Shown here piece after piece: positions 1 to 49,108 of a stretch of 49,108 nucleotides of DNA. A program made the position numbers and the translations under genes. Numbering within the stretch: the stretch's first letter is position 1; each line of letters starts with the position of its first letter. The DNA comes from Pirellula sp. GTDB lineage: Bacteria > Planctomycetota > Planctomycetia > Pirellulales > Pirellulaceae. The notes beneath the pieces were generated by a model. The model searched no databases and was not told where the DNA came from. It saw nothing but the letters and a program-made list of their open reading frames with translations. Location: the NCBI GenBank assembly GCA_021299695.1, contig JAJTEK010000009.1, positions 1 through 49,108 on the forward strand. Direction: 5' to 3'.

Positions 1-1
1 C

Positions 2-295
2 GAACTGCCTGAACAGGGGCCAGTGATTTGGAGAGTTGAACTCGAAGATGCCCCCGATTCTCAGACGCTCTTGGACTCGCCGACTCGCTGGGCTGTCTCG
101 GCCCATCACGACCAGAACAACAATGATCAACTCGATAAGAATGCCTTCGGTATCCCCATCGAGCCCTACGGCTTTTCCAACAACCCCAAGCGTGGCTTCG
201 GGCCACCGAAGTTCGACGAGGCCTGTTTTTCAATCGCCTCAATCGCCTCTGACGAACCCCAAGAGGCCCTGCGGATCGAAATCCGAGTCCAGTGA
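2..295 (+). CDS. DUF2141-like protein, C-terminal part (cut by window edge)
   Basis: The reading frame is open from base 2, so the true start probably lies outside the window; a GTG at 23 is an internal alternative. The visible 98 codons match the end of the DUF2141 family. A conserved Ala-Val-x-Ala-x-His-Asp core is followed by the Asp-rich Asn-Asn-Asp-Gln-Leu-Asp stretch, then a GIP..PYGFSNN motif and a G.GPP.F.EA.F motif, after which a beta strand ends the domain. Family members are usually small secreted proteins of unknown role, predicted beta-sandwiches. The stop is 3 bp before the downstream ligase start, so the two are probably cotranscribed. I cannot judge the signal peptide because the N-terminus is missing. 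Confidence 0.75.
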   Translation, partial: ELPEQGPVIWRVELEDAPDSQTLLDSPTRWAVSAHHDQNNNDQLDKNAFGIPIEPYGFSNNPKRGFGPPKFDEACFSIASIASDEPQEALRIEIRVQ

Positions 296-298
296 TCC

Positions 299-2005
299 AT
301 GGCTATGCACCCTGCTTTGAATTCGAACGTCGGATTGAGATTGACGGCCCAAGCCACCGCCAGACCGGAGCTTCTGGGGATCGCCACACCGATCGGCTCG
401 CATCGTCAAGGAACCCATCGTCGCTATTCTACGATCAGCCTCAGGGATCTCGACGAACGCTCTAGCTCGATCGCCGCAGGCATGCAGGCCATGGGGATCG
501 GTCCGAATCACCGCATCGCACTGCTGGTGAAATTCGGAGAGGATTTCATCGCGCTGGTCTTTGCCCTTCTCAAAACCGGTGCGACCCTCGTGCTGGTCGA
601 TCCGGGGATGGGACGCAAGAACCTTCTGAACTGCCTGGCAGAAACCCAGCCGGATGGTTTTGTCGCGATTCCCCTTGCACAAGCGATCCTCAAGGCCAAG
701 AGGAGTCTGTTTCCCAGCGCCAAGTTCTACGTGACGGTCGGCCGACGCTTTGGCTTTCTCCCAGCGCCGACCCTTTCGGAACTGGAAGCCACTCCTGCGA
801 ATCGCTTTCGTCCGCCGATGACTCAATTGCAAGACTCAGCAGCCATCATTTTCACCACCGGCAGCACCGGACCACCCAAAGGTGTACTCTACAGCCATCA
901 GACCTTTTTATCGCAGATCGACATGATCTCGGAGCGTTACTGCATCGAACCTGGCGGGAAGGACCTCAGCGGCTTTCCCCTCTTTGGACTCTTCAATGCG
1001 GTGATGGGAACCAGCACGATTTTGCCCGACATGAACCCGACGCGTCCGGCCGATGTCGATCCGGTTCGCTTGCTCGATGCGATCGATCAATGGCAGATCA
1101 ACCAGTCCTTTGGCTCTCCGGCTCTGTGGACCAAGGTGGGGCTATACTGCCAATCGATTCCTAGGCGTACCGAGAGCTTGAAACTAGTTCTCAGCGCCGG
1201 CGCTCCGGTTCCTCCGCGTGTGCTGGAACATCTCCGAGCCGCCATCGCTCCGGACGGCCAAGTCTTCACCCCTTACGGTGCGACCGAGGCGCTCCCGATC
1301 GCCTCGATCGAGTCTCGCGAAGTTTTGCAGGAAACCGCCGAGCAGACGCGCCAAGGATACGGCACTTGCGTGGGCAGTCGCTTCGATCGAGTCCGATGGA
1401 AGGTCATCGAGATCACCGACGAGCCCATCGCTTCGATCGATCAGGCCCGTAGCGTCGCTCCGGGGCAGATCGGGGAACTGATGGTCTGCAGCCCTAGCGT
1501 GACGCATCGCTACGTGACACGCACCGACCAAAACGCTCTGCACAAAGTCCTCGCCGACCCCAGCGATCCTCATACCGATATCTGGCATCGCATGGGAGAT
1601 GTCGGTTACCTCGATTCCAAAGACCGCTTCTGGTTCTGCGGTCGTAAAAGCCATCGCGTTCGAACGGCTCAAGGCCCCATCTTTACCGAGCCTGTCGAAG
1701 CGGTCGTCAACACCCATCCGAGTGTGTATCGAAGTGCCCTGGTACCCCTCGGCTCGCCGGAGAATCAAAAGCCGGTGGTTATCGTCGAACCATGGCCCGA
1801 GCACCGCAAGCATGTCAAAGCAAACCGCGACACCCTCGATCACGAATGGAGAGCCTTGCTCTTGAGTCGCCATCCCAACCTGGATATCGATTCCTTCGTC
1901 GTCCACCCCGGCCGATTGCCGACGGACATCCGCCACAACTCAAAGATATTCCGCGAAGAACTTACCCTATGGCTGTCGAAGGTTCGAAGCCGAACATATG
2001 GTTAA
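299..2005 (+). CDS. oleC: OleC-like AMP-dependent ligase (olefin beta-lactone synthetase / fatty acyl-CoA ligase family)
   Basis: A 568-residue ANL-superfamily adenylating enzyme. Visible motifs are the P-loop TTGSTGPPKG (about 186-195), the YGATE motif (326-330), the A7/A8-like segment RMGDVGYLDS followed by WFCGRKSHRV, and a C-terminal catalytic-type lysine in HNSKIFREEL (K549). The SPALW, SAGAPVPPRVL and TPYGATEALPIA blocks are those I associate with OleC, which adenylates a beta-hydroxy acid and closes it to a beta-lactone in long-chain olefin synthesis. Other fatty-acid:CoA ligases of this clade look similar. OleA, OleB and OleD are not in the window, so the pathway assignment is inferred from sequence alone. 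The ATG at 299 is 3 bp after the upstream stop. The 3' end overlaps convergent argC by 44 bp. Confidence 0.75.
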   Translation: MAMHPALNSNVGLRLTAQATARPELLGIATPIGSHRQGTHRRYSTISLRDLDERSSSIAAGMQAMGIGPNHRIALLVKFGEDFIALVFALLKTGATLVLVDPGMGRKNLLNCLAETQPDGFVAIPLAQAILKAKRSLFPSAKFYVTVGRRFGFLPAPTLSELEATPANRFRPPMTQLQDSAAIIFTTGSTGPPKGVLYSHQTFLSQIDMISERYCIEPGGKDLSGFPLFGLFNAVMGTSTILPDMNPTRPADVDPVRLLDAIDQWQINQSFGSPALWTKVGLYCQSIPRRTESLKLVLSAGAPVPPRVLEHLRAAIAPDGQVFTPYGATEALPIASIESREVLQETAEQTRQGYGTCVGSRFDRVRWKVIEITDEPIASIDQARSVAPGQIGELMVCSPSVTHRYVTRTDQNALHKVLADPSDPHTDIWHRMGDVGYLDSKDRFWFCGRKSHRVRTAQGPIFTEPVEAVVNTHPSVYRSALVPLGSPENQKPVVIVEPWPEHRKHVKANRDTLDHEWRALLLSRHPNLDIDSFVVHPGRLPTDIRHNSKIFREELTLWLSKVRSRTYG

Positions 2006-2984
2006 GGTTTTGAACCGCCGCGCCGCTAGCTCCTTTGACGAGGTTGTCGATGGCGCTGACCAAGACGATTCGAGGCCCACTCTCCCATACGGATATGTCG
2101 ACGTAGTTGGTCCTCGCGACATACTTCGTCGCAGGCATATGCGAGACGACCCGCACAAAACCCTCGACCGAATAATAGCTCAGTAAGCACTCTCGGATTT
2201 GGTTGGCCGTCACACCGCTCGTCGGATGAACATAGATCGTCGAGAGAATCCCTCGCTCCATCGGTGTCAAATGGGGTGTGAAGATCACCTCGGGTGCCAC
2301 ACCGCTAAAGCGATGGACGATGTCGACGATCTCCGGTTGATGCCGATGGTTGCCGATCGAATAGGCCGAGATCGATTCGTTGACCTCGCAGTAGAGGTTC
2401 CCAAGTTTAGGCGTTCGACCCGCACCACTGACCCCAGACTTGCTGTCGACGATGATGTCCTTCGGAGAGATCAAGCCTTCTTTGAGCAGGGGGGAAAGTG
2501 GCAAAATCGCCGAGGTCGGATAGCATCCAGGATTGGCGACTAGGCGGGCATCGGCCAACTGATCGGCAAACAGCTCGGGCAATCCATAAGGTGTTTTCCC
2601 GAGTCGACTCGGATCCGGATGAGCCTCCCCATACCACTTCTTGTAAAGTTCAGGGGTGCTCAAGCGGTAATCGGCAGAAAGGTCGATCACGCGGCATCCT
2701 TCGTCGAGCAACTCCATGATGATGTGGGCCGAGGCGCCATGGGGCAGGCAGGTCAACGCCACATCGGCTCGTTCGGCAATTTGCTTCGATGTCAAATCCT
2801 CGACCGGCAATCGAATGCGGCGGACAAGCGACGGATGCATGTCCGCAAGCATGCTTCCGTTGGCTTGGCGACTCGTCGCAGCGACGATCTCGACATGCGG
2901 GTGATCGATCAACCACTCGATCGCTTCCAAAGCGGTGTATCCCGAAGCGCCGACGATCGCGACGCGAACTTTGCGTGAGCTCAT
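1962..2984 (-). CDS. argC: N-acetyl-gamma-glutamyl-phosphate reductase
   Basis: A 340-residue enzyme of arginine biosynthesis that reduces N-acetylglutamyl phosphate to the semialdehyde with NADPH. The N-terminal Rossmann motif VGASGYTALE (about 11-20), the catalytic cysteine in NPGCYPT (C154), the conserved SGVSGAGR loop (182-189) and the HRHQPEI histidine motif (about 212-218) are all present. Length is normal for the family. It starts at an ATG, and the GT2-like gene lies 171 bp upstream on the same strand. No other arg genes are in the window. Its last 14 codons run antisense through the end of the OleC-like gene. The assignment is secure. Confidence 0.96.
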   Translation of the reverse strand: MSSRKVRVAIVGASGYTALEAIEWLIDHPHVEIVAATSRQANGSMLADMHPSLVRRIRLPVEDLTSKQIAERADVALTCLPHGASAHIIMELLDEGCRVIDLSADYRLSTPELYKKWYGEAHPDPSRLGKTPYGLPELFADQLADARLVANPGCYPTSAILPLSPLLKEGLISPKDIIVDSKSGVSGAGRTPKLGNLYCEVNESISAYSIGNHRHQPEIVDIVHRFSGVAPEVIFTPHLTPMERGILSTIYVHPTSGVTANQIRECLLSYYSVEGFVRVVSHMPATKYVARTNYVDISVWESGPRIVLVSAIDNLVKGASGAAVQNLNHMFGFEPSTAIG

Positions 2985-3064
2985 AGCAGAATTCCAAAAG
3001 TCTCATTCGACGGAGTACCAACGGCCGTTGGCTGTGATCATATCGCAACGCAAACCGCTTGGCC

Positions 3065-3148
3065 AGATTGCCGGCTTGCAGCCAGATTGCCAGATTGCAG
3101 GCTTGCAGCCACGTTGCCGGATTGCAGCCACGTTGCCGGCTTGCAGCC
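3065..3148. repeat. Degenerate 19-bp tandem repeat between argC and the glycosyltransferase
   Basis: Four units share the pattern A(GA/CG)TTGCCGG(C/A)TTGCAGCC: 3065-3083, 3084-3110 (with an 8-bp internal duplication), 3111-3129 and 3130-3148. The array ends about 7 bp from the stop codon of the minus-strand gene upstream of argC. It is noncoding as far as I can tell. GGCTGCAAGCC-type segments could form small hairpins in the minus-strand transcript. Confidence 0.8.
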
Positions 3149-3155
3149 AGGCCGC

Positions 3156-4094
3156 TTAAGCCGCCTTGCGTGCCGTATCGAGGTGCGTTCCTTGGAAATT
3201 CGGTTGAGGAACGGTCGCTCGGAGCCGCTCCCATTCCCGAGAGCGGTCGGCAAAAGCCTCTTTGGCCGATTCAACCCGTTTTCCGATCGCTCCGGACCAA
3301 CTCCGATCGCGAACGCCCAGAACCCAGCCAAGCCGTTCCGCAGCCAGCTTGGTGCTGACCAAGCCGCTCGCTAGGTGTCCTAGCCGTCGGACCAGCGGCT
3401 CGATGACGATCGCTGAATCGGATATTTCGCTAAATGCGCAAGCCAACTGACCGATCGAACGGCCCAGTTCGTAATGGGATAGAACCATAGACCGCGATTC
3501 ATCGCAGGTCACCGAGGAGCCTTCGACGACTCCGACCTGCAGGCCGAGCAATTTGGCCATCAAGCACAATTCGAAATCGATCAAGTCGCCAGGTATTTTC
3601 GTGTTCCACCCGCCGAGACATTGGATCGCGCTGCGACGGATCATCGTGCCGGCCAACAGCGGTCCGGCGATCTTCGAGGCTTCGCCGGTGGCTCGTCGCT
3701 GGGGGATCAGATCGGCTTCAAAACCATATAGCAGAGAGCTTGAGCCCGAGCCAGATACACCCAGGGCGATCATATCGACATCCAGTTCGTCGAATGCCGC
3801 GAGCGCATCGACACACCAATCGGGTTCCAGAACCGTGCCTGGCAAGACGACTTGGAGAACATCCCCGGACGAATTTTGGACGGCGATATTGAGCTGTTCG
3901 GCAAGGGAGCTCGAAGCGGGAGTCTCGAGAACTTTCGCTTCGTTACCTTGCAACCCATAAGGGTCTTGGTACTCGCCTCGATGCACGATGAGCAGTTCAT
4001 CGTCTGGGGAGCGAAGCTCCAGGACCGACACCAACGTGTTTTCCAAAGCTTGGGAATCGCATTGGAATGGAACGATCAGCGACAAGCGTGGCAC
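3156..4094 (-). CDS. Glycosyltransferase family 2-like protein
   Basis: A 312-residue protein beginning LSLIVPFQCDSQALENTLVSVL, the usual first strand and helix of a GT-A fold GT2 enzyme. The segment near residues 85-100 (SGDVLQVVLPGTVLEPDW) occupies the place of the GT2 nucleotide-sugar-binding DxD region but lacks a canonical DxD. A later GGWN motif with a following ..DFELCLMAKL acidic motif resembles the GT2 ED acceptor region. The role is therefore a probable sugar transferase in the envelope, possibly inactive or divergent. The start is GTG at 4094 with GGAG about 9 nt upstream. The last residues lie beside a degenerate tandem repeat. Donor and acceptor cannot be predicted. Confidence 0.6.
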   Translation of the reverse strand: MPRLSLIVPFQCDSQALENTLVSVLELRSPDDELLIVHRGEYQDPYGLQGNEAKVLETPASSSLAEQLNIAVQNSSGDVLQVVLPGTVLEPDWCVDALAAFDELDVDMIALGVSGSGSSSLLYGFEADLIPQRRATGEASKIAGPLLAGTMIRRSAIQCLGGWNTKIPGDLIDFELCLMAKLLGLQVGVVEGSSVTCDESRSMVLSHYELGRSIGQLACAFSEISDSAIVIEPLVRRLGHLASGLVSTKLAAERLGWVLGVRDRSWSGAIGKRVESAKEAFADRSREWERLRATVPQPNFQGTHLDTARKAA

Positions 4095-4243
4095 AGGACA
4101 ACGCTCCAGGTAACGAGGTAAGAGGAATCCACTTCGCCGGTGGCTTGGAAGATCGACCAGCCCCTAAACTCAGTCCAGCGTTTCAAAGCTTTAACGAATA
4201 GCCGTATTGGCGAGACTTTGACGGTTGTGCGGGTTGTGCATCA

Positions 4244-4271
4244 GGCAATAGGCAATAGGCAATAGGCAATA
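4244..4271. repeat. 7-bp tandem repeat GGCAATA x4
   Basis: Four exact copies of GGCAATA lie in noncoding DNA. The period is not a multiple of three, consistent with a noncoding location. It sits just before the first REP-like unit. Confidence 0.9.
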
Positions 4272-4290
4272 GCGGGCTGTTTGGTCTTCT

Positions 4291-4612
4291 AAGCCCGGAG
4301 GGCTGGTACATCCTCTGCCGAGGTCGAAGGCCTCGGTTGCAGGCGCATAGTAAAATGCAAGAGGCCCGGAGGGCCGACACATAGGATCATTCCCCTGAGT
4401 GATGTGTCGCCCTTCGGGCTTGATGAATGCCAATCTGCATGGGCCATTACAGCCAAGCAGCCTTCCGCGCGGTCGGCCCCCTCAACCCCCCCGCCCCTTA
4501 CTCCCCCGGCCAAAGCCCCGGTGGAGAACGGGGGCCAAGCGGTTGGATGGAGCGGACGTGAGGCGTGAGGCTGGCAGCCGGATCTCTGCGGGATATCCCC
4601 TCCGGGCTTAAG
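4291..4612. repeat. REP-like palindromic element cluster (core AAGCCCGGAGGG)
   Basis: The core AAGCCCGGAGGGC or a close variant occurs four times. Two are in plus orientation (4291-4303 and 4362-4376, the latter reading GGCCCGGAGGGCCGACACAT). Two are in minus orientation (CGCCCTTCGGGCTT around 4409-4422 and CCCCTCCGGGCTTA around 4597-4610). The second and third copies form an inverted pair: GGCCCGGAGGGCCGACACAT at 4363-4382 faces ATGTGTCGCCCTTCGGGCTT at 4402-4421, across a spacer of about 19 nt. Each core is itself self-complementary. Such paired units resemble bacterial REP/BIME elements, which are mobilised by RAYT transposases elsewhere; no such transposase is in this window. Confidence 0.75.
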
Positions 4613-4633
4613 AGGGTTACCGGGGTTGCAAGC

Positions 4634-7270
4634 CTATGTTGCGTCTTGCACCTCGATGGTGTAGTTTCCGTCGACGTAGTCGACCAGGAGACTTCCACCT
4701 TGCGTCGCGTCGCGTTTGAGCAACTCCGTGGCGATCGTGTTTTGCAATCGACGTTGGATGACTCGCTTCAAAGGACGTGCGCCGTAGGTCGGATCGTAGC
4801 CCTCGTTGGCAATCGCATCGACAGCCCGTTCGCTCACGGACAGTTTGAAGTGAGATTCGCCAAGTTGCTTCTCCAGTCGCTTGAGCTGCAGATGGACGAT
4901 CTTGTGGATCTGCTCGCGTTGGAGCGGTTCGAAGACAATCGTCTCGTCGATCCGGTTGAGGAATTCAGGCAGAAACTTGCTCTTGAGTGACTCTTGCACG
5001 GCCCGCTGCATCTCATCCTCGCCGCCGCCCTCTTCGGCGATGCGTTGGATCATCTGACTGCCGACGTTGCTGGTCATCACGACAATCGTATTGGAAAAAT
5101 CGACCGTTCGGTTCTGGCCATCGGTCAAACGACCATCGTCGAGGACCTGCAAAAGCAGATTGAACACGTCGTTGTGAGCCTTCTCGATTTCATCGAGCAG
5201 TACGACGCTGTAAGGACGTCGGCGAACCGCTTCGGTCAGTTGTCCTCCTTCTTCGTATCCGACGTATCCCGGAGGGGCACCGACGAGTCGGCTCACGGTA
5301 TGCCGTTCCATGAACTCGCTCATGTCGATTCGGACCATCGCCGTCTGGTCGTCGAACATGACCTCGGCGAGGGCTTTGCACAATTCGGTTTTCCCCACCC
5401 CGGTCGGTCCTAGGAACAGAAACGAGCCGATCGGTCGGTTTGCATCGCCCAGGCCGCTGCGGCTGCGCCTGACGGCATTGCTGATGGCCTCGACGGCTTG
5501 GTCCTGGCCGACGACCCGCAGGTGGAGTCGCTCTTCCATGACCAGCAGCTTGGCCCGTTCGGTCTCGAGCATTCGGGTCACGGGCACACCGGTCCAGGAA
5601 CTGACGACCTGAGCGATTTCATCTGCGGTCACTTCGGTCCGCAAAAGTTTGGGATGTTCTTCTTCTTTCTGGCTCGATGCGTCTTCATGTTCGAGTTGCT
5701 CTCGGAGTTTCCGACGCTTCTGGTCGAGTTCAAAGAGTTTCTGGTAATCTGCCTCGTTGACGGCAAGCCCCGAGGATTGCTTGTCCTTGATCCCGTTTTC
5801 CAGATTGCGGAAATCCGATTCGGCTTGATCGAGCGCTTTGCGCACGGACTTGACATCCGAGAGCCCCATCTTTTCGGCCTCCCATTGTTCGCGAAGGCTG
5901 GCGACTTGCTGTCGCACACTGGCCATCTCGGTTTCGATTCCTTCAAGTGCCCCGTCGGTGCTCTCGTCGGTTTCCTCTTTGAGTTGGCGTTGTGCCAATT
6001 CGAGTTGCCGCAGGCGGCGTTGGAGAGAATCGATTTCGGTCGGGACGCTGTCGCGCTCCATGGCCAAGCGCGCTGCGGCTTCGTCGACAAGGTCGATCGC
6101 TTTATCGGGCAAGAAGCGGTCGGCGATATAGCGGTGCGATAACTTGGCAGCTTCGACCAAGGCCGAGTCGCGGATCTTGACCCCGTGGTGGGTTTCATAA
6201 CGGGGCTTGAGCCCCCGAAGGATCGAGATGGTATCCTCGACGCTCGGTTCGCCGACATAGACCGGTTGGAAGCGTCGTTCGAGGGCGGCGTCTTTTTCGA
6301 TGTGTTTGCGGTACTCATCGAGCGTCGTAGCGCCGATGCAACGGAGTTGCCCCCGGGCCAGCTCAGGTTTCAGAAGCTGGGCCGCGTCGCTTGAGCCTTC
6401 GGCCGACCCGGCACCGATAACGGTATGGAGTTCATCGATAAAAAGGATCACTTCTCCCTCGGCGTCCTTGACCTCGCGGATCACCGCCTTGAGTCGCTCC
6501 TCGAACTCGCCACGGAATTTGGTGCCGGCGACCAAGCCGCCCATGTCCAAGGCGATCACACGACGGTTCTTGAGCGATTGCGGAACATCCCCTTGGACGA
6601 TCCGCTGCGCGAGACCTTCGGCAATCGCCGTCTTGCCGACCCCCGGCTCGCCGATCAAGACCGGGTTGTTCTTGGTCCGTCGCGAGAGGACTTGGATCAC
6701 GCGTCGGATCTCGTTGTCCCGGCCAATGACCGGATCGAGCTTGTTCTTGGACGCTTGTGCGACAAGATCGACCCCGTACTTTTCCAAAGCTTGGAATTTC
6801 CCCTCAGGGCTCTGGTCCGTGACCCGAGCGCTGCCGCGGACGGTCTGGAGTCCTTGGAGGATTTCTTTTTCGTTCACGCCAAAGAGCTTCAAAAGCTCTG
6901 AGGTGTTCTTTTCGGATTTGCAAAGTCCCAGAAGCAGGTGTTCGGTACTGACAAACTCGTCCTTCATCCCCTCGGCGCTTGAGGCTGCCGCCTCGAGACC
7001 TTTTTGCAAGGCAGCGCTGATGCCCGGTTGCCGATTGCTGCTGGACCTAGGAAGCCGTTGAAGCTCACTTGCCGTCGTCGATTGGAGTTTATCGACTTGG
7101 GCGCCGATTTTCTTCAGCAAGGGGACCACGACCCCCGCAGGATCCTCGAGCAAGGCCGACAAAAGATGAAGGCCTTCGATTTCGGGGTTTCCTTGCGAAG
7201 TGGCTAAGGACTGGGCCCCGACGATCGCCTCTTGAGCTTTGATGGTCAGTTTATCCATGCGAAATGGCAT
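4634..7270 (-). CDS. clpB: ATP-dependent chaperone ClpB
   Basis: An 878-residue AAA+ disaggregase that, with DnaK, resolubilises aggregated protein in the cytoplasm. Domains in order are an N-terminal Clp repeat domain (about 1-150), NBD1 with Walker A GEPGVGKT (207-214) and Walker B VILFIDE (274-280), a long coiled-coil middle domain (about 405-535) and NBD2 with Walker A GPTGVGKT (621-628) and Walker [14 protein letters not shown]-terminal D2-small domain follows. The frame is open a further 101 codons upstream, but that extension has no homology. ATG at 7270 is preceded by AAGGGAGA at good spacing and gives [15 protein letters not shown], the usual ClpB start. No CIRCE-like inverted repeat is visible upstream. 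Confidence 0.97.
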
Positions 7271-7289
7271 CTTCTGTTCTCCCTTGTAA

Positions 7290-7322
7290 GACTCTTTGGA
7301 ACGACTCTGTACGACTCTTTGG
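7290..7322 (-). promoter_or_regulatory. GACTCTTTGG direct repeats in clpB leader
   Basis: GACTCTTTGG occurs at 7290-7299 and 7313-7322, with a partial copy GACTCTGT at 7303-7310. They lie 20-52 bp upstream of the clpB start. They could be a binding site or simply a short duplication. This is not the CIRCE sequence, and I could not identify a confident heat-shock promoter. Confidence 0.35.
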
Positions 7323-7512
7323 CAGTCAAAAATCGTGTTGGATCCTACGGATGCAAAACTCAGGCCAAAGCGCACCGCCCGGCTCGTACTCTCGTGGGAA
7401 AGGTCGCTTGAATCGATCAAATATCGAATAAATACTTGACTTCGCGGTCTTGAAAATCCAGGATAGGTTTCGGATACTTTGGTCTGTGAGAATCCGAGCA
7501 AAGAGAACCTCA

Positions 7513-7540
7513 AGACCCCAGGGTCCTTGGGGTTTTTTTG
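7513..7540 (+). terminator. Intrinsic terminator-like hairpin in the aroF leader
   Basis: A hairpin with arms AAGACCCCA (7513-7521) and TGGGGTTTT (7529-7537), and a 7-nt loop, is followed directly by a run of T in the plus strand. It lies in the divergent gap between clpB and aroF, about 70 nt before the aroF start. It therefore cannot terminate an upstream plus-strand gene in the window. An attenuator-like role for aroF is a reasonable inference. Confidence 0.6.
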
Positions 7541-7610
7541 TTGTGCGCGGCCTAACGTTAGCTTTCGATCCAACCTGTCTTACCTGTTACCGGGAAAGTG
7601 TACCCATCGC

Positions 7611-8627
7611 ATGATCGTAGTCATGGACCAAAACGTCGCCGACGAGCTGATCGACAATGTCACCAAGCGTGTCCAAGAGCTTGGGCTCAAGGCCCACGTG
7701 ATCCGGGGTACCGAGCGCACGGTGATCGCAGCAGTCGGCGACGAGCGGATGGTCAAGGTCGAATCGTTCGAGAGTTTTCCGGGGGTGGCCGAAGTGATGC
7801 CGATTTTGGCTCCTTACAAAATGGCCTCTCGGGAACTCAAACCCGAATCGACACAGGTCAAGGTCGGTCCGTTCCGAGCAGGTGCCGGCGTTATCGGTGT
7901 GATCGGGGGGCCCTGTTCGGTCGAGAGTGAAGAGCAGATCGTTCAGAGCGCCAAAGCGGTCAAGGCTGCCGGTGGCACGGCCCTGCGCGGGGGAGCTTTC
8001 AAACCCCGCACTAGCCCTTATTCGTTCCAAGGGATGAAAGAAGAAGGGCTCAAGCTCCTTGCGCTCGCTCGCCAAGAGACGGGTCTTGCAGTGGTCACCG
8101 AAGTCATGAGTACCGAGGATGTGCCATTGGTCGCCAAGTACGCCGATGTGTTGCAGATCGGCGCTCGCAACATGCAAAACTACCGATTGCTCGAAGCCGT
8201 CGGACGCTCCGGAAGGGCTGTGTTGCTCAAGCGCGGTCCGAGCGCCTCGATCGAAGAGTGGCTCTTGGCCGCCGAGTACATCCTCAATGAAGGAAACCCT
8301 GATGTCATGCTCTGCGAACGCGGCATCCGAACCTTCGAAACCCATACCCGCTTTACCTTGCCCTTGGCAACCGTTCCCTATCTGCACCGCAAAACCCACT
8401 TGCCCGTGATCGTCGATCCGAGCCACGGCACGGGCCACTCGTACTTAGTGGCCGACATGGCCGCCGCGAGCGTTGCGGCCGGGGCCGATGGGCTGATCGT
8501 TGAAATGCATCCGAATCCCGAAAAAGCGATGAGCGATGGCTACCAGTCCTTGGACTTCAAACAGTTCCAAGAGATGATGAACCGTTGCAACGTCATCGCC
8601 AAAGCTCTAGGAAAAACATTTGGCTGA
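7611..8627 (+). CDS. aroF: 3-deoxy-7-phosphoheptulonate (DAHP) synthase, type I-beta
   Basis: A 338-residue first enzyme of the shikimate pathway, condensing phosphoenolpyruvate and erythrose 4-phosphate. An N-terminal ferredoxin-like regulatory domain (about 1-75, starting [17 protein letters not shown]) precedes the TIM barrel. The barrel carries GGPCSVES, the phosphate-binding [16 protein letters not shown], the metal- and PEP-binding [14 protein letters not shown] and the VDPSHGTGH motif. Length and layout match the Thermotoga-type enzyme, whose extra N-terminal domain mediates feedback inhibition by aromatic amino acids. An in-frame extension to 7479 runs through the leader hairpin and is not conserved in look, so I chose ATG 7611. 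bpt follows after 3 bp. Confidence 0.95.
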
Positions 8628-8630
8628 TCC

Positions 8631-9368
8631 ATGCAGGACCTGACCGAGCATCGTACGCCTATCAGCTTGCCAATCCTGGCCGTTATGGACAATGCCCACC
8701 CATGTTCGTATCTGCCCGAGCGGACCGCTCAGATGCCCTTGATCGTCCCCGAACGATTGGTCAGCCCCGATGAGTTCGACATCATGCTCGCCCAAGGCAT
8801 GCGGCGTTCGGGCCGCTTTGCCTACTACACCGCATGCAACGGCTGCCAGGCTTGCGAAGCGGTCCGAATCGACGTTTCCAAATTCGTTTGGTCGGATTCC
8901 TGGCGGAGGATTCTCAACCGAGGGGATCGCCTGTTGCATTTGGAGATCGGTACACCGGAGTACTCCGAGGAGAAACTTCGGCTCTTCAATCTCCACCGTG
9001 GCCTCAGGGATTTATCCCACGGAGACGGCGACTACGGCCCTTTCGAATACGAAGGGTTTTTGGTCACCACCTGCTGCCACTCGACCCTGGAGTTGCGGTA
9101 CTACCTTGAGGACGCTCTGGTGGCCCTCTCGGTGATCGATCTGGGAACTTTGTCAATCTCGGCCGTCTATACGTATTTCGATCCGGCGCACAGCAAATTA
9201 TCCTTGGGATCCTACTCGGTCCTCAAACAGATTCAGATGGCCCAAAACGCCGGTCTGCGTTGGGTGTACCTTGGACTCTACGTCGAGGAAAACTCCCACT
9301 TGAACTACAAAGCGAGGTTCAAGCCTCAAGAGCGTTACATCCAATCCCATTGGGTGGAGTTTACTTAA
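8631..9368 (+). CDS. bpt: Aspartate/glutamate leucyltransferase (Bpt, ATE1-like)
   Basis: A 245-residue aminoacyl-tRNA:protein transferase of the Bpt/ATE family. It moves leucine from Leu-tRNA to N-terminal Asp or Glu, marking proteins for ClpS/ClpAP degradation by the N-degron pathway. Diagnostic blocks are HPCSYLPERTAQ (23-34), GMRRSGRFAYYTACNGCQAC (56-75, with the paired cysteines) and, near the end, YLGLYVEENSHLNYKARFKPQE. It is probably translated with aroF because only three bases separate the stop and start. A second ATG at 8685 (just before NAHPCSYLPE) is a possible alternative start. The protein is slightly shorter than arginyltransferases, as expected for Bpt. Confidence 0.92.
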   Translation: MQDLTEHRTPISLPILAVMDNAHPCSYLPERTAQMPLIVPERLVSPDEFDIMLAQGMRRSGRFAYYTACNGCQACEAVRIDVSKFVWSDSWRRILNRGDRLLHLEIGTPEYSEEKLRLFNLHRGLRDLSHGDGDYGPFEYEGFLVTTCCHSTLELRYYLEDALVALSVIDLGTLSISAVYTYFDPAHSKLSLGSYSVLKQIQMAQNAGLRWVYLGLYVEENSHLNYKARFKPQERYIQSHWVEFT

Positions 9369-9398
9369 GTCTCTCTCTCTATTGAATCCGACCGCTCG

Positions 9399-10964
9399 AT
9401 GACTCCGCCAATGAATCCGCCAGTGAATCTGTCCGACGAAAAAACTCTGCGACCGCCCAAACCCTTGCTCCGACGATGGTCGCTCTGGCTGCTCGTCGGG
9501 TTGATAGGAATCGTCGCCCTGCTCGGCGCGGTCCCGTCGGTCCTGGGTTCCAAATGGCTCTATCAGCGTCTGGTCGATCAACTGGCCATCGAAGGCTTTC
9601 GACTCAAGATCGAGTCGGCTCAATTCGCATGGTTCCGACCCCTGTCTTTGCATGGGATCGAACTCGAGCAGAGCGATCGATCGGATCGACCAGGCAGTTT
9701 GCTCTCAATCGAATCGATCGCCTCGAATCGATCCTTGCTCGGCTACCTTCTCTACGGAAGAGATCTCGGCAAGCTCACGATTCGCAAACCGAAACTAGAC
9801 GTCGAGATGCTCGAGAACTCATCGAATATCGAAAAACTGGCACGGTCGATCGAAAACTCAAGTTTGGCGCCCAAGTCCGATCAGGCAAAGACCAAGCCCA
9901 AAGTGGATATCCAAGTCGTCGTCGAGGGTCTTTCGGTTGCAGTCCGAAGGCAGGATAACGACGAGGAGTTGATGGTCATTCCCCCTGTCGATCTGGATCT
10001 GCATTATCTGGCTCTCGATGGCGATGCCCGCTTGATCTTTGCGCCGACGAGATTGCTCGACGAGGTTCAGGTAACCCAAGAACTCGTGCGGCTAGGACTC
10101 GGACGGGCCGTCCCGCTGCTTGCCAAGTCCGCTTGGTTCGACGGTCGCGTCTCGCTCAACTTCGACAAACTAGAAATACCCTTGGAACGTCCTGAGTACG
10201 CCAAAGGGCGAGCCGAACTGATCCTTCATGAAGTGCGCAGCGGACCCTCGGAACCCATCGTTGTGAATATCATCGATATGATCGCGAAACTTCGCAAGAC
10301 CGATATTCCTCAGGAATTGGTGTTTATCGATGGATCGGTCATCCAAGTCCAGTTGGCCGATGGTCGAGTCGAGCATCGAGGCGTGCAGGTTGGCTTTCCG
10401 AAAATCGATCAGCGGCTCCAGCTCTCGACCTCTGGCACCGTCGGCTTGGTCGATCGACAAATCGATCTGGGCTTGGGCGTCCCGGTCCCTTTGGAGATGC
10501 TCGCTCGGCGAGAGTCGGTCCAGCAGATCGGGGTTCCTCAAGTGACCCTGCCGGTGCGAGGGACCATCGATTCCCCTTTTGTCGACTGGAAGTCCCTGCG
10601 GGGCGACTCGGCCGATCTGCTTTCGCTCGTCAGCGCCGCTCTTGGCGATGAGGCTCCCGGAACAGCGGCCCTGATCGACTTGGCCGGTGGCGTTACCGGC
10701 GGGAAGGCTGACGAAGCCATCGGTGCGGCCGTCGATTTGATCAAAGAGCTGCGGGCACGCAGGCTCGAGCGCAAGGCACGTTCGGACACCCAGGCCAAGA
10801 GCGGATCGCTCAAGCAGATCGATGGCCAGCAGATCGATGGCCAGGAGGTCAATGTCCAGGAGATCGATGGATCCGGCAAAGACCCAAGCAAAACCGAGGC
10901 CCCCCGCCGACCCCTGCGCGATGCGCTCAAGAACATTCTCGGTGGCAGTTCCCCTGGCCGCTAA
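9399..10964 (+). CDS. AsmA-like membrane-anchored protein
   Basis: A 521-residue protein with one N-terminal transmembrane helix (about 28-50) after a short basic cytoplasmic head. A long beta-strand-rich periplasmic region follows. The pattern GFRLKIESAQFAWFRPLSLHGIELEQ, then a ..LTIRKPKLDVEML repeat, is typical of AsmA/TamB-type proteins, which form elongated hydrophobic grooves thought to carry lipids between membranes. The middle part (.. LVDRQIDLGLGVPVPLEML.. VTLPVRGTIDSPFVDWKSL) resembles the AsmA C-terminal strands. The charged C-terminus holds a 15-bp in-frame repeat coding for QIDGQ. Specific substrate unknown. Confidence 0.6.
   Translation: MTPPMNPPVNLSDEKTLRPPKPLLRRWSLWLLVGLIGIVALLGAVPSVLGSKWLYQRLVDQLAIEGFRLKIESAQFAWFRPLSLHGIELEQSDRSDRPGSLLSIESIASNRSLLGYLLYGRDLGKLTIRKPKLDVEMLENSSNIEKLARSIENSSLAPKSDQAKTKPKVDIQVVVEGLSVAVRRQDNDEELMVIPPVDLDLHYLALDGDARLIFAPTRLLDEVQVTQELVRLGLGRAVPLLAKSAWFDGRVSLNFDKLEIPLERPEYAKGRAELILHEVRSGPSEPIVVNIIDMIAKLRKTDIPQELVFIDGSVIQVQLADGRVEHRGVQVGFPKIDQRLQLSTSGTVGLVDRQIDLGLGVPVPLEMLARRESVQQIGVPQVTLPVRGTIDSPFVDWKSLRGDSADLLSLVSAALGDEAPGTAALIDLAGGVTGGKADEAIGAAVDLIKELRARRLERKARSDTQAKSGSLKQIDGQQIDGQEVNVQEIDGSGKDPSKTEAPRRPLRDALKNILGGSSPGR
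10815..10874 (+). repeat. 15-bp in-frame tandem repeat in the AsmA-like gene
   Basis: Four 15-bp units (CAGATCGATGGCCAG and variants) at 10815-10829, 10830-10844, 10845-10859 and 10860-10874 encode Q-I-D-G-Q-like pentapeptides in the hydrophilic tail. The third and fourth are diverged. The period preserves the frame. Confidence 0.9.
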
Positions 10965-11163
10965 TCGACTCTCGGGACCGGATCGATCGTCAAACTGAGG
11001 GTTTCTTGGAAAAAAATTCGCCCAAAGGCTCCTTGCCAGGGAATCGCGAACTACCGTTGATTCGTCCGACGGTGTGAACATGGGGGAGACGTAAGGTGAT
11101 TTCCCCCGGTTCGTTTTGAATCGATAGTGCCGGTTTTAGGCATTGTTTAGGCAGTAGCAAACG

Positions 11164-13587
11164 ATGTGGTCAACGATCAAGAGTTGGTGGTCTGAGCCGA
11201 AAGTCCAAGACGAAGCCCGCAAAGCGCACATGACCTTTGCGCGGACCTCGATGGGAAACAGGATCCAACGCACCACGCTGCTGCTTCGCCGACAACTGTG
11301 GCTCTGGCCGATCCTGGCTGTGCTGCTGCTATCGCTCATCGGGTATCTGATCACCCGCAGCATTCGATTGACGATGGAGGCAAACCTCCAATCGCAATTG
11401 TCGACCTTGCTCGAAGTCGAAAAATCGATGGTGCTCAAGTGGCTTGCTCAGCAGGAGACCAGCGCCAGGACGCTGGCCAATCAGAGCGATCTTCGACAGA
11501 ACGTCGAGAAGTTGGTCAAGACCCTTCGAAGTACGGGTGGATTGGCACAGAGCGACGGCAAGGAACAGATCGGATTGCTTGAAGAGATTGAACAAGAGGT
11601 TGCGCCGACGCTGGCCAATTACGAGTTTTCAGGCTACATGATCTCCGATCCGAAACATGTGGTCATCGCATCGAACCATCGAGAGCTCATCGGTAAGGAG
11701 CTCCAAGAGCACGAGAGCTTCCTTTCCAAGGTTTTCGACAACCAACCGACAGTCTCACCACCTTTTGCAAGCCGCGTTCCGATCGCCGATGCACAAGGAA
11801 AAATTCAGACCGGTGTTCCGACGATGTTTGTCTGCGTGCCTGTCCTCGATCAAGACCTACAGATCATCGCAGCGCTGTCGCTACGCATCCGACCCGATCG
11901 CGAATTCACCCGTCTGATCCAACTCGGGCGCATCGGTCGCTCCGGCGAGACTTACGCGGTCGATGCCCAGGGTTTGATGGTCTCGGGCAGTCGGTTCGAC
12001 GAGGACCTGATTCTCCTTGGGGTGCTTCCCGACCGAGACAACGCTGAGTCGATTCTCAATATCCAGCTTCGCGAGCCCGGTGGAGACATGACTAAGGGAT
12101 TTCGACCGAAGTCTCGGCGAAGCGAGTTGGCTTTCACCAAGGCCGCGGCGCAATTGATGGATCAGAAAGATGGGATCGATATCGGAGGATACCGCGACTA
12201 TCGAGGCGTACCGGTCGTCGGAGTTTGGACATGGCTCAAGGATTATTCGTTTGGTTTGGTCACGGAGATCGACTACGCCGAAGCCTTTGAGCCCTTGAAT
12301 ATCTTGCGCCGCGCCTTTTACACGATGTTCGGACTTTTGGCCTTGGCGACCATGGCGATCTTGGCCTTCACCATCATCGTCGGTCGTCTGCAACGAGAAG
12401 CTAGACAAGCGGCTGTGGAAGCCAAACAACTCGGACAATATCGCCTCGATGTCAAGCTCGGCGAAGGAGCCATGGGAACCGTCTACCGAGGGCATCATGC
12501 GATGCTGCGCAGGCAAAGTGCGATCAAACTCCTGAATGTCGAACGCGTCAATGAGACTTCCATCAACCGCTTCGAACAAGAAGTCCAAATCACCTGCAAT
12601 CTCAACAATCCACACACCATCGCCATCTACGATTATGGAAGGACCCCCGAGGGAGTCTTTTACTATGCGATGGAGTACCTCGATGGGATCAATCTCCAAG
12701 ACCTCGTCGACAAATATGGTCCGCAACCCGAAGGCAGGGTTGCAAAAATCCTCGACCAGCTTTGTAGCTCGCTGTTCGAAGCCCACTCGATGGGTCTTGT
12801 GCACCGCGATATCAAGCCGGCAAACGTCATGCTCAATCGACGCGGCGGTGTGCCTGACTTTGTGAAACTCTTGGACTTTGGACTGGTTCGAGCCGTCGAC
12901 GATGCCAAACGGAACAAGCACCAAGAAGGGATGGCAGGGACCCCTTTGTACATGTCCCCCGAGTCGATCCAAACCCCCGATCTCGTCGACGCTCGGAGCG
13001 ATCTGTATGCCGTCGGCGCCGTGGGCTACTTCCTCCTGACAGGAGCGCCGATCTTCCAAGCATCCTCGCTGGCCGAACTGTGCCAACTGCACGTCGATGC
13101 CGTCCCGCTGGCCCCCTCGGTTCGGGCCGGTAAATCCTTCACCTCGGAACTCGAGCACGCAATCATGTCCTGCTTGGAAAAGAATCGATCCAAACGACCA
13201 CAGACGGCTCGCGATCTTTCCAACCTGCTCCACCGGCTTGCCGCTAGCGACGCTTGGACCATCTACGATGCGGACGCTTGGTGGAGTCGTTACGAACGGG
13301 GCTCGAATCCGTCGATCGATCCGCTCCCGACCGATGGCCCAAGTACCGGAGGTTCCCAAGCCAGTTCGCTCGTGAAACCTCAGGCAAAATCCCAAGCAAA
13401 GTCCCAGCCTCAGCCAAATCCCCCCCATTCCGAAACGCAGTTGCTCACGCAGATGCCCAGTGCCCGGCCCGCCGAGAACGACCAGTCCTGGAGAACGATC
13501 GTCGAGTCAAAGGATTTCGACAAGACCGTCGATTTCGGAACCATCTCGGGGGATGGACCCGATTCGAACGACACAAAAACCACCTAG
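11164..13587 (+). CDS. Membrane receptor Ser/Thr protein kinase with Cache-type sensor
   Basis: An 807-residue Hanks-type kinase with a receptor layout. A transmembrane helix at about 46-68 is followed by a roughly 310-residue extracytoplasmic region resembling a dCache ligand-binding domain (including GRIGRSGETYAVDAQGLMV), then a second helix (about 383-407). The cytoplasmic kinase domain begins near 426: glycine loop GEGAMG (about 433), ATP-binding AIKLL, HRDIKPANVM (catalytic D549), DFGLVR (D571) and an APE-like MSPESIQ. The tail is a Pro/Gln/Ser-rich linker with a short KSQ repeat. Planctomycetes are rich in such kinases. An extracellular small molecule is the likely signal; substrates are unknown. 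The adjacent YmdB-like gene may not be related. Confidence 0.9.
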   Translation: MWSTIKSWWSEPKVQDEARKAHMTFARTSMGNRIQRTTLLLRRQLWLWPILAVLLLSLIGYLITRSIRLTMEANLQSQLSTLLEVEKSMVLKWLAQQETSARTLANQSDLRQNVEKLVKTLRSTGGLAQSDGKEQIGLLEEIEQEVAPTLANYEFSGYMISDPKHVVIASNHRELIGKELQEHESFLSKVFDNQPTVSPPFASRVPIADAQGKIQTGVPTMFVCVPVLDQDLQIIAALSLRIRPDREFTRLIQLGRIGRSGETYAVDAQGLMVSGSRFDEDLILLGVLPDRDNAESILNIQLREPGGDMTKGFRPKSRRSELAFTKAAAQLMDQKDGIDIGGYRDYRGVPVVGVWTWLKDYSFGLVTEIDYAEAFEPLNILRRAFYTMFGLLALATMAILAFTIIVGRLQREARQAAVEAKQLGQYRLDVKLGEGAMGTVYRGHHAMLRRQSAIKLLNVERVNETSINRFEQEVQITCNLNNPHTIAIYDYGRTPEGVFYYAMEYLDGINLQDLVDKYGPQPEGRVAKILDQLCSSLFEAHSMGLVHRDIKPANVMLNRRGGVPDFVKLLDFGLVRAVDDAKRNKHQEGMAGTPLYMSPESIQTPDLVDARSDLYAVGAVGYFLLTGAPIFQASSLAELCQLHVDAVPLAPSVRAGKSFTSELEHAIMSCLEKNRSKRPQTARDLSNLLHRLAASDAWTIYDADAWWSRYERGSNPSIDPLPTDGPSTGGSQASSLVKPQAKSQAKSQPQPNPPHSETQLLTQMPSARPAENDQSWRTIVESKDFDKTVDFGTISGDGPDSNDTKTT

Positions 13588-13604
13588 GTGGCCAGCCAGA
13601 AGCC

Positions 13605-13632
13605 GTTCCAATCGCTCAGGATGTCTTATAAT
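13605..13632 (+). promoter_or_regulatory. Candidate sigma-70-type promoter for the ymdB-like gene
   Basis: A perfect -10 hexamer TATAAT (13627-13632) lies 51 bp before the start codon. The -35 is weak (GTTCCA at 13605-13610, spacing 16). It sits in the 95-bp gap after the kinase gene. Confidence 0.4.
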
Positions 13633-13682
13633 CGAACTGGCCCTGTGGATCGATTCTATGAGCGACGAACGCCGAAGATCGC

Positions 13683-14513
13683 ATGATGAACCATGACCCT
13701 AATCTCCCTGCCAAGTCGTCCGATTCGGTTCGGATCGTTCATGTCGGAGATGTTGTCGGCAAGCCGGGGATGGCCATCGTCTGCTCGATGATCGAGCCGC
13801 TGCGAAAACAGTCCTGCGATCTAATCATCGTCAATGCAGAGAATGCAGCCGAGGGGGCCGGGTTGACGGCCAAGCAATACGAGCAACTCGTCTCGGCGGG
13901 GGCCGATGCGATCACCCTCGGAGATCACATCTACAAGAAACGCGAGATTCAAGAGATCCTCTCGACCCGCAAGAACATCGTCAAACCCGCGAATTTTCCG
14001 TCCAAGGCACCTGGCAAGACCTACTGCGTCGTAGAGACCCAGGCGGGAATCCCGGTGGCAGTGATCAGTCTGCTCGGACGCGTGTTCATGCGTCCGGTCA
14101 ATTGCCCCTTTGAAGCCGTCGAGCAAGTCCTCGAAAAGATCCCGACCGAGGTCCGCATCCGTTGCATCGACTTGCATGCCGAAGCGACCAGCGACAAGCA
14201 GGCGATGGGGTACTTTCTCGATGGCCGAGTCAGTTCCGTGCTCGGTACCCACACGCATGTGACCACCGCCGACGAGCAGATCCTGCCCAATGGGACGGCC
14301 TTTCAATGCGACATCGGAATGACGGGTGCTTACAGGAGCATCCTCGGACGTGAAATTCAGCCTGTCTTGAAAACCACCTTGACCTTTGACCCAAACACCT
14401 TCCATGTCGCGACCGAAGACGTCCGCCTGGCTGCCACTTGGGTCGACGTCGATCCGGTGACAGGTTTGGCCAAAGCCATCGGTCGACTGCAGTGGAAATC
14501 GGCTGGAGATTGA
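13683..14513 (+). CDS. ymdB: YmdB-family (TIGR00282) metallophosphoesterase
   Basis: A 276-residue calcineurin-like phosphoesterase. Metal-binding motifs are visible: HVGDVVGKPG (near 22), NAENAAEG (near 56), the GDH that replaces GNH (near 80), HAEATSDKQAMG (near 165) and GTHTHV (near 189). Bacillus YmdB, of similar length, hydrolyses 2',3'-cyclic nucleotides and influences biofilm and sporulation choices, so a cyclic-nucleotide phosphodiesterase is the best guess. Two adjacent ATG codons (13683, 13686) could start it; I give the first. It converges with the HEAT-repeat gene across a large inverted repeat. Confidence 0.88.
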   Translation: MMNHDPNLPAKSSDSVRIVHVGDVVGKPGMAIVCSMIEPLRKQSCDLIIVNAENAAEGAGLTAKQYEQLVSAGADAITLGDHIYKKREIQEILSTRKNIVKPANFPSKAPGKTYCVVETQAGIPVAVISLLGRVFMRPVNCPFEAVEQVLEKIPTEVRIRCIDLHAEATSDKQAMGYFLDGRVSSVLGTHTHVTTADEQILPNGTAFQCDIGMTGAYRSILGREIQPVLKTTLTFDPNTFHVATEDVRLAATWVDVDPVTGLAKAIGRLQWKSAGD

Positions 14514-14517
14514 AGCC

Positions 14518-14660
14518 ACGCAAAACAGAAAACGCAAAACAGAAAACGCAAAACTGAAAACGCAAAGGCGCAAAGGCGCAAGGACGCAAAGGGAAAACAA
14601 GAGAAGGTGAAAAGGAGGGAATGGGAGAAAGAGGGAATGGGAGAAAGAGGGAATGGGAGG
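14518..14660. repeat. AACGCAAAACAGAA and AGGGAATGGGAGAAAG tandem arrays
   Basis: About three copies of a 14-bp unit (AACGCAAAACAGAA) grade into CGCAAAGG-type units up to about 14590. At 14616-14660 there are 2.8 copies of AGGGAATGGGAGAAAG. The CGCAAAG motif is also the unit of the arrays at 45423 and 48836, so these belong to one family of noncoding repeats in this genome. Confidence 0.85.
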
Positions 14661-14790
14661 AGGAGGTGAAGGTAGATGTGCGTTCCGTTCGCATTGTCGC
14701 ATTCCATGCGATTCTGTCGGCCTCAAGACGCCCTGAATCTTTTTATACGCGACTTACGCTGAGCCAAAAGCAGGGAAACCCAAAAGCAGG

Positions 14791-14864
14791 GAAACACAGA
14801 GGCACAGAGACCACAGAGTGAAATGCTCTAGTTCCCTCTGTGGTCTCTGGTGCCTCTGTGTTTC
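14791..14864. terminator. Long inverted repeat, probable bidirectional terminator
   Basis: The left arm at 14791-14818 starts GAAACACAGAGGCACAGAGA. The right arm at 14836-14864 is its reverse complement except for one extra base; the loop is about 17 nt. It lies between two convergent genes, so a hairpin here could end both transcripts. There is no long T run, and the arms resemble a dispersed repeat rather than a dedicated terminator. Confidence 0.6.
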
Positions 14865-14921
14865 AATTTCTTTGCATGGTGCGTTGTAACCAAAGCCATT
14901 TGGAGTTGAACTTGGGATCCT

Positions 14922-15728
14922 CTACGAGCAGGCCGCTATGGCCCGATCTAAGAGCTCGGGATTGACATCCCACCACTTTTTCAAGCCCAGCAAGGCTGGC
15001 CTCAAGCTCGAATCGGCATAAAGCTCGGCCGCTTCCACAAAGAGCTCTCCAACACGGTCCGATCGCAGATGCTGACCTAATAGCGCGATGGCTCTGGGTT
15101 CCTTGCGATCGGCCAGTCCCACGGCCGCCTCGCTCCGAGTTCCGAAATCCGAATCGCTCAAACGTGCGAGCAACGCCTCTCGGATCGCAGGGGTATCCTC
15201 TTGGGTGATCGAAATCGAGAAGGTGGCCCATTCGCGAACCTCCGGCTCCGAATCCTCCATAAGCTTGAGCAATGTCTCCAAGCTCAAGCGAACCATCGCA
15301 AGGTCGCGCAGGTTGGGGATCGGCAGTGCCCAGGCGACTCGCCAGCGGACGTCTTCCAGGGGGTGCTCGGCCAGGGAGATCAACCAAGCTGCCGCGTCGG
15401 GCAACTCCCGAAAGTGGACCGCACTGATCAAGGAGGTGATGACCTCAGGATCCTGCTCCTTGGCGATCATCGCAAGGATCATCGCCTGGCACTCTTGCGG
15501 ATAGGCTTTGGTGTCCTTGCCGAACTGCGCCAGGATCGATACGCCGACGGATCGCCGAAATGGAGCTGGATCTTTGCACCACGACAAAGCCTTCGAAAGC
15601 ACCCTGGCCGTCCCGAGTTTTCGAAGCGCGTAGATGCTTTCCCAGAGTTCCTCCGATTCGATTTGGCCGGAGGTCTCGATCGCCAGCCAATGCCGATCCT
15701 CGAATTCTGTCTCGTTTTGCGTTTCCAT
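14922..15728 (-). CDS. HEAT-repeat protein
   Basis: A 268-residue alpha-helical protein without signal peptide or membrane segment. Repeated pairs of helices have the HEAT pattern, e.g. DPEVITSLISAVHF, PLEDVRWRVAWALP, EPEVREWATFSIS and DFGTRSEAAVGLADR, giving about five to six repeats from residue 60 to 225. HEAT solenoids are protein-protein interaction scaffolds; the partner is unknown. The ATG at 15728 has only a poor ribosome site. It lies 17 bp downstream of the HDAC-like gene on the same strand and is likely cotranscribed with it. Confidence 0.75.
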   Translation of the reverse strand: METQNETEFEDRHWLAIETSGQIESEELWESIYALRKLGTARVLSKALSWCKDPAPFRRSVGVSILAQFGKDTKAYPQECQAMILAMIAKEQDPEVITSLISAVHFRELPDAAAWLISLAEHPLEDVRWRVAWALPIPNLRDLAMVRLSLETLLKLMEDSEPEVREWATFSISITQEDTPAIREALLARLSDSDFGTRSEAAVGLADRKEPRAIALLGQHLRSDRVGELFVEAAELYADSSLRPALLGLKKWWDVNPELLDRAIAACS

Positions 15729-15745
15729 GATTTTCTTGGTGGCTT

Positions 15746-16654
15746 TTAACAGTACAACGATGCGATCCGAGCGCTCTCCAAAACCGTCATCGCGTGGATA
15801 TCGACTATGTCTTCAACATTCGGAGCATACCCTCCGGCCATCGCTACGGCGATGGGTATCCTGCGTTCCATCAGGATATCCAGAACCAAGCGGTCGCGCA
15901 TACGCAGCCCTTCTTTGCTCAGGGTCAGCCGACCGAGCCGGTCGCCAGCATAAGGGTCAGCACCGGCAAGATAAATCGCAAGATCGTAAGGACCCGAGGC
16001 CATGACCTCGGCCAATCCCTGCTCGAGTTTGGCCAGATACGCCATGTCACCTGTCCCCTCGTCCAAGTCGATATCGAGGTGACTCGGATGCTTGCGCGAT
16101 GGAAAGTTCTTCGCGCAGTGGATCGAGAACGTAAAGACATCGTTCTGGTGTCCTAAAATTTCCGCCGTTCCGTTCCCTTGGTGCACATCGCAATCGATCA
16201 CACAAGCTCTTGCGATCAACCCCTGATCCATCAGAGTGCGTATCGTTACGGCCGCGTCGTTGAACACGCAGTAGCCTTCTCCTGTCCCTCGCATGGCATG
16301 ATGCGTGCCACCGGCTAGGTTCACCGCAATCCCCTCACCGATGGCCGTACGGGCTGCAGCCAACGTGGCACCGGAACTGCGTCGCGATCGCTCGACCATC
16401 TCTGGGGACCAAGGAAACCCGATCCGCTGAAGCTCCTTTGCGGTCAACTCTCCACGCACGACACGATCGACATACTCAGGGTCATGGGCGAGTTTGAGTT
16501 CCCTGTCACTGGCCGCCGGAGGCTCAAGGAACACATCCCCAAAGTGCACTGGACTTGCGATCAGCCGATCTCGCAATCGCCGATACTTGGACATCGGGAA
16601 GCGATGCCCCTCGGGGAGCGGTAAAACGAACCGATCGGTGAAGTATATTTTCAC
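15746..16654 (-). CDS. Histone deacetylase-family (acetylpolyamine/lysine) deacetylase
   Basis: A 302-residue zinc amidohydrolase of the HDAC superfamily, resembling the short HDAC11-like bacterial group. Active-site features: the tandem histidines in GGTHHAM (118-119), zinc ligands in DCDVHQGNGT (D156, H158) and GADPYAGD (D233), and the catalytic tyrosine region GGYAPN (Y276). Likely substrates are acetylated proteins or small amines such as polyamines. The frame is open to 16717, but GTG at 16654 follows GGAGAGG at 7 nt and starts exactly at KIYFTDRFVLPLPEGHRFP, the conserved beginning, so I use it. The HEAT-repeat gene follows. The opposite-strand hydrolase starts 86 bp away. Confidence 0.9.
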   Translation of the reverse strand: MKIYFTDRFVLPLPEGHRFPMSKYRRLRDRLIASPVHFGDVFLEPPAASDRELKLAHDPEYVDRVVRGELTAKELQRIGFPWSPEMVERSRRSSGATLAAARTAIGEGIAVNLAGGTHHAMRGTGEGYCVFNDAAVTIRTLMDQGLIARACVIDCDVHQGNGTAEILGHQNDVFTFSIHCAKNFPSRKHPSHLDIDLDEGTGDMAYLAKLEQGLAEVMASGPYDLAIYLAGADPYAGDRLGRLTLSKEGLRMRDRLVLDILMERRIPIAVAMAGGYAPNVEDIVDIHAMTVLESARIASLYC

Positions 16655-16740
16655 TCGCCTCTCCGGGTATACTTGCCAACGTCGAATTCCACTTTCCAAC
16701 CTATCGATCCAATACATCGATCCAACCTAACGGTCCTCGA

Positions 16741-18006
16741 ATGTTAAAAAGTATATCGCTCAAGGGTAAATCGCAGAACACCGCAACGTTCTGTATTTGG
16801 AGTTCTCGATGGGTAAGCTCCTCGGTGATCGCTCCTGCGATTGCTTCCGCGATCGCCTGGTTTGGTTTAGGTCTGCAGATCGATCCTCACATCGGCCAAG
16901 CGATCGCGAGCCCTGTGGCTACTGTGGCTACTGTGGCTACTGTGGCTACTGTGGCTACTGTGGCTACTGGGGCTACTGGGGCTATCGACTTGGATCCGCA
17001 AGAGAAAGCCGACCCGACAGCCGCCCCGAAAACCTACCGCGAGTTCAGCGCCAGGGCCAGCGTTGTCGATCCTCGCGCCAAGGCCTATCCGCAGATCGAC
17101 TTCCATCTAGAAAAGGATGGCAAGCCGGTCGATCTAGGACATGCTTGCCGTCGACCTAGTGTGCCGATGCGGGGCAAGTTGGTCGTTTGGTTCATGGGGC
17201 ATAGCCCAGAGCTATTTCATTTTTTGGCCGACGAGGGATTCCATGTCCTACGAGTCCATTACGCCAATGGATGGTTCAATCGCTTTGGCAAAGAGCCACC
17301 TCCTGAGGATCGCTACACGCTCGGTAAAATCAGGCTCGAGGCCGCCACTGGCGAAGACTTCAGCGAGCTCGTCTCGATCGATCGGCCCGACGGGCTTGCC
17401 GAAAGGGTAGGGCAGTTCTTGGGTTGGCTCGAGCAGCAGGACCCCGAGGGTCATTGGGGCGACTACCTGCAACGCGACTCGAAGAATTCCAAACAAGTCC
17501 TCTGGGACCGAGTCATCCTCTCGGGGGCTTCCCACGGGGCGACGACCTCGGCGCGATTCGCCCTGCATCAGAAAGTCGACCGAGTGGTCATGTTCTGCGG
17601 ACCAAGGGATCAGTACGAGTTGTGGCAGGGCCTCCCCTCGGCGACCCCTAAAGAGCGTTTTTTCGGCTTCTCCCATGTGCTCGATACCGGCTGGTCAGGG
17701 GATCACTATTGCCGAAGCTGGGAATTGCTAGGATTGCAAGCCTATGGTCCGATCGTCGACGTCGACAAGCAGCAGCCTCCCTACGGCCACACCCGACGGC
17801 TCATCACCGAAGCACAGGTCGGTGGCGATGAAAAACGGGCCCACAGTTGCGTCACCCCCGGGAAAGCCGCCGTACGGGATGCAGATGGGAATTATTTGCA
17901 CAAAGACGTATGGAGGTACCTTTTCACCCATCCGGTCGAAGCGATCGGCCAGCCGGTGGCTAGCGACCCGAGTTGCCAACGGGAATTGCAAGCTAAAACG
18001 AGGTAA
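16741..18006 (+). CDS. BPSS1187-like alpha/beta-hydrolase family protein, secreted or membrane-anchored
   Basis: A 421-residue protein with an N-terminal hydrophobic helix (about 29-48) that may be a signal peptide or anchor. A low-complexity VAT repeat and then the main domain follow. The nucleophile-elbow motif GASHG (S264) sits in VILSGASHGATTSARFALHQK, as in alpha/beta hydrolases. The opening part (GKLVVWFMGHSPELFHFLADEGFHVLRVHYAN) is the first strand and helix of that fold. The ending (AHSCVTPGKAA...WRYLFTHP) resembles the BPSS1187 family of planctomycetes. The start is uncertain because no good ribosome site precedes ATG 16741. Substrate unknown. Confidence 0.6.
   Translation: MLKSISLKGKSQNTATFCIWSSRWVSSSVIAPAIASAIAWFGLGLQIDPHIGQAIASPVATVATVATVATVATVATGATGAIDLDPQEKADPTAAPKTYREFSARASVVDPRAKAYPQIDFHLEKDGKPVDLGHACRRPSVPMRGKLVVWFMGHSPELFHFLADEGFHVLRVHYANGWFNRFGKEPPPEDRYTLGKIRLEAATGEDFSELVSIDRPDGLAERVGQFLGWLEQQDPEGHWGDYLQRDSKNSKQVLWDRVILSGASHGATTSARFALHQKVDRVVMFCGPRDQYELWQGLPSATPKERFFGFSHVLDTGWSGDHYCRSWELLGLQAYGPIVDVDKQQPPYGHTRRLITEAQVGGDEKRAHSCVTPGKAAVRDADGNYLHKDVWRYLFTHPVEAIGQPVASDPSCQRELQAKTR
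16915..16983 (+). repeat. 9-bp in-frame tandem repeat (VAT)n
   Basis: Six exact copies of GTGGCTACT (16915-16968) are followed by a GGGGCTACT variant and a partial unit. They encode Val-Ala-Thr repeats between the hydrophobic N-terminus and the folded domain of the hydrolase. Confidence 0.95.
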
Positions 18007-18103
18007 GTTCGAACCGAAACCGACGGATTGCGTACAATAGATCCACGTCGTTAACGTCATCGGCTTACGCCCCCAATCGCCACCGTTTAAGGAAAAACCT
18101 GCC

Positions 18104-18700
18104 ATGAAAATTTCGCACTGGATCGCACTGAGCCTGATTGCAAGCATCCCTGTCGCCGTCGGGTGCGATGCCCCGAAGACCGGTGGCTCAAAGTCCGGTT
18201 CGGCTGCCCACGACCACGATCACGCTGGGCACGATCACGCTGGGCACGATCACGCCGGACATGACCATGGGGACGCCAAGGGTGGAGATTCCAAAGCGGC
18301 CAAGAAGGACGATCATGCGGGGCACGACCATCCCGAGCACGGCCCCAACGGCGGTCATATCGCGCACTTCGATACCAACGCGACGACCCACTTCGAATGG
18401 GCCCATGACGAGGACGAGCAAACCCTGACGGTGTACTTCGAGGAACTCGTCAGCGGTGGCAACAAGATCGAGTCGGTCGAAGTCGTCGTAACTTCGAGTG
18501 GTCAGGAGAAAAAATTCAAGCTCGAGCCACTGGAAACGGCCAAGATCGCCGGCTCCATTTTTCGAATCAAGGACCAAGAGCTTTTGACTCTTGTCGGCGC
18601 GAGCGACAAAGATGAGAAGGGGGTCCAAGCTCGACTCGTTGCCAAAATCGACGGCAAGGAAGAAAAGCTTTTGCTCATCGACCATCACCATCACCACTAG
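18104..18700 (+). CDS. Histidine-rich lipoprotein with natural pentahistidine C-terminus
   Basis: A 198-residue protein starting MKISHWIALSLIASIPVAVGC. A signal peptide with a lipobox-like AVGC makes C21 the probable lipidated residue. Residues 36-58 form a His/Asp-rich GHDHA repeat (15-bp units), likely a metal-binding tether for Zn, Cu or Ni. The rest (about 75-190) is a beta-strand-rich domain of unknown family (HGGHIAHFDTNATTHFEWAHDEDEQTLTVYF). The chain ends in five consecutive histidines. A metal-handling periplasmic protein is inferred; there is no transporter beside it. AAGGA lies about 11 nt before ATG 18104, and a weak TACAAT (18033-18038) may be its -10. A strong terminator follows the stop. 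Confidence 0.75.
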   Translation: MKISHWIALSLIASIPVAVGCDAPKTGGSKSGSAAHDHDHAGHDHAGHDHAGHDHGDAKGGDSKAAKKDDHAGHDHPEHGPNGGHIAHFDTNATTHFEWAHDEDEQTLTVYFEELVSGGNKIESVEVVVTSSGQEKKFKLEPLETAKIAGSIFRIKDQELLTLVGASDKDEKGVQARLVAKIDGKEEKLLLIDHHHHH

Positions 18701-18715
18701 GACCGACGTCTCAGC

Positions 18716-20167
18716 GTGTTTGAACCGATCCAAAGAGAACTACCTCCGGGGGCAACTCCGGAGGTAGTTTTTTCTCAGCTCTCGAAATTGCCGGGTTGCA
18801 TCTGGCTCGACAGCGCGTTGCGCAACGACCCCCGAAGTCGCTTTAGTTTTCTGGCGGCCGATCCGGTCGACGTCTTCGCGATCGATGATCCTATCGCCGA
18901 TCCCCTCGCGACGATCGAGCGATGGCTCGATCACTATCGCGCGCCGACCGCAGGAACCGTGCCGTTCCAAGGCGGGATCGCTGGCATGTTGGCTTACGAG
19001 TTTGGGCGATGCTTTGAAAAGCTCCCGAACGCTTCCCACGATGAGTTCGGATTGCCGATTTGTTGGCTCGGGCTCTACGATGTCGTTTTCGCATGGGAGC
19101 ATGGCGAGTCTCCCGAGCAGGATCGCGGTTGGGTTTTCTCCCAAGGTTTCGGGACGTTGAGCCAATTGTCCATCTCTGACTCAGAGCGCAAGCAACGCGC
19201 AGAGAGTCGGCTCGAGTCCTTCCTCGATCGCATCGCAGGCCAGAGAATTCCAACCGAGTCGTTGGCTAAGACAACGAGCATCCATGCCATGGCTCATGGG
19301 CTCAGCGCCATGCAGTACGAAACGCGACTCGGCGGTGGATGGCTCGGTAACTTTGATAGCCCTCTGTACCGGCAGGCCGTCGAGAGGACGCGTCAGTACA
19401 TCCTGGCCGGTGATGTTTTCCAAGTCAATCTCTCGCAGCGTTTGCTCTGCCCCGAGCGCTGCGCTGCGAGCGAGCTGGTGCTTCGGTTGCGCAAAGTCAA
19501 CGCCGCTCCCTTTGCCGGTTATCTCGATCTGGGCGATTCTCAAATCGTCAGCGCATCGCCAGAGCGTTTCATTCAAGTGCGCGATCGATGGATCGAAACC
19601 AGACCGATCAAAGGCACACGGCGTCGGACGGGTGATAGCGAGCAAGACGCGAGACTGAAGGAGGAGCTGAGCCTCTCAGAGAAAGACCGCTCTGAGAATA
19701 TCATGATCGTCGATCTGCTCCGAAACGACCTGTCGCGAGTCTGCGAGATCGATTCGCTCTCGGTCGATCGACTCTGCGAAATCGAGACGTTTCCATTCTT
19801 GTTGCACATGGTCAGTTCGATCCGTGGACGGCTTCGCGAGTCGGTCGGAATCAGCCAGTTGATGGCCGCTATTTTTCCAGGCGGCAGCATCACCGGCGCA
19901 CCGAAAATCCGCGCTATGGAGATCATCGCCGAACTGGAGCCAACGGTTCGAGGACCCTACTGCGGGTCCTTGGGATACATCGCGACTAGCGGAGACATGG
20001 ATTGGAATATCATGATCCGAACCTTGACCTGCTCACGCGGGTGGTGGCAGTTTCAGGTCGGTGGGGGGATTGTCGCCGACAGCGTGCCCGAGCAAGAGGA
20101 AGAAGAAACCTGGACGAAAGCCGCAGGAATTGTCGCAGCCGTCCGGGACTCGCTACGGCATTCCTAA
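18716..20167 (+). CDS. pabB: Aminodeoxychorismate synthase component I
   Basis: A 483-residue chorismate-binding enzyme that makes 4-amino-4-deoxychorismate for folate. Motifs: PIKGTRRR, MIVDLLRNDLSRV and FPGGSITGAPKIRAMEII. The GSITGAPK form favours PabB over anthranilate synthase TrpE (usually GTLSGAPK). The N-terminus VVFSQLSKLPGCIWLDS aligns with the start of E. coli PabB (FYFSRLSHLPWAMLLHS), so the GTG start at 18716 and its codons are likely real even though they contain the terminator of the preceding gene. There is no good ribosome site. No pabA or pabC is in the window. Confidence 0.9.
   Translation: MFEPIQRELPPGATPEVVFSQLSKLPGCIWLDSALRNDPRSRFSFLAADPVDVFAIDDPIADPLATIERWLDHYRAPTAGTVPFQGGIAGMLAYEFGRCFEKLPNASHDEFGLPICWLGLYDVVFAWEHGESPEQDRGWVFSQGFGTLSQLSISDSERKQRAESRLESFLDRIAGQRIPTESLAKTTSIHAMAHGLSAMQYETRLGGGWLGNFDSPLYRQAVERTRQYILAGDVFQVNLSQRLLCPERCAASELVLRLRKVNAAPFAGYLDLGDSQIVSASPERFIQVRDRWIETRPIKGTRRRTGDSEQDARLKEELSLSEKDRSENIMIVDLLRNDLSRVCEIDSLSVDRLCEIETFPFLLHMVSSIRGRLRESVGISQLMAAIFPGGSITGAPKIRAMEIIAELEPTVRGPYCGSLGYIATSGDMDWNIMIRTLTCSRGWWQFQVGGGIVADSVPEQEEEETWTKAAGIVAAVRDSLRHS
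18738..18773 (+). terminator. Strong intrinsic terminator inside the 5' end of pabB
   Basis: A perfect 12-bp stem AACTACCTCCGG (18738-18749) / CCGGAGGTAGTT (18758-18769), with an 8-nt loop, runs into six T (18768-18773). It lies 38 nt after the lipoprotein stop codon and within codons 8-19 of pabB. It should terminate the lipoprotein mRNA and reduce readthrough into pabB. Confidence 0.85.
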
Positions 20168-20409
20168 CGCCGTCCTGCGCCTCAATCGCCCCCCCGAATC
20201 GCCCCCTTAAACCGACACACCGTAAACCCACCGATGGGGGGATTTTCCAATCTGTGGGGACTTGCGGGATTTATCTAGTAGACCCAAGGACGCTTGGCGA
20301 TTATCCTTTCCCCTCCTTCTCTCCTAGTCCTTCCTCCAATCGGTGCCGAGTATTCGATGAATATTCGCCAAGTTCTACCTAATCACGTTCTATTGCTCAT
20401 CGGTACACC

Positions 20410-20913
20410 ATGCCTGAACCCAAGCGCAAGGAAAGCAATCGCAGCGAAACCAAGTACAAAGGAATCACGCGAATCGACTACGAAGGGATCAGCACGCGGG
20501 GTTGGATGGTCCGCCTGACTCGGCAAGGAGAGCGCCAACAGCAGTTCTTCAACGATCGACAGTACGGCGGAAAAACCAAGTCGCTCCAAGCCGCCCGAGC
20601 TTGCTACAGCAAGCTGGTTAAAGCGGCTCCGAAAATCCAAACCGCCAAGGGACGTAAAACCCACCGCAACACGACGGGCAAGGTTGGAGTGCACGAGGTC
20701 AGGAACGTCGACTCGCGGTGGAAGAACGCCGAGTCCTATGCTTTTTGCGCCTCCTGGGTCGACTCCAAGGGAAAGCGTCGCAAGGTCAGCTTTGCTTGGA
20801 ATCGCTACGGGAAAAAACACGCTTGGAATCTCGCTTGCCTAGCCCGAGAGCACGAGATCAACGACCGAGAACGTGTGATCGAGCTCTACGGACCCAAGAA
20901 AATCAAACGTTGA
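20410..20913 (+). CDS. AP2-like DNA-binding domain protein
   Basis: A 167-residue basic protein with two AP2-like units. Unit one is residues 17-70: YKGITRIDYEGISTRGWMVR and then a Y-G-G-x-x-x-S-L-x-x-A helix. The second is about 88-150: GKVGVHEVRN..SYAFCASWVDSKGKRRKVSFAWNRYG with a KKHAWNLACLAREHE helix. AP2 domains bind DNA by a three-stranded sheet and are best known in plants and in bacterial or phage HNH endonucleases; here no nuclease is attached. The role is a probable DNA-binding regulator or nucleoid protein. The 242 bp upstream contain no other gene. Confidence 0.65.
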   Translation: MPEPKRKESNRSETKYKGITRIDYEGISTRGWMVRLTRQGERQQQFFNDRQYGGKTKSLQAARACYSKLVKAAPKIQTAKGRKTHRNTTGKVGVHEVRNVDSRWKNAESYAFCASWVDSKGKRRKVSFAWNRYGKKHAWNLACLAREHEINDRERVIELYGPKKIKR

Positions 20914-20932
20914 GCCCAAAGGTTGATTTAGC

Positions 20933-21397
20933 TCACAGATCGGTGATCATCGGAAAGTCTTTGGCCATCTCCGACGGGATCCTCATCGGTGTGCCCCGCT
21001 TGTAATCGATAAACGCCCACGTCGTGTGCGCCACGGCAAGAAGCGTCTGACGTTCGGGCGCCTCTGGATCGATGAAGCCTTGGGCGTCGGCAAGTGGGGG
21101 ATCGAACCTGACCATTCGGTATCGGCGGGTCGAGGTAACTTTCTTCATGTCAGCCACCCAGGTCATGATCAGTACTCGATCGCCTTCAAAAGCCGGTTGA
21201 AGGTATTCGATCTGGTGCAATCGTGCGACCCAGCCGGCACCGAGTTCCATGTACCGTTCGAGAGTCCAACCCAGTGCTGCCGAATGCGCATAGGCAGCAT
21301 TCTGCATCCACTGCACGTAGACGACGTTGTTGACATGCCCGAGCACGTCGATGTCCGCAGCCCGAACCTCGACGGCGTGTTCGAAGATCGATGTCAT
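20933..21397 (-). CDS. Acyl-CoA thioesterase (4HBT hot-dog family)
   Basis: A 154-residue hot-dog fold thioesterase. The start FEHAVEVRAADIDVLGHVNNVVYVQWMQNAAYAHS contains the D..GHVNN.VY..W catalytic block of 4-hydroxybenzoyl-CoA/YbgC-type thioesterases, which cleave acyl-CoA esters. The last of the five minus-strand genes that follow sdhC, it begins 9 bp after the oxidoreductase stop, with AGGGA before ATG 21397. Substrate unknown. Confidence 0.85.
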   Translation of the reverse strand: MTSIFEHAVEVRAADIDVLGHVNNVVYVQWMQNAAYAHSAALGWTLERYMELGAGWVARLHQIEYLQPAFEGDRVLIMTWVADMKKVTSTRRYRMVRFDPPLADAQGFIDPEAPERQTLLAVAHTTWAFIDYKRGTPMRIPSEMAKDFPMITDL

Positions 21398-21406
21398 TGC
21401 AGGTCC

Positions 21407-24199
21407 CTAATCCGTGCAGTCCTTGAGCAAATGGAAGAGACTTCTCCATGACTTTCCTGTTCCGGTCGCCAGGGACAACGAACAGGAGCGAGCATTGGTG
21501 TACCCTTCGCTGCACTGCGAGTTTTGCATCGCAGGCCCGACGTCTTTGGTCGCGCTTTGAACCAATCCAGGTAGCTCAAATCCTCGGTCACCACCCATCC
21601 CGCAGCACTTGCCTTCATGGGGTTGGATAACTTTCTCGGAGCAAGCCCCAGCGACCTTGAGCATCGAATCCCCCCAGCCGAACTTTTGATTCGAGCAAAC
21701 CGAATGGATTGCAACGACTCCCTTACGACGCTTGAGGGTCAGTTTGGGCAAGAGCGATTCGGCGAAAACCGAGGAATCGAGAATCTTGATCTTGTGCAGT
21801 TGCTCCTTGCGCACCGGGTCGAGGTCCGCAAGACCTTGGGTGATGAACGCGGTGCAGGAGCCCAAGTCCATGACAATCGGACGAGCGCCTCGATCGCTCC
21901 AGAGCCACATCGCATCGATCAGCTCGGATTGCTTGGCCAAAGCCGAGTCGGGGAATCCCTTGGAGGAAAACGCTTGTCCGCAACAGCGCCCAATGGCGTC
22001 TTTCGGGATGTGCAGGGCGACACCCGCACGATCCGCGACGCACACGAGTGCGGCCGACGTGCCGTGCATCATGCGTGACATGCAGGTGGGCCAGTAGACC
22101 AGATCGCATTCATCGAGCTTGGACAGCAAGGATTTGTCGATCGACTCGTTTTGCCCTTCGAGCCCTTGATGCCACTGAGGGAACCCGGAGAAGACCGACG
22201 AGAGCCCTTTGGTCAGACCCTGCATGGCTTTGGCACCCATGATCGAGGAGGCGGTGCGTCCGAGCATTAAGCTTGCGCCGACGGCTCGTTCGGCCAAGCC
22301 GAACGAGGAGGCCAATTGCGAGGCGATCTTTTTCGAGCCCGGTGTGTTGGTCTCTTTGCGGAGTTGTTTGATCAAATCTCCGGTGTTGATAGCCACCGGG
22401 CAGTCCAGCGCGCAGAGTCCGTCGGTCGCACAGGATTGCTTGCCTGCAAACTCGTAATCGATATCGAGTTGTTTGGCCAGCTCGGTGCGGCCTTGGGCGA
22501 TGAGTCGCTGTCGAGCCCGCCGCAGGACGATCCGCTGCCGAGGCGAGAGGGTATAGTCGCGGCTCGGGCACCTGGGCTCGCAAGCTCCGCATTCGACGCA
22601 CTTGTCGACGACGTCTTCGACGATCGGTAGATCCTTGATGTTCTCCAAGTGCAGCTTGGGCTTGGTCGTGAGAATCACATCAGGATTGAGAAGGCCGTCG
22701 GGATCGACGGCGTTCTTGAGCCGTCGCATCAGTTCGACCGCATGGGTTCCCCACTCGGTCTGAACAAAGGGGGCCATGTTCCGGCCGGTTCCATGTTCGG
22801 ATTTCAGCGCTCCGTCGAATCGATGGACGACCAAATCGACCATGTCATCGATCAGCCGAGCGTACTTGTCGGTGTCCTGAGGGCTGGCCATGGGCTGGGA
22901 GATCACGAAATGCAAGTTGCCATCTTTCGCATGCCCGAAGATGATTCCATTGGCGTATTGATGCTTGCGAAACATCTCCTGGAGTGCCAGGATCGCATCG
23001 GCCAGACGTGGAAGAGGGAAGGTGATGTCCTCGAGGATCGCCGCTTCGCCTCGTGCTCGCATGGCAGCGACGGCCGGATACATCCCTTTGCGCAGCTTCC
23101 ACAGATTGGCTTGTTCTTTTTTGTTCTGAGTAAAGGCGATCGGACTCAGGGGCTTGAGGTGGGGTTGGCAGCGGGTGCGGAAGTTTTCGAGCTTGTGCGC
23201 TAGGGCATCCTTATCGGCCGCTTGAAACTCGAAGAGCAATCCCATGAGCTTCTCGTGTTCGGAGAGTCTCAGGGGCAGTTCAGCCGGGGTGCCTTCGAGA
23301 TTGCGGATCGATTCGAGGCTGGCGCGATCCATGAACTCGACGGCGTCGGCTTGGATCCCGATCAATTCGGGGATGATATCGCAGGCGCTATGAGCGTCTG
23401 CGAAGAAGCCCAATGCGGTGGCTTTCTCAGGTAGATCCGGCAGGGTCTTGAGCACCGCTTGGCTGATGAAAGCCAGGGTCCCTTCGGCTCCGATCAGCAG
23501 GTGGCTGAGGATATCGAGGGGCTCTTGGTAATCGACAAACGCATTGAGCGAATATCCGACGGTGTTTTTCTGTTGGTACTTGAGCCGTATCTTGTCTAGC
23601 AATTCCGGATCGTCGAGGATCGCTTGGCGGATCGCTGTAAGTTCGGTGCAAAGGTGCGGCTTCTCGGTTCGAAATCGGGACGCTTCGTCCGCGCGGCTCG
23701 TATCCCAGAGGGACCCGTCGGGCAGGATAAACCGGATCGATTCGAGGGTATGGTAGGCGTTGTGGACCACACCGCAGCACATGCCGCTGGAGTTGTTCGA
23801 AAGCATGCCGCCGATCATGGCCGAGTTGATGCTCGACGGATCGGGACCGATCTTGCGCCCAAACGATTTTAAGTGCGCATTGACGAGTCCACCGATGGCG
23901 CCGGGTTGCACCCGGACCGATTGACCCGCATCGACCGGCTCGATCGAACGCCAGTGCCTGCCGATATCGACAAGCCAGCCATCGGTTACCGATTGGCCCG
24001 AGAGGCTGGTCCCGCCGGCACGAAAGCAAACGGGGATCCGTTTGATTTTCGAAGCCGCCAGGATGGCTTGGACTTCTTGCTCGTCTCTAGGCTGCAGAAT
24101 CGCTTGGGGGATCAGCAGGTACGGACCTGCGTCATTGGCAAAGGCATAGCGTTGCCATGCCTCGGTGAGTATGTCCGAACAGGGCCGATCGAGATTCAT
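21407..24199 (-). CDS. FAD- and Fe-S-binding oxidoreductase (D-lactate/glycolate dehydrogenase-like)
   Basis: A 930-residue fusion of a GlcD-type flavoprotein and a GlpC/GlcF-type iron-sulfur protein. Domains in order: the FAD_binding_4 domain (about 40-180, with CFRAGGTSLSGQSVTDGW), the FAD-linked oxidase C-terminal domain (about 240-510), two 4Fe-4S clusters (CVECGACEPRCPSRD near 535; CATDGLCALDCPV near 585) and a CCG domain with CCGQAF (near 736) and CCGMGGDRGF (near 863). Such proteins oxidise D-2-hydroxy acids and pass electrons to the quinone pool. The gene begins 6 bp after sdhB, so it is linked to succinate dehydrogenase. Substrate (D-lactate, glycolate or 2-hydroxyglutarate) cannot be fixed. 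Confidence 0.9.
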   Translation of the reverse strand: MNLDRPCSDILTEAWQRYAFANDAGPYLLIPQAILQPRDEQEVQAILAASKIKRIPVCFRAGGTSLSGQSVTDGWLVDIGRHWRSIEPVDAGQSVRVQPGAIGGLVNAHLKSFGRKIGPDPSSINSAMIGGMLSNNSSGMCCGVVHNAYHTLESIRFILPDGSLWDTSRADEASRFRTEKPHLCTELTAIRQAILDDPELLDKIRLKYQQKNTVGYSLNAFVDYQEPLDILSHLLIGAEGTLAFISQAVLKTLPDLPEKATALGFFADAHSACDIIPELIGIQADAVEFMDRASLESIRNLEGTPAELPLRLSEHEKLMGLLFEFQAADKDALAHKLENFRTRCQPHLKPLSPIAFTQNKKEQANLWKLRKGMYPAVAAMRARGEAAILEDITFPLPRLADAILALQEMFRKHQYANGIIFGHAKDGNLHFVISQPMASPQDTDKYARLIDDMVDLVVHRFDGALKSEHGTGRNMAPFVQTEWGTHAVELMRRLKNAVDPDGLLNPDVILTTKPKLHLENIKDLPIVEDVVDKCVECGACEPRCPSRDYTLSPRQRIVLRRARQRLIAQGRTELAKQLDIDYEFAGKQSCATDGLCALDCPVAINTGDLIKQLRKETNTPGSKKIASQLASSFGLAERAVGASLMLGRTASSIMGAKAMQGLTKGLSSVFSGFPQWHQGLEGQNESIDKSLLSKLDECDLVYWPTCMSRMMHGTSAALVCVADRAGVALHIPKDAIGRCCGQAFSSKGFPDSALAKQSELIDAMWLWSDRGARPIVMDLGSCTAFITQGLADLDPVRKEQLHKIKILDSSVFAESLLPKLTLKRRKGVVAIHSVCSNQKFGWGDSMLKVAGACSEKVIQPHEGKCCGMGGDRGFELPGLVQSATKDVGPAMQNSQCSEGYTNARSCSLSLATGTGKSWRSLFHLLKDCTD

Positions 24200-24205
24200 A
24201 AGGCT

Positions 24206-25066
24206 TTAGCGATCGAAGAGCTTTTTGATCGTATGAAGGGTCGCGGCGCGGCCAGCTCGGGCGATCGAGGTCGTCAGCGGAATTTCTTTTGGACACACCG
24301 CAACGCAGTTTTGGGCGTTGCCGCAAGCTTGGATCCCACCGGTTCCGGTGAGGGTCTCGAGCCGTTCTTTTTGGAGATTCTTGCCGACCGGATGCGAATT
24401 GAAGAGCATCGCTTGGGAGATCGCATGCGGGCCGATGAACTCGGCATCGTAGGCCTGCTTCTTGCGTGCATCAAAGGCCTCGTCGGTCTCTCCGGCGTGC
24501 CGGATGACCTCGACCTTGTTGAACTGAGGACAGGCTTCAAGGCAGCATCCGCAGCTCATGCACTGGCTGAGCGGATAGTTTTGCTCTTGGTCTTCCCGAG
24601 GGATGCGAGGTCCCGCACCCATGTCGAAGTAGCTGTCGACGGGCACCCAGGCTTGGACGCGTTTGAGAGAGTGGAACAGACGCGATCGGTCGATCATCAA
24701 GTCCCGAACCACCGGGAACTTGGTCATCGGCTGAAGCTGGATCTCTTCAGGGTTGTCTTCGAGGAGTCGGTCGACGAGTGCCGAGCAGCTTTGTCGAACG
24801 CGGCCGTTGATGACCATCGTGCACGATCCGCAGACTTCTTCGAGGCAACCGCAGTCCCAAGCGACCGGGGAGACTTTTTTGCCGTCGAACGTCGTTGCTT
24901 GTGCAGCGATCTTTTGCAGGACACTGATGACGTTCATGTCCGGTTCATAATCGACTTGGTGCCGTTCCCAATAGGGAGGGGTGCCTGGACCATCTTGGCG
25001 CAGGACTCGCACGTTGATCTTGGAAGGCCTTCTTGATGGGCTGACCTCTGGACCTGGGGCAATCAT
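24206..25066 (-). CDS. sdhB: Succinate dehydrogenase / fumarate reductase iron-sulfur subunit
   Basis: A 286-residue subunit carrying electrons from the flavoprotein to the membrane heme and quinone. The N-terminal 2Fe-2S domain has DCGCLEEVCGSCTMVINGRVRQSC-type spacing; the C-terminal domain has CMSCGCCLEACP and CGNAQNCVAVCPKEIP for the 4Fe-4S and 3Fe-4S centres. The sequence is of the Bacillus (type B) kind rather than the E. coli kind. AAAGG lies just upstream of the ATG at 25066. A 112-bp gap, containing a short GTGTAA repeat, separates it from sdhA. Confidence 0.95.
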   Translation of the reverse strand: MIAPGPEVSPSRRPSKINVRVLRQDGPGTPPYWERHQVDYEPDMNVISVLQKIAAQATTFDGKKVSPVAWDCGCLEEVCGSCTMVINGRVRQSCSALVDRLLEDNPEEIQLQPMTKFPVVRDLMIDRSRLFHSLKRVQAWVPVDSYFDMGAGPRIPREDQEQNYPLSQCMSCGCCLEACPQFNKVEVIRHAGETDEAFDARKKQAYDAEFIGPHAISQAMLFNSHPVGKNLQKERLETLTGTGGIQACGNAQNCVAVCPKEIPLTTSIARAGRAATLHTIKKLFDR

Positions 25067-25178
25067 GGTTTACCTTTCGAGGGCGATGGATGGATCGAGT
25101 ATGGTGATTGGATTGTGTAAATTGTGTAAGTTGATTTGACCGGATCGAAATAGGGCCGATGCCGGTGGGGTAGGGGGG

Positions 25179-27179
25179 CTAGACCGAGCCTGCAAGCTGC
25201 TTGGTAGCGGCGGGCTTGCTCGGGGCCGATTCCTCTTTGGAACGGCTGCGTTGCTTCCATACCTCTTCGATGACTTCGCCGCCGACGAGACCGTAGAGTC
25301 TGGGCCGTGGTTTCATGAGTCGTGTATCGATGTCTTCAAAGACCAAATCGGGCTCCTGACCTTTCCAGGAGCAGACCGAGGACTTCAAGAACTTGCTGGT
25401 GTTTTCTTCGAAGGCATCGCACCATTTTTCGGCTTCGAGCCTGCGCTCCGTCGGGTCGGTCGCCTGAAGGCTTGGCATGCAGAAGTCGGGTTTGAAGTGA
25501 GCTCCTCGGGATTCGTCCCGCATCAGTGCACCTTTGAGAATGCATTGGGCGATGGGGATCATGTCCTGGAGGGACTTGGTGAAGATGACGTTTTGGTTGG
25601 TCCAGTTGCCCGTATCGGCCAGCGAACATCGCTGCGATCGCTCAACCATTGCCGAAACCTTTTCGTAAGCTTCCGTCAGTTGGTTGTTGTACCGGACGAC
25701 CGTTGCGGTACGGGTCATGATGTCGCCGAGTTCTTGGTGGAGCAAGTAAGGATTTTCACCGGTGCCCGAGGCGTTCGAGAGGAGCTTTTTGTGCCTTGCG
25801 GTGTGCTCGCCGACGGCTCTTTCGAAAATGCTCTTGGGAAGGTCGGCGGCGGCCTTGTTGCTCTTCATCCAGTTGACGATTCCCGGGCCGACAAAGAGCC
25901 CGGAGAAGATGCAACTCAGGAGGGAGTTTGCACCCAAGCGGTTTGCGCCGTGGTATTGGTAATCGCATTCCCCGATCGCATAGAGGCCAGGGACATTTGT
26001 CGACTGGTTGCGCGGCGAGCCGGGCAACAATCCACCCTCTCCGTTGGCTTCGTAGTCGACCCAAAGTCCACCCATGCTGTAGTGGACGGCCGGGAAAATC
26101 TTCATGGGCTCTTCGCGGGGATCGACGCCTTGGAATTTCTCGTAGATTTCCAAGATCCCACCGAGCTTGCGATCCAACTCATGGCGTGGGATGTGGGTCA
26201 AGTCTAGGTAGACGCACATGCGGGTCGGATCGACCGAAAGGCCTTCGTTGACGCAGATGTTGAAAATCTCCCGGGTGGCAATATCCCGAGGCACAAGGTT
26301 CCCGTATTTCGGAAAGCGCTCCTCGAGGAAGAAGTACCGTTCCGATGCAGGGATTTGTTTCGGAGCGCGGGTGTCATTGGGTTTGCGAGGCACCCAAACG
26401 CGGCCCCCTTCGCCCCGTGCCGATTCGCTCATGAGACGCAACTTGTCGGCCCCCGGAATGGCCGTCGGGTGGACTTGAATGAACTCTCCGTTGCCGTACT
26501 TAGCACCCGCTTGGAAGCATCGGCTCGCGGCGCTCCCCGTGCAAAAGACAGACATCGTCGATCGTCCGTAGATCAGTCCGCAACCACCCGTCGCGACGAC
26601 GACCGCATCGGCCGCGAAAGATCGAATCTCCATCGATACCATGTCCTGGGCGACCGCACCGACGCATCGGCCGTTGTCGTCAAGGATCGGGCCTAGGAAG
26701 TCCCAGAACTCGTACTTCTTGACCAAACCTTCGACTTCCCATCGTCGGACTTGTTCGTCCAGAGCATATAGCAATTGCTGACCGGTCGTCGCGCCGGCAA
26801 ACGCGGTCCGCTTGTAAAGAGTTCCACCGAATCGTCGGCGGTCGATGTATCCTTCAGGAGTCCGATTGAAGGTCACGCCGAGGCGATCCATCAAATCGAT
26901 GACCTTGGGTGCCCAATAGGCCATCTCTTTGACCGGCGGCTGATTCTGAAGAAAGTCACCCCCGTAGATCGTATCGTCAAAGTGATTCCATTCGTTATCG
27001 CCTTGCTGTCGGGTCTGGTCGTTGACGCTGTTGATGCCCCCCTGGGCGCATACGCTGTGGGATCGCTTGACCGGTGTCAAACTCAGAAGATCGACTGCGA
27101 CCCCCAGCTCCGCAAGTTTCATCGTCGCCGAAAGCCCAGCCAATCCGCCACCGACAACCAACACTCGATTGTTCGCCAT
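25179..27179 (-). CDS. sdhA: Succinate dehydrogenase / fumarate reductase flavoprotein subunit
   Basis: A 666-residue catalytic subunit oxidising succinate to fumarate. The FAD dinucleotide motif VVGGGLAGLSA (about 8-18), the covalent flavin histidine in SHSVCAQGGIN (H41), the substrate-site HPTAIPG and LMSESARGEGG blocks, and the second Gly-rich motif LYAIGECDYQYHGANRLGANSL are present. It is of the type B (Bacillus-like) group. AGGAAG precedes the ATG at 27179. It lies between sdhC and sdhB. Confidence 0.96.
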   Translation of the reverse strand: MANNRVLVVGGGLAGLSATMKLAELGVAVDLLSLTPVKRSHSVCAQGGINSVNDQTRQQGDNEWNHFDDTIYGGDFLQNQPPVKEMAYWAPKVIDLMDRLGVTFNRTPEGYIDRRRFGGTLYKRTAFAGATTGQQLLYALDEQVRRWEVEGLVKKYEFWDFLGPILDDNGRCVGAVAQDMVSMEIRSFAADAVVVATGGCGLIYGRSTMSVFCTGSAASRCFQAGAKYGNGEFIQVHPTAIPGADKLRLMSESARGEGGRVWVPRKPNDTRAPKQIPASERYFFLEERFPKYGNLVPRDIATREIFNICVNEGLSVDPTRMCVYLDLTHIPRHELDRKLGGILEIYEKFQGVDPREEPMKIFPAVHYSMGGLWVDYEANGEGGLLPGSPRNQSTNVPGLYAIGECDYQYHGANRLGANSLLSCIFSGLFVGPGIVNWMKSNKAAADLPKSIFERAVGEHTARHKKLLSNASGTGENPYLLHQELGDIMTRTATVVRYNNQLTEAYEKVSAMVERSQRCSLADTGNWTNQNVIFTKSLQDMIPIAQCILKGALMRDESRGAHFKPDFCMPSLQATDPTERRLEAEKWCDAFEENTSKFLKSSVCSWKGQEPDLVFEDIDTRLMKPRPRLYGLVGGEVIEEVWKQRSRSKEESAPSKPAATKQLAGSV

Positions 27180-27258
27180 TTTTTTCTTCCTGCTGATCTA
27201 ACTGACCGATGGAATGTTTGTAATGCTTTTGAAATCCGTTTGATCCCAACCCTAAGGT

Positions 27259-28131
27259 TTATTTGGGATCGTTTGCCGAAACGGTCCCGTTGTGGGTTGG
27301 ATCCGACGAGCCAGTGTGATGGCCGTCGGAGCGTTTGTGCTCGTTGGGTTGGATCATGTGCCCATCGACTCGGACCTTGTACATCTGATCTTCGATGGCT
27401 TTGGCCGTTGCCGGGTCGGTTCGACTCACGGCGGCCAAGGAGCTCAATCCGGCGAGTCCCAGCAGAACCCCGAAAACCGAGCAGGCCAGCGATGCGCGTT
27501 TTTGTGCCGAAGGGGACACCCAAACCCCCCAAGTGATCCCTGCAGTCCAGATGCCGTTGGCCAAATGGAACACGCATGCAAGGACACCCACGAGGTAAAA
27601 CAGAGGCCAGACAAAGCCCAGACTCTTCATCGCCTCGGCCAGCGAACTGGCTGCATTATATGGACGGAATTGAGCCATTCCTAAAGGTTCGACAAACCCC
27701 AACCACCAGTCCCAGTGAAACCAACCGTGAAGATGCAGCACATGGGTAAAGATAAAGGCAAAGGCAATATAGCCGGTCATCCGTTGCGCCCAATACCGCT
27801 TATTGCTGGTAAAGCGGTAGTTCCTTAAGTTCGATTGCCCGCTCCGAGCGATCCAAACTCCGACGATCGCATGGAAGAGGATCGGCAAGAAAATAAAGGT
27901 CCATTCGACCACAGGCAAAAACGGAATGCTGTGGATCGCAAAGACGGCGTTCTGAAAAACTGCTGGACCTCCGTTGAGGCTCGAATTGGTCAGCAAGTGA
28001 ACACACATGTAAGCACCAACGGGCACGAGTCCGCTCAATGAGTGGAGTCGCCGGATAATAAAGTCGTGCTTCTTGAGGAATCCCGCGAGGGACCCACTTT
28101 GGGAGGGGGCCGAAGGAGTCGGAACGTTCAT
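27259..28131 (-). CDS. sdhC: Succinate dehydrogenase cytochrome b558 subunit
   Basis: A 290-residue membrane anchor with about five hydrophobic helices and heme-ligand candidate histidines (LHSLSG, HLLTN, LFHAIVG, HVLHLHG, VFHLANGIW). It resembles the single di-heme cytochrome b558 of Bacillus-type succinate:menaquinone reductase, in which one polypeptide replaces SdhC and SdhD. The tail (about 240-290) is long, polar and His/Asp-rich. First gene of the sdh operon. Confidence 0.92.
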   Translation of the reverse strand: MNVPTPSAPSQSGSLAGFLKKHDFIIRRLHSLSGLVPVGAYMCVHLLTNSSLNGGPAVFQNAVFAIHSIPFLPVVEWTFIFLPILFHAIVGVWIARSGQSNLRNYRFTSNKRYWAQRMTGYIAFAFIFTHVLHLHGWFHWDWWLGFVEPLGMAQFRPYNAASSLAEAMKSLGFVWPLFYLVGVLACVFHLANGIWTAGITWGVWVSPSAQKRASLACSVFGVLLGLAGLSSLAAVSRTDPATAKAIEDQMYKVRVDGHMIQPNEHKRSDGHHTGSSDPTHNGTVSANDPK

Positions 28132-28551
28132 GCTGAGGTGTTTTCTGCGGCTTTAACGGTGTCGATCGCAGGCTAGCCGTCGGTCAAGTGCACTGGACCG
28201 ACAGTTTTGGGTCGAGTTTTCCGGCATCGGAATCCCCAAAAAGCCTACTTAAATGTACTGTAGAGGATACTAGACAATTAACCAACTACCAAGCCTTCGG
28301 GACTGCTATAACCCCTACAAACTAGGAACTCGTGTGTCACAGACCCACCCAATACGTCCAATCGGCACCCGTTTTGAGTGGCCCCTCCGATTTCGTTCAG
28401 TTTTTTGTGATTTCGTTGACATTAACGACGATAACGAACTATACTCGGAACCGGATTGCCCGGGCTAACCTCTAGCCCTCGGAAATCCCTCCCCGTAACC
28501 TTCGGAATTCTCCTCGTTTCGTTTCTTGGACTCCCAGCCAGCGGTTGACTC
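28132..28551. other. Divergent promoter region between sdhC and the coiled-coil gene
   Basis: No gene seen. A clear plus-strand promoter lies at 28416-28445. The minus-strand sdh promoter must also be here, but I could not single out a convincing one. Confidence 0.7.
28416..28445 (+). promoter_or_regulatory. Sigma-70-type promoter TTGACA-18-TATACT
   Basis: TTGACA (28416-28421) and TATACT (28440-28445) are separated by 18 bp, giving a leader of about 100 nt to the ATG at 28552. It is the best consensus promoter in the window. Confidence 0.7.
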
Positions 28552-29391
28552 ATGACAAGACTCGGCCAAATCTTCACGTTGTTGCTTCTGATCCTGAGCG
28601 TCGCGTTCTTCGTCGCCTCGGTGGTCGTCAATGCTAGCCATAAGGATCTAAGGACCCAAGTCGCCGATTTTCAATCGCGGCAAAAGTCCCTCGAGACGAC
28701 CATCGATGAACTCAAAAAAGCCGCCGAGGTCAACAAGACCCTCCTGGCTCAAGAGCAAGTCGCCCGACGCGTTTCGCTCGCGGCCCTGCAAACCCAACTC
28801 GACACCGAGCGGGAAAAAAACCAACAAGCCAATACGCAACTCAACGACTTGAACTCGAAGAACACACAAGCGACGCAAAGCTTGGCGCAAACCTTGGCCG
28901 AACTTAAACGCATCACCAGCGAAAACGATCTGCTCAAGCAAGAGATTGACAAGATCATCACCGATCGCAACGGACAACGACGCACGGTCATCAGCCTGAC
29001 CGACGAACTCAACACGCTCAAAAGCAAGAAGATCGACCTCGACGCGGAAATCAAAAACCTTCGCGAACAATCGACCCTGTTCCAAGCACTCGCCGATACC
29101 CGCGGTGCTGCCCTGGCCGCAGCCGGTGTGAAAGATCCCGAAGATGTTCCTCCCAGCGACCTCAAAGGCGTAGTCCTAGCCGTCGGCCAAGACCAATCGG
29201 TCGAAGTCTCCGTCGGACGCGACGATGGACTCCGCGCGGGTCATCAACTCGATATCTTCCGCAATGGCTCCTACCTCGGACGAATCGAAATCCGAACCAT
29301 CGCCGATGACAAAGCGGTCGGAAAGATCCTTCCAACGTACCGAAAAGGCTTCATCCAAGCAGGCGATCGAGTCGCCTCGAAGGTCTACTAA
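28552..29391 (+). CDS. Membrane-anchored coiled-coil protein
   Basis: A 279-residue protein with an N-terminal transmembrane helix (about 7-27) and a long heptad-rich coiled coil (about 30-180). The compact C-terminal domain runs from about 205: LKGVVLAVGQDQSVEVSVGRDDGLRAGHQLDIFRNGSYLGRIEI. The last resembles small beta-rich domains found in MreC- and CsgG-like cell-envelope proteins. It may organise or tether an envelope complex; no specific function can be assigned. It is expressed from the TTGACA promoter, and a 58-residue membrane protein follows after 39 bp. Confidence 0.75.
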   Translation: MTRLGQIFTLLLLILSVAFFVASVVVNASHKDLRTQVADFQSRQKSLETTIDELKKAAEVNKTLLAQEQVARRVSLAALQTQLDTEREKNQQANTQLNDLNSKNTQATQSLAQTLAELKRITSENDLLKQEIDKIITDRNGQRRTVISLTDELNTLKSKKIDLDAEIKNLREQSTLFQALADTRGAALAAAGVKDPEDVPPSDLKGVVLAVGQDQSVEVSVGRDDGLRAGHQLDIFRNGSYLGRIEIRTIADDKAVGKILPTYRKGFIQAGDRVASKVY

Positions 29392-29430
29392 GTTCTTCCA
29401 CTGAGTCTTACTTCTTCTGCTGAACTGAAC

Positions 29431-29607
29431 ATGTCCAAGCAACCGATCTCGATCTATACGATGATGATCATCCTGGCCAACATTTTCATGTTGCTGGCAT
29501 GTATTTTTATGGCGATCGAATACTTCGGCCGATGGGGCGGACCTTCCTCTCCCAAGGCACCTAACGTGCAATGGATGCAATCACATACCAAGGATTCGGT
29601 AGCTTAG
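29431..29607 (+). CDS. Small membrane protein (58 aa)
   Basis: A short frame, ATG 29431 to TAG 29607, encodes MSKQPISIYTMMIILANIFM and continues with a strongly hydrophobic helix (about 10-29) and a polar tail of some 28 residues. It follows the coiled-coil gene by 39 bp and overlaps the esterase start by 37 bp in another frame. The tight position and membrane helix suggest it is a real partner of the coiled-coil protein; no family recognised. Confidence 0.6.
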   Translation: MSKQPISIYTMMIILANIFMLLACIFMAIEYFGRWGGPSSPKAPNVQWMQSHTKDSVA

Positions 29608-30782
29608 CTCCCCTCGCCGCTTGCCTCTGGATCTGCCTGGTGAGCCGGCCCGTCGTTCGGCAGACCGTCGTTCGGCAAGCCGTGGTCCGGCAAACCGTGG
29701 TCCGGCAAACCGTGGTCCGGCAAACCGTGGTCCGGCTCCATGGCCGTCTTTCTCTGAGTCACCTAGCTCTCAGCAAGCTACCCCTGGGTAACATCGTTGT
29801 TGGTGGCCTGCTCGTCTTGATCTGCCTGAGTGAATACTCCAGCGCCGTTGCTGCTGGACCTGTCGCTTCTGGATCTGTCGTTGCTGGATCGGGTCGCAAG
29901 ATCCGGCATGTACTCTTCTACGACGGTCAACCCCGTGAGTTCTCGGTCTACCTTCCTGCCGCTTACAACAGCGACGAACAAGCCACCGGATTGCCGGTCG
30001 TCTTTGCCTTCCACGGCGTGATGATGAACGGCGAGACTATGGCCAAAATGACCCTTCTGCACGAACTCGGGAACCGATGCAACTTCATCGTCGTCTACCC
30101 CGATGGCGATGGGCATGGGATCCTGCGAACCTGGAACTCCGGTGGCCGCTCAGGCCGACTCGAGAGGATCGCCGAAGACGATGTCGGTTTGGTTCGATGC
30201 ATCATCGGACAACTTCAAAGTCGCTACAGCATCGATCCGAAACGGATCCATGCGACCGGTTTTTCCAACGGCGCGATGCTCTGCTACCGCTTGGCGGTCG
30301 AAGCCCCCGAAGTCTTCGCGTCGATCGCTCCGATCGCCGGAACACTGGCTGTCCCGGTGCGCGGCGCCTCGCGCTTTGTCCCGACGCTCCACATCCACGG
30401 CACCGAAGACAAAGTGGTCGCTTGGGATGGTCCGAATCTGAAAACCCCAAAGAACCTTGATTTCCTAAGCGTCCCGCAAACGCTCGAGACCTGGAAGAAA
30501 CTCCTCTCGGCATCCGGCACCCAACTTGCCGAAAACCCAACGCTCGTCTGCCGCGCCGAGAAATGGCCAGATCGCAAAGCCGACGGCACGAGGATCGAAG
30601 TCCATCGCTATGGGCTCGACCCAGAGTCGGACATTCCTGACCTGCAGTTCGTTCGGGTCATCGGCGGAGGACACACTTGGCCCGGCGGCGAGAATCGCGA
30701 ATGGGTCGTCGGAAATACCTCCGAGGAATTCAACGCCAACGAAATGATGTGGGACTTCTTCCAAAACCACCCACTCCCCTGA
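29571..30782 (+). CDS. Secreted alpha/beta-hydrolase esterase, LpqC/PHB-depolymerase/CE1-like
   Basis: A 403-residue serine esterase. From about residue 110: FYDGQPREFSVYLPAAYN, FAFHGVMMNGETMAK, nucleophile elbow GFSNGAM (S232), the acid residue in HGTEDKVV and histidine in GGGHTWPGG. These fit the LpqC/poly(3-hydroxybutyrate) depolymerase and feruloyl-esterase group that hydrolyses polysaccharide-bound esters or polyesters. The N-terminus is odd: two hydrophobic segments (about 11-24 and 75-95) flank a VVRQT repeat, so the true start or signal peptide is uncertain. The ATG at 29571 is the longest reading. The stop codon runs straight into a 9-bp tandem array. Confidence 0.75.
   Translation: MDAITYQGFGSLAPLAACLWICLVSRPVVRQTVVRQAVVRQTVVRQTVVRQTVVRLHGRLSLSHLALSKLPLGNIVVGGLLVLICLSEYSSAVAAGPVASGSVVAGSGRKIRHVLFYDGQPREFSVYLPAAYNSDEQATGLPVVFAFHGVMMNGETMAKMTLLHELGNRCNFIVVYPDGDGHGILRTWNSGGRSGRLERIAEDDVGLVRCIIGQLQSRYSIDPKRIHATGFSNGAMLCYRLAVEAPEVFASIAPIAGTLAVPVRGASRFVPTLHIHGTEDKVVAWDGPNLKTPKNLDFLSVPQTLETWKKLLSASGTQLAENPTLVCRAEKWPDRKADGTRIEVHRYGLDPESDIPDLQFVRVIGGGHTWPGGENREWVVGNTSEEFNANEMMWDFFQNHPLP
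29651..29740 (+). repeat. 15-bp in-frame tandem repeat (VVRQT)n
   Basis: Six 15-bp units, starting CGTCGTTCGGCAGAC and becoming CGTGGTCCGGCAAAC (three exact copies at 29681-29725), encode V-V-R-Q-T/A pentapeptides near the esterase N-terminus. Confidence 0.95.
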
Positions 30783-30921
30783 CCGATCCGACTGATCGGA
30801 CTGATCGGACTGATCGGACTGATCGGACTGATCGGACTGATCCGACTGATCCGACCGATCCGACTGATCCGACTGATCCGACTGATCGGACTGATCCGAC
30901 TGATCCGACTGATCCGACTGA
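30781..30921. repeat. 9-bp tandem array GACTGATC(C/G) at a convergent gene junction
   Basis: About 15 full copies of GACTGATCG or GACTGATCC (two read GACCGATCC) fill the space between the esterase stop and the hisC stop. Neighbouring C- and G-ending units can pair (TCCGA-CTGA-TCGGA), so hairpins are possible in either transcript. There are no spacers, so this is not CRISPR. Frames through it are artefacts (SDQ or TDP runs). Confidence 0.95.
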
Positions 30922-30922
30922 A

Positions 30923-31996
30923 CTAGCCCAATACCCCTTCGAGGACCATGAGCATCGCATCGATCTCGCCGTCGGTCCCGACGCTGATCCGCAATCCATC
31001 TCCCCACGAACCCGCAGTGGATTGTGTGTAGTCCATATACCGAACCAGGATCCCCTGAGCTTTGAGCGCCTCGTAGATCGGCTTGACGGGACGATCGCTT
31101 CGCGTCGCCCATACGAAATTCGTATGGGACTCTGTCACGTCAAAGCCCAGTTGCTTCAATCGTGGGACCATCCTACCTCGCGTCGCGAGTATCTTTGAGA
31201 CATTCTCCCTGAGCCAACTCTGATCGCTCAGTGCGGCTGTCGCTCCGGCGATGCTGATCGCGTCGGTGTTGTAGGAGTCCTTGACCTTGCGCAAAAATCC
31301 GATCATCTCCGGGTGGGCTACCAAGTACCCGAAGCGGAGCCCAGCGAGTCCATAGGATTTGCTGAGCGTTCTTGTCACCATAATGCGCGGATCCTTGGCG
31401 ATCAACCCAACCGCATGGTAGGGCGCGAAATCGACATAAGCTTCATCGACGACGATCGGACAATCGAGACTCGAGGCAAGCTGCAAGATCGTATCGTGAT
31501 CGATCATCGTTCCGCTCGGACTGTTGGGATTGGGTAAAAAGACCAATCGTAATTTGTCGGATCGAACGAAAAATTCAGGGCTCAGTTGGAAGTCGGCGCC
31601 AAAGCGGATTTCCTCGAATCGTGCCCCTTGGATCTGGGCTAGCGTTCGGTACAGAATGTAACTCGGATAAGGCAGCCGGAGTCGCTCTGATGGGCCGACG
31701 AACGCACGGGTCAAAATCGTCAGGATGTCGTCGCTGCCGTTGCCGCACAGAACATGATCGGGGCTGACCCCGAAAAGATCGGCCGCCACGATCCGAAACG
31801 ATGTCGCTAACGGATCGGGATAACGCTCGAGACGGTCGGTCGCATGGATGATCGCTTCACGCACCTTCGGACTGGGCGGATAAGGATTCTCGTTGGTGTT
31901 GAGCTTGATCACCTTGGCCGCCCCGGGTTGCTCTCCGGGCTTGTAAGGTGCCATGTCGACGATTTCAGGACGCAGGTATCTCTTCAAGTCACTCAT
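30923..31996 (-). CDS. hisC: Histidinol-phosphate aminotransferase
   Basis: A 357-residue PLP-dependent class I/II aminotransferase. Its start KLNTNENPYPPSPKVREAI, the FLPNPNSPSG turn, VVDEAYVDF and the PLP-lysine motif TRTLSKSYGLAGLRFGY (K213) are typical of HisC, which converts imidazole-acetol phosphate to histidinol phosphate. Length is normal. It follows gatB by 18 bp on the same strand. Confidence 0.95.
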   Translation of the reverse strand: MSDLKRYLRPEIVDMAPYKPGEQPGAAKVIKLNTNENPYPPSPKVREAIIHATDRLERYPDPLATSFRIVAADLFGVSPDHVLCGNGSDDILTILTRAFVGPSERLRLPYPSYILYRTLAQIQGARFEEIRFGADFQLSPEFFVRSDKLRLVFLPNPNSPSGTMIDHDTILQLASSLDCPIVVDEAYVDFAPYHAVGLIAKDPRIMVTRTLSKSYGLAGLRFGYLVAHPEMIGFLRKVKDSYNTDAISIAGATAALSDQSWLRENVSKILATRGRMVPRLKQLGFDVTESHTNFVWATRSDRPVKPIYEALKAQGILVRYMDYTQSTAGSWGDGLRISVGTDGEIDAMLMVLEGVLG

Positions 31997-32014
31997 GGTG
32001 ATTTATTTAGGCTT

Positions 32015-33535
32015 CTATTGCATTTGTTCGATGAGTTTCAAACAGGTCTCTTGGACCAAACGCGGGTCGGCGTTTCGATTTCTTTTCTTGGCTTGGCCGA
32101 CCAAGGCTGCGACGGCTTTGGTGTTTCCGGCTCGGACCTTGTCGATCACGTCGGCGTTCTCGGCCAGGAGCTCCTTGCACAGCGATTCGATCTCGCTCGC
32201 ATCAACTCGGACAATTCCCAAGGATTCGATCGCCGCATCGACCGAAAGGTTCGGCCCGTCGATGAGCTTAGCAAGCGCTTGCTTGGCCTGCGAGGTATCC
32301 ACCTTGCCCTGCTCGATGGCCGTGAGAAGTTCGGCCATGCGGGTCGGTGTCACCGGATAGAGCTCGATGCCGATCGATCGGTCGTTGAGTGTTCGCAGGA
32401 CATCTTGAAGCATCCAAACGGCCACCCGTTTGGCACTGGCACCGGCTCGGATGCATTGGAGGAAATACTCGACAACACTCTTGCCCTGCTGGATAAGGAT
32501 TTCCGCATCGTTGGACTTGAGCTCATGCTCGTGGATCAACAGGTCGCGATAGTGACTCGGGGTAGCTGCCGATTGCTCGCTCGCGGTCTGCTTCTGAAGT
32601 GCTGTCAATCGGACGGGCACAAGATCCGGGCAGGGGAAGTACCGGTAATCGGCTTCCTCTTCCTTCTCGCGTTGGAGTTCGGTTTGCCCGAGGGCATCGT
32701 TCCACCCTCGCGTCTGCTTGGGGGCCTGACCCTTGGCCAAGCCGGTTCGTAAAAATTCGCTAGCCTGCCTTGCGACCTCGAAGTCGATGGCCCGTTCGAC
32801 CGATCGGAAACTGTTGAGATTCTTGACCTCGACGATCGGAGTGGCGATCGTTTTTCCGTCTTGGACGAAGTGCAAGTTCACGTTGGCATCGGCCCGCAAG
32901 GAGCCTTCTTGCATGTTCCCATCGCTGACCCCGAGGTAGACCATAAGCAACCGCAGTTCGGAGAGGTAAGTTTTGGCCTCCTCGGCACACGATAGATCCG
33001 GCTCCGAGACGATCTCCAACAAGGGGGTCCCGGCGCGGTTCAAATCGATCTTCGAATCGGCCCTTCCGGAATGCTCGTCGTGCATGCTCTTGCCAGCATC
33101 CTCTTCAAGATGCGCACGGACGAGGCGAATTCGCTTGACGACTTTCTCGGAGCTCTCGGAGTTCTCCGATCCGCTCGGGTGAGCCGATGGAGCGATTGGG
33201 ATGTCGACGTACCCGCCTGCGCAGATCGGTAGGTCGTATTGGCTGGTCTGGTATCCCTTGGGCAAATCCGGGTAGAAATAGTTCTTGCGATCCCACTTGG
33301 TCATGTCGGCTAGTTCGCAATTCAATGCAGCGCCGGCTCGGCAGGCCAGTTCGATCGCATGCGCATTGAGCACCGGTAGGGCACCCGGAAGCCCTAGACA
33401 CACCGGACAGACTTGCGTGTTCGGAGGCTGACCGAACCTTGTGCTACATCGGCAAAAGAGCTTGGTCTGCGTTTTGAGCTGGACGTGGACTTCCAAGCCG
33501 ATGACGACTCGATAATCCGTCGCGGTATCGTTCAT
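32015..33535 (-). CDS. gatB: Aspartyl/glutamyl-tRNA amidotransferase subunit B
   Basis: A 506-residue GatB that, with GatA and GatC, amidates Glu-tRNA(Gln) or Asp-tRNA(Asn). Visible are the opening YRVVIGLEVHVQLKTQTKLFCRCS, FCRCSTRFGQPPNTQVCPVCLGLPG (zinc and amidotransferase kinase-like core), KNYFYPDLPKGYQTSQYD and the C-terminal YqeY-like tail domain. ATGA overlaps the gatA stop by 4 bp, so the two are translationally coupled. gatC is not in the window. Confidence 0.96.
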   Translation of the reverse strand: MNDTATDYRVVIGLEVHVQLKTQTKLFCRCSTRFGQPPNTQVCPVCLGLPGALPVLNAHAIELACRAGAALNCELADMTKWDRKNYFYPDLPKGYQTSQYDLPICAGGYVDIPIAPSAHPSGSENSESSEKVVKRIRLVRAHLEEDAGKSMHDEHSGRADSKIDLNRAGTPLLEIVSEPDLSCAEEAKTYLSELRLLMVYLGVSDGNMQEGSLRADANVNLHFVQDGKTIATPIVEVKNLNSFRSVERAIDFEVARQASEFLRTGLAKGQAPKQTRGWNDALGQTELQREKEEEADYRYFPCPDLVPVRLTALQKQTASEQSAATPSHYRDLLIHEHELKSNDAEILIQQGKSVVEYFLQCIRAGASAKRVAVWMLQDVLRTLNDRSIGIELYPVTPTRMAELLTAIEQGKVDTSQAKQALAKLIDGPNLSVDAAIESLGIVRVDASEIESLCKELLAENADVIDKVRAGNTKAVAALVGQAKKRNRNADPRLVQETCLKLIEQMQ

Positions 33536-35031
33536 GATGTCGGATCTTCAAAGGCGGCAGGGAGTTTGGGTTGGTACTCGGTGGCACGGTGGTAGGCAGC
33601 AGCGATCGACAAGAGCTTGGCCTCGGCCAACACCGGAGCTTGGAGCTGCATGCCGATCGGGAGCCCCTCGGGACCCGGCGCAATAGGGATCGATAAAGCG
33701 GGGATGCCTGCCAAGTTGGCTCCGACGGTAAAGAGATCTTGTAGGTACAACTGGATCGGATCGTTGATTTTCTCACCGAGTCGGAACGCGGGCTGTGGGG
33801 TCGTCGGTCCGAGCAGCACATCGACGTTGGCGAACGCATCGTCGTAGTCTTGGCGTATGAGCCTACGGACTTTGAGGGCTTGGAGGTAATACGCATCGTA
33901 GTAGCCGGCGCTGAGCGCATAGGTTCCGAGCAAAATCCGGCGCTGGACTTCGGGGCCGAACCCTTCGCTTCGCGTCTGCTCGATCATCCGATCGAGCGTC
34001 GATGCTGTTTTCGCGGCGGATCGAAAACCGTAGTGGACCCCGTCGTATCGAGCCAAGTTGCTGCTGGCTTCGCACGGGGCGATGATGTAGTAGGTGGCGA
34101 TGGAGTACTTCGAATGCGGCATCTGGACATCGACAATCTGTGCGCCGAGCCTTCGATACGCTTCGACGGCCTCCAAGAGCGAGCTTCGGACCTGAGGGTC
34201 TAGCCCAGGGGATTCGATCTGATCGCGGATCACCCCGATCCGGGTTCCTTGGATCCCATGGTCTTGGCGGACTGCGGCCAAGTAGTCTGGCACATCGTGG
34301 GGCAAGCTGGTCGAGTCCCTCGGATCGTGGCCTGCGATGGCTTGAAGGACCAGGGCGATGTCCTCGACGCTCTGGGCAAAGACTCCTGCGGTATCGAGGC
34401 TGCTGGCATAGGAGATCAATCCCCACCGGCTCACGCGGCCGTAGGTGGGCTTCAATCCGCATACGCCGCAGAAGGCTGCCGGTTGGCGAATCGAGCCTCC
34501 GGTGTCGGTCCCGAGGCTCGCCGGGACCAAACCTGCGGCGACCGATGCGGCCGACCCGCCACTGGAGCCTCCGCACGTGCGCTGCAGATCCCATGGGTTG
34601 CGGCTGGGGCCAAAGACACTCGTCTCGGTCGAGCCCCCCATGGTAAACTCGTCGAGATTCGTTTTTCCAAACAAGATCGCGCCAGAGCTTTCAAGCCTCT
34701 CTACGACGTGGGCATCGTAGGGGGAACGGAAATCGCGCAGCATCCGCGAACCACAACTGGTAACCCCGACCTTGCTGCAGAGGTTGTCTTTGACCGAGAT
34801 CGGGATCCCGGCCAAGGCTGGGATCGATTGGCCCGTTGCAATCTGCCGATCCCAATAGTCGGCTTGGGCCAAGGCCCGATCCGAATCGATCGAAACAATG
34901 GCGTTGATCGACGCATTGGAACGCTGGACTCTGTCCAGTTGGCTCTCGATGAGTCGACGAGAACTCAAGGCACCGGATCGCAGTTGCTGACCCAACGCAG
35001 TGAGTGTGAGTGTCATTGGAGTTTTGTTCAT
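33532..35031 (-). CDS. gatA: Aspartyl/glutamyl-tRNA amidotransferase subunit A
   Basis: About 499 residues, an amidase-signature enzyme hydrolysing glutamine to supply ammonia for GatB. The Ser-cisSer-Lys triad region is visible: IPISVKDNLCSKVGVTSCGSRML (Lys), TCGGSSGGSAASVAAGLVPASLGTDTGGSIRQPAAFCG (both serines). The frame is open from TTG 35037. ATG 35031 or ATG 35016 (MTLTLTALGQQL) are better starts and neither has a clear ribosome site; I use 35031. Confidence 0.95.
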   Translation of the reverse strand: MNKTPMTLTLTALGQQLRSGALSSRRLIESQLDRVQRSNASINAIVSIDSDRALAQADYWDRQIATGQSIPALAGIPISVKDNLCSKVGVTSCGSRMLRDFRSPYDAHVVERLESSGAILFGKTNLDEFTMGGSTETSVFGPSRNPWDLQRTCGGSSGGSAASVAAGLVPASLGTDTGGSIRQPAAFCGVCGLKPTYGRVSRWGLISYASSLDTAGVFAQSVEDIALVLQAIAGHDPRDSTSLPHDVPDYLAAVRQDHGIQGTRIGVIRDQIESPGLDPQVRSSLLEAVEAYRRLGAQIVDVQMPHSKYSIATYYIIAPCEASSNLARYDGVHYGFRSAAKTASTLDRMIEQTRSEGFGPEVQRRILLGTYALSAGYYDAYYLQALKVRRLIRQDYDDAFANVDVLLGPTTPQPAFRLGEKINDPIQLYLQDLFTVGANLAGIPALSIPIAPGPEGLPIGMQLQAPVLAEAKLLSIAAAYHRATEYQPKLPAAFEDPTS

Positions 35032-35046
35032 GCCCAAGGCTTGCGG

Positions 35047-36423
35047 TTAAAACAATTCGCTGATCTCGCGGAATCCGAAGTCCACGAGCGGAAATGGCCT
35101 ACCTGCTGGGCCTGGCAAATGCTGATCGATTGAGAGTCCCAAGGCATGGAAGATCGTTGCGATCACATCGGGTGGTTCGGTCGGACGATCCGCAGGGACC
35201 GCTCCGATCGGATCGCTGGCACCTACCACGCGGCCCCCTTGGACCCCCGCTCCAGCAAATCCTACCGTAAAGCAACCTGGCCAGTGATCCCGGCCCCCTG
35301 CAGGGTTGACCTTGGGCGTTCGACCAAACTCGGCGACGTTGCAAACCAAGGTATCTCCGAGCATACCTCGCTCGAAGAGATCTTCGATCAAGGCCGAGTA
35401 GCCTTGGTCGTACATCGGGGCGACGATGTTCTTCATCCCCTCGATCGACGTAAAGGGCTTGCTGCCGTGGATGTCCCAAGTGATCTCGTCGAAGACGGTC
35501 AAGAAGGTGTTGATGGTGACGAACCGAACGCCAGCCTCGACGAGTCGACGCGCCAGCAAGCAGCATTGTCCGAAGCGGTTCATGCCATAGCGATCGCGGA
35601 CGGCTTGGGGTTCGGCCGAAAGATTGAACGCCTCGCGTGCTTGGGTGCTGGTCATCAGTCGGTAAGCCGACGCGAAGTGCTCGTCCATCATCTTGGCCGA
35701 CTCGCTGGCTTCAAACCGCGATACCGATGCATCGACGATGTTTCTCAAACGTTGGCGGCGATCGATCCGAGCCGTGCCGATCGAGTCGGGAGGGAGCAGG
35801 TCGGGGACCTTGAAGTTCGGTTGGCTCGGGTCGGCCATCAACGCAAACGGATCATGGGCTTTGCCCAAAAACCCGCCAGCTTGGCCATTGGGCAAGTTTC
35901 CTCCCCCACGGCCCATGGTTTCCGGGAGGACCACATGGGAGGGCAAGTCCGTGCGTCTTCCGAGCAGGAACCCCGCGACGCTTCCAGCATGGGGTGTATT
36001 GACCCCACCTTGGAACTGCCGACCGGTTTGCATGATCTGCCAACCGGCATCGTGCACCGCAGCGCCGCGATGGAAACAAGACCGAACGAGCGAGAATTTA
36101 TCGGCGATCTGCGCGTGTTTCGGAAGAATCTCCGAAAGAAGCATTCCGGGTGCTTTGGTGGCGATGGGCTTGAACGGACCTCGAACCTCCAGAGGTGCAT
36201 CGGGCTTGACATCGAACGTGTCGATATGGCTCGGCGCACCGAGGTTGAAAATCATGATCGCCGAACGATTCGATTTGGTCGGATCGACCCCTTTGGAATC
36301 CGCTGCGGCTAAGTATTGCGGGAGGCCAAGGCCGATCGCCCCGAGCGTTCCTACTTGGAGGAAATCTCTGCGTCGTGCGCCGTTGCAAGTTTGAGTCGAT
36401 CCATCACCGACGAAGGTAAGCAT
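35047..36423 (-). CDS. DUF1501 protein with twin-arginine leader
   Basis: A 458-residue protein with RRRDFLQVGTLGAIGLGLPQ (about 17-36), a Tat signal. The DUF1501 blocks follow: SAIMIFNLGAPSHIDTFDVKPDAP, a conserved VRSCFHRGAAVHDAGW, AEFGRTPKVNPAGGRDHWPG and GRVVGASDPIGAVPADRPTEP. DUF1501 proteins have an alkaline-phosphatase-like (sulfatase-related) fold and are abundant in planctomycetes, usually next to a DUF1549/DUF1553 cytochrome-like gene. Here no such partner is present. The gene lies 15 bp upstream of gatA, between it and the transporter. Function unknown. Confidence 0.85.
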   Translation of the reverse strand: MLTFVGDGSTQTCNGARRRDFLQVGTLGAIGLGLPQYLAAADSKGVDPTKSNRSAIMIFNLGAPSHIDTFDVKPDAPLEVRGPFKPIATKAPGMLLSEILPKHAQIADKFSLVRSCFHRGAAVHDAGWQIMQTGRQFQGGVNTPHAGSVAGFLLGRRTDLPSHVVLPETMGRGGGNLPNGQAGGFLGKAHDPFALMADPSQPNFKVPDLLPPDSIGTARIDRRQRLRNIVDASVSRFEASESAKMMDEHFASAYRLMTSTQAREAFNLSAEPQAVRDRYGMNRFGQCCLLARRLVEAGVRFVTINTFLTVFDEITWDIHGSKPFTSIEGMKNIVAPMYDQGYSALIEDLFERGMLGDTLVCNVAEFGRTPKVNPAGGRDHWPGCFTVGFAGAGVQGGRVVGASDPIGAVPADRPTEPPDVIATIFHALGLSIDQHLPGPAGRPFPLVDFGFREISELF

Positions 36424-36487
36424 GGAGGAAATCTCTTGGGGATAATGCGAGTCTACTAGGTACTACCCGTCAGAGTATACCCAGAAA

Positions 36488-37912
36488 TCACTTCGAGAGC
36501 ACCTTTGGAATGATCCAAAGAACCACCGGTGGGATCGTCAATATCGCCAAGAGATTCAACCCAAATCCAGCAATCAGCATGTCTTTGACCGGGAATTTTT
36601 TCTGGGCAAAGACCAGCGTGTTCGGGGGTGTTGCCACCGGCATCATAAAACCGCAACTGCTAGCAAGCACCGTGGCGCTCAACAGCAGGATCGGGTCGAT
36701 CTGCATCGCCGTGGCCGCCCCCATGAGCACGGGGATCATCGTCGTGGCGGTCGCGACATTGCTGGCCATCTCCGAAATGGCCACCACAATCAACACCACA
36801 ACGGTAAGCAAAAGCCACACAGGGATGCCTTGCAACCCCGCAGCGGCCAATCCGATCTGACCGTCGAGCTGCGACTCGGTGATCGCTCTGGATAAACTCA
36901 AGCCCCCACCGAACAGAAGCAAAACCCCCCAAGGAACCCTCTCGACGTCCTTCCAAGTCAATACGGGCTTGCCCAACGGAAAGACCAACAGCGCTGCGAG
37001 TGCAACCATGGCGATCCAAGCGTCGTTGGCCGGGGATAAACGCGCATGCCAAAGGCTACCCTCGATGGAATCCAACAGCGGGGTCCTAAGGATCCAACTG
37101 GCCGCTGCGATGGCAAAGACAATCAATGTGGTTCGCTGATGCCCATCGAGCCTTTGTGTGGACCTCCATTCCTCGGACCACTCATTCGGAACGCTGATCT
37201 TGACATTCTTCAGCGGCCAGAGAATCACCACCATCCAAACCCAACACCCCACAAGCAACACAGCCACGATCGGCATGGCAACGAGCATCCAATCCCAAAA
37301 CCCGATATCGATCCCGCGCTCACGGAGGAACCCAGCAAAGAAAATGTTCGGAGCCGTCCCGACGAGCGTACCCATCCCACCGATACTGGCCGCATAAGCA
37401 ATCCCAATCAGAATCGACTTGGCAAAGTTCGGGTTGTCCGTCGTTGCGATCACACTCAACCCTAGCGGCAACATCAACATGGTCGTCGCGGTGTTGTTGA
37501 TCCACATGCTCAAGACCGCCGAGCAGAGCATAAAGGCTGCGACCACTCGGGAAGCATTCGATCCGGCCCATCGCAAAAGAAACAAGGCCCCGATCCGATG
37601 AAGCTTGGTCTTCTCAATGGCAAGCCCGAGCCCAAATCCCCCGAGGAAAAAATAGACGCTCTCGTTCGCATAAGGCGCACAGGCCTCCATCATCGCTGAT
37701 TTGGCCGGATACAATCCGATCAACGGCAATAGGATCATCGGCAACAGAGCAGTCAGTTCCAGTGGAACCGGTTCGCTCATCCACCAAATCGCCATCCAAA
37801 TGCTCAAGGCCGCCACGGCGGCGGCCAACGGAGGAAACGAATCGATCCGAATCAAAAGCGCATAGGTGATCAGCGCAAGGACCGGACCGAGAGGAAACGT
37901 GATCTTGTTCAT
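36488..37912 (-). CDS. SLC13/DASS-family sodium:dicarboxylate (or sulfate) symporter
   Basis: A roughly 474-residue membrane protein with 11-12 hydrophobic segments. It has the SLC13 signatures: MWINNTATTMLMLPL (SNT-type motif), IAYAASIGGMGTLVGTAPNIFFAG and the C-terminal SNVATATTMIPVLM, followed by ATVLASSCGFMMPVATPPNTLVF. The paired SNT/NTT-type motifs coordinate sodium and the dicarboxylate. A frame runs to TTG 37972, but it would pass through a GC-rich palindromic stretch; ATG 37912 (MNKITFPLGPVLALITYAL) is the likely start. Substrate (succinate, citrate or sulfate) is not decidable. Confidence 0.88.
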   Translation of the reverse strand: MNKITFPLGPVLALITYALLIRIDSFPPLAAAVAALSIWMAIWWMSEPVPLELTALLPMILLPLIGLYPAKSAMMEACAPYANESVYFFLGGFGLGLAIEKTKLHRIGALFLLRWAGSNASRVVAAFMLCSAVLSMWINNTATTMLMLPLGLSVIATTDNPNFAKSILIGIAYAASIGGMGTLVGTAPNIFFAGFLRERGIDIGFWDWMLVAMPIVAVLLVGCWVWMVVILWPLKNVKISVPNEWSEEWRSTQRLDGHQRTTLIVFAIAAASWILRTPLLDSIEGSLWHARLSPANDAWIAMVALAALLVFPLGKPVLTWKDVERVPWGVLLLFGGGLSLSRAITESQLDGQIGLAAAGLQGIPVWLLLTVVVLIVVAISEMASNVATATTMIPVLMGAATAMQIDPILLLSATVLASSCGFMMPVATPPNTLVFAQKKFPVKDMLIAGFGLNLLAILTIPPVVLWIIPKVLSK

Positions 37913-38096
37913 AGCCTCTAGTATAGTGCCTAAATTCTCGGCCATCGTCGGCTTTACGCCGTCGGAGGCCAAGAGCGATTAGCCTCCCGTCTCCGTCCTA
38001 TCGCCTGAAACACCTGGCGACAGAACCCGAGCTTTTTGCTTTTCAGTTCCGACTTGGGAGGTACAATGACGACCTCTCAACCATCTGGAGGTGGAA

Positions 38097-38315
38097 ATGA
38101 CTCAGAAAGAACTACTCACAGCCATCGAGGCTTTACCCAAAGAGCTTCAATTTGCCATCGCGAACTCAGTACTGGACCGCTTGGCAGTCGAAGGACCGCC
38201 CCCGATCTCCGAGCAACTCAAGGCGGAGTTTGTGCGACGGGAGGAAGCGTTTTTTTCGGACCCGCAGAGGGGAGAAGTTTGGGAGTCGGTTCGCGAGGAA
38301 TTATTCAGAAAGTGA
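38097..38315 (+). CDS. Antitoxin, addiction-module component family
   Basis: 72 residues, MTQKELLTAIEALPKELQFAIANSVLDRLAVEGPPPISEQLKAEFVRREEAFFSDPQRGEVWESVREELFRK; the acidic C-terminal part ending in a WESVREELFRK helix is the pattern of the putative addiction-module component family (PF09720-like). GGAGG lies 5 nt before ATG 38097; the frame also opens at GTG 38091. Its TGA overlaps the toxin start (GTGA), a typical toxin-antitoxin layout. Base composition and codon use look more AT-rich than the neighbours. Confidence 0.8.
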   Translation: MTQKELLTAIEALPKELQFAIANSVLDRLAVEGPPPISEQLKAEFVRREEAFFSDPQRGEVWESVREELFRK

Positions 38316-38614
38316 ACCGAGTTCCTGTCGTAATTGAGCCTGCAGCCAAGTCCGATATCCGTTCGGCTAGAGACTATTATTCTGATAAAGGCGAAAACAC
38401 TTCCGAGCGATTCAGAGATGAGCTAATAAAGGTGTTCGATCTGCTATCGCGTCACCCCGAGGCTGTTGCCATCGCTTTTGGGTCTACGCGACTCAAACCA
38501 ATGCGATACTTCCCTTATGTGATTGGATACATCTACTTCAAAGGCCAAGTCCATGTAACCGGAGTCCAATACGGTGGATTAGGCTGGGATGAATTTGAGC
38601 GCCGAAAGTTATGA
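38312..38614 (+). CDS. RelE/ParE-family toxin
   Basis: 100 residues starting GTG AAC CGA: VNRVPVVIEPAAKSDIRSAR is followed by DYYSDKGENTSERFRDELIKVFDLLSRHP, an internal RYFPYVIGYIYF strand and a C-terminal VTGVQYGGLGWDEFERRKL. This is the ParE/RelE fold; family members cut ribosome-bound mRNA or poison gyrase. The upstream in-frame extension to 38036 is rejected because it overlaps the antitoxin. The start overlaps the antitoxin stop by 4 bp. Confidence 0.8.
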   Translation: MNRVPVVIEPAAKSDIRSARDYYSDKGENTSERFRDELIKVFDLLSRHPEAVAIAFGSTRLKPMRYFPYVIGYIYFKGQVHVTGVQYGGLGWDEFERRKL

Positions 38615-38641
38615 AGTCGAATGACACGTTCTTCACCGTAA

Positions 38642-38660
38642 GGCGGGGCTTTAACCCGCC
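38642..38660. other. GGCGGG...CCCGCC hairpin downstream of toxin gene
   Basis: A 6-bp stem GGCGGG (38642-38647)/CCCGCC (38655-38660) with a 7-nt loop lies between the convergent toxin and envelope genes. It lacks a T run. It could be a weak terminator or a REP-like element; AAGCCGACGGAGCCCC just after resembles the stretch GTCGGCTTTACGCCGTCGGAGG (around 37948-37968) upstream of the toxin-antitoxin pair. Confidence 0.4.
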
Positions 38661-38693
38661 CGAGAAGCCGACGGAGCCCCAAGCTACGTCGGA

Positions 38694-39587
38694 TTATCGC
38701 AAGCTAGTCGAACCGTTGTTGGCCAGCGAGAATTCATCCGGCGCATTGAGCTCCGCGACTCGTACCAATAAGATCACATCCTGAATCTCCCCTTCCTTCG
38801 AACGGGTCCGGAAGAAGTGCTCGCCGATGCCTCTTGGTTCTCCCGTCGCAGTGATCATCAAGCAATCGCCTCGTTGCATGTTGAGCATCAACGACAGGGA
38901 TTCCCACCGAAGTGTCTCTCGGCGCTCCTCGGTCCGTATCGCCGAGTCCTTGGCCACCACACTGCGGCGGGTTTGACCGTACTCCACCTCAGGCCGCAAA
39001 AGCACCTGCGCCGATTGAGGCCCGTTGGGCTTGGCATACAACGAGAAGAGAAAATGTGGGGCCGGAAACTGCCCCCCCCGAAACCCTTCCTCGTTGTAAA
39101 ACAACGTGACAGTCTCCTTGGGAAGATTGCGAACCGTTAGCACCTTGCGTTGGTCCGGTCGGCATCGCCAAAGCTGCGAGAAACTCGAAACATCGGCCAC
39201 CACCCCAGCCTGCTCCATCGGGTCTTGCTCGATCCGAGTCGCGTTCTGGGCGACCCAAGCTTGCACGATCGCGGGGATCTGGCCCGAGAACTTGCCGGCC
39301 CTGAGCCCGTTTCGATCGAGCAGCATCCTCGGCTCGGGTGCAATGACTTGTTCGTCCGCAAAAGCCCATAGGTCTGGCATTTGCTGAGACTCCACAGAAC
39401 TGAGCCTCAGCAGAATCGATTCGATCCCCACCGTGTCAGGAGCAAGCTCCTGCGAGAGAATCGTCGACTTGCGAGCCTCAGGCTCCTTGCGGCTCGGCAG
39501 CCAGTGTGCGCATCCACTTGCCGTGCTTGCGACCAAGCCGAGCAGGAAACAACGTCTGGAATGGATGACGGCACTCGCGGAACTCAT
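38694..39587 (-). CDS. Predicted lipoprotein of unknown function
   Basis: 297 residues with an N-terminal signal MSSASAVIHSRRCFLLGLVA ending in an ASGC lipobox-like motif (C26). The rest is a beta-strand-rich soluble domain without a family I recognise. The segment ETVTLFYNEEGFRGGQFPAPHFLFSLYAKP and the ending EGEIQDVILLVRVAELN may be a sandwich. It starts 3 bp after the TIGR03009-type gene stop, so the two are likely cotranscribed and act in the same envelope process. Confidence 0.55.
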   Translation of the reverse strand: MSSASAVIHSRRCFLLGLVASTASGCAHWLPSRKEPEARKSTILSQELAPDTVGIESILLRLSSVESQQMPDLWAFADEQVIAPEPRMLLDRNGLRAGKFSGQIPAIVQAWVAQNATRIEQDPMEQAGVVADVSSFSQLWRCRPDQRKVLTVRNLPKETVTLFYNEEGFRGGQFPAPHFLFSLYAKPNGPQSAQVLLRPEVEYGQTRRSVVAKDSAIRTEERRETLRWESLSLMLNMQRGDCLMITATGEPRGIGEHFFRTRSKEGEIQDVILLVRVAELNAPDEFSLANNGSTSLR

Positions 39588-39590
39588 GGA

Positions 39591-40847
39591 TCAGCGGGGC
39601 TGAGCTCCAAGCGTCCCGTTGGGCGAGTTCTGATTGGCCGTCCGAGGACCCTGCGGCTGCTGGGCAGGCAAATAAGGAATCTCGTTGGTTTTCCATCCCG
39701 CTCCCGGATCGACCGGGATGAAGTCGCGCTGGAAAATCGACTCGCTGAGTTTCTGGAAAATATTCGCGTTGGTCTGACGATTCGCAAACTGATACACCAT
39801 CCGCTTGTCCCGAGGTTCAATCACCACACCGTTGGCGTTGACCGCCTGGTCGCTCCATTCGGGCATGTACAAAACCATCAGCTCAGGCAAAAACATCTCC
39901 CGATCAAGAACGATCTGAACGTGATGGTAGTTGACCGCGTCGACCGGATACTTCGGATAAGCTTCCACTGCATACTTGTTGTCCACCGGACGTCCGTTCT
40001 GTGTCCCGGGCGAAATCGCTCGCACCCAATACCTCGCCTTGATCTCATCGGCCTTGACCCCAAAAAGAAACGGCAACGGCGAGTTCATAATCCCAAGCCC
40101 CTGCATTTCCGGCGGAAGCTCAAGCTTGGTGCGGATCTTCTCCTTGCGATCGTAATCCCACACGAAGTTTCCATCGCACACGACCCATTCGCCCGAATTG
40201 TTCGGGTCGACCTTGAGCTCGACCTGCTTGTCCTTGGTCAATTGCCCAGTCATCTTCGTATAGACCTCGGACTTGAAAAGACCTCGGTCTGGCTTCTGGA
40301 ATCGGACCACCCCACGGCTCGCCGCAACCGTCACGTCGCTGCGACCCAGTTGCCTTGCCATCTCCTGTACTCCAGGCGCTTGGGAGTCGAACTCCCATCG
40401 GCTAAACTCACAACTGAAGCGCTCAATCTTGGCCGTCTCTTGTTCCCAATACGCAAGGATCTGATCGATCGTCTGCTGCTCTTGCGCCGTCAACTCCGGA
40501 AAAGGCCGCTGCTGGATCACCTGGCCACCGTTGTTGGGGCCCTGCATCTGAAACTCCTGCCCCTCGCGCACGGCTTGCTGCAACTGACTCTGAACTCGAC
40601 TGGCCGCCTGAGGGTTCAGCTGAGGATTCAGCTGAGGATTCACCGGCGGATTCTGCGGAACTGCTTGCCCGGGATTGGCTGAGCTGGCCGGATTGCCCGA
40701 CCCGTAACCCGGCGAGCGAGGCTGTACAATCGGAGCTTGGCTGTAAGCAAACGGCATGGAACTGGCAAATAGACCAGCGACTAGAGCGTGGACTCTCAAG
40801 ACGCGACGGACTTGCTTCGTTGCGGAATGGCGCATTGGGTCACTCAT
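39591..40847 (-). CDS. TIGR03009-like planctomycete envelope protein
   Basis: About 418 residues: a signal peptide (RRVLRVHALVAGLFASSMPFAYS), a Pro/Gln/Asn-rich linker with NPQL repeats, and a domain from about residue 125. In that domain QQTIDQILAYWEQETAKIERFSCEFSRW, then VVRFQKPDRGLFKSEVY, WVVCDGNFVWDYDRKEKI and LPFLFGVKADEIKARYWVR are characteristic of TIGR03009 proteins of planctomycetes. These resemble LolA-like lipoprotein carriers, so a role in lipoprotein or outer membrane biogenesis is possible but inferred. The frame is open from TTG 40859; ATG 40847 is preferred. Confidence 0.75.
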   Translation of the reverse strand: MSDPMRHSATKQVRRVLRVHALVAGLFASSMPFAYSQAPIVQPRSPGYGSGNPASSANPGQAVPQNPPVNPQLNPQLNPQAASRVQSQLQQAVREGQEFQMQGPNNGGQVIQQRPFPELTAQEQQTIDQILAYWEQETAKIERFSCEFSRWEFDSQAPGVQEMARQLGRSDVTVAASRGVVRFQKPDRGLFKSEVYTKMTGQLTKDKQVELKVDPNNSGEWVVCDGNFVWDYDRKEKIRTKLELPPEMQGLGIMNSPLPFLFGVKADEIKARYWVRAISPGTQNGRPVDNKYAVEAYPKYPVDAVNYHHVQIVLDREMFLPELMVLYMPEWSDQAVNANGVVIEPRDKRMVYQFANRQTNANIFQKLSESIFQRDFIPVDPGAGWKTNEIPYLPAQQPQGPRTANQNSPNGTLGAQPR

Positions 40848-40859
40848 CCTTAGAATCAA

Positions 40860-41205
40860 TTGGGGAAAACAAGACCCAACCGCACTTGCGGTGCGCGGTT
40901 CGGTCTCCGAATCGCCCAGAGACTAGCAAGACTCCGAATCGGTTCCTAGACCGCTTTTTCTCCCTACCCCCCAACACCCCCCAATGGCTCCGCCCGACGC
41001 GCAGCGGCGGTGTCTTACAGTGTAGAGCCATTGTCCCCAATGGCTCCGCGACGACGCGCAGCGGAGGCGTCTTACGGCTGTTTGGCTGTTTTGTCTTACT
41101 GTTTGTGGTGGTTTCAGGTTCCGATCGATTGGGGACAATCGATCTACCATGCCGACGCGCAGCGGCGGTGTCTTACAGTGTAGAGCTATCATTTACCGAA
41201 GCCGA
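40860..41205. other. Intergenic region holding three repeat units, no gene
   Basis: Noncoding apart from the repeat units described separately. The promoter of the minus-strand TIGR03009-like gene is probably close to 40870-40950. Confidence 0.7.
40981..41188. repeat. Three copies of a palindromic intergenic repeat
   Basis: Unit: CAATGGCTCCGC..GACGCGCAGCGG(C/A)GG(T/C)GTCTTAC..GAGCCATTG. Copy 1 is 40982-41033, copy 2 about 41038-41080 (without the right arm) and copy 3 about 41152-41188 (without the left arm). The outer arms CAATGGCTC (40982-40990) and GAGCCATTG (41025-41033) are exact reverse complements, and GAGCCATTG-TCCC-CAATGGCTC (41025-41046) is a strong 9-bp hairpin between copies 1 and 2. 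The array lies between two minus-strand genes, downstream of mnmE. Confidence 0.85.
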
Positions 41206-42633
41206 TTACTTCCCGATGCAAAAGCGGCTGAACAAAGCATCCAGCACGTCGTTGTTGGCCACCGTCCCGGCGACCTGGCCCAACTCCTCGAGCGCCAATC
41301 GCAACTCGCCTGCAACCAACTCGTCGCCAGCTCGGTCCACACACGTCTGCCTCGCATAACCCAAACTCTGGGCGGCACGCGCCAAAGCCGACGCGCAACG
41401 CACACCGGTCATCGGTACGACGTCCAGACTCGATTGCTGCCAAGCCGCTACGGTCTGGGCCAAGGCCTCTTGGAGCGGGGCCAACCCGCTGCGATCCTGG
41501 ACGCTGAGCGTGAAAATTCGCTCGACAGGTAGTGGCCATGGGGACGTCCAGTCCGGTTGCAAATCGCTTTTCGTCCAAATTCCCCATAAGCGGGTGCACT
41601 TGGCCAACGCGCCGAGGGTTCGGCTGTCCAATCCCAAGGCGTCGTCGGTCCGGGACTCGACGCTCAAGCACAAGATGACCAAATCCGCCTTGCTGAGGAC
41701 TTCCCAGGTCCGCTCTTGCGCAAGGCCGCGGGGACCGGCCCCCAAGACCTCTTCGAGTCCAGCCGTATCCAGCAGATCGATCGCGATGTCTCCCCATCGG
41801 ACTCGGGATCGGACATAGTCGCGGGTGGTTCCGGCTTGGGAACTGATAATCGATACCTCGGAATCGCTCAACGCGTTGATCAGCGAGCTTTTGCCCGCGT
41901 TGGGTGGTCCAATGATCGCAACTTGAAACTCGGCCCCCTGGCCCCGCCGTTGCTGGATTTGCTCTCGAAGCCGCTCGACCTGCTGCTCGGCCTGTTCGAG
42001 TCGTTCCATGACCTGGTCTTGCTCGACAAACGCAATGTCTTCATCGACAAAATCCAAACCCGCTTCGAGGTCGGCCAAAAGGTCGATCAGGTCCTGGCGC
42101 AAGTCCTTCAACGGGCCTGAAAGTCCGCCCGCCAATTGCGACAAAGCGACCTGAAACTCCCGTTCCGAGTGGGCATGGATCAGCCCGAGGACCGCTTCGC
42201 ATTGCGTCAGATCCAATCGACCTGCAAGATACGCTCGGAGCGTAAACTCACCCGGTTTGGCCAACGTAGCACCTAGCTCCAACAAGCGCGCTTGGACCTG
42301 TTCGAGCAGGACCGGCGCCCCGAGCAGATGGAGTTCGGCCGAAGGCTGGCCGGTGTAACTGCGAGGATCAGGCCAATAGAAAACATCCACCGAAAGCTCG
42401 CCGAGATGCTCCAAAACCAATTGGCTCGGATACCGCCGGGCCGAACGAGCCGACCTTAAAGCTCCTGCAAGGCTCGGAAAAAGGGCTTCTAGGATCGGGC
42501 CAGACTCCGGACCGCTCATGCGGATCGCACCGCGCAAGGCACCCTGGGTCCCCGTCGCGATCGCACAGATGGTGGATTCGGTCTCCAATGGCACGTGGTC
42601 GACTCCGGTCCAGGATTGCTTAATTCTTGACAT
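41206..42633 (-). CDS. mnmE: tRNA uridine-5-carboxymethylaminomethyl modification GTPase MnmE
   Basis: A roughly 475-residue GTPase that with MnmG modifies U34 of several tRNAs. The TrmE N-terminal folate-binding domain (ESTICAIATGTQGALRGAIRMSGPE) is followed by a helical domain and a central G domain with GPPNAGKSSL (G1), DTAGLEE (G3) and TKSD (G4). The invariant C-terminus FCIGK is intact. The frame reaches TTG 42639; ATG 42633 is my choice. AGGAG lies 16 nt before it and 10 nt before the TTG, so this is not certain. Confidence 0.96.
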   Translation of the reverse strand: MSRIKQSWTGVDHVPLETESTICAIATGTQGALRGAIRMSGPESGPILEALFPSLAGALRSARSARRYPSQLVLEHLGELSVDVFYWPDPRSYTGQPSAELHLLGAPVLLEQVQARLLELGATLAKPGEFTLRAYLAGRLDLTQCEAVLGLIHAHSEREFQVALSQLAGGLSGPLKDLRQDLIDLLADLEAGLDFVDEDIAFVEQDQVMERLEQAEQQVERLREQIQQRRGQGAEFQVAIIGPPNAGKSSLINALSDSEVSIISSQAGTTRDYVRSRVRWGDIAIDLLDTAGLEEVLGAGPRGLAQERTWEVLSKADLVILCLSVESRTDDALGLDSRTLGALAKCTRLWGIWTKSDLQPDWTSPWPLPVERIFTLSVQDRSGLAPLQEALAQTVAAWQQSSLDVVPMTGVRCASALARAAQSLGYARQTCVDRAGDELVAGELRLALEELGQVAGTVANNDVLDALFSRFCIGK

Positions 42634-42718
42634 CCTCAATCGATGATCTCTCCTGGATATCGTATCATGGACGGAGAAAATTCCGATTCCTCATGCGGCT
42701 TTTCCCGGCTGGTTCACG

Positions 42719-45421
42719 ATGCATTCCTCAGCCTACCCTCAGGCAACTCGACGGTGGTTTAATACGCTCGGACAACGCTCCATAAGCCGGATCGCTCAGA
42801 CTAGGCCCCTCGCGTTGGCCCTCGCGGCGGTCTTGTGCGCGAACCTGTGCGCGAACCTGTGCGTGGGCCTGTGCACAATCGCCTGCGCTCCGATGGCCAC
42901 TGCGCAGGAACCCCAGCAACCAGGTAGGCCCCAGCAACCTGGTATTCCCCAGCAATCTGGCCGGCCCCAGCAACCAGGTAGAATCGGCATCGGGGCACTG
43001 GCCAAAGCACCCGATGCGGTATGGATCGAATCGCTCATCGAAGCCGATGCGATGGATTTGGCCGTCGAGGTTTGCCGATTCCATTTCGATCGCTCGATTC
43101 CAGACTCGAACGCTCAAGCCCAATGGCTGATGCTGCTGATGCATGCCAAAGCCGCCGATTCGCTCGGGAAGATCGATTGGAACGCAGCGGTCAAGCCACT
43201 CCAAGAGGCGATCGAACAGCTTCAAGGCCTCGATCCCAAGCCCTCGGCATTGGGCGAACCGACCTACCGCAAGCCTTGGGTCCACTGGAAGCTTCTTTGG
43301 TGCCGACGTCTGCTCAACGAACACGCCCTTGCAGCCTACTTGGCGGTCCCCGGTCGCCAAGCGTTGCAGGAATGGTTGTTGCAATCGATCCGTATCGGAC
43401 TCGATGGGATCGATACGCTCGAGCAATCGGTCGCCAGAATGCAACCCGATAAACCATTGCTCTCAAGAGCCGACAGGCAGCGCAGGGATCAAACCCGTCC
43501 CAACGAGATCACCGCAAGTGAGATTCTCGATCTGCGCGGTGAGCTGGAGTTGCTGCGTGCCGATTTGCTGTACCAACGTTCGCAATGCTATGCGTCCGAA
43601 AGCGACGAACAAATCGCGGCTGCAACGCAGATGCTCAGCTCGATCGATCGCGCCACGGGTCGGCTTCCTGCGAACTGGGCCCATCGACCGCTCCTGACGT
43701 TGGCCAAGGCCGAGGCCGAACTGCAGCTCGGTCGCCACGGCGCGGTCCTCAAAAGCCTCGATGAACTTTGGATCACCCTGGCAACCGACCCGAATCCACA
43801 GGCCAAGGCATGGCGGATCCGCACAGCGGCGCTGGCCGTCCGCAGCGCAAGCCGCACGCAGGATTGGGGGGGTGCCGAGGCCTGGATGGCACGAGCCGGA
43901 GGCTGGCAACAAGCTCCCGAGTTGGCTCTCGAACACCTTGGAATCCTGGTCCAACGCGACGCCAATACGCTCGAACCTCAAAGGATCCTTGCACTCCGCG
44001 AACAAATCGCCGATCGCTTCGGACGCTACTGGCAACAACGGGTCGATGCGATGCTCGTGTCGAACCCCCGCTTCGAATCGGGCCAAAGACCCAAGTCCGA
44101 TACCTCGATGGCCTCGTTGGAGTTGTTTCGCATCCAGGCCCGCCAAGCCATCGCGGCAAATGAATTCGAAACGGCCATCGAGAAGCTCCAGCAGGCCGAG
44201 TCGGCCGCCTCGAAGCTCGATGCGAGCCAAGAAGCCTTCCAATTCGCCATGCAGATCGCTGCCTTGCTCGAACGCACCGGCGAAACGTCGGCTGCCGCCG
44301 ACGAGTTCTATCGCGCGGCGATCTCCTACCCGGAATCCCCCACAGCTTCCTCGGCTGGGCTGATGTCGGCTTGGTTGATTCGCAAGAGCGACTCGAATCT
44401 CGATCCCGAGGCCAAGCTGTTGCAGGAGAAGATTTTTTTGCAGCGGTTGCGAGAAACCGCGCTGTCCTGGCCAGAGAGCCAGCCAGCCCAAAAAGCATCG
44501 GAAATGCTCGATCTTCAATGGCTCACCAGCGGCCAGTACATCGCCTGCCTCGAGTTTTGGAAAGAGCTTTTGGCCAAAGACCCCCAACGATCCGACATGG
44601 CCTTACGACGCTGGTTGCTCGTGGCCCTCGTGACGCAAGACGACTGGCTCGAGAAACCGCTGGAGAACCCCCAGGGCGTCCGCAAAGCCGCCTCGGAGTT
44701 GCAAGCCGCGTTGCTCGAATCCAAAGTTCCTGCAGAACGCGCGGCACTGGCTGCCTGGATGGACGCTACTTGGTTGGACGCCAACAAACCACCGCGCCGA
44801 TGGTCGCTCGCCCCAGGTCCAGGGCTTGAAAGCCCAACTCCCCCGGATTTGATAAGTCAAATCGCCGAGTTTTGGAACCGGTGCGAGGCAAGTTGGCAAC
44901 AAGGAGGACCACAAGGGGGACTCCGCGCAGAAGATGCCGAAACTGCAAAAGACATCGACCAGTTGGAGCAACTCCGCAAACAACTCGGCGATTTGGCCGA
45001 TGGGGTCTCGGGTGGCTTCCAAGTCCGCTTGGATCGATTCCTCGAGTTCGGTCGATTGATCCTGCCGCCTGGCGACCGAGCTGCGAGCGATCCAGCGAAA
45101 CTTCGCCAAAGACTCGAGGCGAGGATTTCCAAGGAGCCGAAATCGCTATGGTGGGTCTATCGATCGGCGCGCGCCATGCAGGCGACGAGCCAGTTGCGCG
45201 AGGTATCGCTCGGTTGGTACCGACAGATGGCAGCGGGGGTTGCAGCCGGGACCGAGCCTTGGCTAGAAGCCCGAGCGCGGAGCATTGAAATTCTCCGAGC
45301 GCTGGGTCAGGAATCCAAAGCCGTCGAGCTTGGCCAATTGGTACTCGCTTCGTATCCGAATCTGAGCGACGAATGGAAAAAGCGATTCGGTCCGAATCGA
45401 GATCCGGCTGTTAAGAATTAA
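42719..45421 (+). CDS. Large secreted helical-repeat (TPR-like) protein, unknown function
   Basis: 900 residues. An N-terminal signal peptide (LALALAAVLCANLCANLCVGLCTIACAPMATAQ) is followed by a QQPGRP low-complexity linker (18-bp repeat), then an almost entirely alpha-helical chain with many Ala/Leu/Gln/Glu-rich helix pairs (for example AIEKLQQAESAASKLDASQEAFQFAMQIAALLERTGETSAAADEFYRAA) like TPR or SEL1 solenoids. It may scaffold an envelope complex; no catalytic motif is visible. The last codons, including the TAA, lie within the first copy of the repeat that recurs after the helicase gene. Confidence 0.7.
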   Translation: MHSSAYPQATRRWFNTLGQRSISRIAQTRPLALALAAVLCANLCANLCVGLCTIACAPMATAQEPQQPGRPQQPGIPQQSGRPQQPGRIGIGALAKAPDAVWIESLIEADAMDLAVEVCRFHFDRSIPDSNAQAQWLMLLMHAKAADSLGKIDWNAAVKPLQEAIEQLQGLDPKPSALGEPTYRKPWVHWKLLWCRRLLNEHALAAYLAVPGRQALQEWLLQSIRIGLDGIDTLEQSVARMQPDKPLLSRADRQRRDQTRPNEITASEILDLRGELELLRADLLYQRSQCYASESDEQIAAATQMLSSIDRATGRLPANWAHRPLLTLAKAEAELQLGRHGAVLKSLDELWITLATDPNPQAKAWRIRTAALAVRSASRTQDWGGAEAWMARAGGWQQAPELALEHLGILVQRDANTLEPQRILALREQIADRFGRYWQQRVDAMLVSNPRFESGQRPKSDTSMASLELFRIQARQAIAANEFETAIEKLQQAESAASKLDASQEAFQFAMQIAALLERTGETSAAADEFYRAAISYPESPTASSAGLMSAWLIRKSDSNLDPEAKLLQEKIFLQRLRETALSWPESQPAQKASEMLDLQWLTSGQYIACLEFWKELLAKDPQRSDMALRRWLLVALVTQDDWLEKPLENPQGVRKAASELQAALLESKVPAERAALAAWMDATWLDANKPPRRWSLAPGPGLESPTPPDLISQIAEFWNRCEASWQQGGPQGGLRAEDAETAKDIDQLEQLRKQLGDLADGVSGGFQVRLDRFLEFGRLILPPGDRAASDPAKLRQRLEARISKEPKSLWWVYRSARAMQATSQLREVSLGWYRQMAAGVAAGTEPWLEARARSIEILRALGQESKAVELGQLVLASYPNLSDEWKKRFGPNRDPAVKN
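42911..42982 (+). repeat. 18-bp in-frame tandem repeat (PQQPGR)n
   Basis: Four 18-bp units beginning CCCCAGCAACC at 42911, 42929, 42947 and 42965 encode P-Q-Q-P/S-G-R/I hexapeptides between the signal peptide and the helical region. Confidence 0.95.
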
Positions 45422-45500
45422 ACGCAAAGTCGCAAAGTCGCAAAGTCGCAAAGAAATCCCTTCTGTAGCGTAGTGGATCTCCCGCACAAGATCCGTCCGC
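45402..45500 (+). repeat. Direct repeat, copy A (upstream of HIT-helicase gene)
   Basis: Starts ATCCGGCTGTTAAGAATTAA, then three CGCAAAGT units plus CGCAAAG (45423-45453), then AAATCCCTTCTG.AGCGTAG.GGATCTCCCGCA. Copy B at 48815-48912 agrees over about 90 bp with only a handful of substitutions. Copy A spans the stop codon of the upstream solenoid gene. Confidence 0.9.
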
Positions 45501-45550
45501 TCAGTATTGCATCCGATCCCTGATCGCCCATATGGCTCTGGAATTTTGCT

Positions 45551-45582
45551 AAGATGTATCTTCTCAAAACTGAAACGTTTCA
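45551..45582 (+). promoter_or_regulatory. Two adjacent short palindromes upstream of the HIT-helicase gene
   Basis: AAGATGTATCTT (45551-45562, 5-bp arms) and the perfect 12-bp palindrome TGAAACGTTTCA (45571-45582) lie 54 and 34 nt before the start codon. The second matches the shape of LacI-family (Cra/FruR-like) operators. This is a candidate operator; no regulator gene is in the window. Confidence 0.4.
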
Positions 45583-45615
45583 ATCCAGCCCCCCTGAGTT
45601 CGCCCACTCCCAACG

Positions 45616-48600
45616 ATGCTCTGCCCGTTCTGTCCAATCGATAGCCAACGGATCCTCTTTCGGCACTCCGTCGGATCGGCAAGCGTCGTTGCCCTCTGGG
45701 ATGGCTTTCCCGTCAGCCCCGGCCATCTGCTGATCGTCCCGGTCCGGCACGTCCCAACCTGGTTCGACGCCTCCCCCGAAGAACACCAAGCACTCACGGG
45801 TGCATTGGAAATCGCCAAATCCCACATCGAATCGCAATTCCAACCCCAAGGCTACAACATCGGGATCAACGTCGGTGCCGCCGCCGGTCAAACCGTTTCC
45901 CACCTACACGTCCACCTTATCCCACGCTACCACGGCGATGTTTCCGACCCACGCGGCGGGGTGCGGCACGTGATCCCGCAACTTGCGAATTATCTAGCCG
46001 AAAATCCTCCCGACTACCTCGTCAACAAAAGGACCTACCGCTCCGGTTCATCGAGCCACTTTACACGAGGCGAACTCGATCCGCTTTTGCCTAATCTCAA
46101 ATCGGCGATCGATCGGTCCGAACAAGTCGACTTCTCGGTGGCTTTCATCAAGCAGAGTGGACTCGATCTGCTCCGAGGGCATTTGCAAGACCTCCTCGAT
46201 CGCCAAGGCCGCGTTCGAATCATCACCGGCGATTACCTCGATGTGACCGAACCCGAAGCCCTCGAGGATCTGCTTGAGCTAGGCCCAAGCCTCGAACTTT
46301 ACGTCGTCGAGTGCAGCCCCGGAATGTCCTTCCACCCCAAAGCCTACCTCTTCTACAACACCAAACATCCATCCACTGGCCACTCAGCCACTGACCACTC
46401 TCCTATTGGCCATTCCGCCTACATCGGCAGCTCGAACCTCTCTCGCATGGCTCTGCAGACCGGGATCGAGTGGAACTACCGCGTCGATCCGACGATCCAC
46501 AGCGCTGGATTCGGAGCCATGACCGCCGCCTTCGAAGAGCTCTTGCAAGACCCCCGCACCAAACGGGTGGATACCGATTGGATCGATCGGTACCGAGCCC
46601 GTCGCCGCGAGTCGAAGCTCATTCGCATGGACATCGACAGCGACACATCCGAACCGATACCAGATCCGCATGCGATCCAGCGCGAAGCCCTCGCGGCGTT
46701 GGCCCAAACGCGGCTCGATGGGAACCGAGCTGGCCTGGTCGTCCTAGCGACGGGACTTGGTAAAACCTATCTGGCTGCATTCGATGCGGCTAGCAAAACG
46801 CCAACCGACGAGTTTTGTTTTCCTCGCGTGCTGTTTGTAGCCCATCGCGACGAGATCCTCCATCAATCGATGCGGACATTTCGCAGGATCCGACCCAGCT
46901 CAAGCTGTGGCAGGTACGACGGGAGCCTAACGGCTTTGCAGATCGGTCGCATCGAGATGCTCTTTGCGTCGATCCAGACGCTCGGCCGCGTAGAGCATCT
47001 GAAGCGATTTGCGCCCGATGCGTTCGATTACATCGTCGTCGACGAATTCCATCATGCGGCGGCTTCGACCTATCGGAGGCTCTTGGACCATTTCCAGCCC
47101 AAGTTCCTGCTGGGGCTGACGGCCACCCCCGAGCGGACCGACGGCGGGGATTTGTTGGGGCTGTGCGATGAGAACCTCGTCTACCGCTGCGACTTGATCC
47201 GGGGGATCGAAGAGGAGTTGCTCAGTCCGTTCGAGTACTTTGGGGTCCCCGACGAAGTCGACTACAGCAACATCCCTTGGAGGAGCAGGCGGTTTGACGA
47301 AGCTGCATTGACCACAGCGGTATCGACCCATGCCAGGGCCCAAAATGCGCTCGAGCAATTGCATCGGGTGGGTGCCAAGCGGACGTTAGGTTTTTGTTGT
47401 TCGCAGCAGCATGCCGACTTCATGGCCGAGTACTTTCGGGGAGCGGGGTTAAGGGTCGCGTCGGTCCATTCCGGACCGGATTCGGATCCGAGGGCCAGGT
47501 CCCTTGATGCCCTTTCGACCGGTGAGCTCGACATCGTGTTTGCCGTCGACATGTTCAACGAAGGGTTAGACATCCCGAGCATCGATACGGTCTTGATGTT
47601 GCGACCGACCGAATCGAGTATTTTGTGGTTGCAGCAGTTTGGTCGGGGCTTGCGCAAGAGTCCGGACAAGCAGCGGTTGAAGGTGGTCGATTACATTGGG
47701 AACCACCGAACGTTTTTGGTGAAACTTCGCTCGATGCTCCAGCCGTTGTTGCGAGTGGGCGAGTCCGATTCGGAGATCCGGCGAGGGTTGCAGATGTTGC
47801 AGCAAGGCGAGGCCCAGTTGCCTGTCGGTTGCAGTGTAACGTATGAGTTAGCGACGATCGATTTGATTGAGCAAGTGCTGCGTCCTGCGAGTCGCACCGA
47901 GGCGATGAATGCCTTTTATCGGGACTTTGAAGAGCGGCATGATCAGCGGCCCACGGCCCGGGAGGCCTATCATGCCAGTTACAACCCAAGGGCATTGAGA
48001 GCAAGTCATGGGAGTTGGTATGGGTATGTCGCCGCGATGGGTGGACTCCAAGCCGAGGATCGGGCGGCATGGGAACATCAGCGAGCATTTTTCGAGTGGG
48101 TCGAAGTCACACCGATGGTCAAGAGTTACAAGATGCTGGTGTTATTGTCACTATTGCAGAGCGAACTACCGCCAAGCGATACCGGGACAATCGAGATTGG
48201 TATCAGTGCGATGGTCCAAGCCGTGCGTCGGATGGCCGATCGGAGTGCGGCATTGAAGGCGGATTTAGGCGAGGAGCATTTAGAGAGCGATTCCAAGTTA
48301 CGGCGTCATTTGGAGCGCAATCCGATCAATGCTTGGACCAATCCCGACGGTGGCTATTTCGAGTATCGCGAGGGGGTTTTCCGCTGGTTCGGGGGGGACC
48401 TAGGCATTCACCGCGATCGCTTTGCAGGGTTGTTACGGGAGTTAGTCGATTGGCGATTGGCCGAGTACTTGGATCGGGGGAAGGAGCAAGTGGGATATCG
48501 TTGTCGGATCATCTCATCGGGAGGTCGGCCCATCATCAAGTTACCCAGCAGGACCGTTGTAGCGAACCTTCCGATCGACTGGGTATCGGTCGAGATTGAC

Positions 48601-48789
48601 GAAAAGACCTATGCGGCCAAATTTGCCCAGCAGTACATCAACGTCGTCAGAGAGACCCAGGAGTCCGCAGAGAATATCCTTGGCGATATCTTACGAAGTT
48701 GGTACGGCCCGACGGTTGGCCAGAGAGGGACCCGTTTTGAGGTCCAATTAGTGCAAGAGGCCGACGGCTGGCAGCTTCGCAAAGTGTAA
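45616..48789 (+). CDS. HIT domain - PLD nuclease - SF2 helicase fusion protein
   Basis: 1057 residues, no signal or membrane segment. Order: an N-terminal CPFC knuckle and HIT domain (1-110) with triad HLHVH (H96, H98, H100), a family of nucleotidyl hydrolases and transferases; a PLD-type domain (about 145-320) with one HPKAYLFYN (H240, K242) and GSSNL (271-275); an SF2 helicase (about 350-700) with ATGLGKT (378-384), DEFHH (476-480), TAT (502-504) and QFGRGLR (674-680). A C-terminal region of about 350 residues has no family I recognise. A single HKD half-site suggests dimerisation. Single-gene nuclease-helicases of this general kind often serve in defence; HIT enzymes such as aprataxin remove AMP from DNA ends. 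Joint action on aberrant DNA ends is inferred, not shown. Confidence 0.88.
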   Translation: MLCPFCPIDSQRILFRHSVGSASVVALWDGFPVSPGHLLIVPVRHVPTWFDASPEEHQALTGALEIAKSHIESQFQPQGYNIGINVGAAAGQTVSHLHVHLIPRYHGDVSDPRGGVRHVIPQLANYLAENPPDYLVNKRTYRSGSSSHFTRGELDPLLPNLKSAIDRSEQVDFSVAFIKQSGLDLLRGHLQDLLDRQGRVRIITGDYLDVTEPEALEDLLELGPSLELYVVECSPGMSFHPKAYLFYNTKHPSTGHSATDHSPIGHSAYIGSSNLSRMALQTGIEWNYRVDPTIHSAGFGAMTAAFEELLQDPRTKRVDTDWIDRYRARRRESKLIRMDIDSDTSEPIPDPHAIQREALAALAQTRLDGNRAGLVVLATGLGKTYLAAFDAASKTPTDEFCFPRVLFVAHRDEILHQSMRTFRRIRPSSSCGRYDGSLTALQIGRIEMLFASIQTLGRVEHLKRFAPDAFDYIVVDEFHHAAASTYRRLLDHFQPKFLLGLTATPERTDGGDLLGLCDENLVYRCDLIRGIEEELLSPFEYFGVPDEVDYSNIPWRSRRFDEAALTTAVSTHARAQNALEQLHRVGAKRTLGFCCSQQHADFMAEYFRGAGLRVASVHSGPDSDPRARSLDALSTGELDIVFAVDMFNEGLDIPSIDTVLMLRPTESSILWLQQFGRGLRKSPDKQRLKVVDYIGNHRTFLVKLRSMLQPLLRVGESDSEIRRGLQMLQQGEAQLPVGCSVTYELATIDLIEQVLRPASRTEAMNAFYRDFEERHDQRPTAREAYHASYNPRALRASHGSWYGYVAAMGGLQAEDRAAWEHQRAFFEWVEVTPMVKSYKMLVLLSLLQSELPPSDTGTIEIGISAMVQAVRRMADRSAALKADLGEEHLESDSKLRRHLERNPINAWTNPDGGYFEYREGVFRWFGGDLGIHRDRFAGLLRELVDWRLAEYLDRGKEQVGYRCRIISSGGRPIIKLPSRTVVANLPIDWVSVEIDEKTYAAKFAQQYINVVRETQESAENILGDILRSWYGPTVGQRGTRFEVQLVQEADGWQLRKV
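46366..46419 (+). repeat. 15-bp in-frame tandem repeat inside the PLD domain
   Basis: Residues 251-268 (HPSTG HSATD HSPIG HSA) come from three 15-bp units plus a partial, with CATCCATCCACTGGC-like composition. They sit between the HxK and GSSN motifs of the PLD-like domain, where a loop must vary. Confidence 0.85.
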
Positions 48790-48800
48790 CGGAGCCGTAT

Positions 48801-48914
48801 ATCTCCCGCAAAAAATCCGGCTGTTAAGAATTAAACGCAAAGTCGCAAAGTCGCAAAGTCGCAAAGAAAACCCTTCTGAAGCGTAGAGGATCTCCCGCAA
48901 AAGAACCGGCTGTT
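48801..48914 (+). repeat. Direct repeat, copy B (downstream of HIT-helicase gene)
   Basis: Contains the same 90-bp block as copy A (48815-48912) with the same CGCAAAGT array (48836-48866). In addition ATCTCCCGCAAAA.A.CCGGCTGTT occurs at 48801-48825 and again at 48890-48914, so the unit may be tandemly organised with a period near 89 bp. Confidence 0.85.
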
Positions 48915-48984
48915 CACCCTCACCAAATTTTCCCCTAACATTACCCACCTAAGTCACCGCGCACGCACCAGAAACGCGGCCCCC

Positions 48985-49094
48985 CTCGCCCGCTGGCGGG
49001 AGAGCGACCGTCTAGGGGAAAGGCAAGTGAGCCGATTCGAAAATCTGAAAGTTTTCGAATTCGATCCCATGCTCCTTGGGGGCTCTGCCCCCAA
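48985..49094. repeat. GC-rich and AT-rich hairpins near the right window edge
   Basis: Three separate inverted repeats: CTCGCCCGCTGGCGGGAGAG-like stem (48985-49004); ATTCGAAAA/TTTTCGAAT (49035-49043, 49052-49060); and TTGGGGGC/GCCCCCAA with a 3-nt loop (49076-49094). They are typical of dispersed palindromes in such genomes. No gene is visible from 48790 to the end. One or more could terminate the helicase transcript. Confidence 0.6.
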
Positions 49095-49108
49095 ACCCCC
49101 GGGATTTT

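Follow-up and report, generated by a model that had tools for sequence, protein, structure and literature searches.

The DNA analysed here, hereafter the window, comprises 49,108 nucleotides of Pirellula sp. contig JAJTEK010000009.1 and carries an open reading frame that starts with ATG and encodes a protein of 1057 aa (Table 1). Its N-terminal motifs are CPFC at residue 3 and HLHVH at 96 (H96/H98/H100), followed by the PLD motifs HPK at 240 and GSSN at 271 and the SF2 motifs ATGLGKT at 378, DEFHH at 476, TATPERT at 502 and QQFGRGLR at 673. The first-pass annotation had read three activities in this one frame, which is confirmed by profile searches and by motif positions within about one residue of those it gave. 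Pfam places HIT (PF01230; E = 1.3e-21, aa 23-106), ResIII (4.7e-35) and Helicase_C (2.3e-12) above cut-off, and PLDc_2 (1.9e-4, 21.7 bits) under its cut-off of 27. Two AF2 models cover the C-terminus, one of aa 836-1057 (two-domain) and one of aa 955-1057 (CT-only); in the former the coupler-like region is mostly helical. Ten other ORFs of the window were scanned with Pfam; those that gave a match are of kinds such as MnmE, GatB, amidase and transporters, so the surroundings do not have the evident look of a defence island.

Table 1. Features of the locus, in positions of the window.
Feature	Positions	Strand	Basis
HIT-PLD-SF2-coupler-CT protein with SauUSI-like core	45616..48789	+	ORF, Pfam, PADLOC and PDB matches, SauUSI alignment
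HIT domain (aa 3-124): CPFC knuckle, GQT, HxHxH triad, then DPRGGVR	45622..45987	+	Pfam, PDB, conservation
PLD-family nuclease half-site (aa 156-330; H240, K242, N274, E285)	46081..46605	+	SauUSI nuclease alignment
SF2 helicase-like ATPase, RecA1 + RecA2 (aa 351-700)	46666..47715	+	Pfam, PDB, SauUSI alignment
Coupler-like region (aa 710-940)	47743..48435	+	SauUSI coupler alignment up to aa 851; AF2 model
CT domain (aa 955-1057)	48478..48786	+	AF2 model; Pfam and PDB searches; stands where SauUSI has its SRA reader
Dispersed direct repeat, upstream copy	45402..45503	+	92% identity to downstream copy over 102 bp
Same dispersed direct repeat, downstream copy	48815..48916	+	92% identity to upstream copy

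Relatives were collected by keeping the best 80 of 483, a sample that leans towards the window protein, and adding loci from genome searches; the 125 proteins recovered were merged into 109 distinct rows. The HIT catalytic motif is kept in 73 of these (the HIT-intact rows), degenerate in 11, undetected by profile in 23 and lost to a 5' cut in two. By record title, the three-domain order for which the first-pass annotation suggested searching occurs in organisms of several phyla. All tree-based counts below come from a quick tree, midpoint-rooted for drawing, in which 29 of 106 inner branches are weak.

The core of the protein is homologous to SauUSI, as judged by alignment, a relationship that the first-pass annotation missed together with the separate C-terminal domain (about 955-1057). 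The best solved relative of the protein is PDB 7CLG, the SauUSI structure accession according to the available part of PMC7913695. Residues 157-851 align to SauUSI 40-710 (E = 4.2e-76) across nuclease, ATPase and part of the coupler, in the order published for SauUSI, and PADLOC mREase_IV matches aa 129-751 (E = 1.1e-108). H240, K242, N274 and E285 align with SauUSI and are kept in 73/73 HIT-intact rows, and in 109/109 rows GSSN has a glutamate no more than 12 residues after it; given this alignment and these conserved active-site residues, we retain the PLD assignment despite the sub-threshold PLDc_2 match. The acidic residue five positions after the lysine in SauUSI (HxKx4E) is Y247 here, with E or D in just 6/109 rows. 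Together with the HxHxH triad, the conserved H240, K242, N274 and E285 bear out, by sequence, the earlier expectation that the HIT and PLD signatures are intact. Since aa 157-851 align with SauUSI, the union of PLD and helicase in a single chain is already known.

DISARM, where PLD and helicase are separate genes, was rejected as nearest relative, as PADLOC and PDB both place SauUSI nearest. SauUSI shares with the window protein the single-chain arrangement of PLD nuclease, SF2 ATPase and coupler over about 695 homologous residues; it differs in having no HIT domain and an SRA reader at its end, where the window protein has HIT and CT (PMC7913695, available part). This reader (806-953) has no counterpart in the alignment to the 1057-aa protein. 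Classical SauUSI-like proteins of the phylum (PADLOC mREase_IV, loci L153-L182, n = 30) belong to the same core family. DUF3427 is present in 29/30 of their loci and neither HIT nor CT in the enzyme of any, whereas the window protein is the opposite; the single HIT match, at L165, lies in the neighbouring gene, and L177 is N-terminally cut. NgoAVII and CglI likewise combine a PLD nuclease with an SF2 ATPase, with B3 as their reader, but are built from two kinds of subunit in another domain arrangement (PMC7913695, same part). Among the matches listed from the open-licence literature, by titles and starts of abstracts, we found no description of a HIT domain fused to a PLD-helicase, and the available part of PMC12458937 has nothing on HIT domains.

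The gene is patchily distributed, with homologues (E <= 1e-100) in 33/241 genomes of the family and 7/27 of the genus. One genome (G472) carries it at the same site as the window genome. In another (G483), mnmE-TPR and PSD1 are syntenic and 1.8 kb of other DNA lies between them, without a HIT gene at the site; the genome has its own copies on other contigs. The 1.8 kb at this gene-less site (L142:7009-8827) contains low-complexity repeats and a 266-codon frame that ends in a Cys-rich segment. In the window, direct repeats of 102 bp flank the gene, and a 101-bp query from the repeat finds 13 places in the window genome, the two flanking copies included. Tandem copies without the HIT gene follow the TPR gene in G477, whose contig stops short of the site's far side. 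The repeat does not score as a strong hairpin (z -0.47). Within the genus, occurrence is patchy and the flanks differ, which speaks against universal housekeeping proteins with fixed neighbours, the case in which the first-pass idea of a defence gene was to fall; a housekeeping gene was rejected on this patchiness and the gene-less syntenic site. Taken over all points, the first-pass interpretation is supported in part.

For 26 of the 80 loci, a maximum of four ORFs (130-900 aa) on either flank of the relative was scanned, 141 in total. These ORFs match 85 PADLOC models (E <= 1e-10), AbiEii, DrmMII and GajB-like among them, with at most two ORFs per model and without a control set, a weak signal. 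A plasmid collection yielded five matching records and a phage collection eight, none covering >80% of the query.

We consider it probable that the gene encodes a SauUSI-like DNA endonuclease that depends on ATP, carries a fused HIT domain and belongs to an accessory restriction system, presumably one directed against phages or plasmids; the defence role is one that we infer from homology and genomics. SauUSI is described as a dimer through its PLD domains that translocates on DNA and shreds the DNA between target sites (PMC7913695, available part). By homology, two chains would pair via their PLD domains into one HxK active site, and a C-terminal recognition part would find the DNA target. 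Recognition would switch on the SF2 motor, which would move along the DNA, and converging or stalled motors would trigger double-strand cuts. We propose CT as the recognition part here because the m5C-reading DUF3427 and SRA are absent, its candidate target being a modified base or a plain sequence. The HIT domain might regulate or assist the nuclease via an adenylated nucleotide, which is the least certain step. The gene seems to represent a branch of bacterial defence that has drawn little notice. If this is true, a SauUSI-like branch with a conserved nucleotide-processing HIT domain and varied C-terminal domains exists in several phyla, linked to SprT-like or S24 proteases depending on the lineage, and restriction would be connected to nucleotide chemistry and protease control.

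The CT domain of about 103 aa has an AF2 model (aa 955-1057) with pLDDT 92.8 and pTM 0.85 and is predicted to consist of seven strands and one helix. It has no consistent Pfam family match, and a sequence-profile search of the PDB gave nothing of note (best E 0.62). Foldseek comparisons of the two models with the PDB were not significant (best E 0.28 and 0.52), nor were those with viral models, in which one viral protein reached a probability of 0.66 at E 0.29. A DNA-reading role for CT is a guess. To describe the C-terminal ends, CT was scored by an HMM (alignment A3) with a coverage filter and DUF3427 by profile. Of the HIT-intact rows, 66 also have a complete 3' end by the criterion used here; their tails are CT-S24 (22), CT-DUF3427 (12), CT alone (11), DUF3427 alone (7), CT-S24-DUF3427 (5) and none (9, broken ORFs included). 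Most HIT-intact rows carry DUF3427 or S24 alongside CT. Two of the eleven rows with CT alone (L015 and L024) extend by about 160 aa of further unrecognised sequence, and L064, L065 and L073 have an unrecognised C-terminal region where CT and DUF3427 would stand.

On the core tree, the combination of C-terminal domains switches no fewer than nine times among the 87 rows with a recognised tail; single-domain changes number seven for DUF3427, three for S24 and one for CT. The total is 18 if rows without a recognised tail are counted, several of which are broken or cut ORFs. Because it changes once and coexists with DUF3427 or S24, CT behaves, as far as this tree can tell, as an established component of the branch with intact HIT and not as an exchanged reader; gains and losses concern mainly DUF3427 and S24. 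Across the phylum, CT occurs in 12/392 genomes and shares its protein with HIT in 10/12; the other two are 5'-cut (G018) or fragmentary (G169). DUF3427 is treated as a presumed modified-base reader in the available parts of PMC3874153 and PMC7159879. It is present in many relatives and gave no match in the 1057-aa protein by Pfam and profile searches. As the protein is without this domain, the m5C-specificity reader of SauUSI, modification dependence is not to be assumed.

The lack of DUF3427 would also suit a sequence-specific restriction enzyme whose methyltransferase is lost or distant and whose CT is a B3-like site reader, a rather unlikely reading that is compatible with the core of our preferred explanation. 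In the 50 Foldseek matches listed for each model, the highest probability went to 6c5d_B, the N-terminal domain of LlaJI.R1, for the two-domain model (0.30, E 1.8) and to 4i1k_A, VRN1, for the CT-only model (0.21, E 1.4). We take both to be B3 folds. However, these E-values are poor, each chain is absent from the 50 matches listed for the other model, and the viral protein scored a higher probability. The pairing of PLD with a B3 reader in NgoAVII and CglI favours the idea (PMC7913695, available part), while CT is fixed in its branch, 17 complete rows with intact HIT have it together with DUF3427, and no methyltransferase family appeared among the neighbours scanned with Pfam.

Two kinds of protease accompany the gene in relatives. 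An S24 (LexA/UmuD-like) peptidase is fused C-terminally to HIT-PLD-SF2-CT in Planctomycetota (L103, L104 and L105, in which PF00717 is above cut-off, and other rows), in some proteins with a further unrecognised tail after S24. A SprT-like ORF precedes the gene in the same orientation in 10/39 HIT-intact loci that lack S24 and have >600 nt of upstream sequence; three of the ten were seeds of the SprT-like profile. Pfam itself names SprT-like in 4/141 neighbour ORFs. The loci are L008, L009, L018, L022, L031, L035, L039, L050, L070, L102 and L121, with L050 too short to be counted. Between profile matches, nine of the ten counted loci have a gap of 8-184 nt to the HIT gene; in L039, where the gene is fragmented, it measures 818 nt. 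Upstream SprT-like matches were absent from 25 HIT-intact S24 loci, one degenerate S24 locus and 30 other loci with a degenerate or no HIT; SprT-like upstream and fused S24 never occur together in one relative. They were likewise absent from the 30 classical loci (flanks of up to 1.5 kb a side, some shorter), and SprT had no match in the window genome.

These associations could be explained by protease-licensed, nucleotide-gated restriction, of which the window protein would be a stripped-down member without protease; we think this improbable. The HIT domain would turn over an adenylated signal, or strip AMP from ligase-activated ends so that they are not resealed, and the SprT-like protease as operon partner, or the fused S24, would activate the nuclease or clear proteins ahead of it. 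Nuclease-protease pairs in antiviral immunity, reported in the available part of PMC12799240, offer no more than an analogy.

The HIT domain finds its best PDB matches in a HIT-domain protein, Ap4A phosphorylases, other HIT proteins and Fhit. Ap4A phosphorylase, Fhit and Hint share with it the HIT fold and HxHxH, but the matched chains are HIT proteins of 117-218 aa without a nuclease fusion. The analogy to aprataxin drawn in the first-pass annotation finds no support, since the best solved matches lie with the proteins just named, and aprataxin was rejected as nearest HIT relative: no chain of that name stands among the 19 HIT matches listed (PDB, E <= 1e-8) or the 60 PDB matches listed for the whole protein. 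Aprataxin has a C-terminal zinc finger after its HIT domain; the Pfam scan of the 1057-aa protein reported no zinc-finger family.

Conservation bears on whether this domain is catalytic. H96/98/100 and GQT are near-invariant in HIT-intact rows, partly since they define that class. Residues outside the definition are likewise kept (H37 71/71, N85 73/73, R104 73/73, G114 73/73, R117 72/72), and across 35 representatives the median pairwise identity is 0.53 for HIT, 0.44 for PLD and 0.64 and 0.60 for the RecA domains. In our view the HIT domain is most probably catalytically active, as a nucleotidyl hydrolase or transferase on an adenylated nucleotide. Alternatively, HIT could be a non-catalytic structural relic of a past fusion within a restriction enzyme, a reading that is compatible with the core of our explanation and in keeping with the HIT-less enzymes of the 30 classical loci. 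In 34/109 rows the domain is either degenerate or not detected, for which reason the core may work without it. Thirty of these 34 fall into a single clade whose record titles are alphaproteobacterial and in which several rows read HxHxR, and HIT state changes at least seven times on the tree. A relic nonetheless seems quite improbable, given the near-invariant non-defining residues of HIT-intact rows and a HIT domain more conserved than PLD.

Repair of DNA ends or DNA-protein crosslinks, with HIT removing AMP, PLD removing adducts, SprT removing protein and the helicase exposing the lesion, would draw on HIT and PLD folds that occur in aprataxin and Tdp1 and on the upstream SprT-like ORFs, but is very unlikely with a core nearest to an endonuclease, HIT matches of the Ap4A phosphorylase and Fhit kind, a patchiness that ill suits a housekeeping repair enzyme and a window genome lacking SprT.

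Contacts with classical SauUSI-like genes were seen at three places: a HIT-type gene adjoins one at G178:C49 and at G164:C760, and a CT + S24 gene, its 5' part off the contig, does so at G164:C624. Contig C212 of G000 begins with a partial SauUSI-like nuclease end (1-705), followed at C212:1057-1120 by the same dispersed repeat that flanks the gene in the window.
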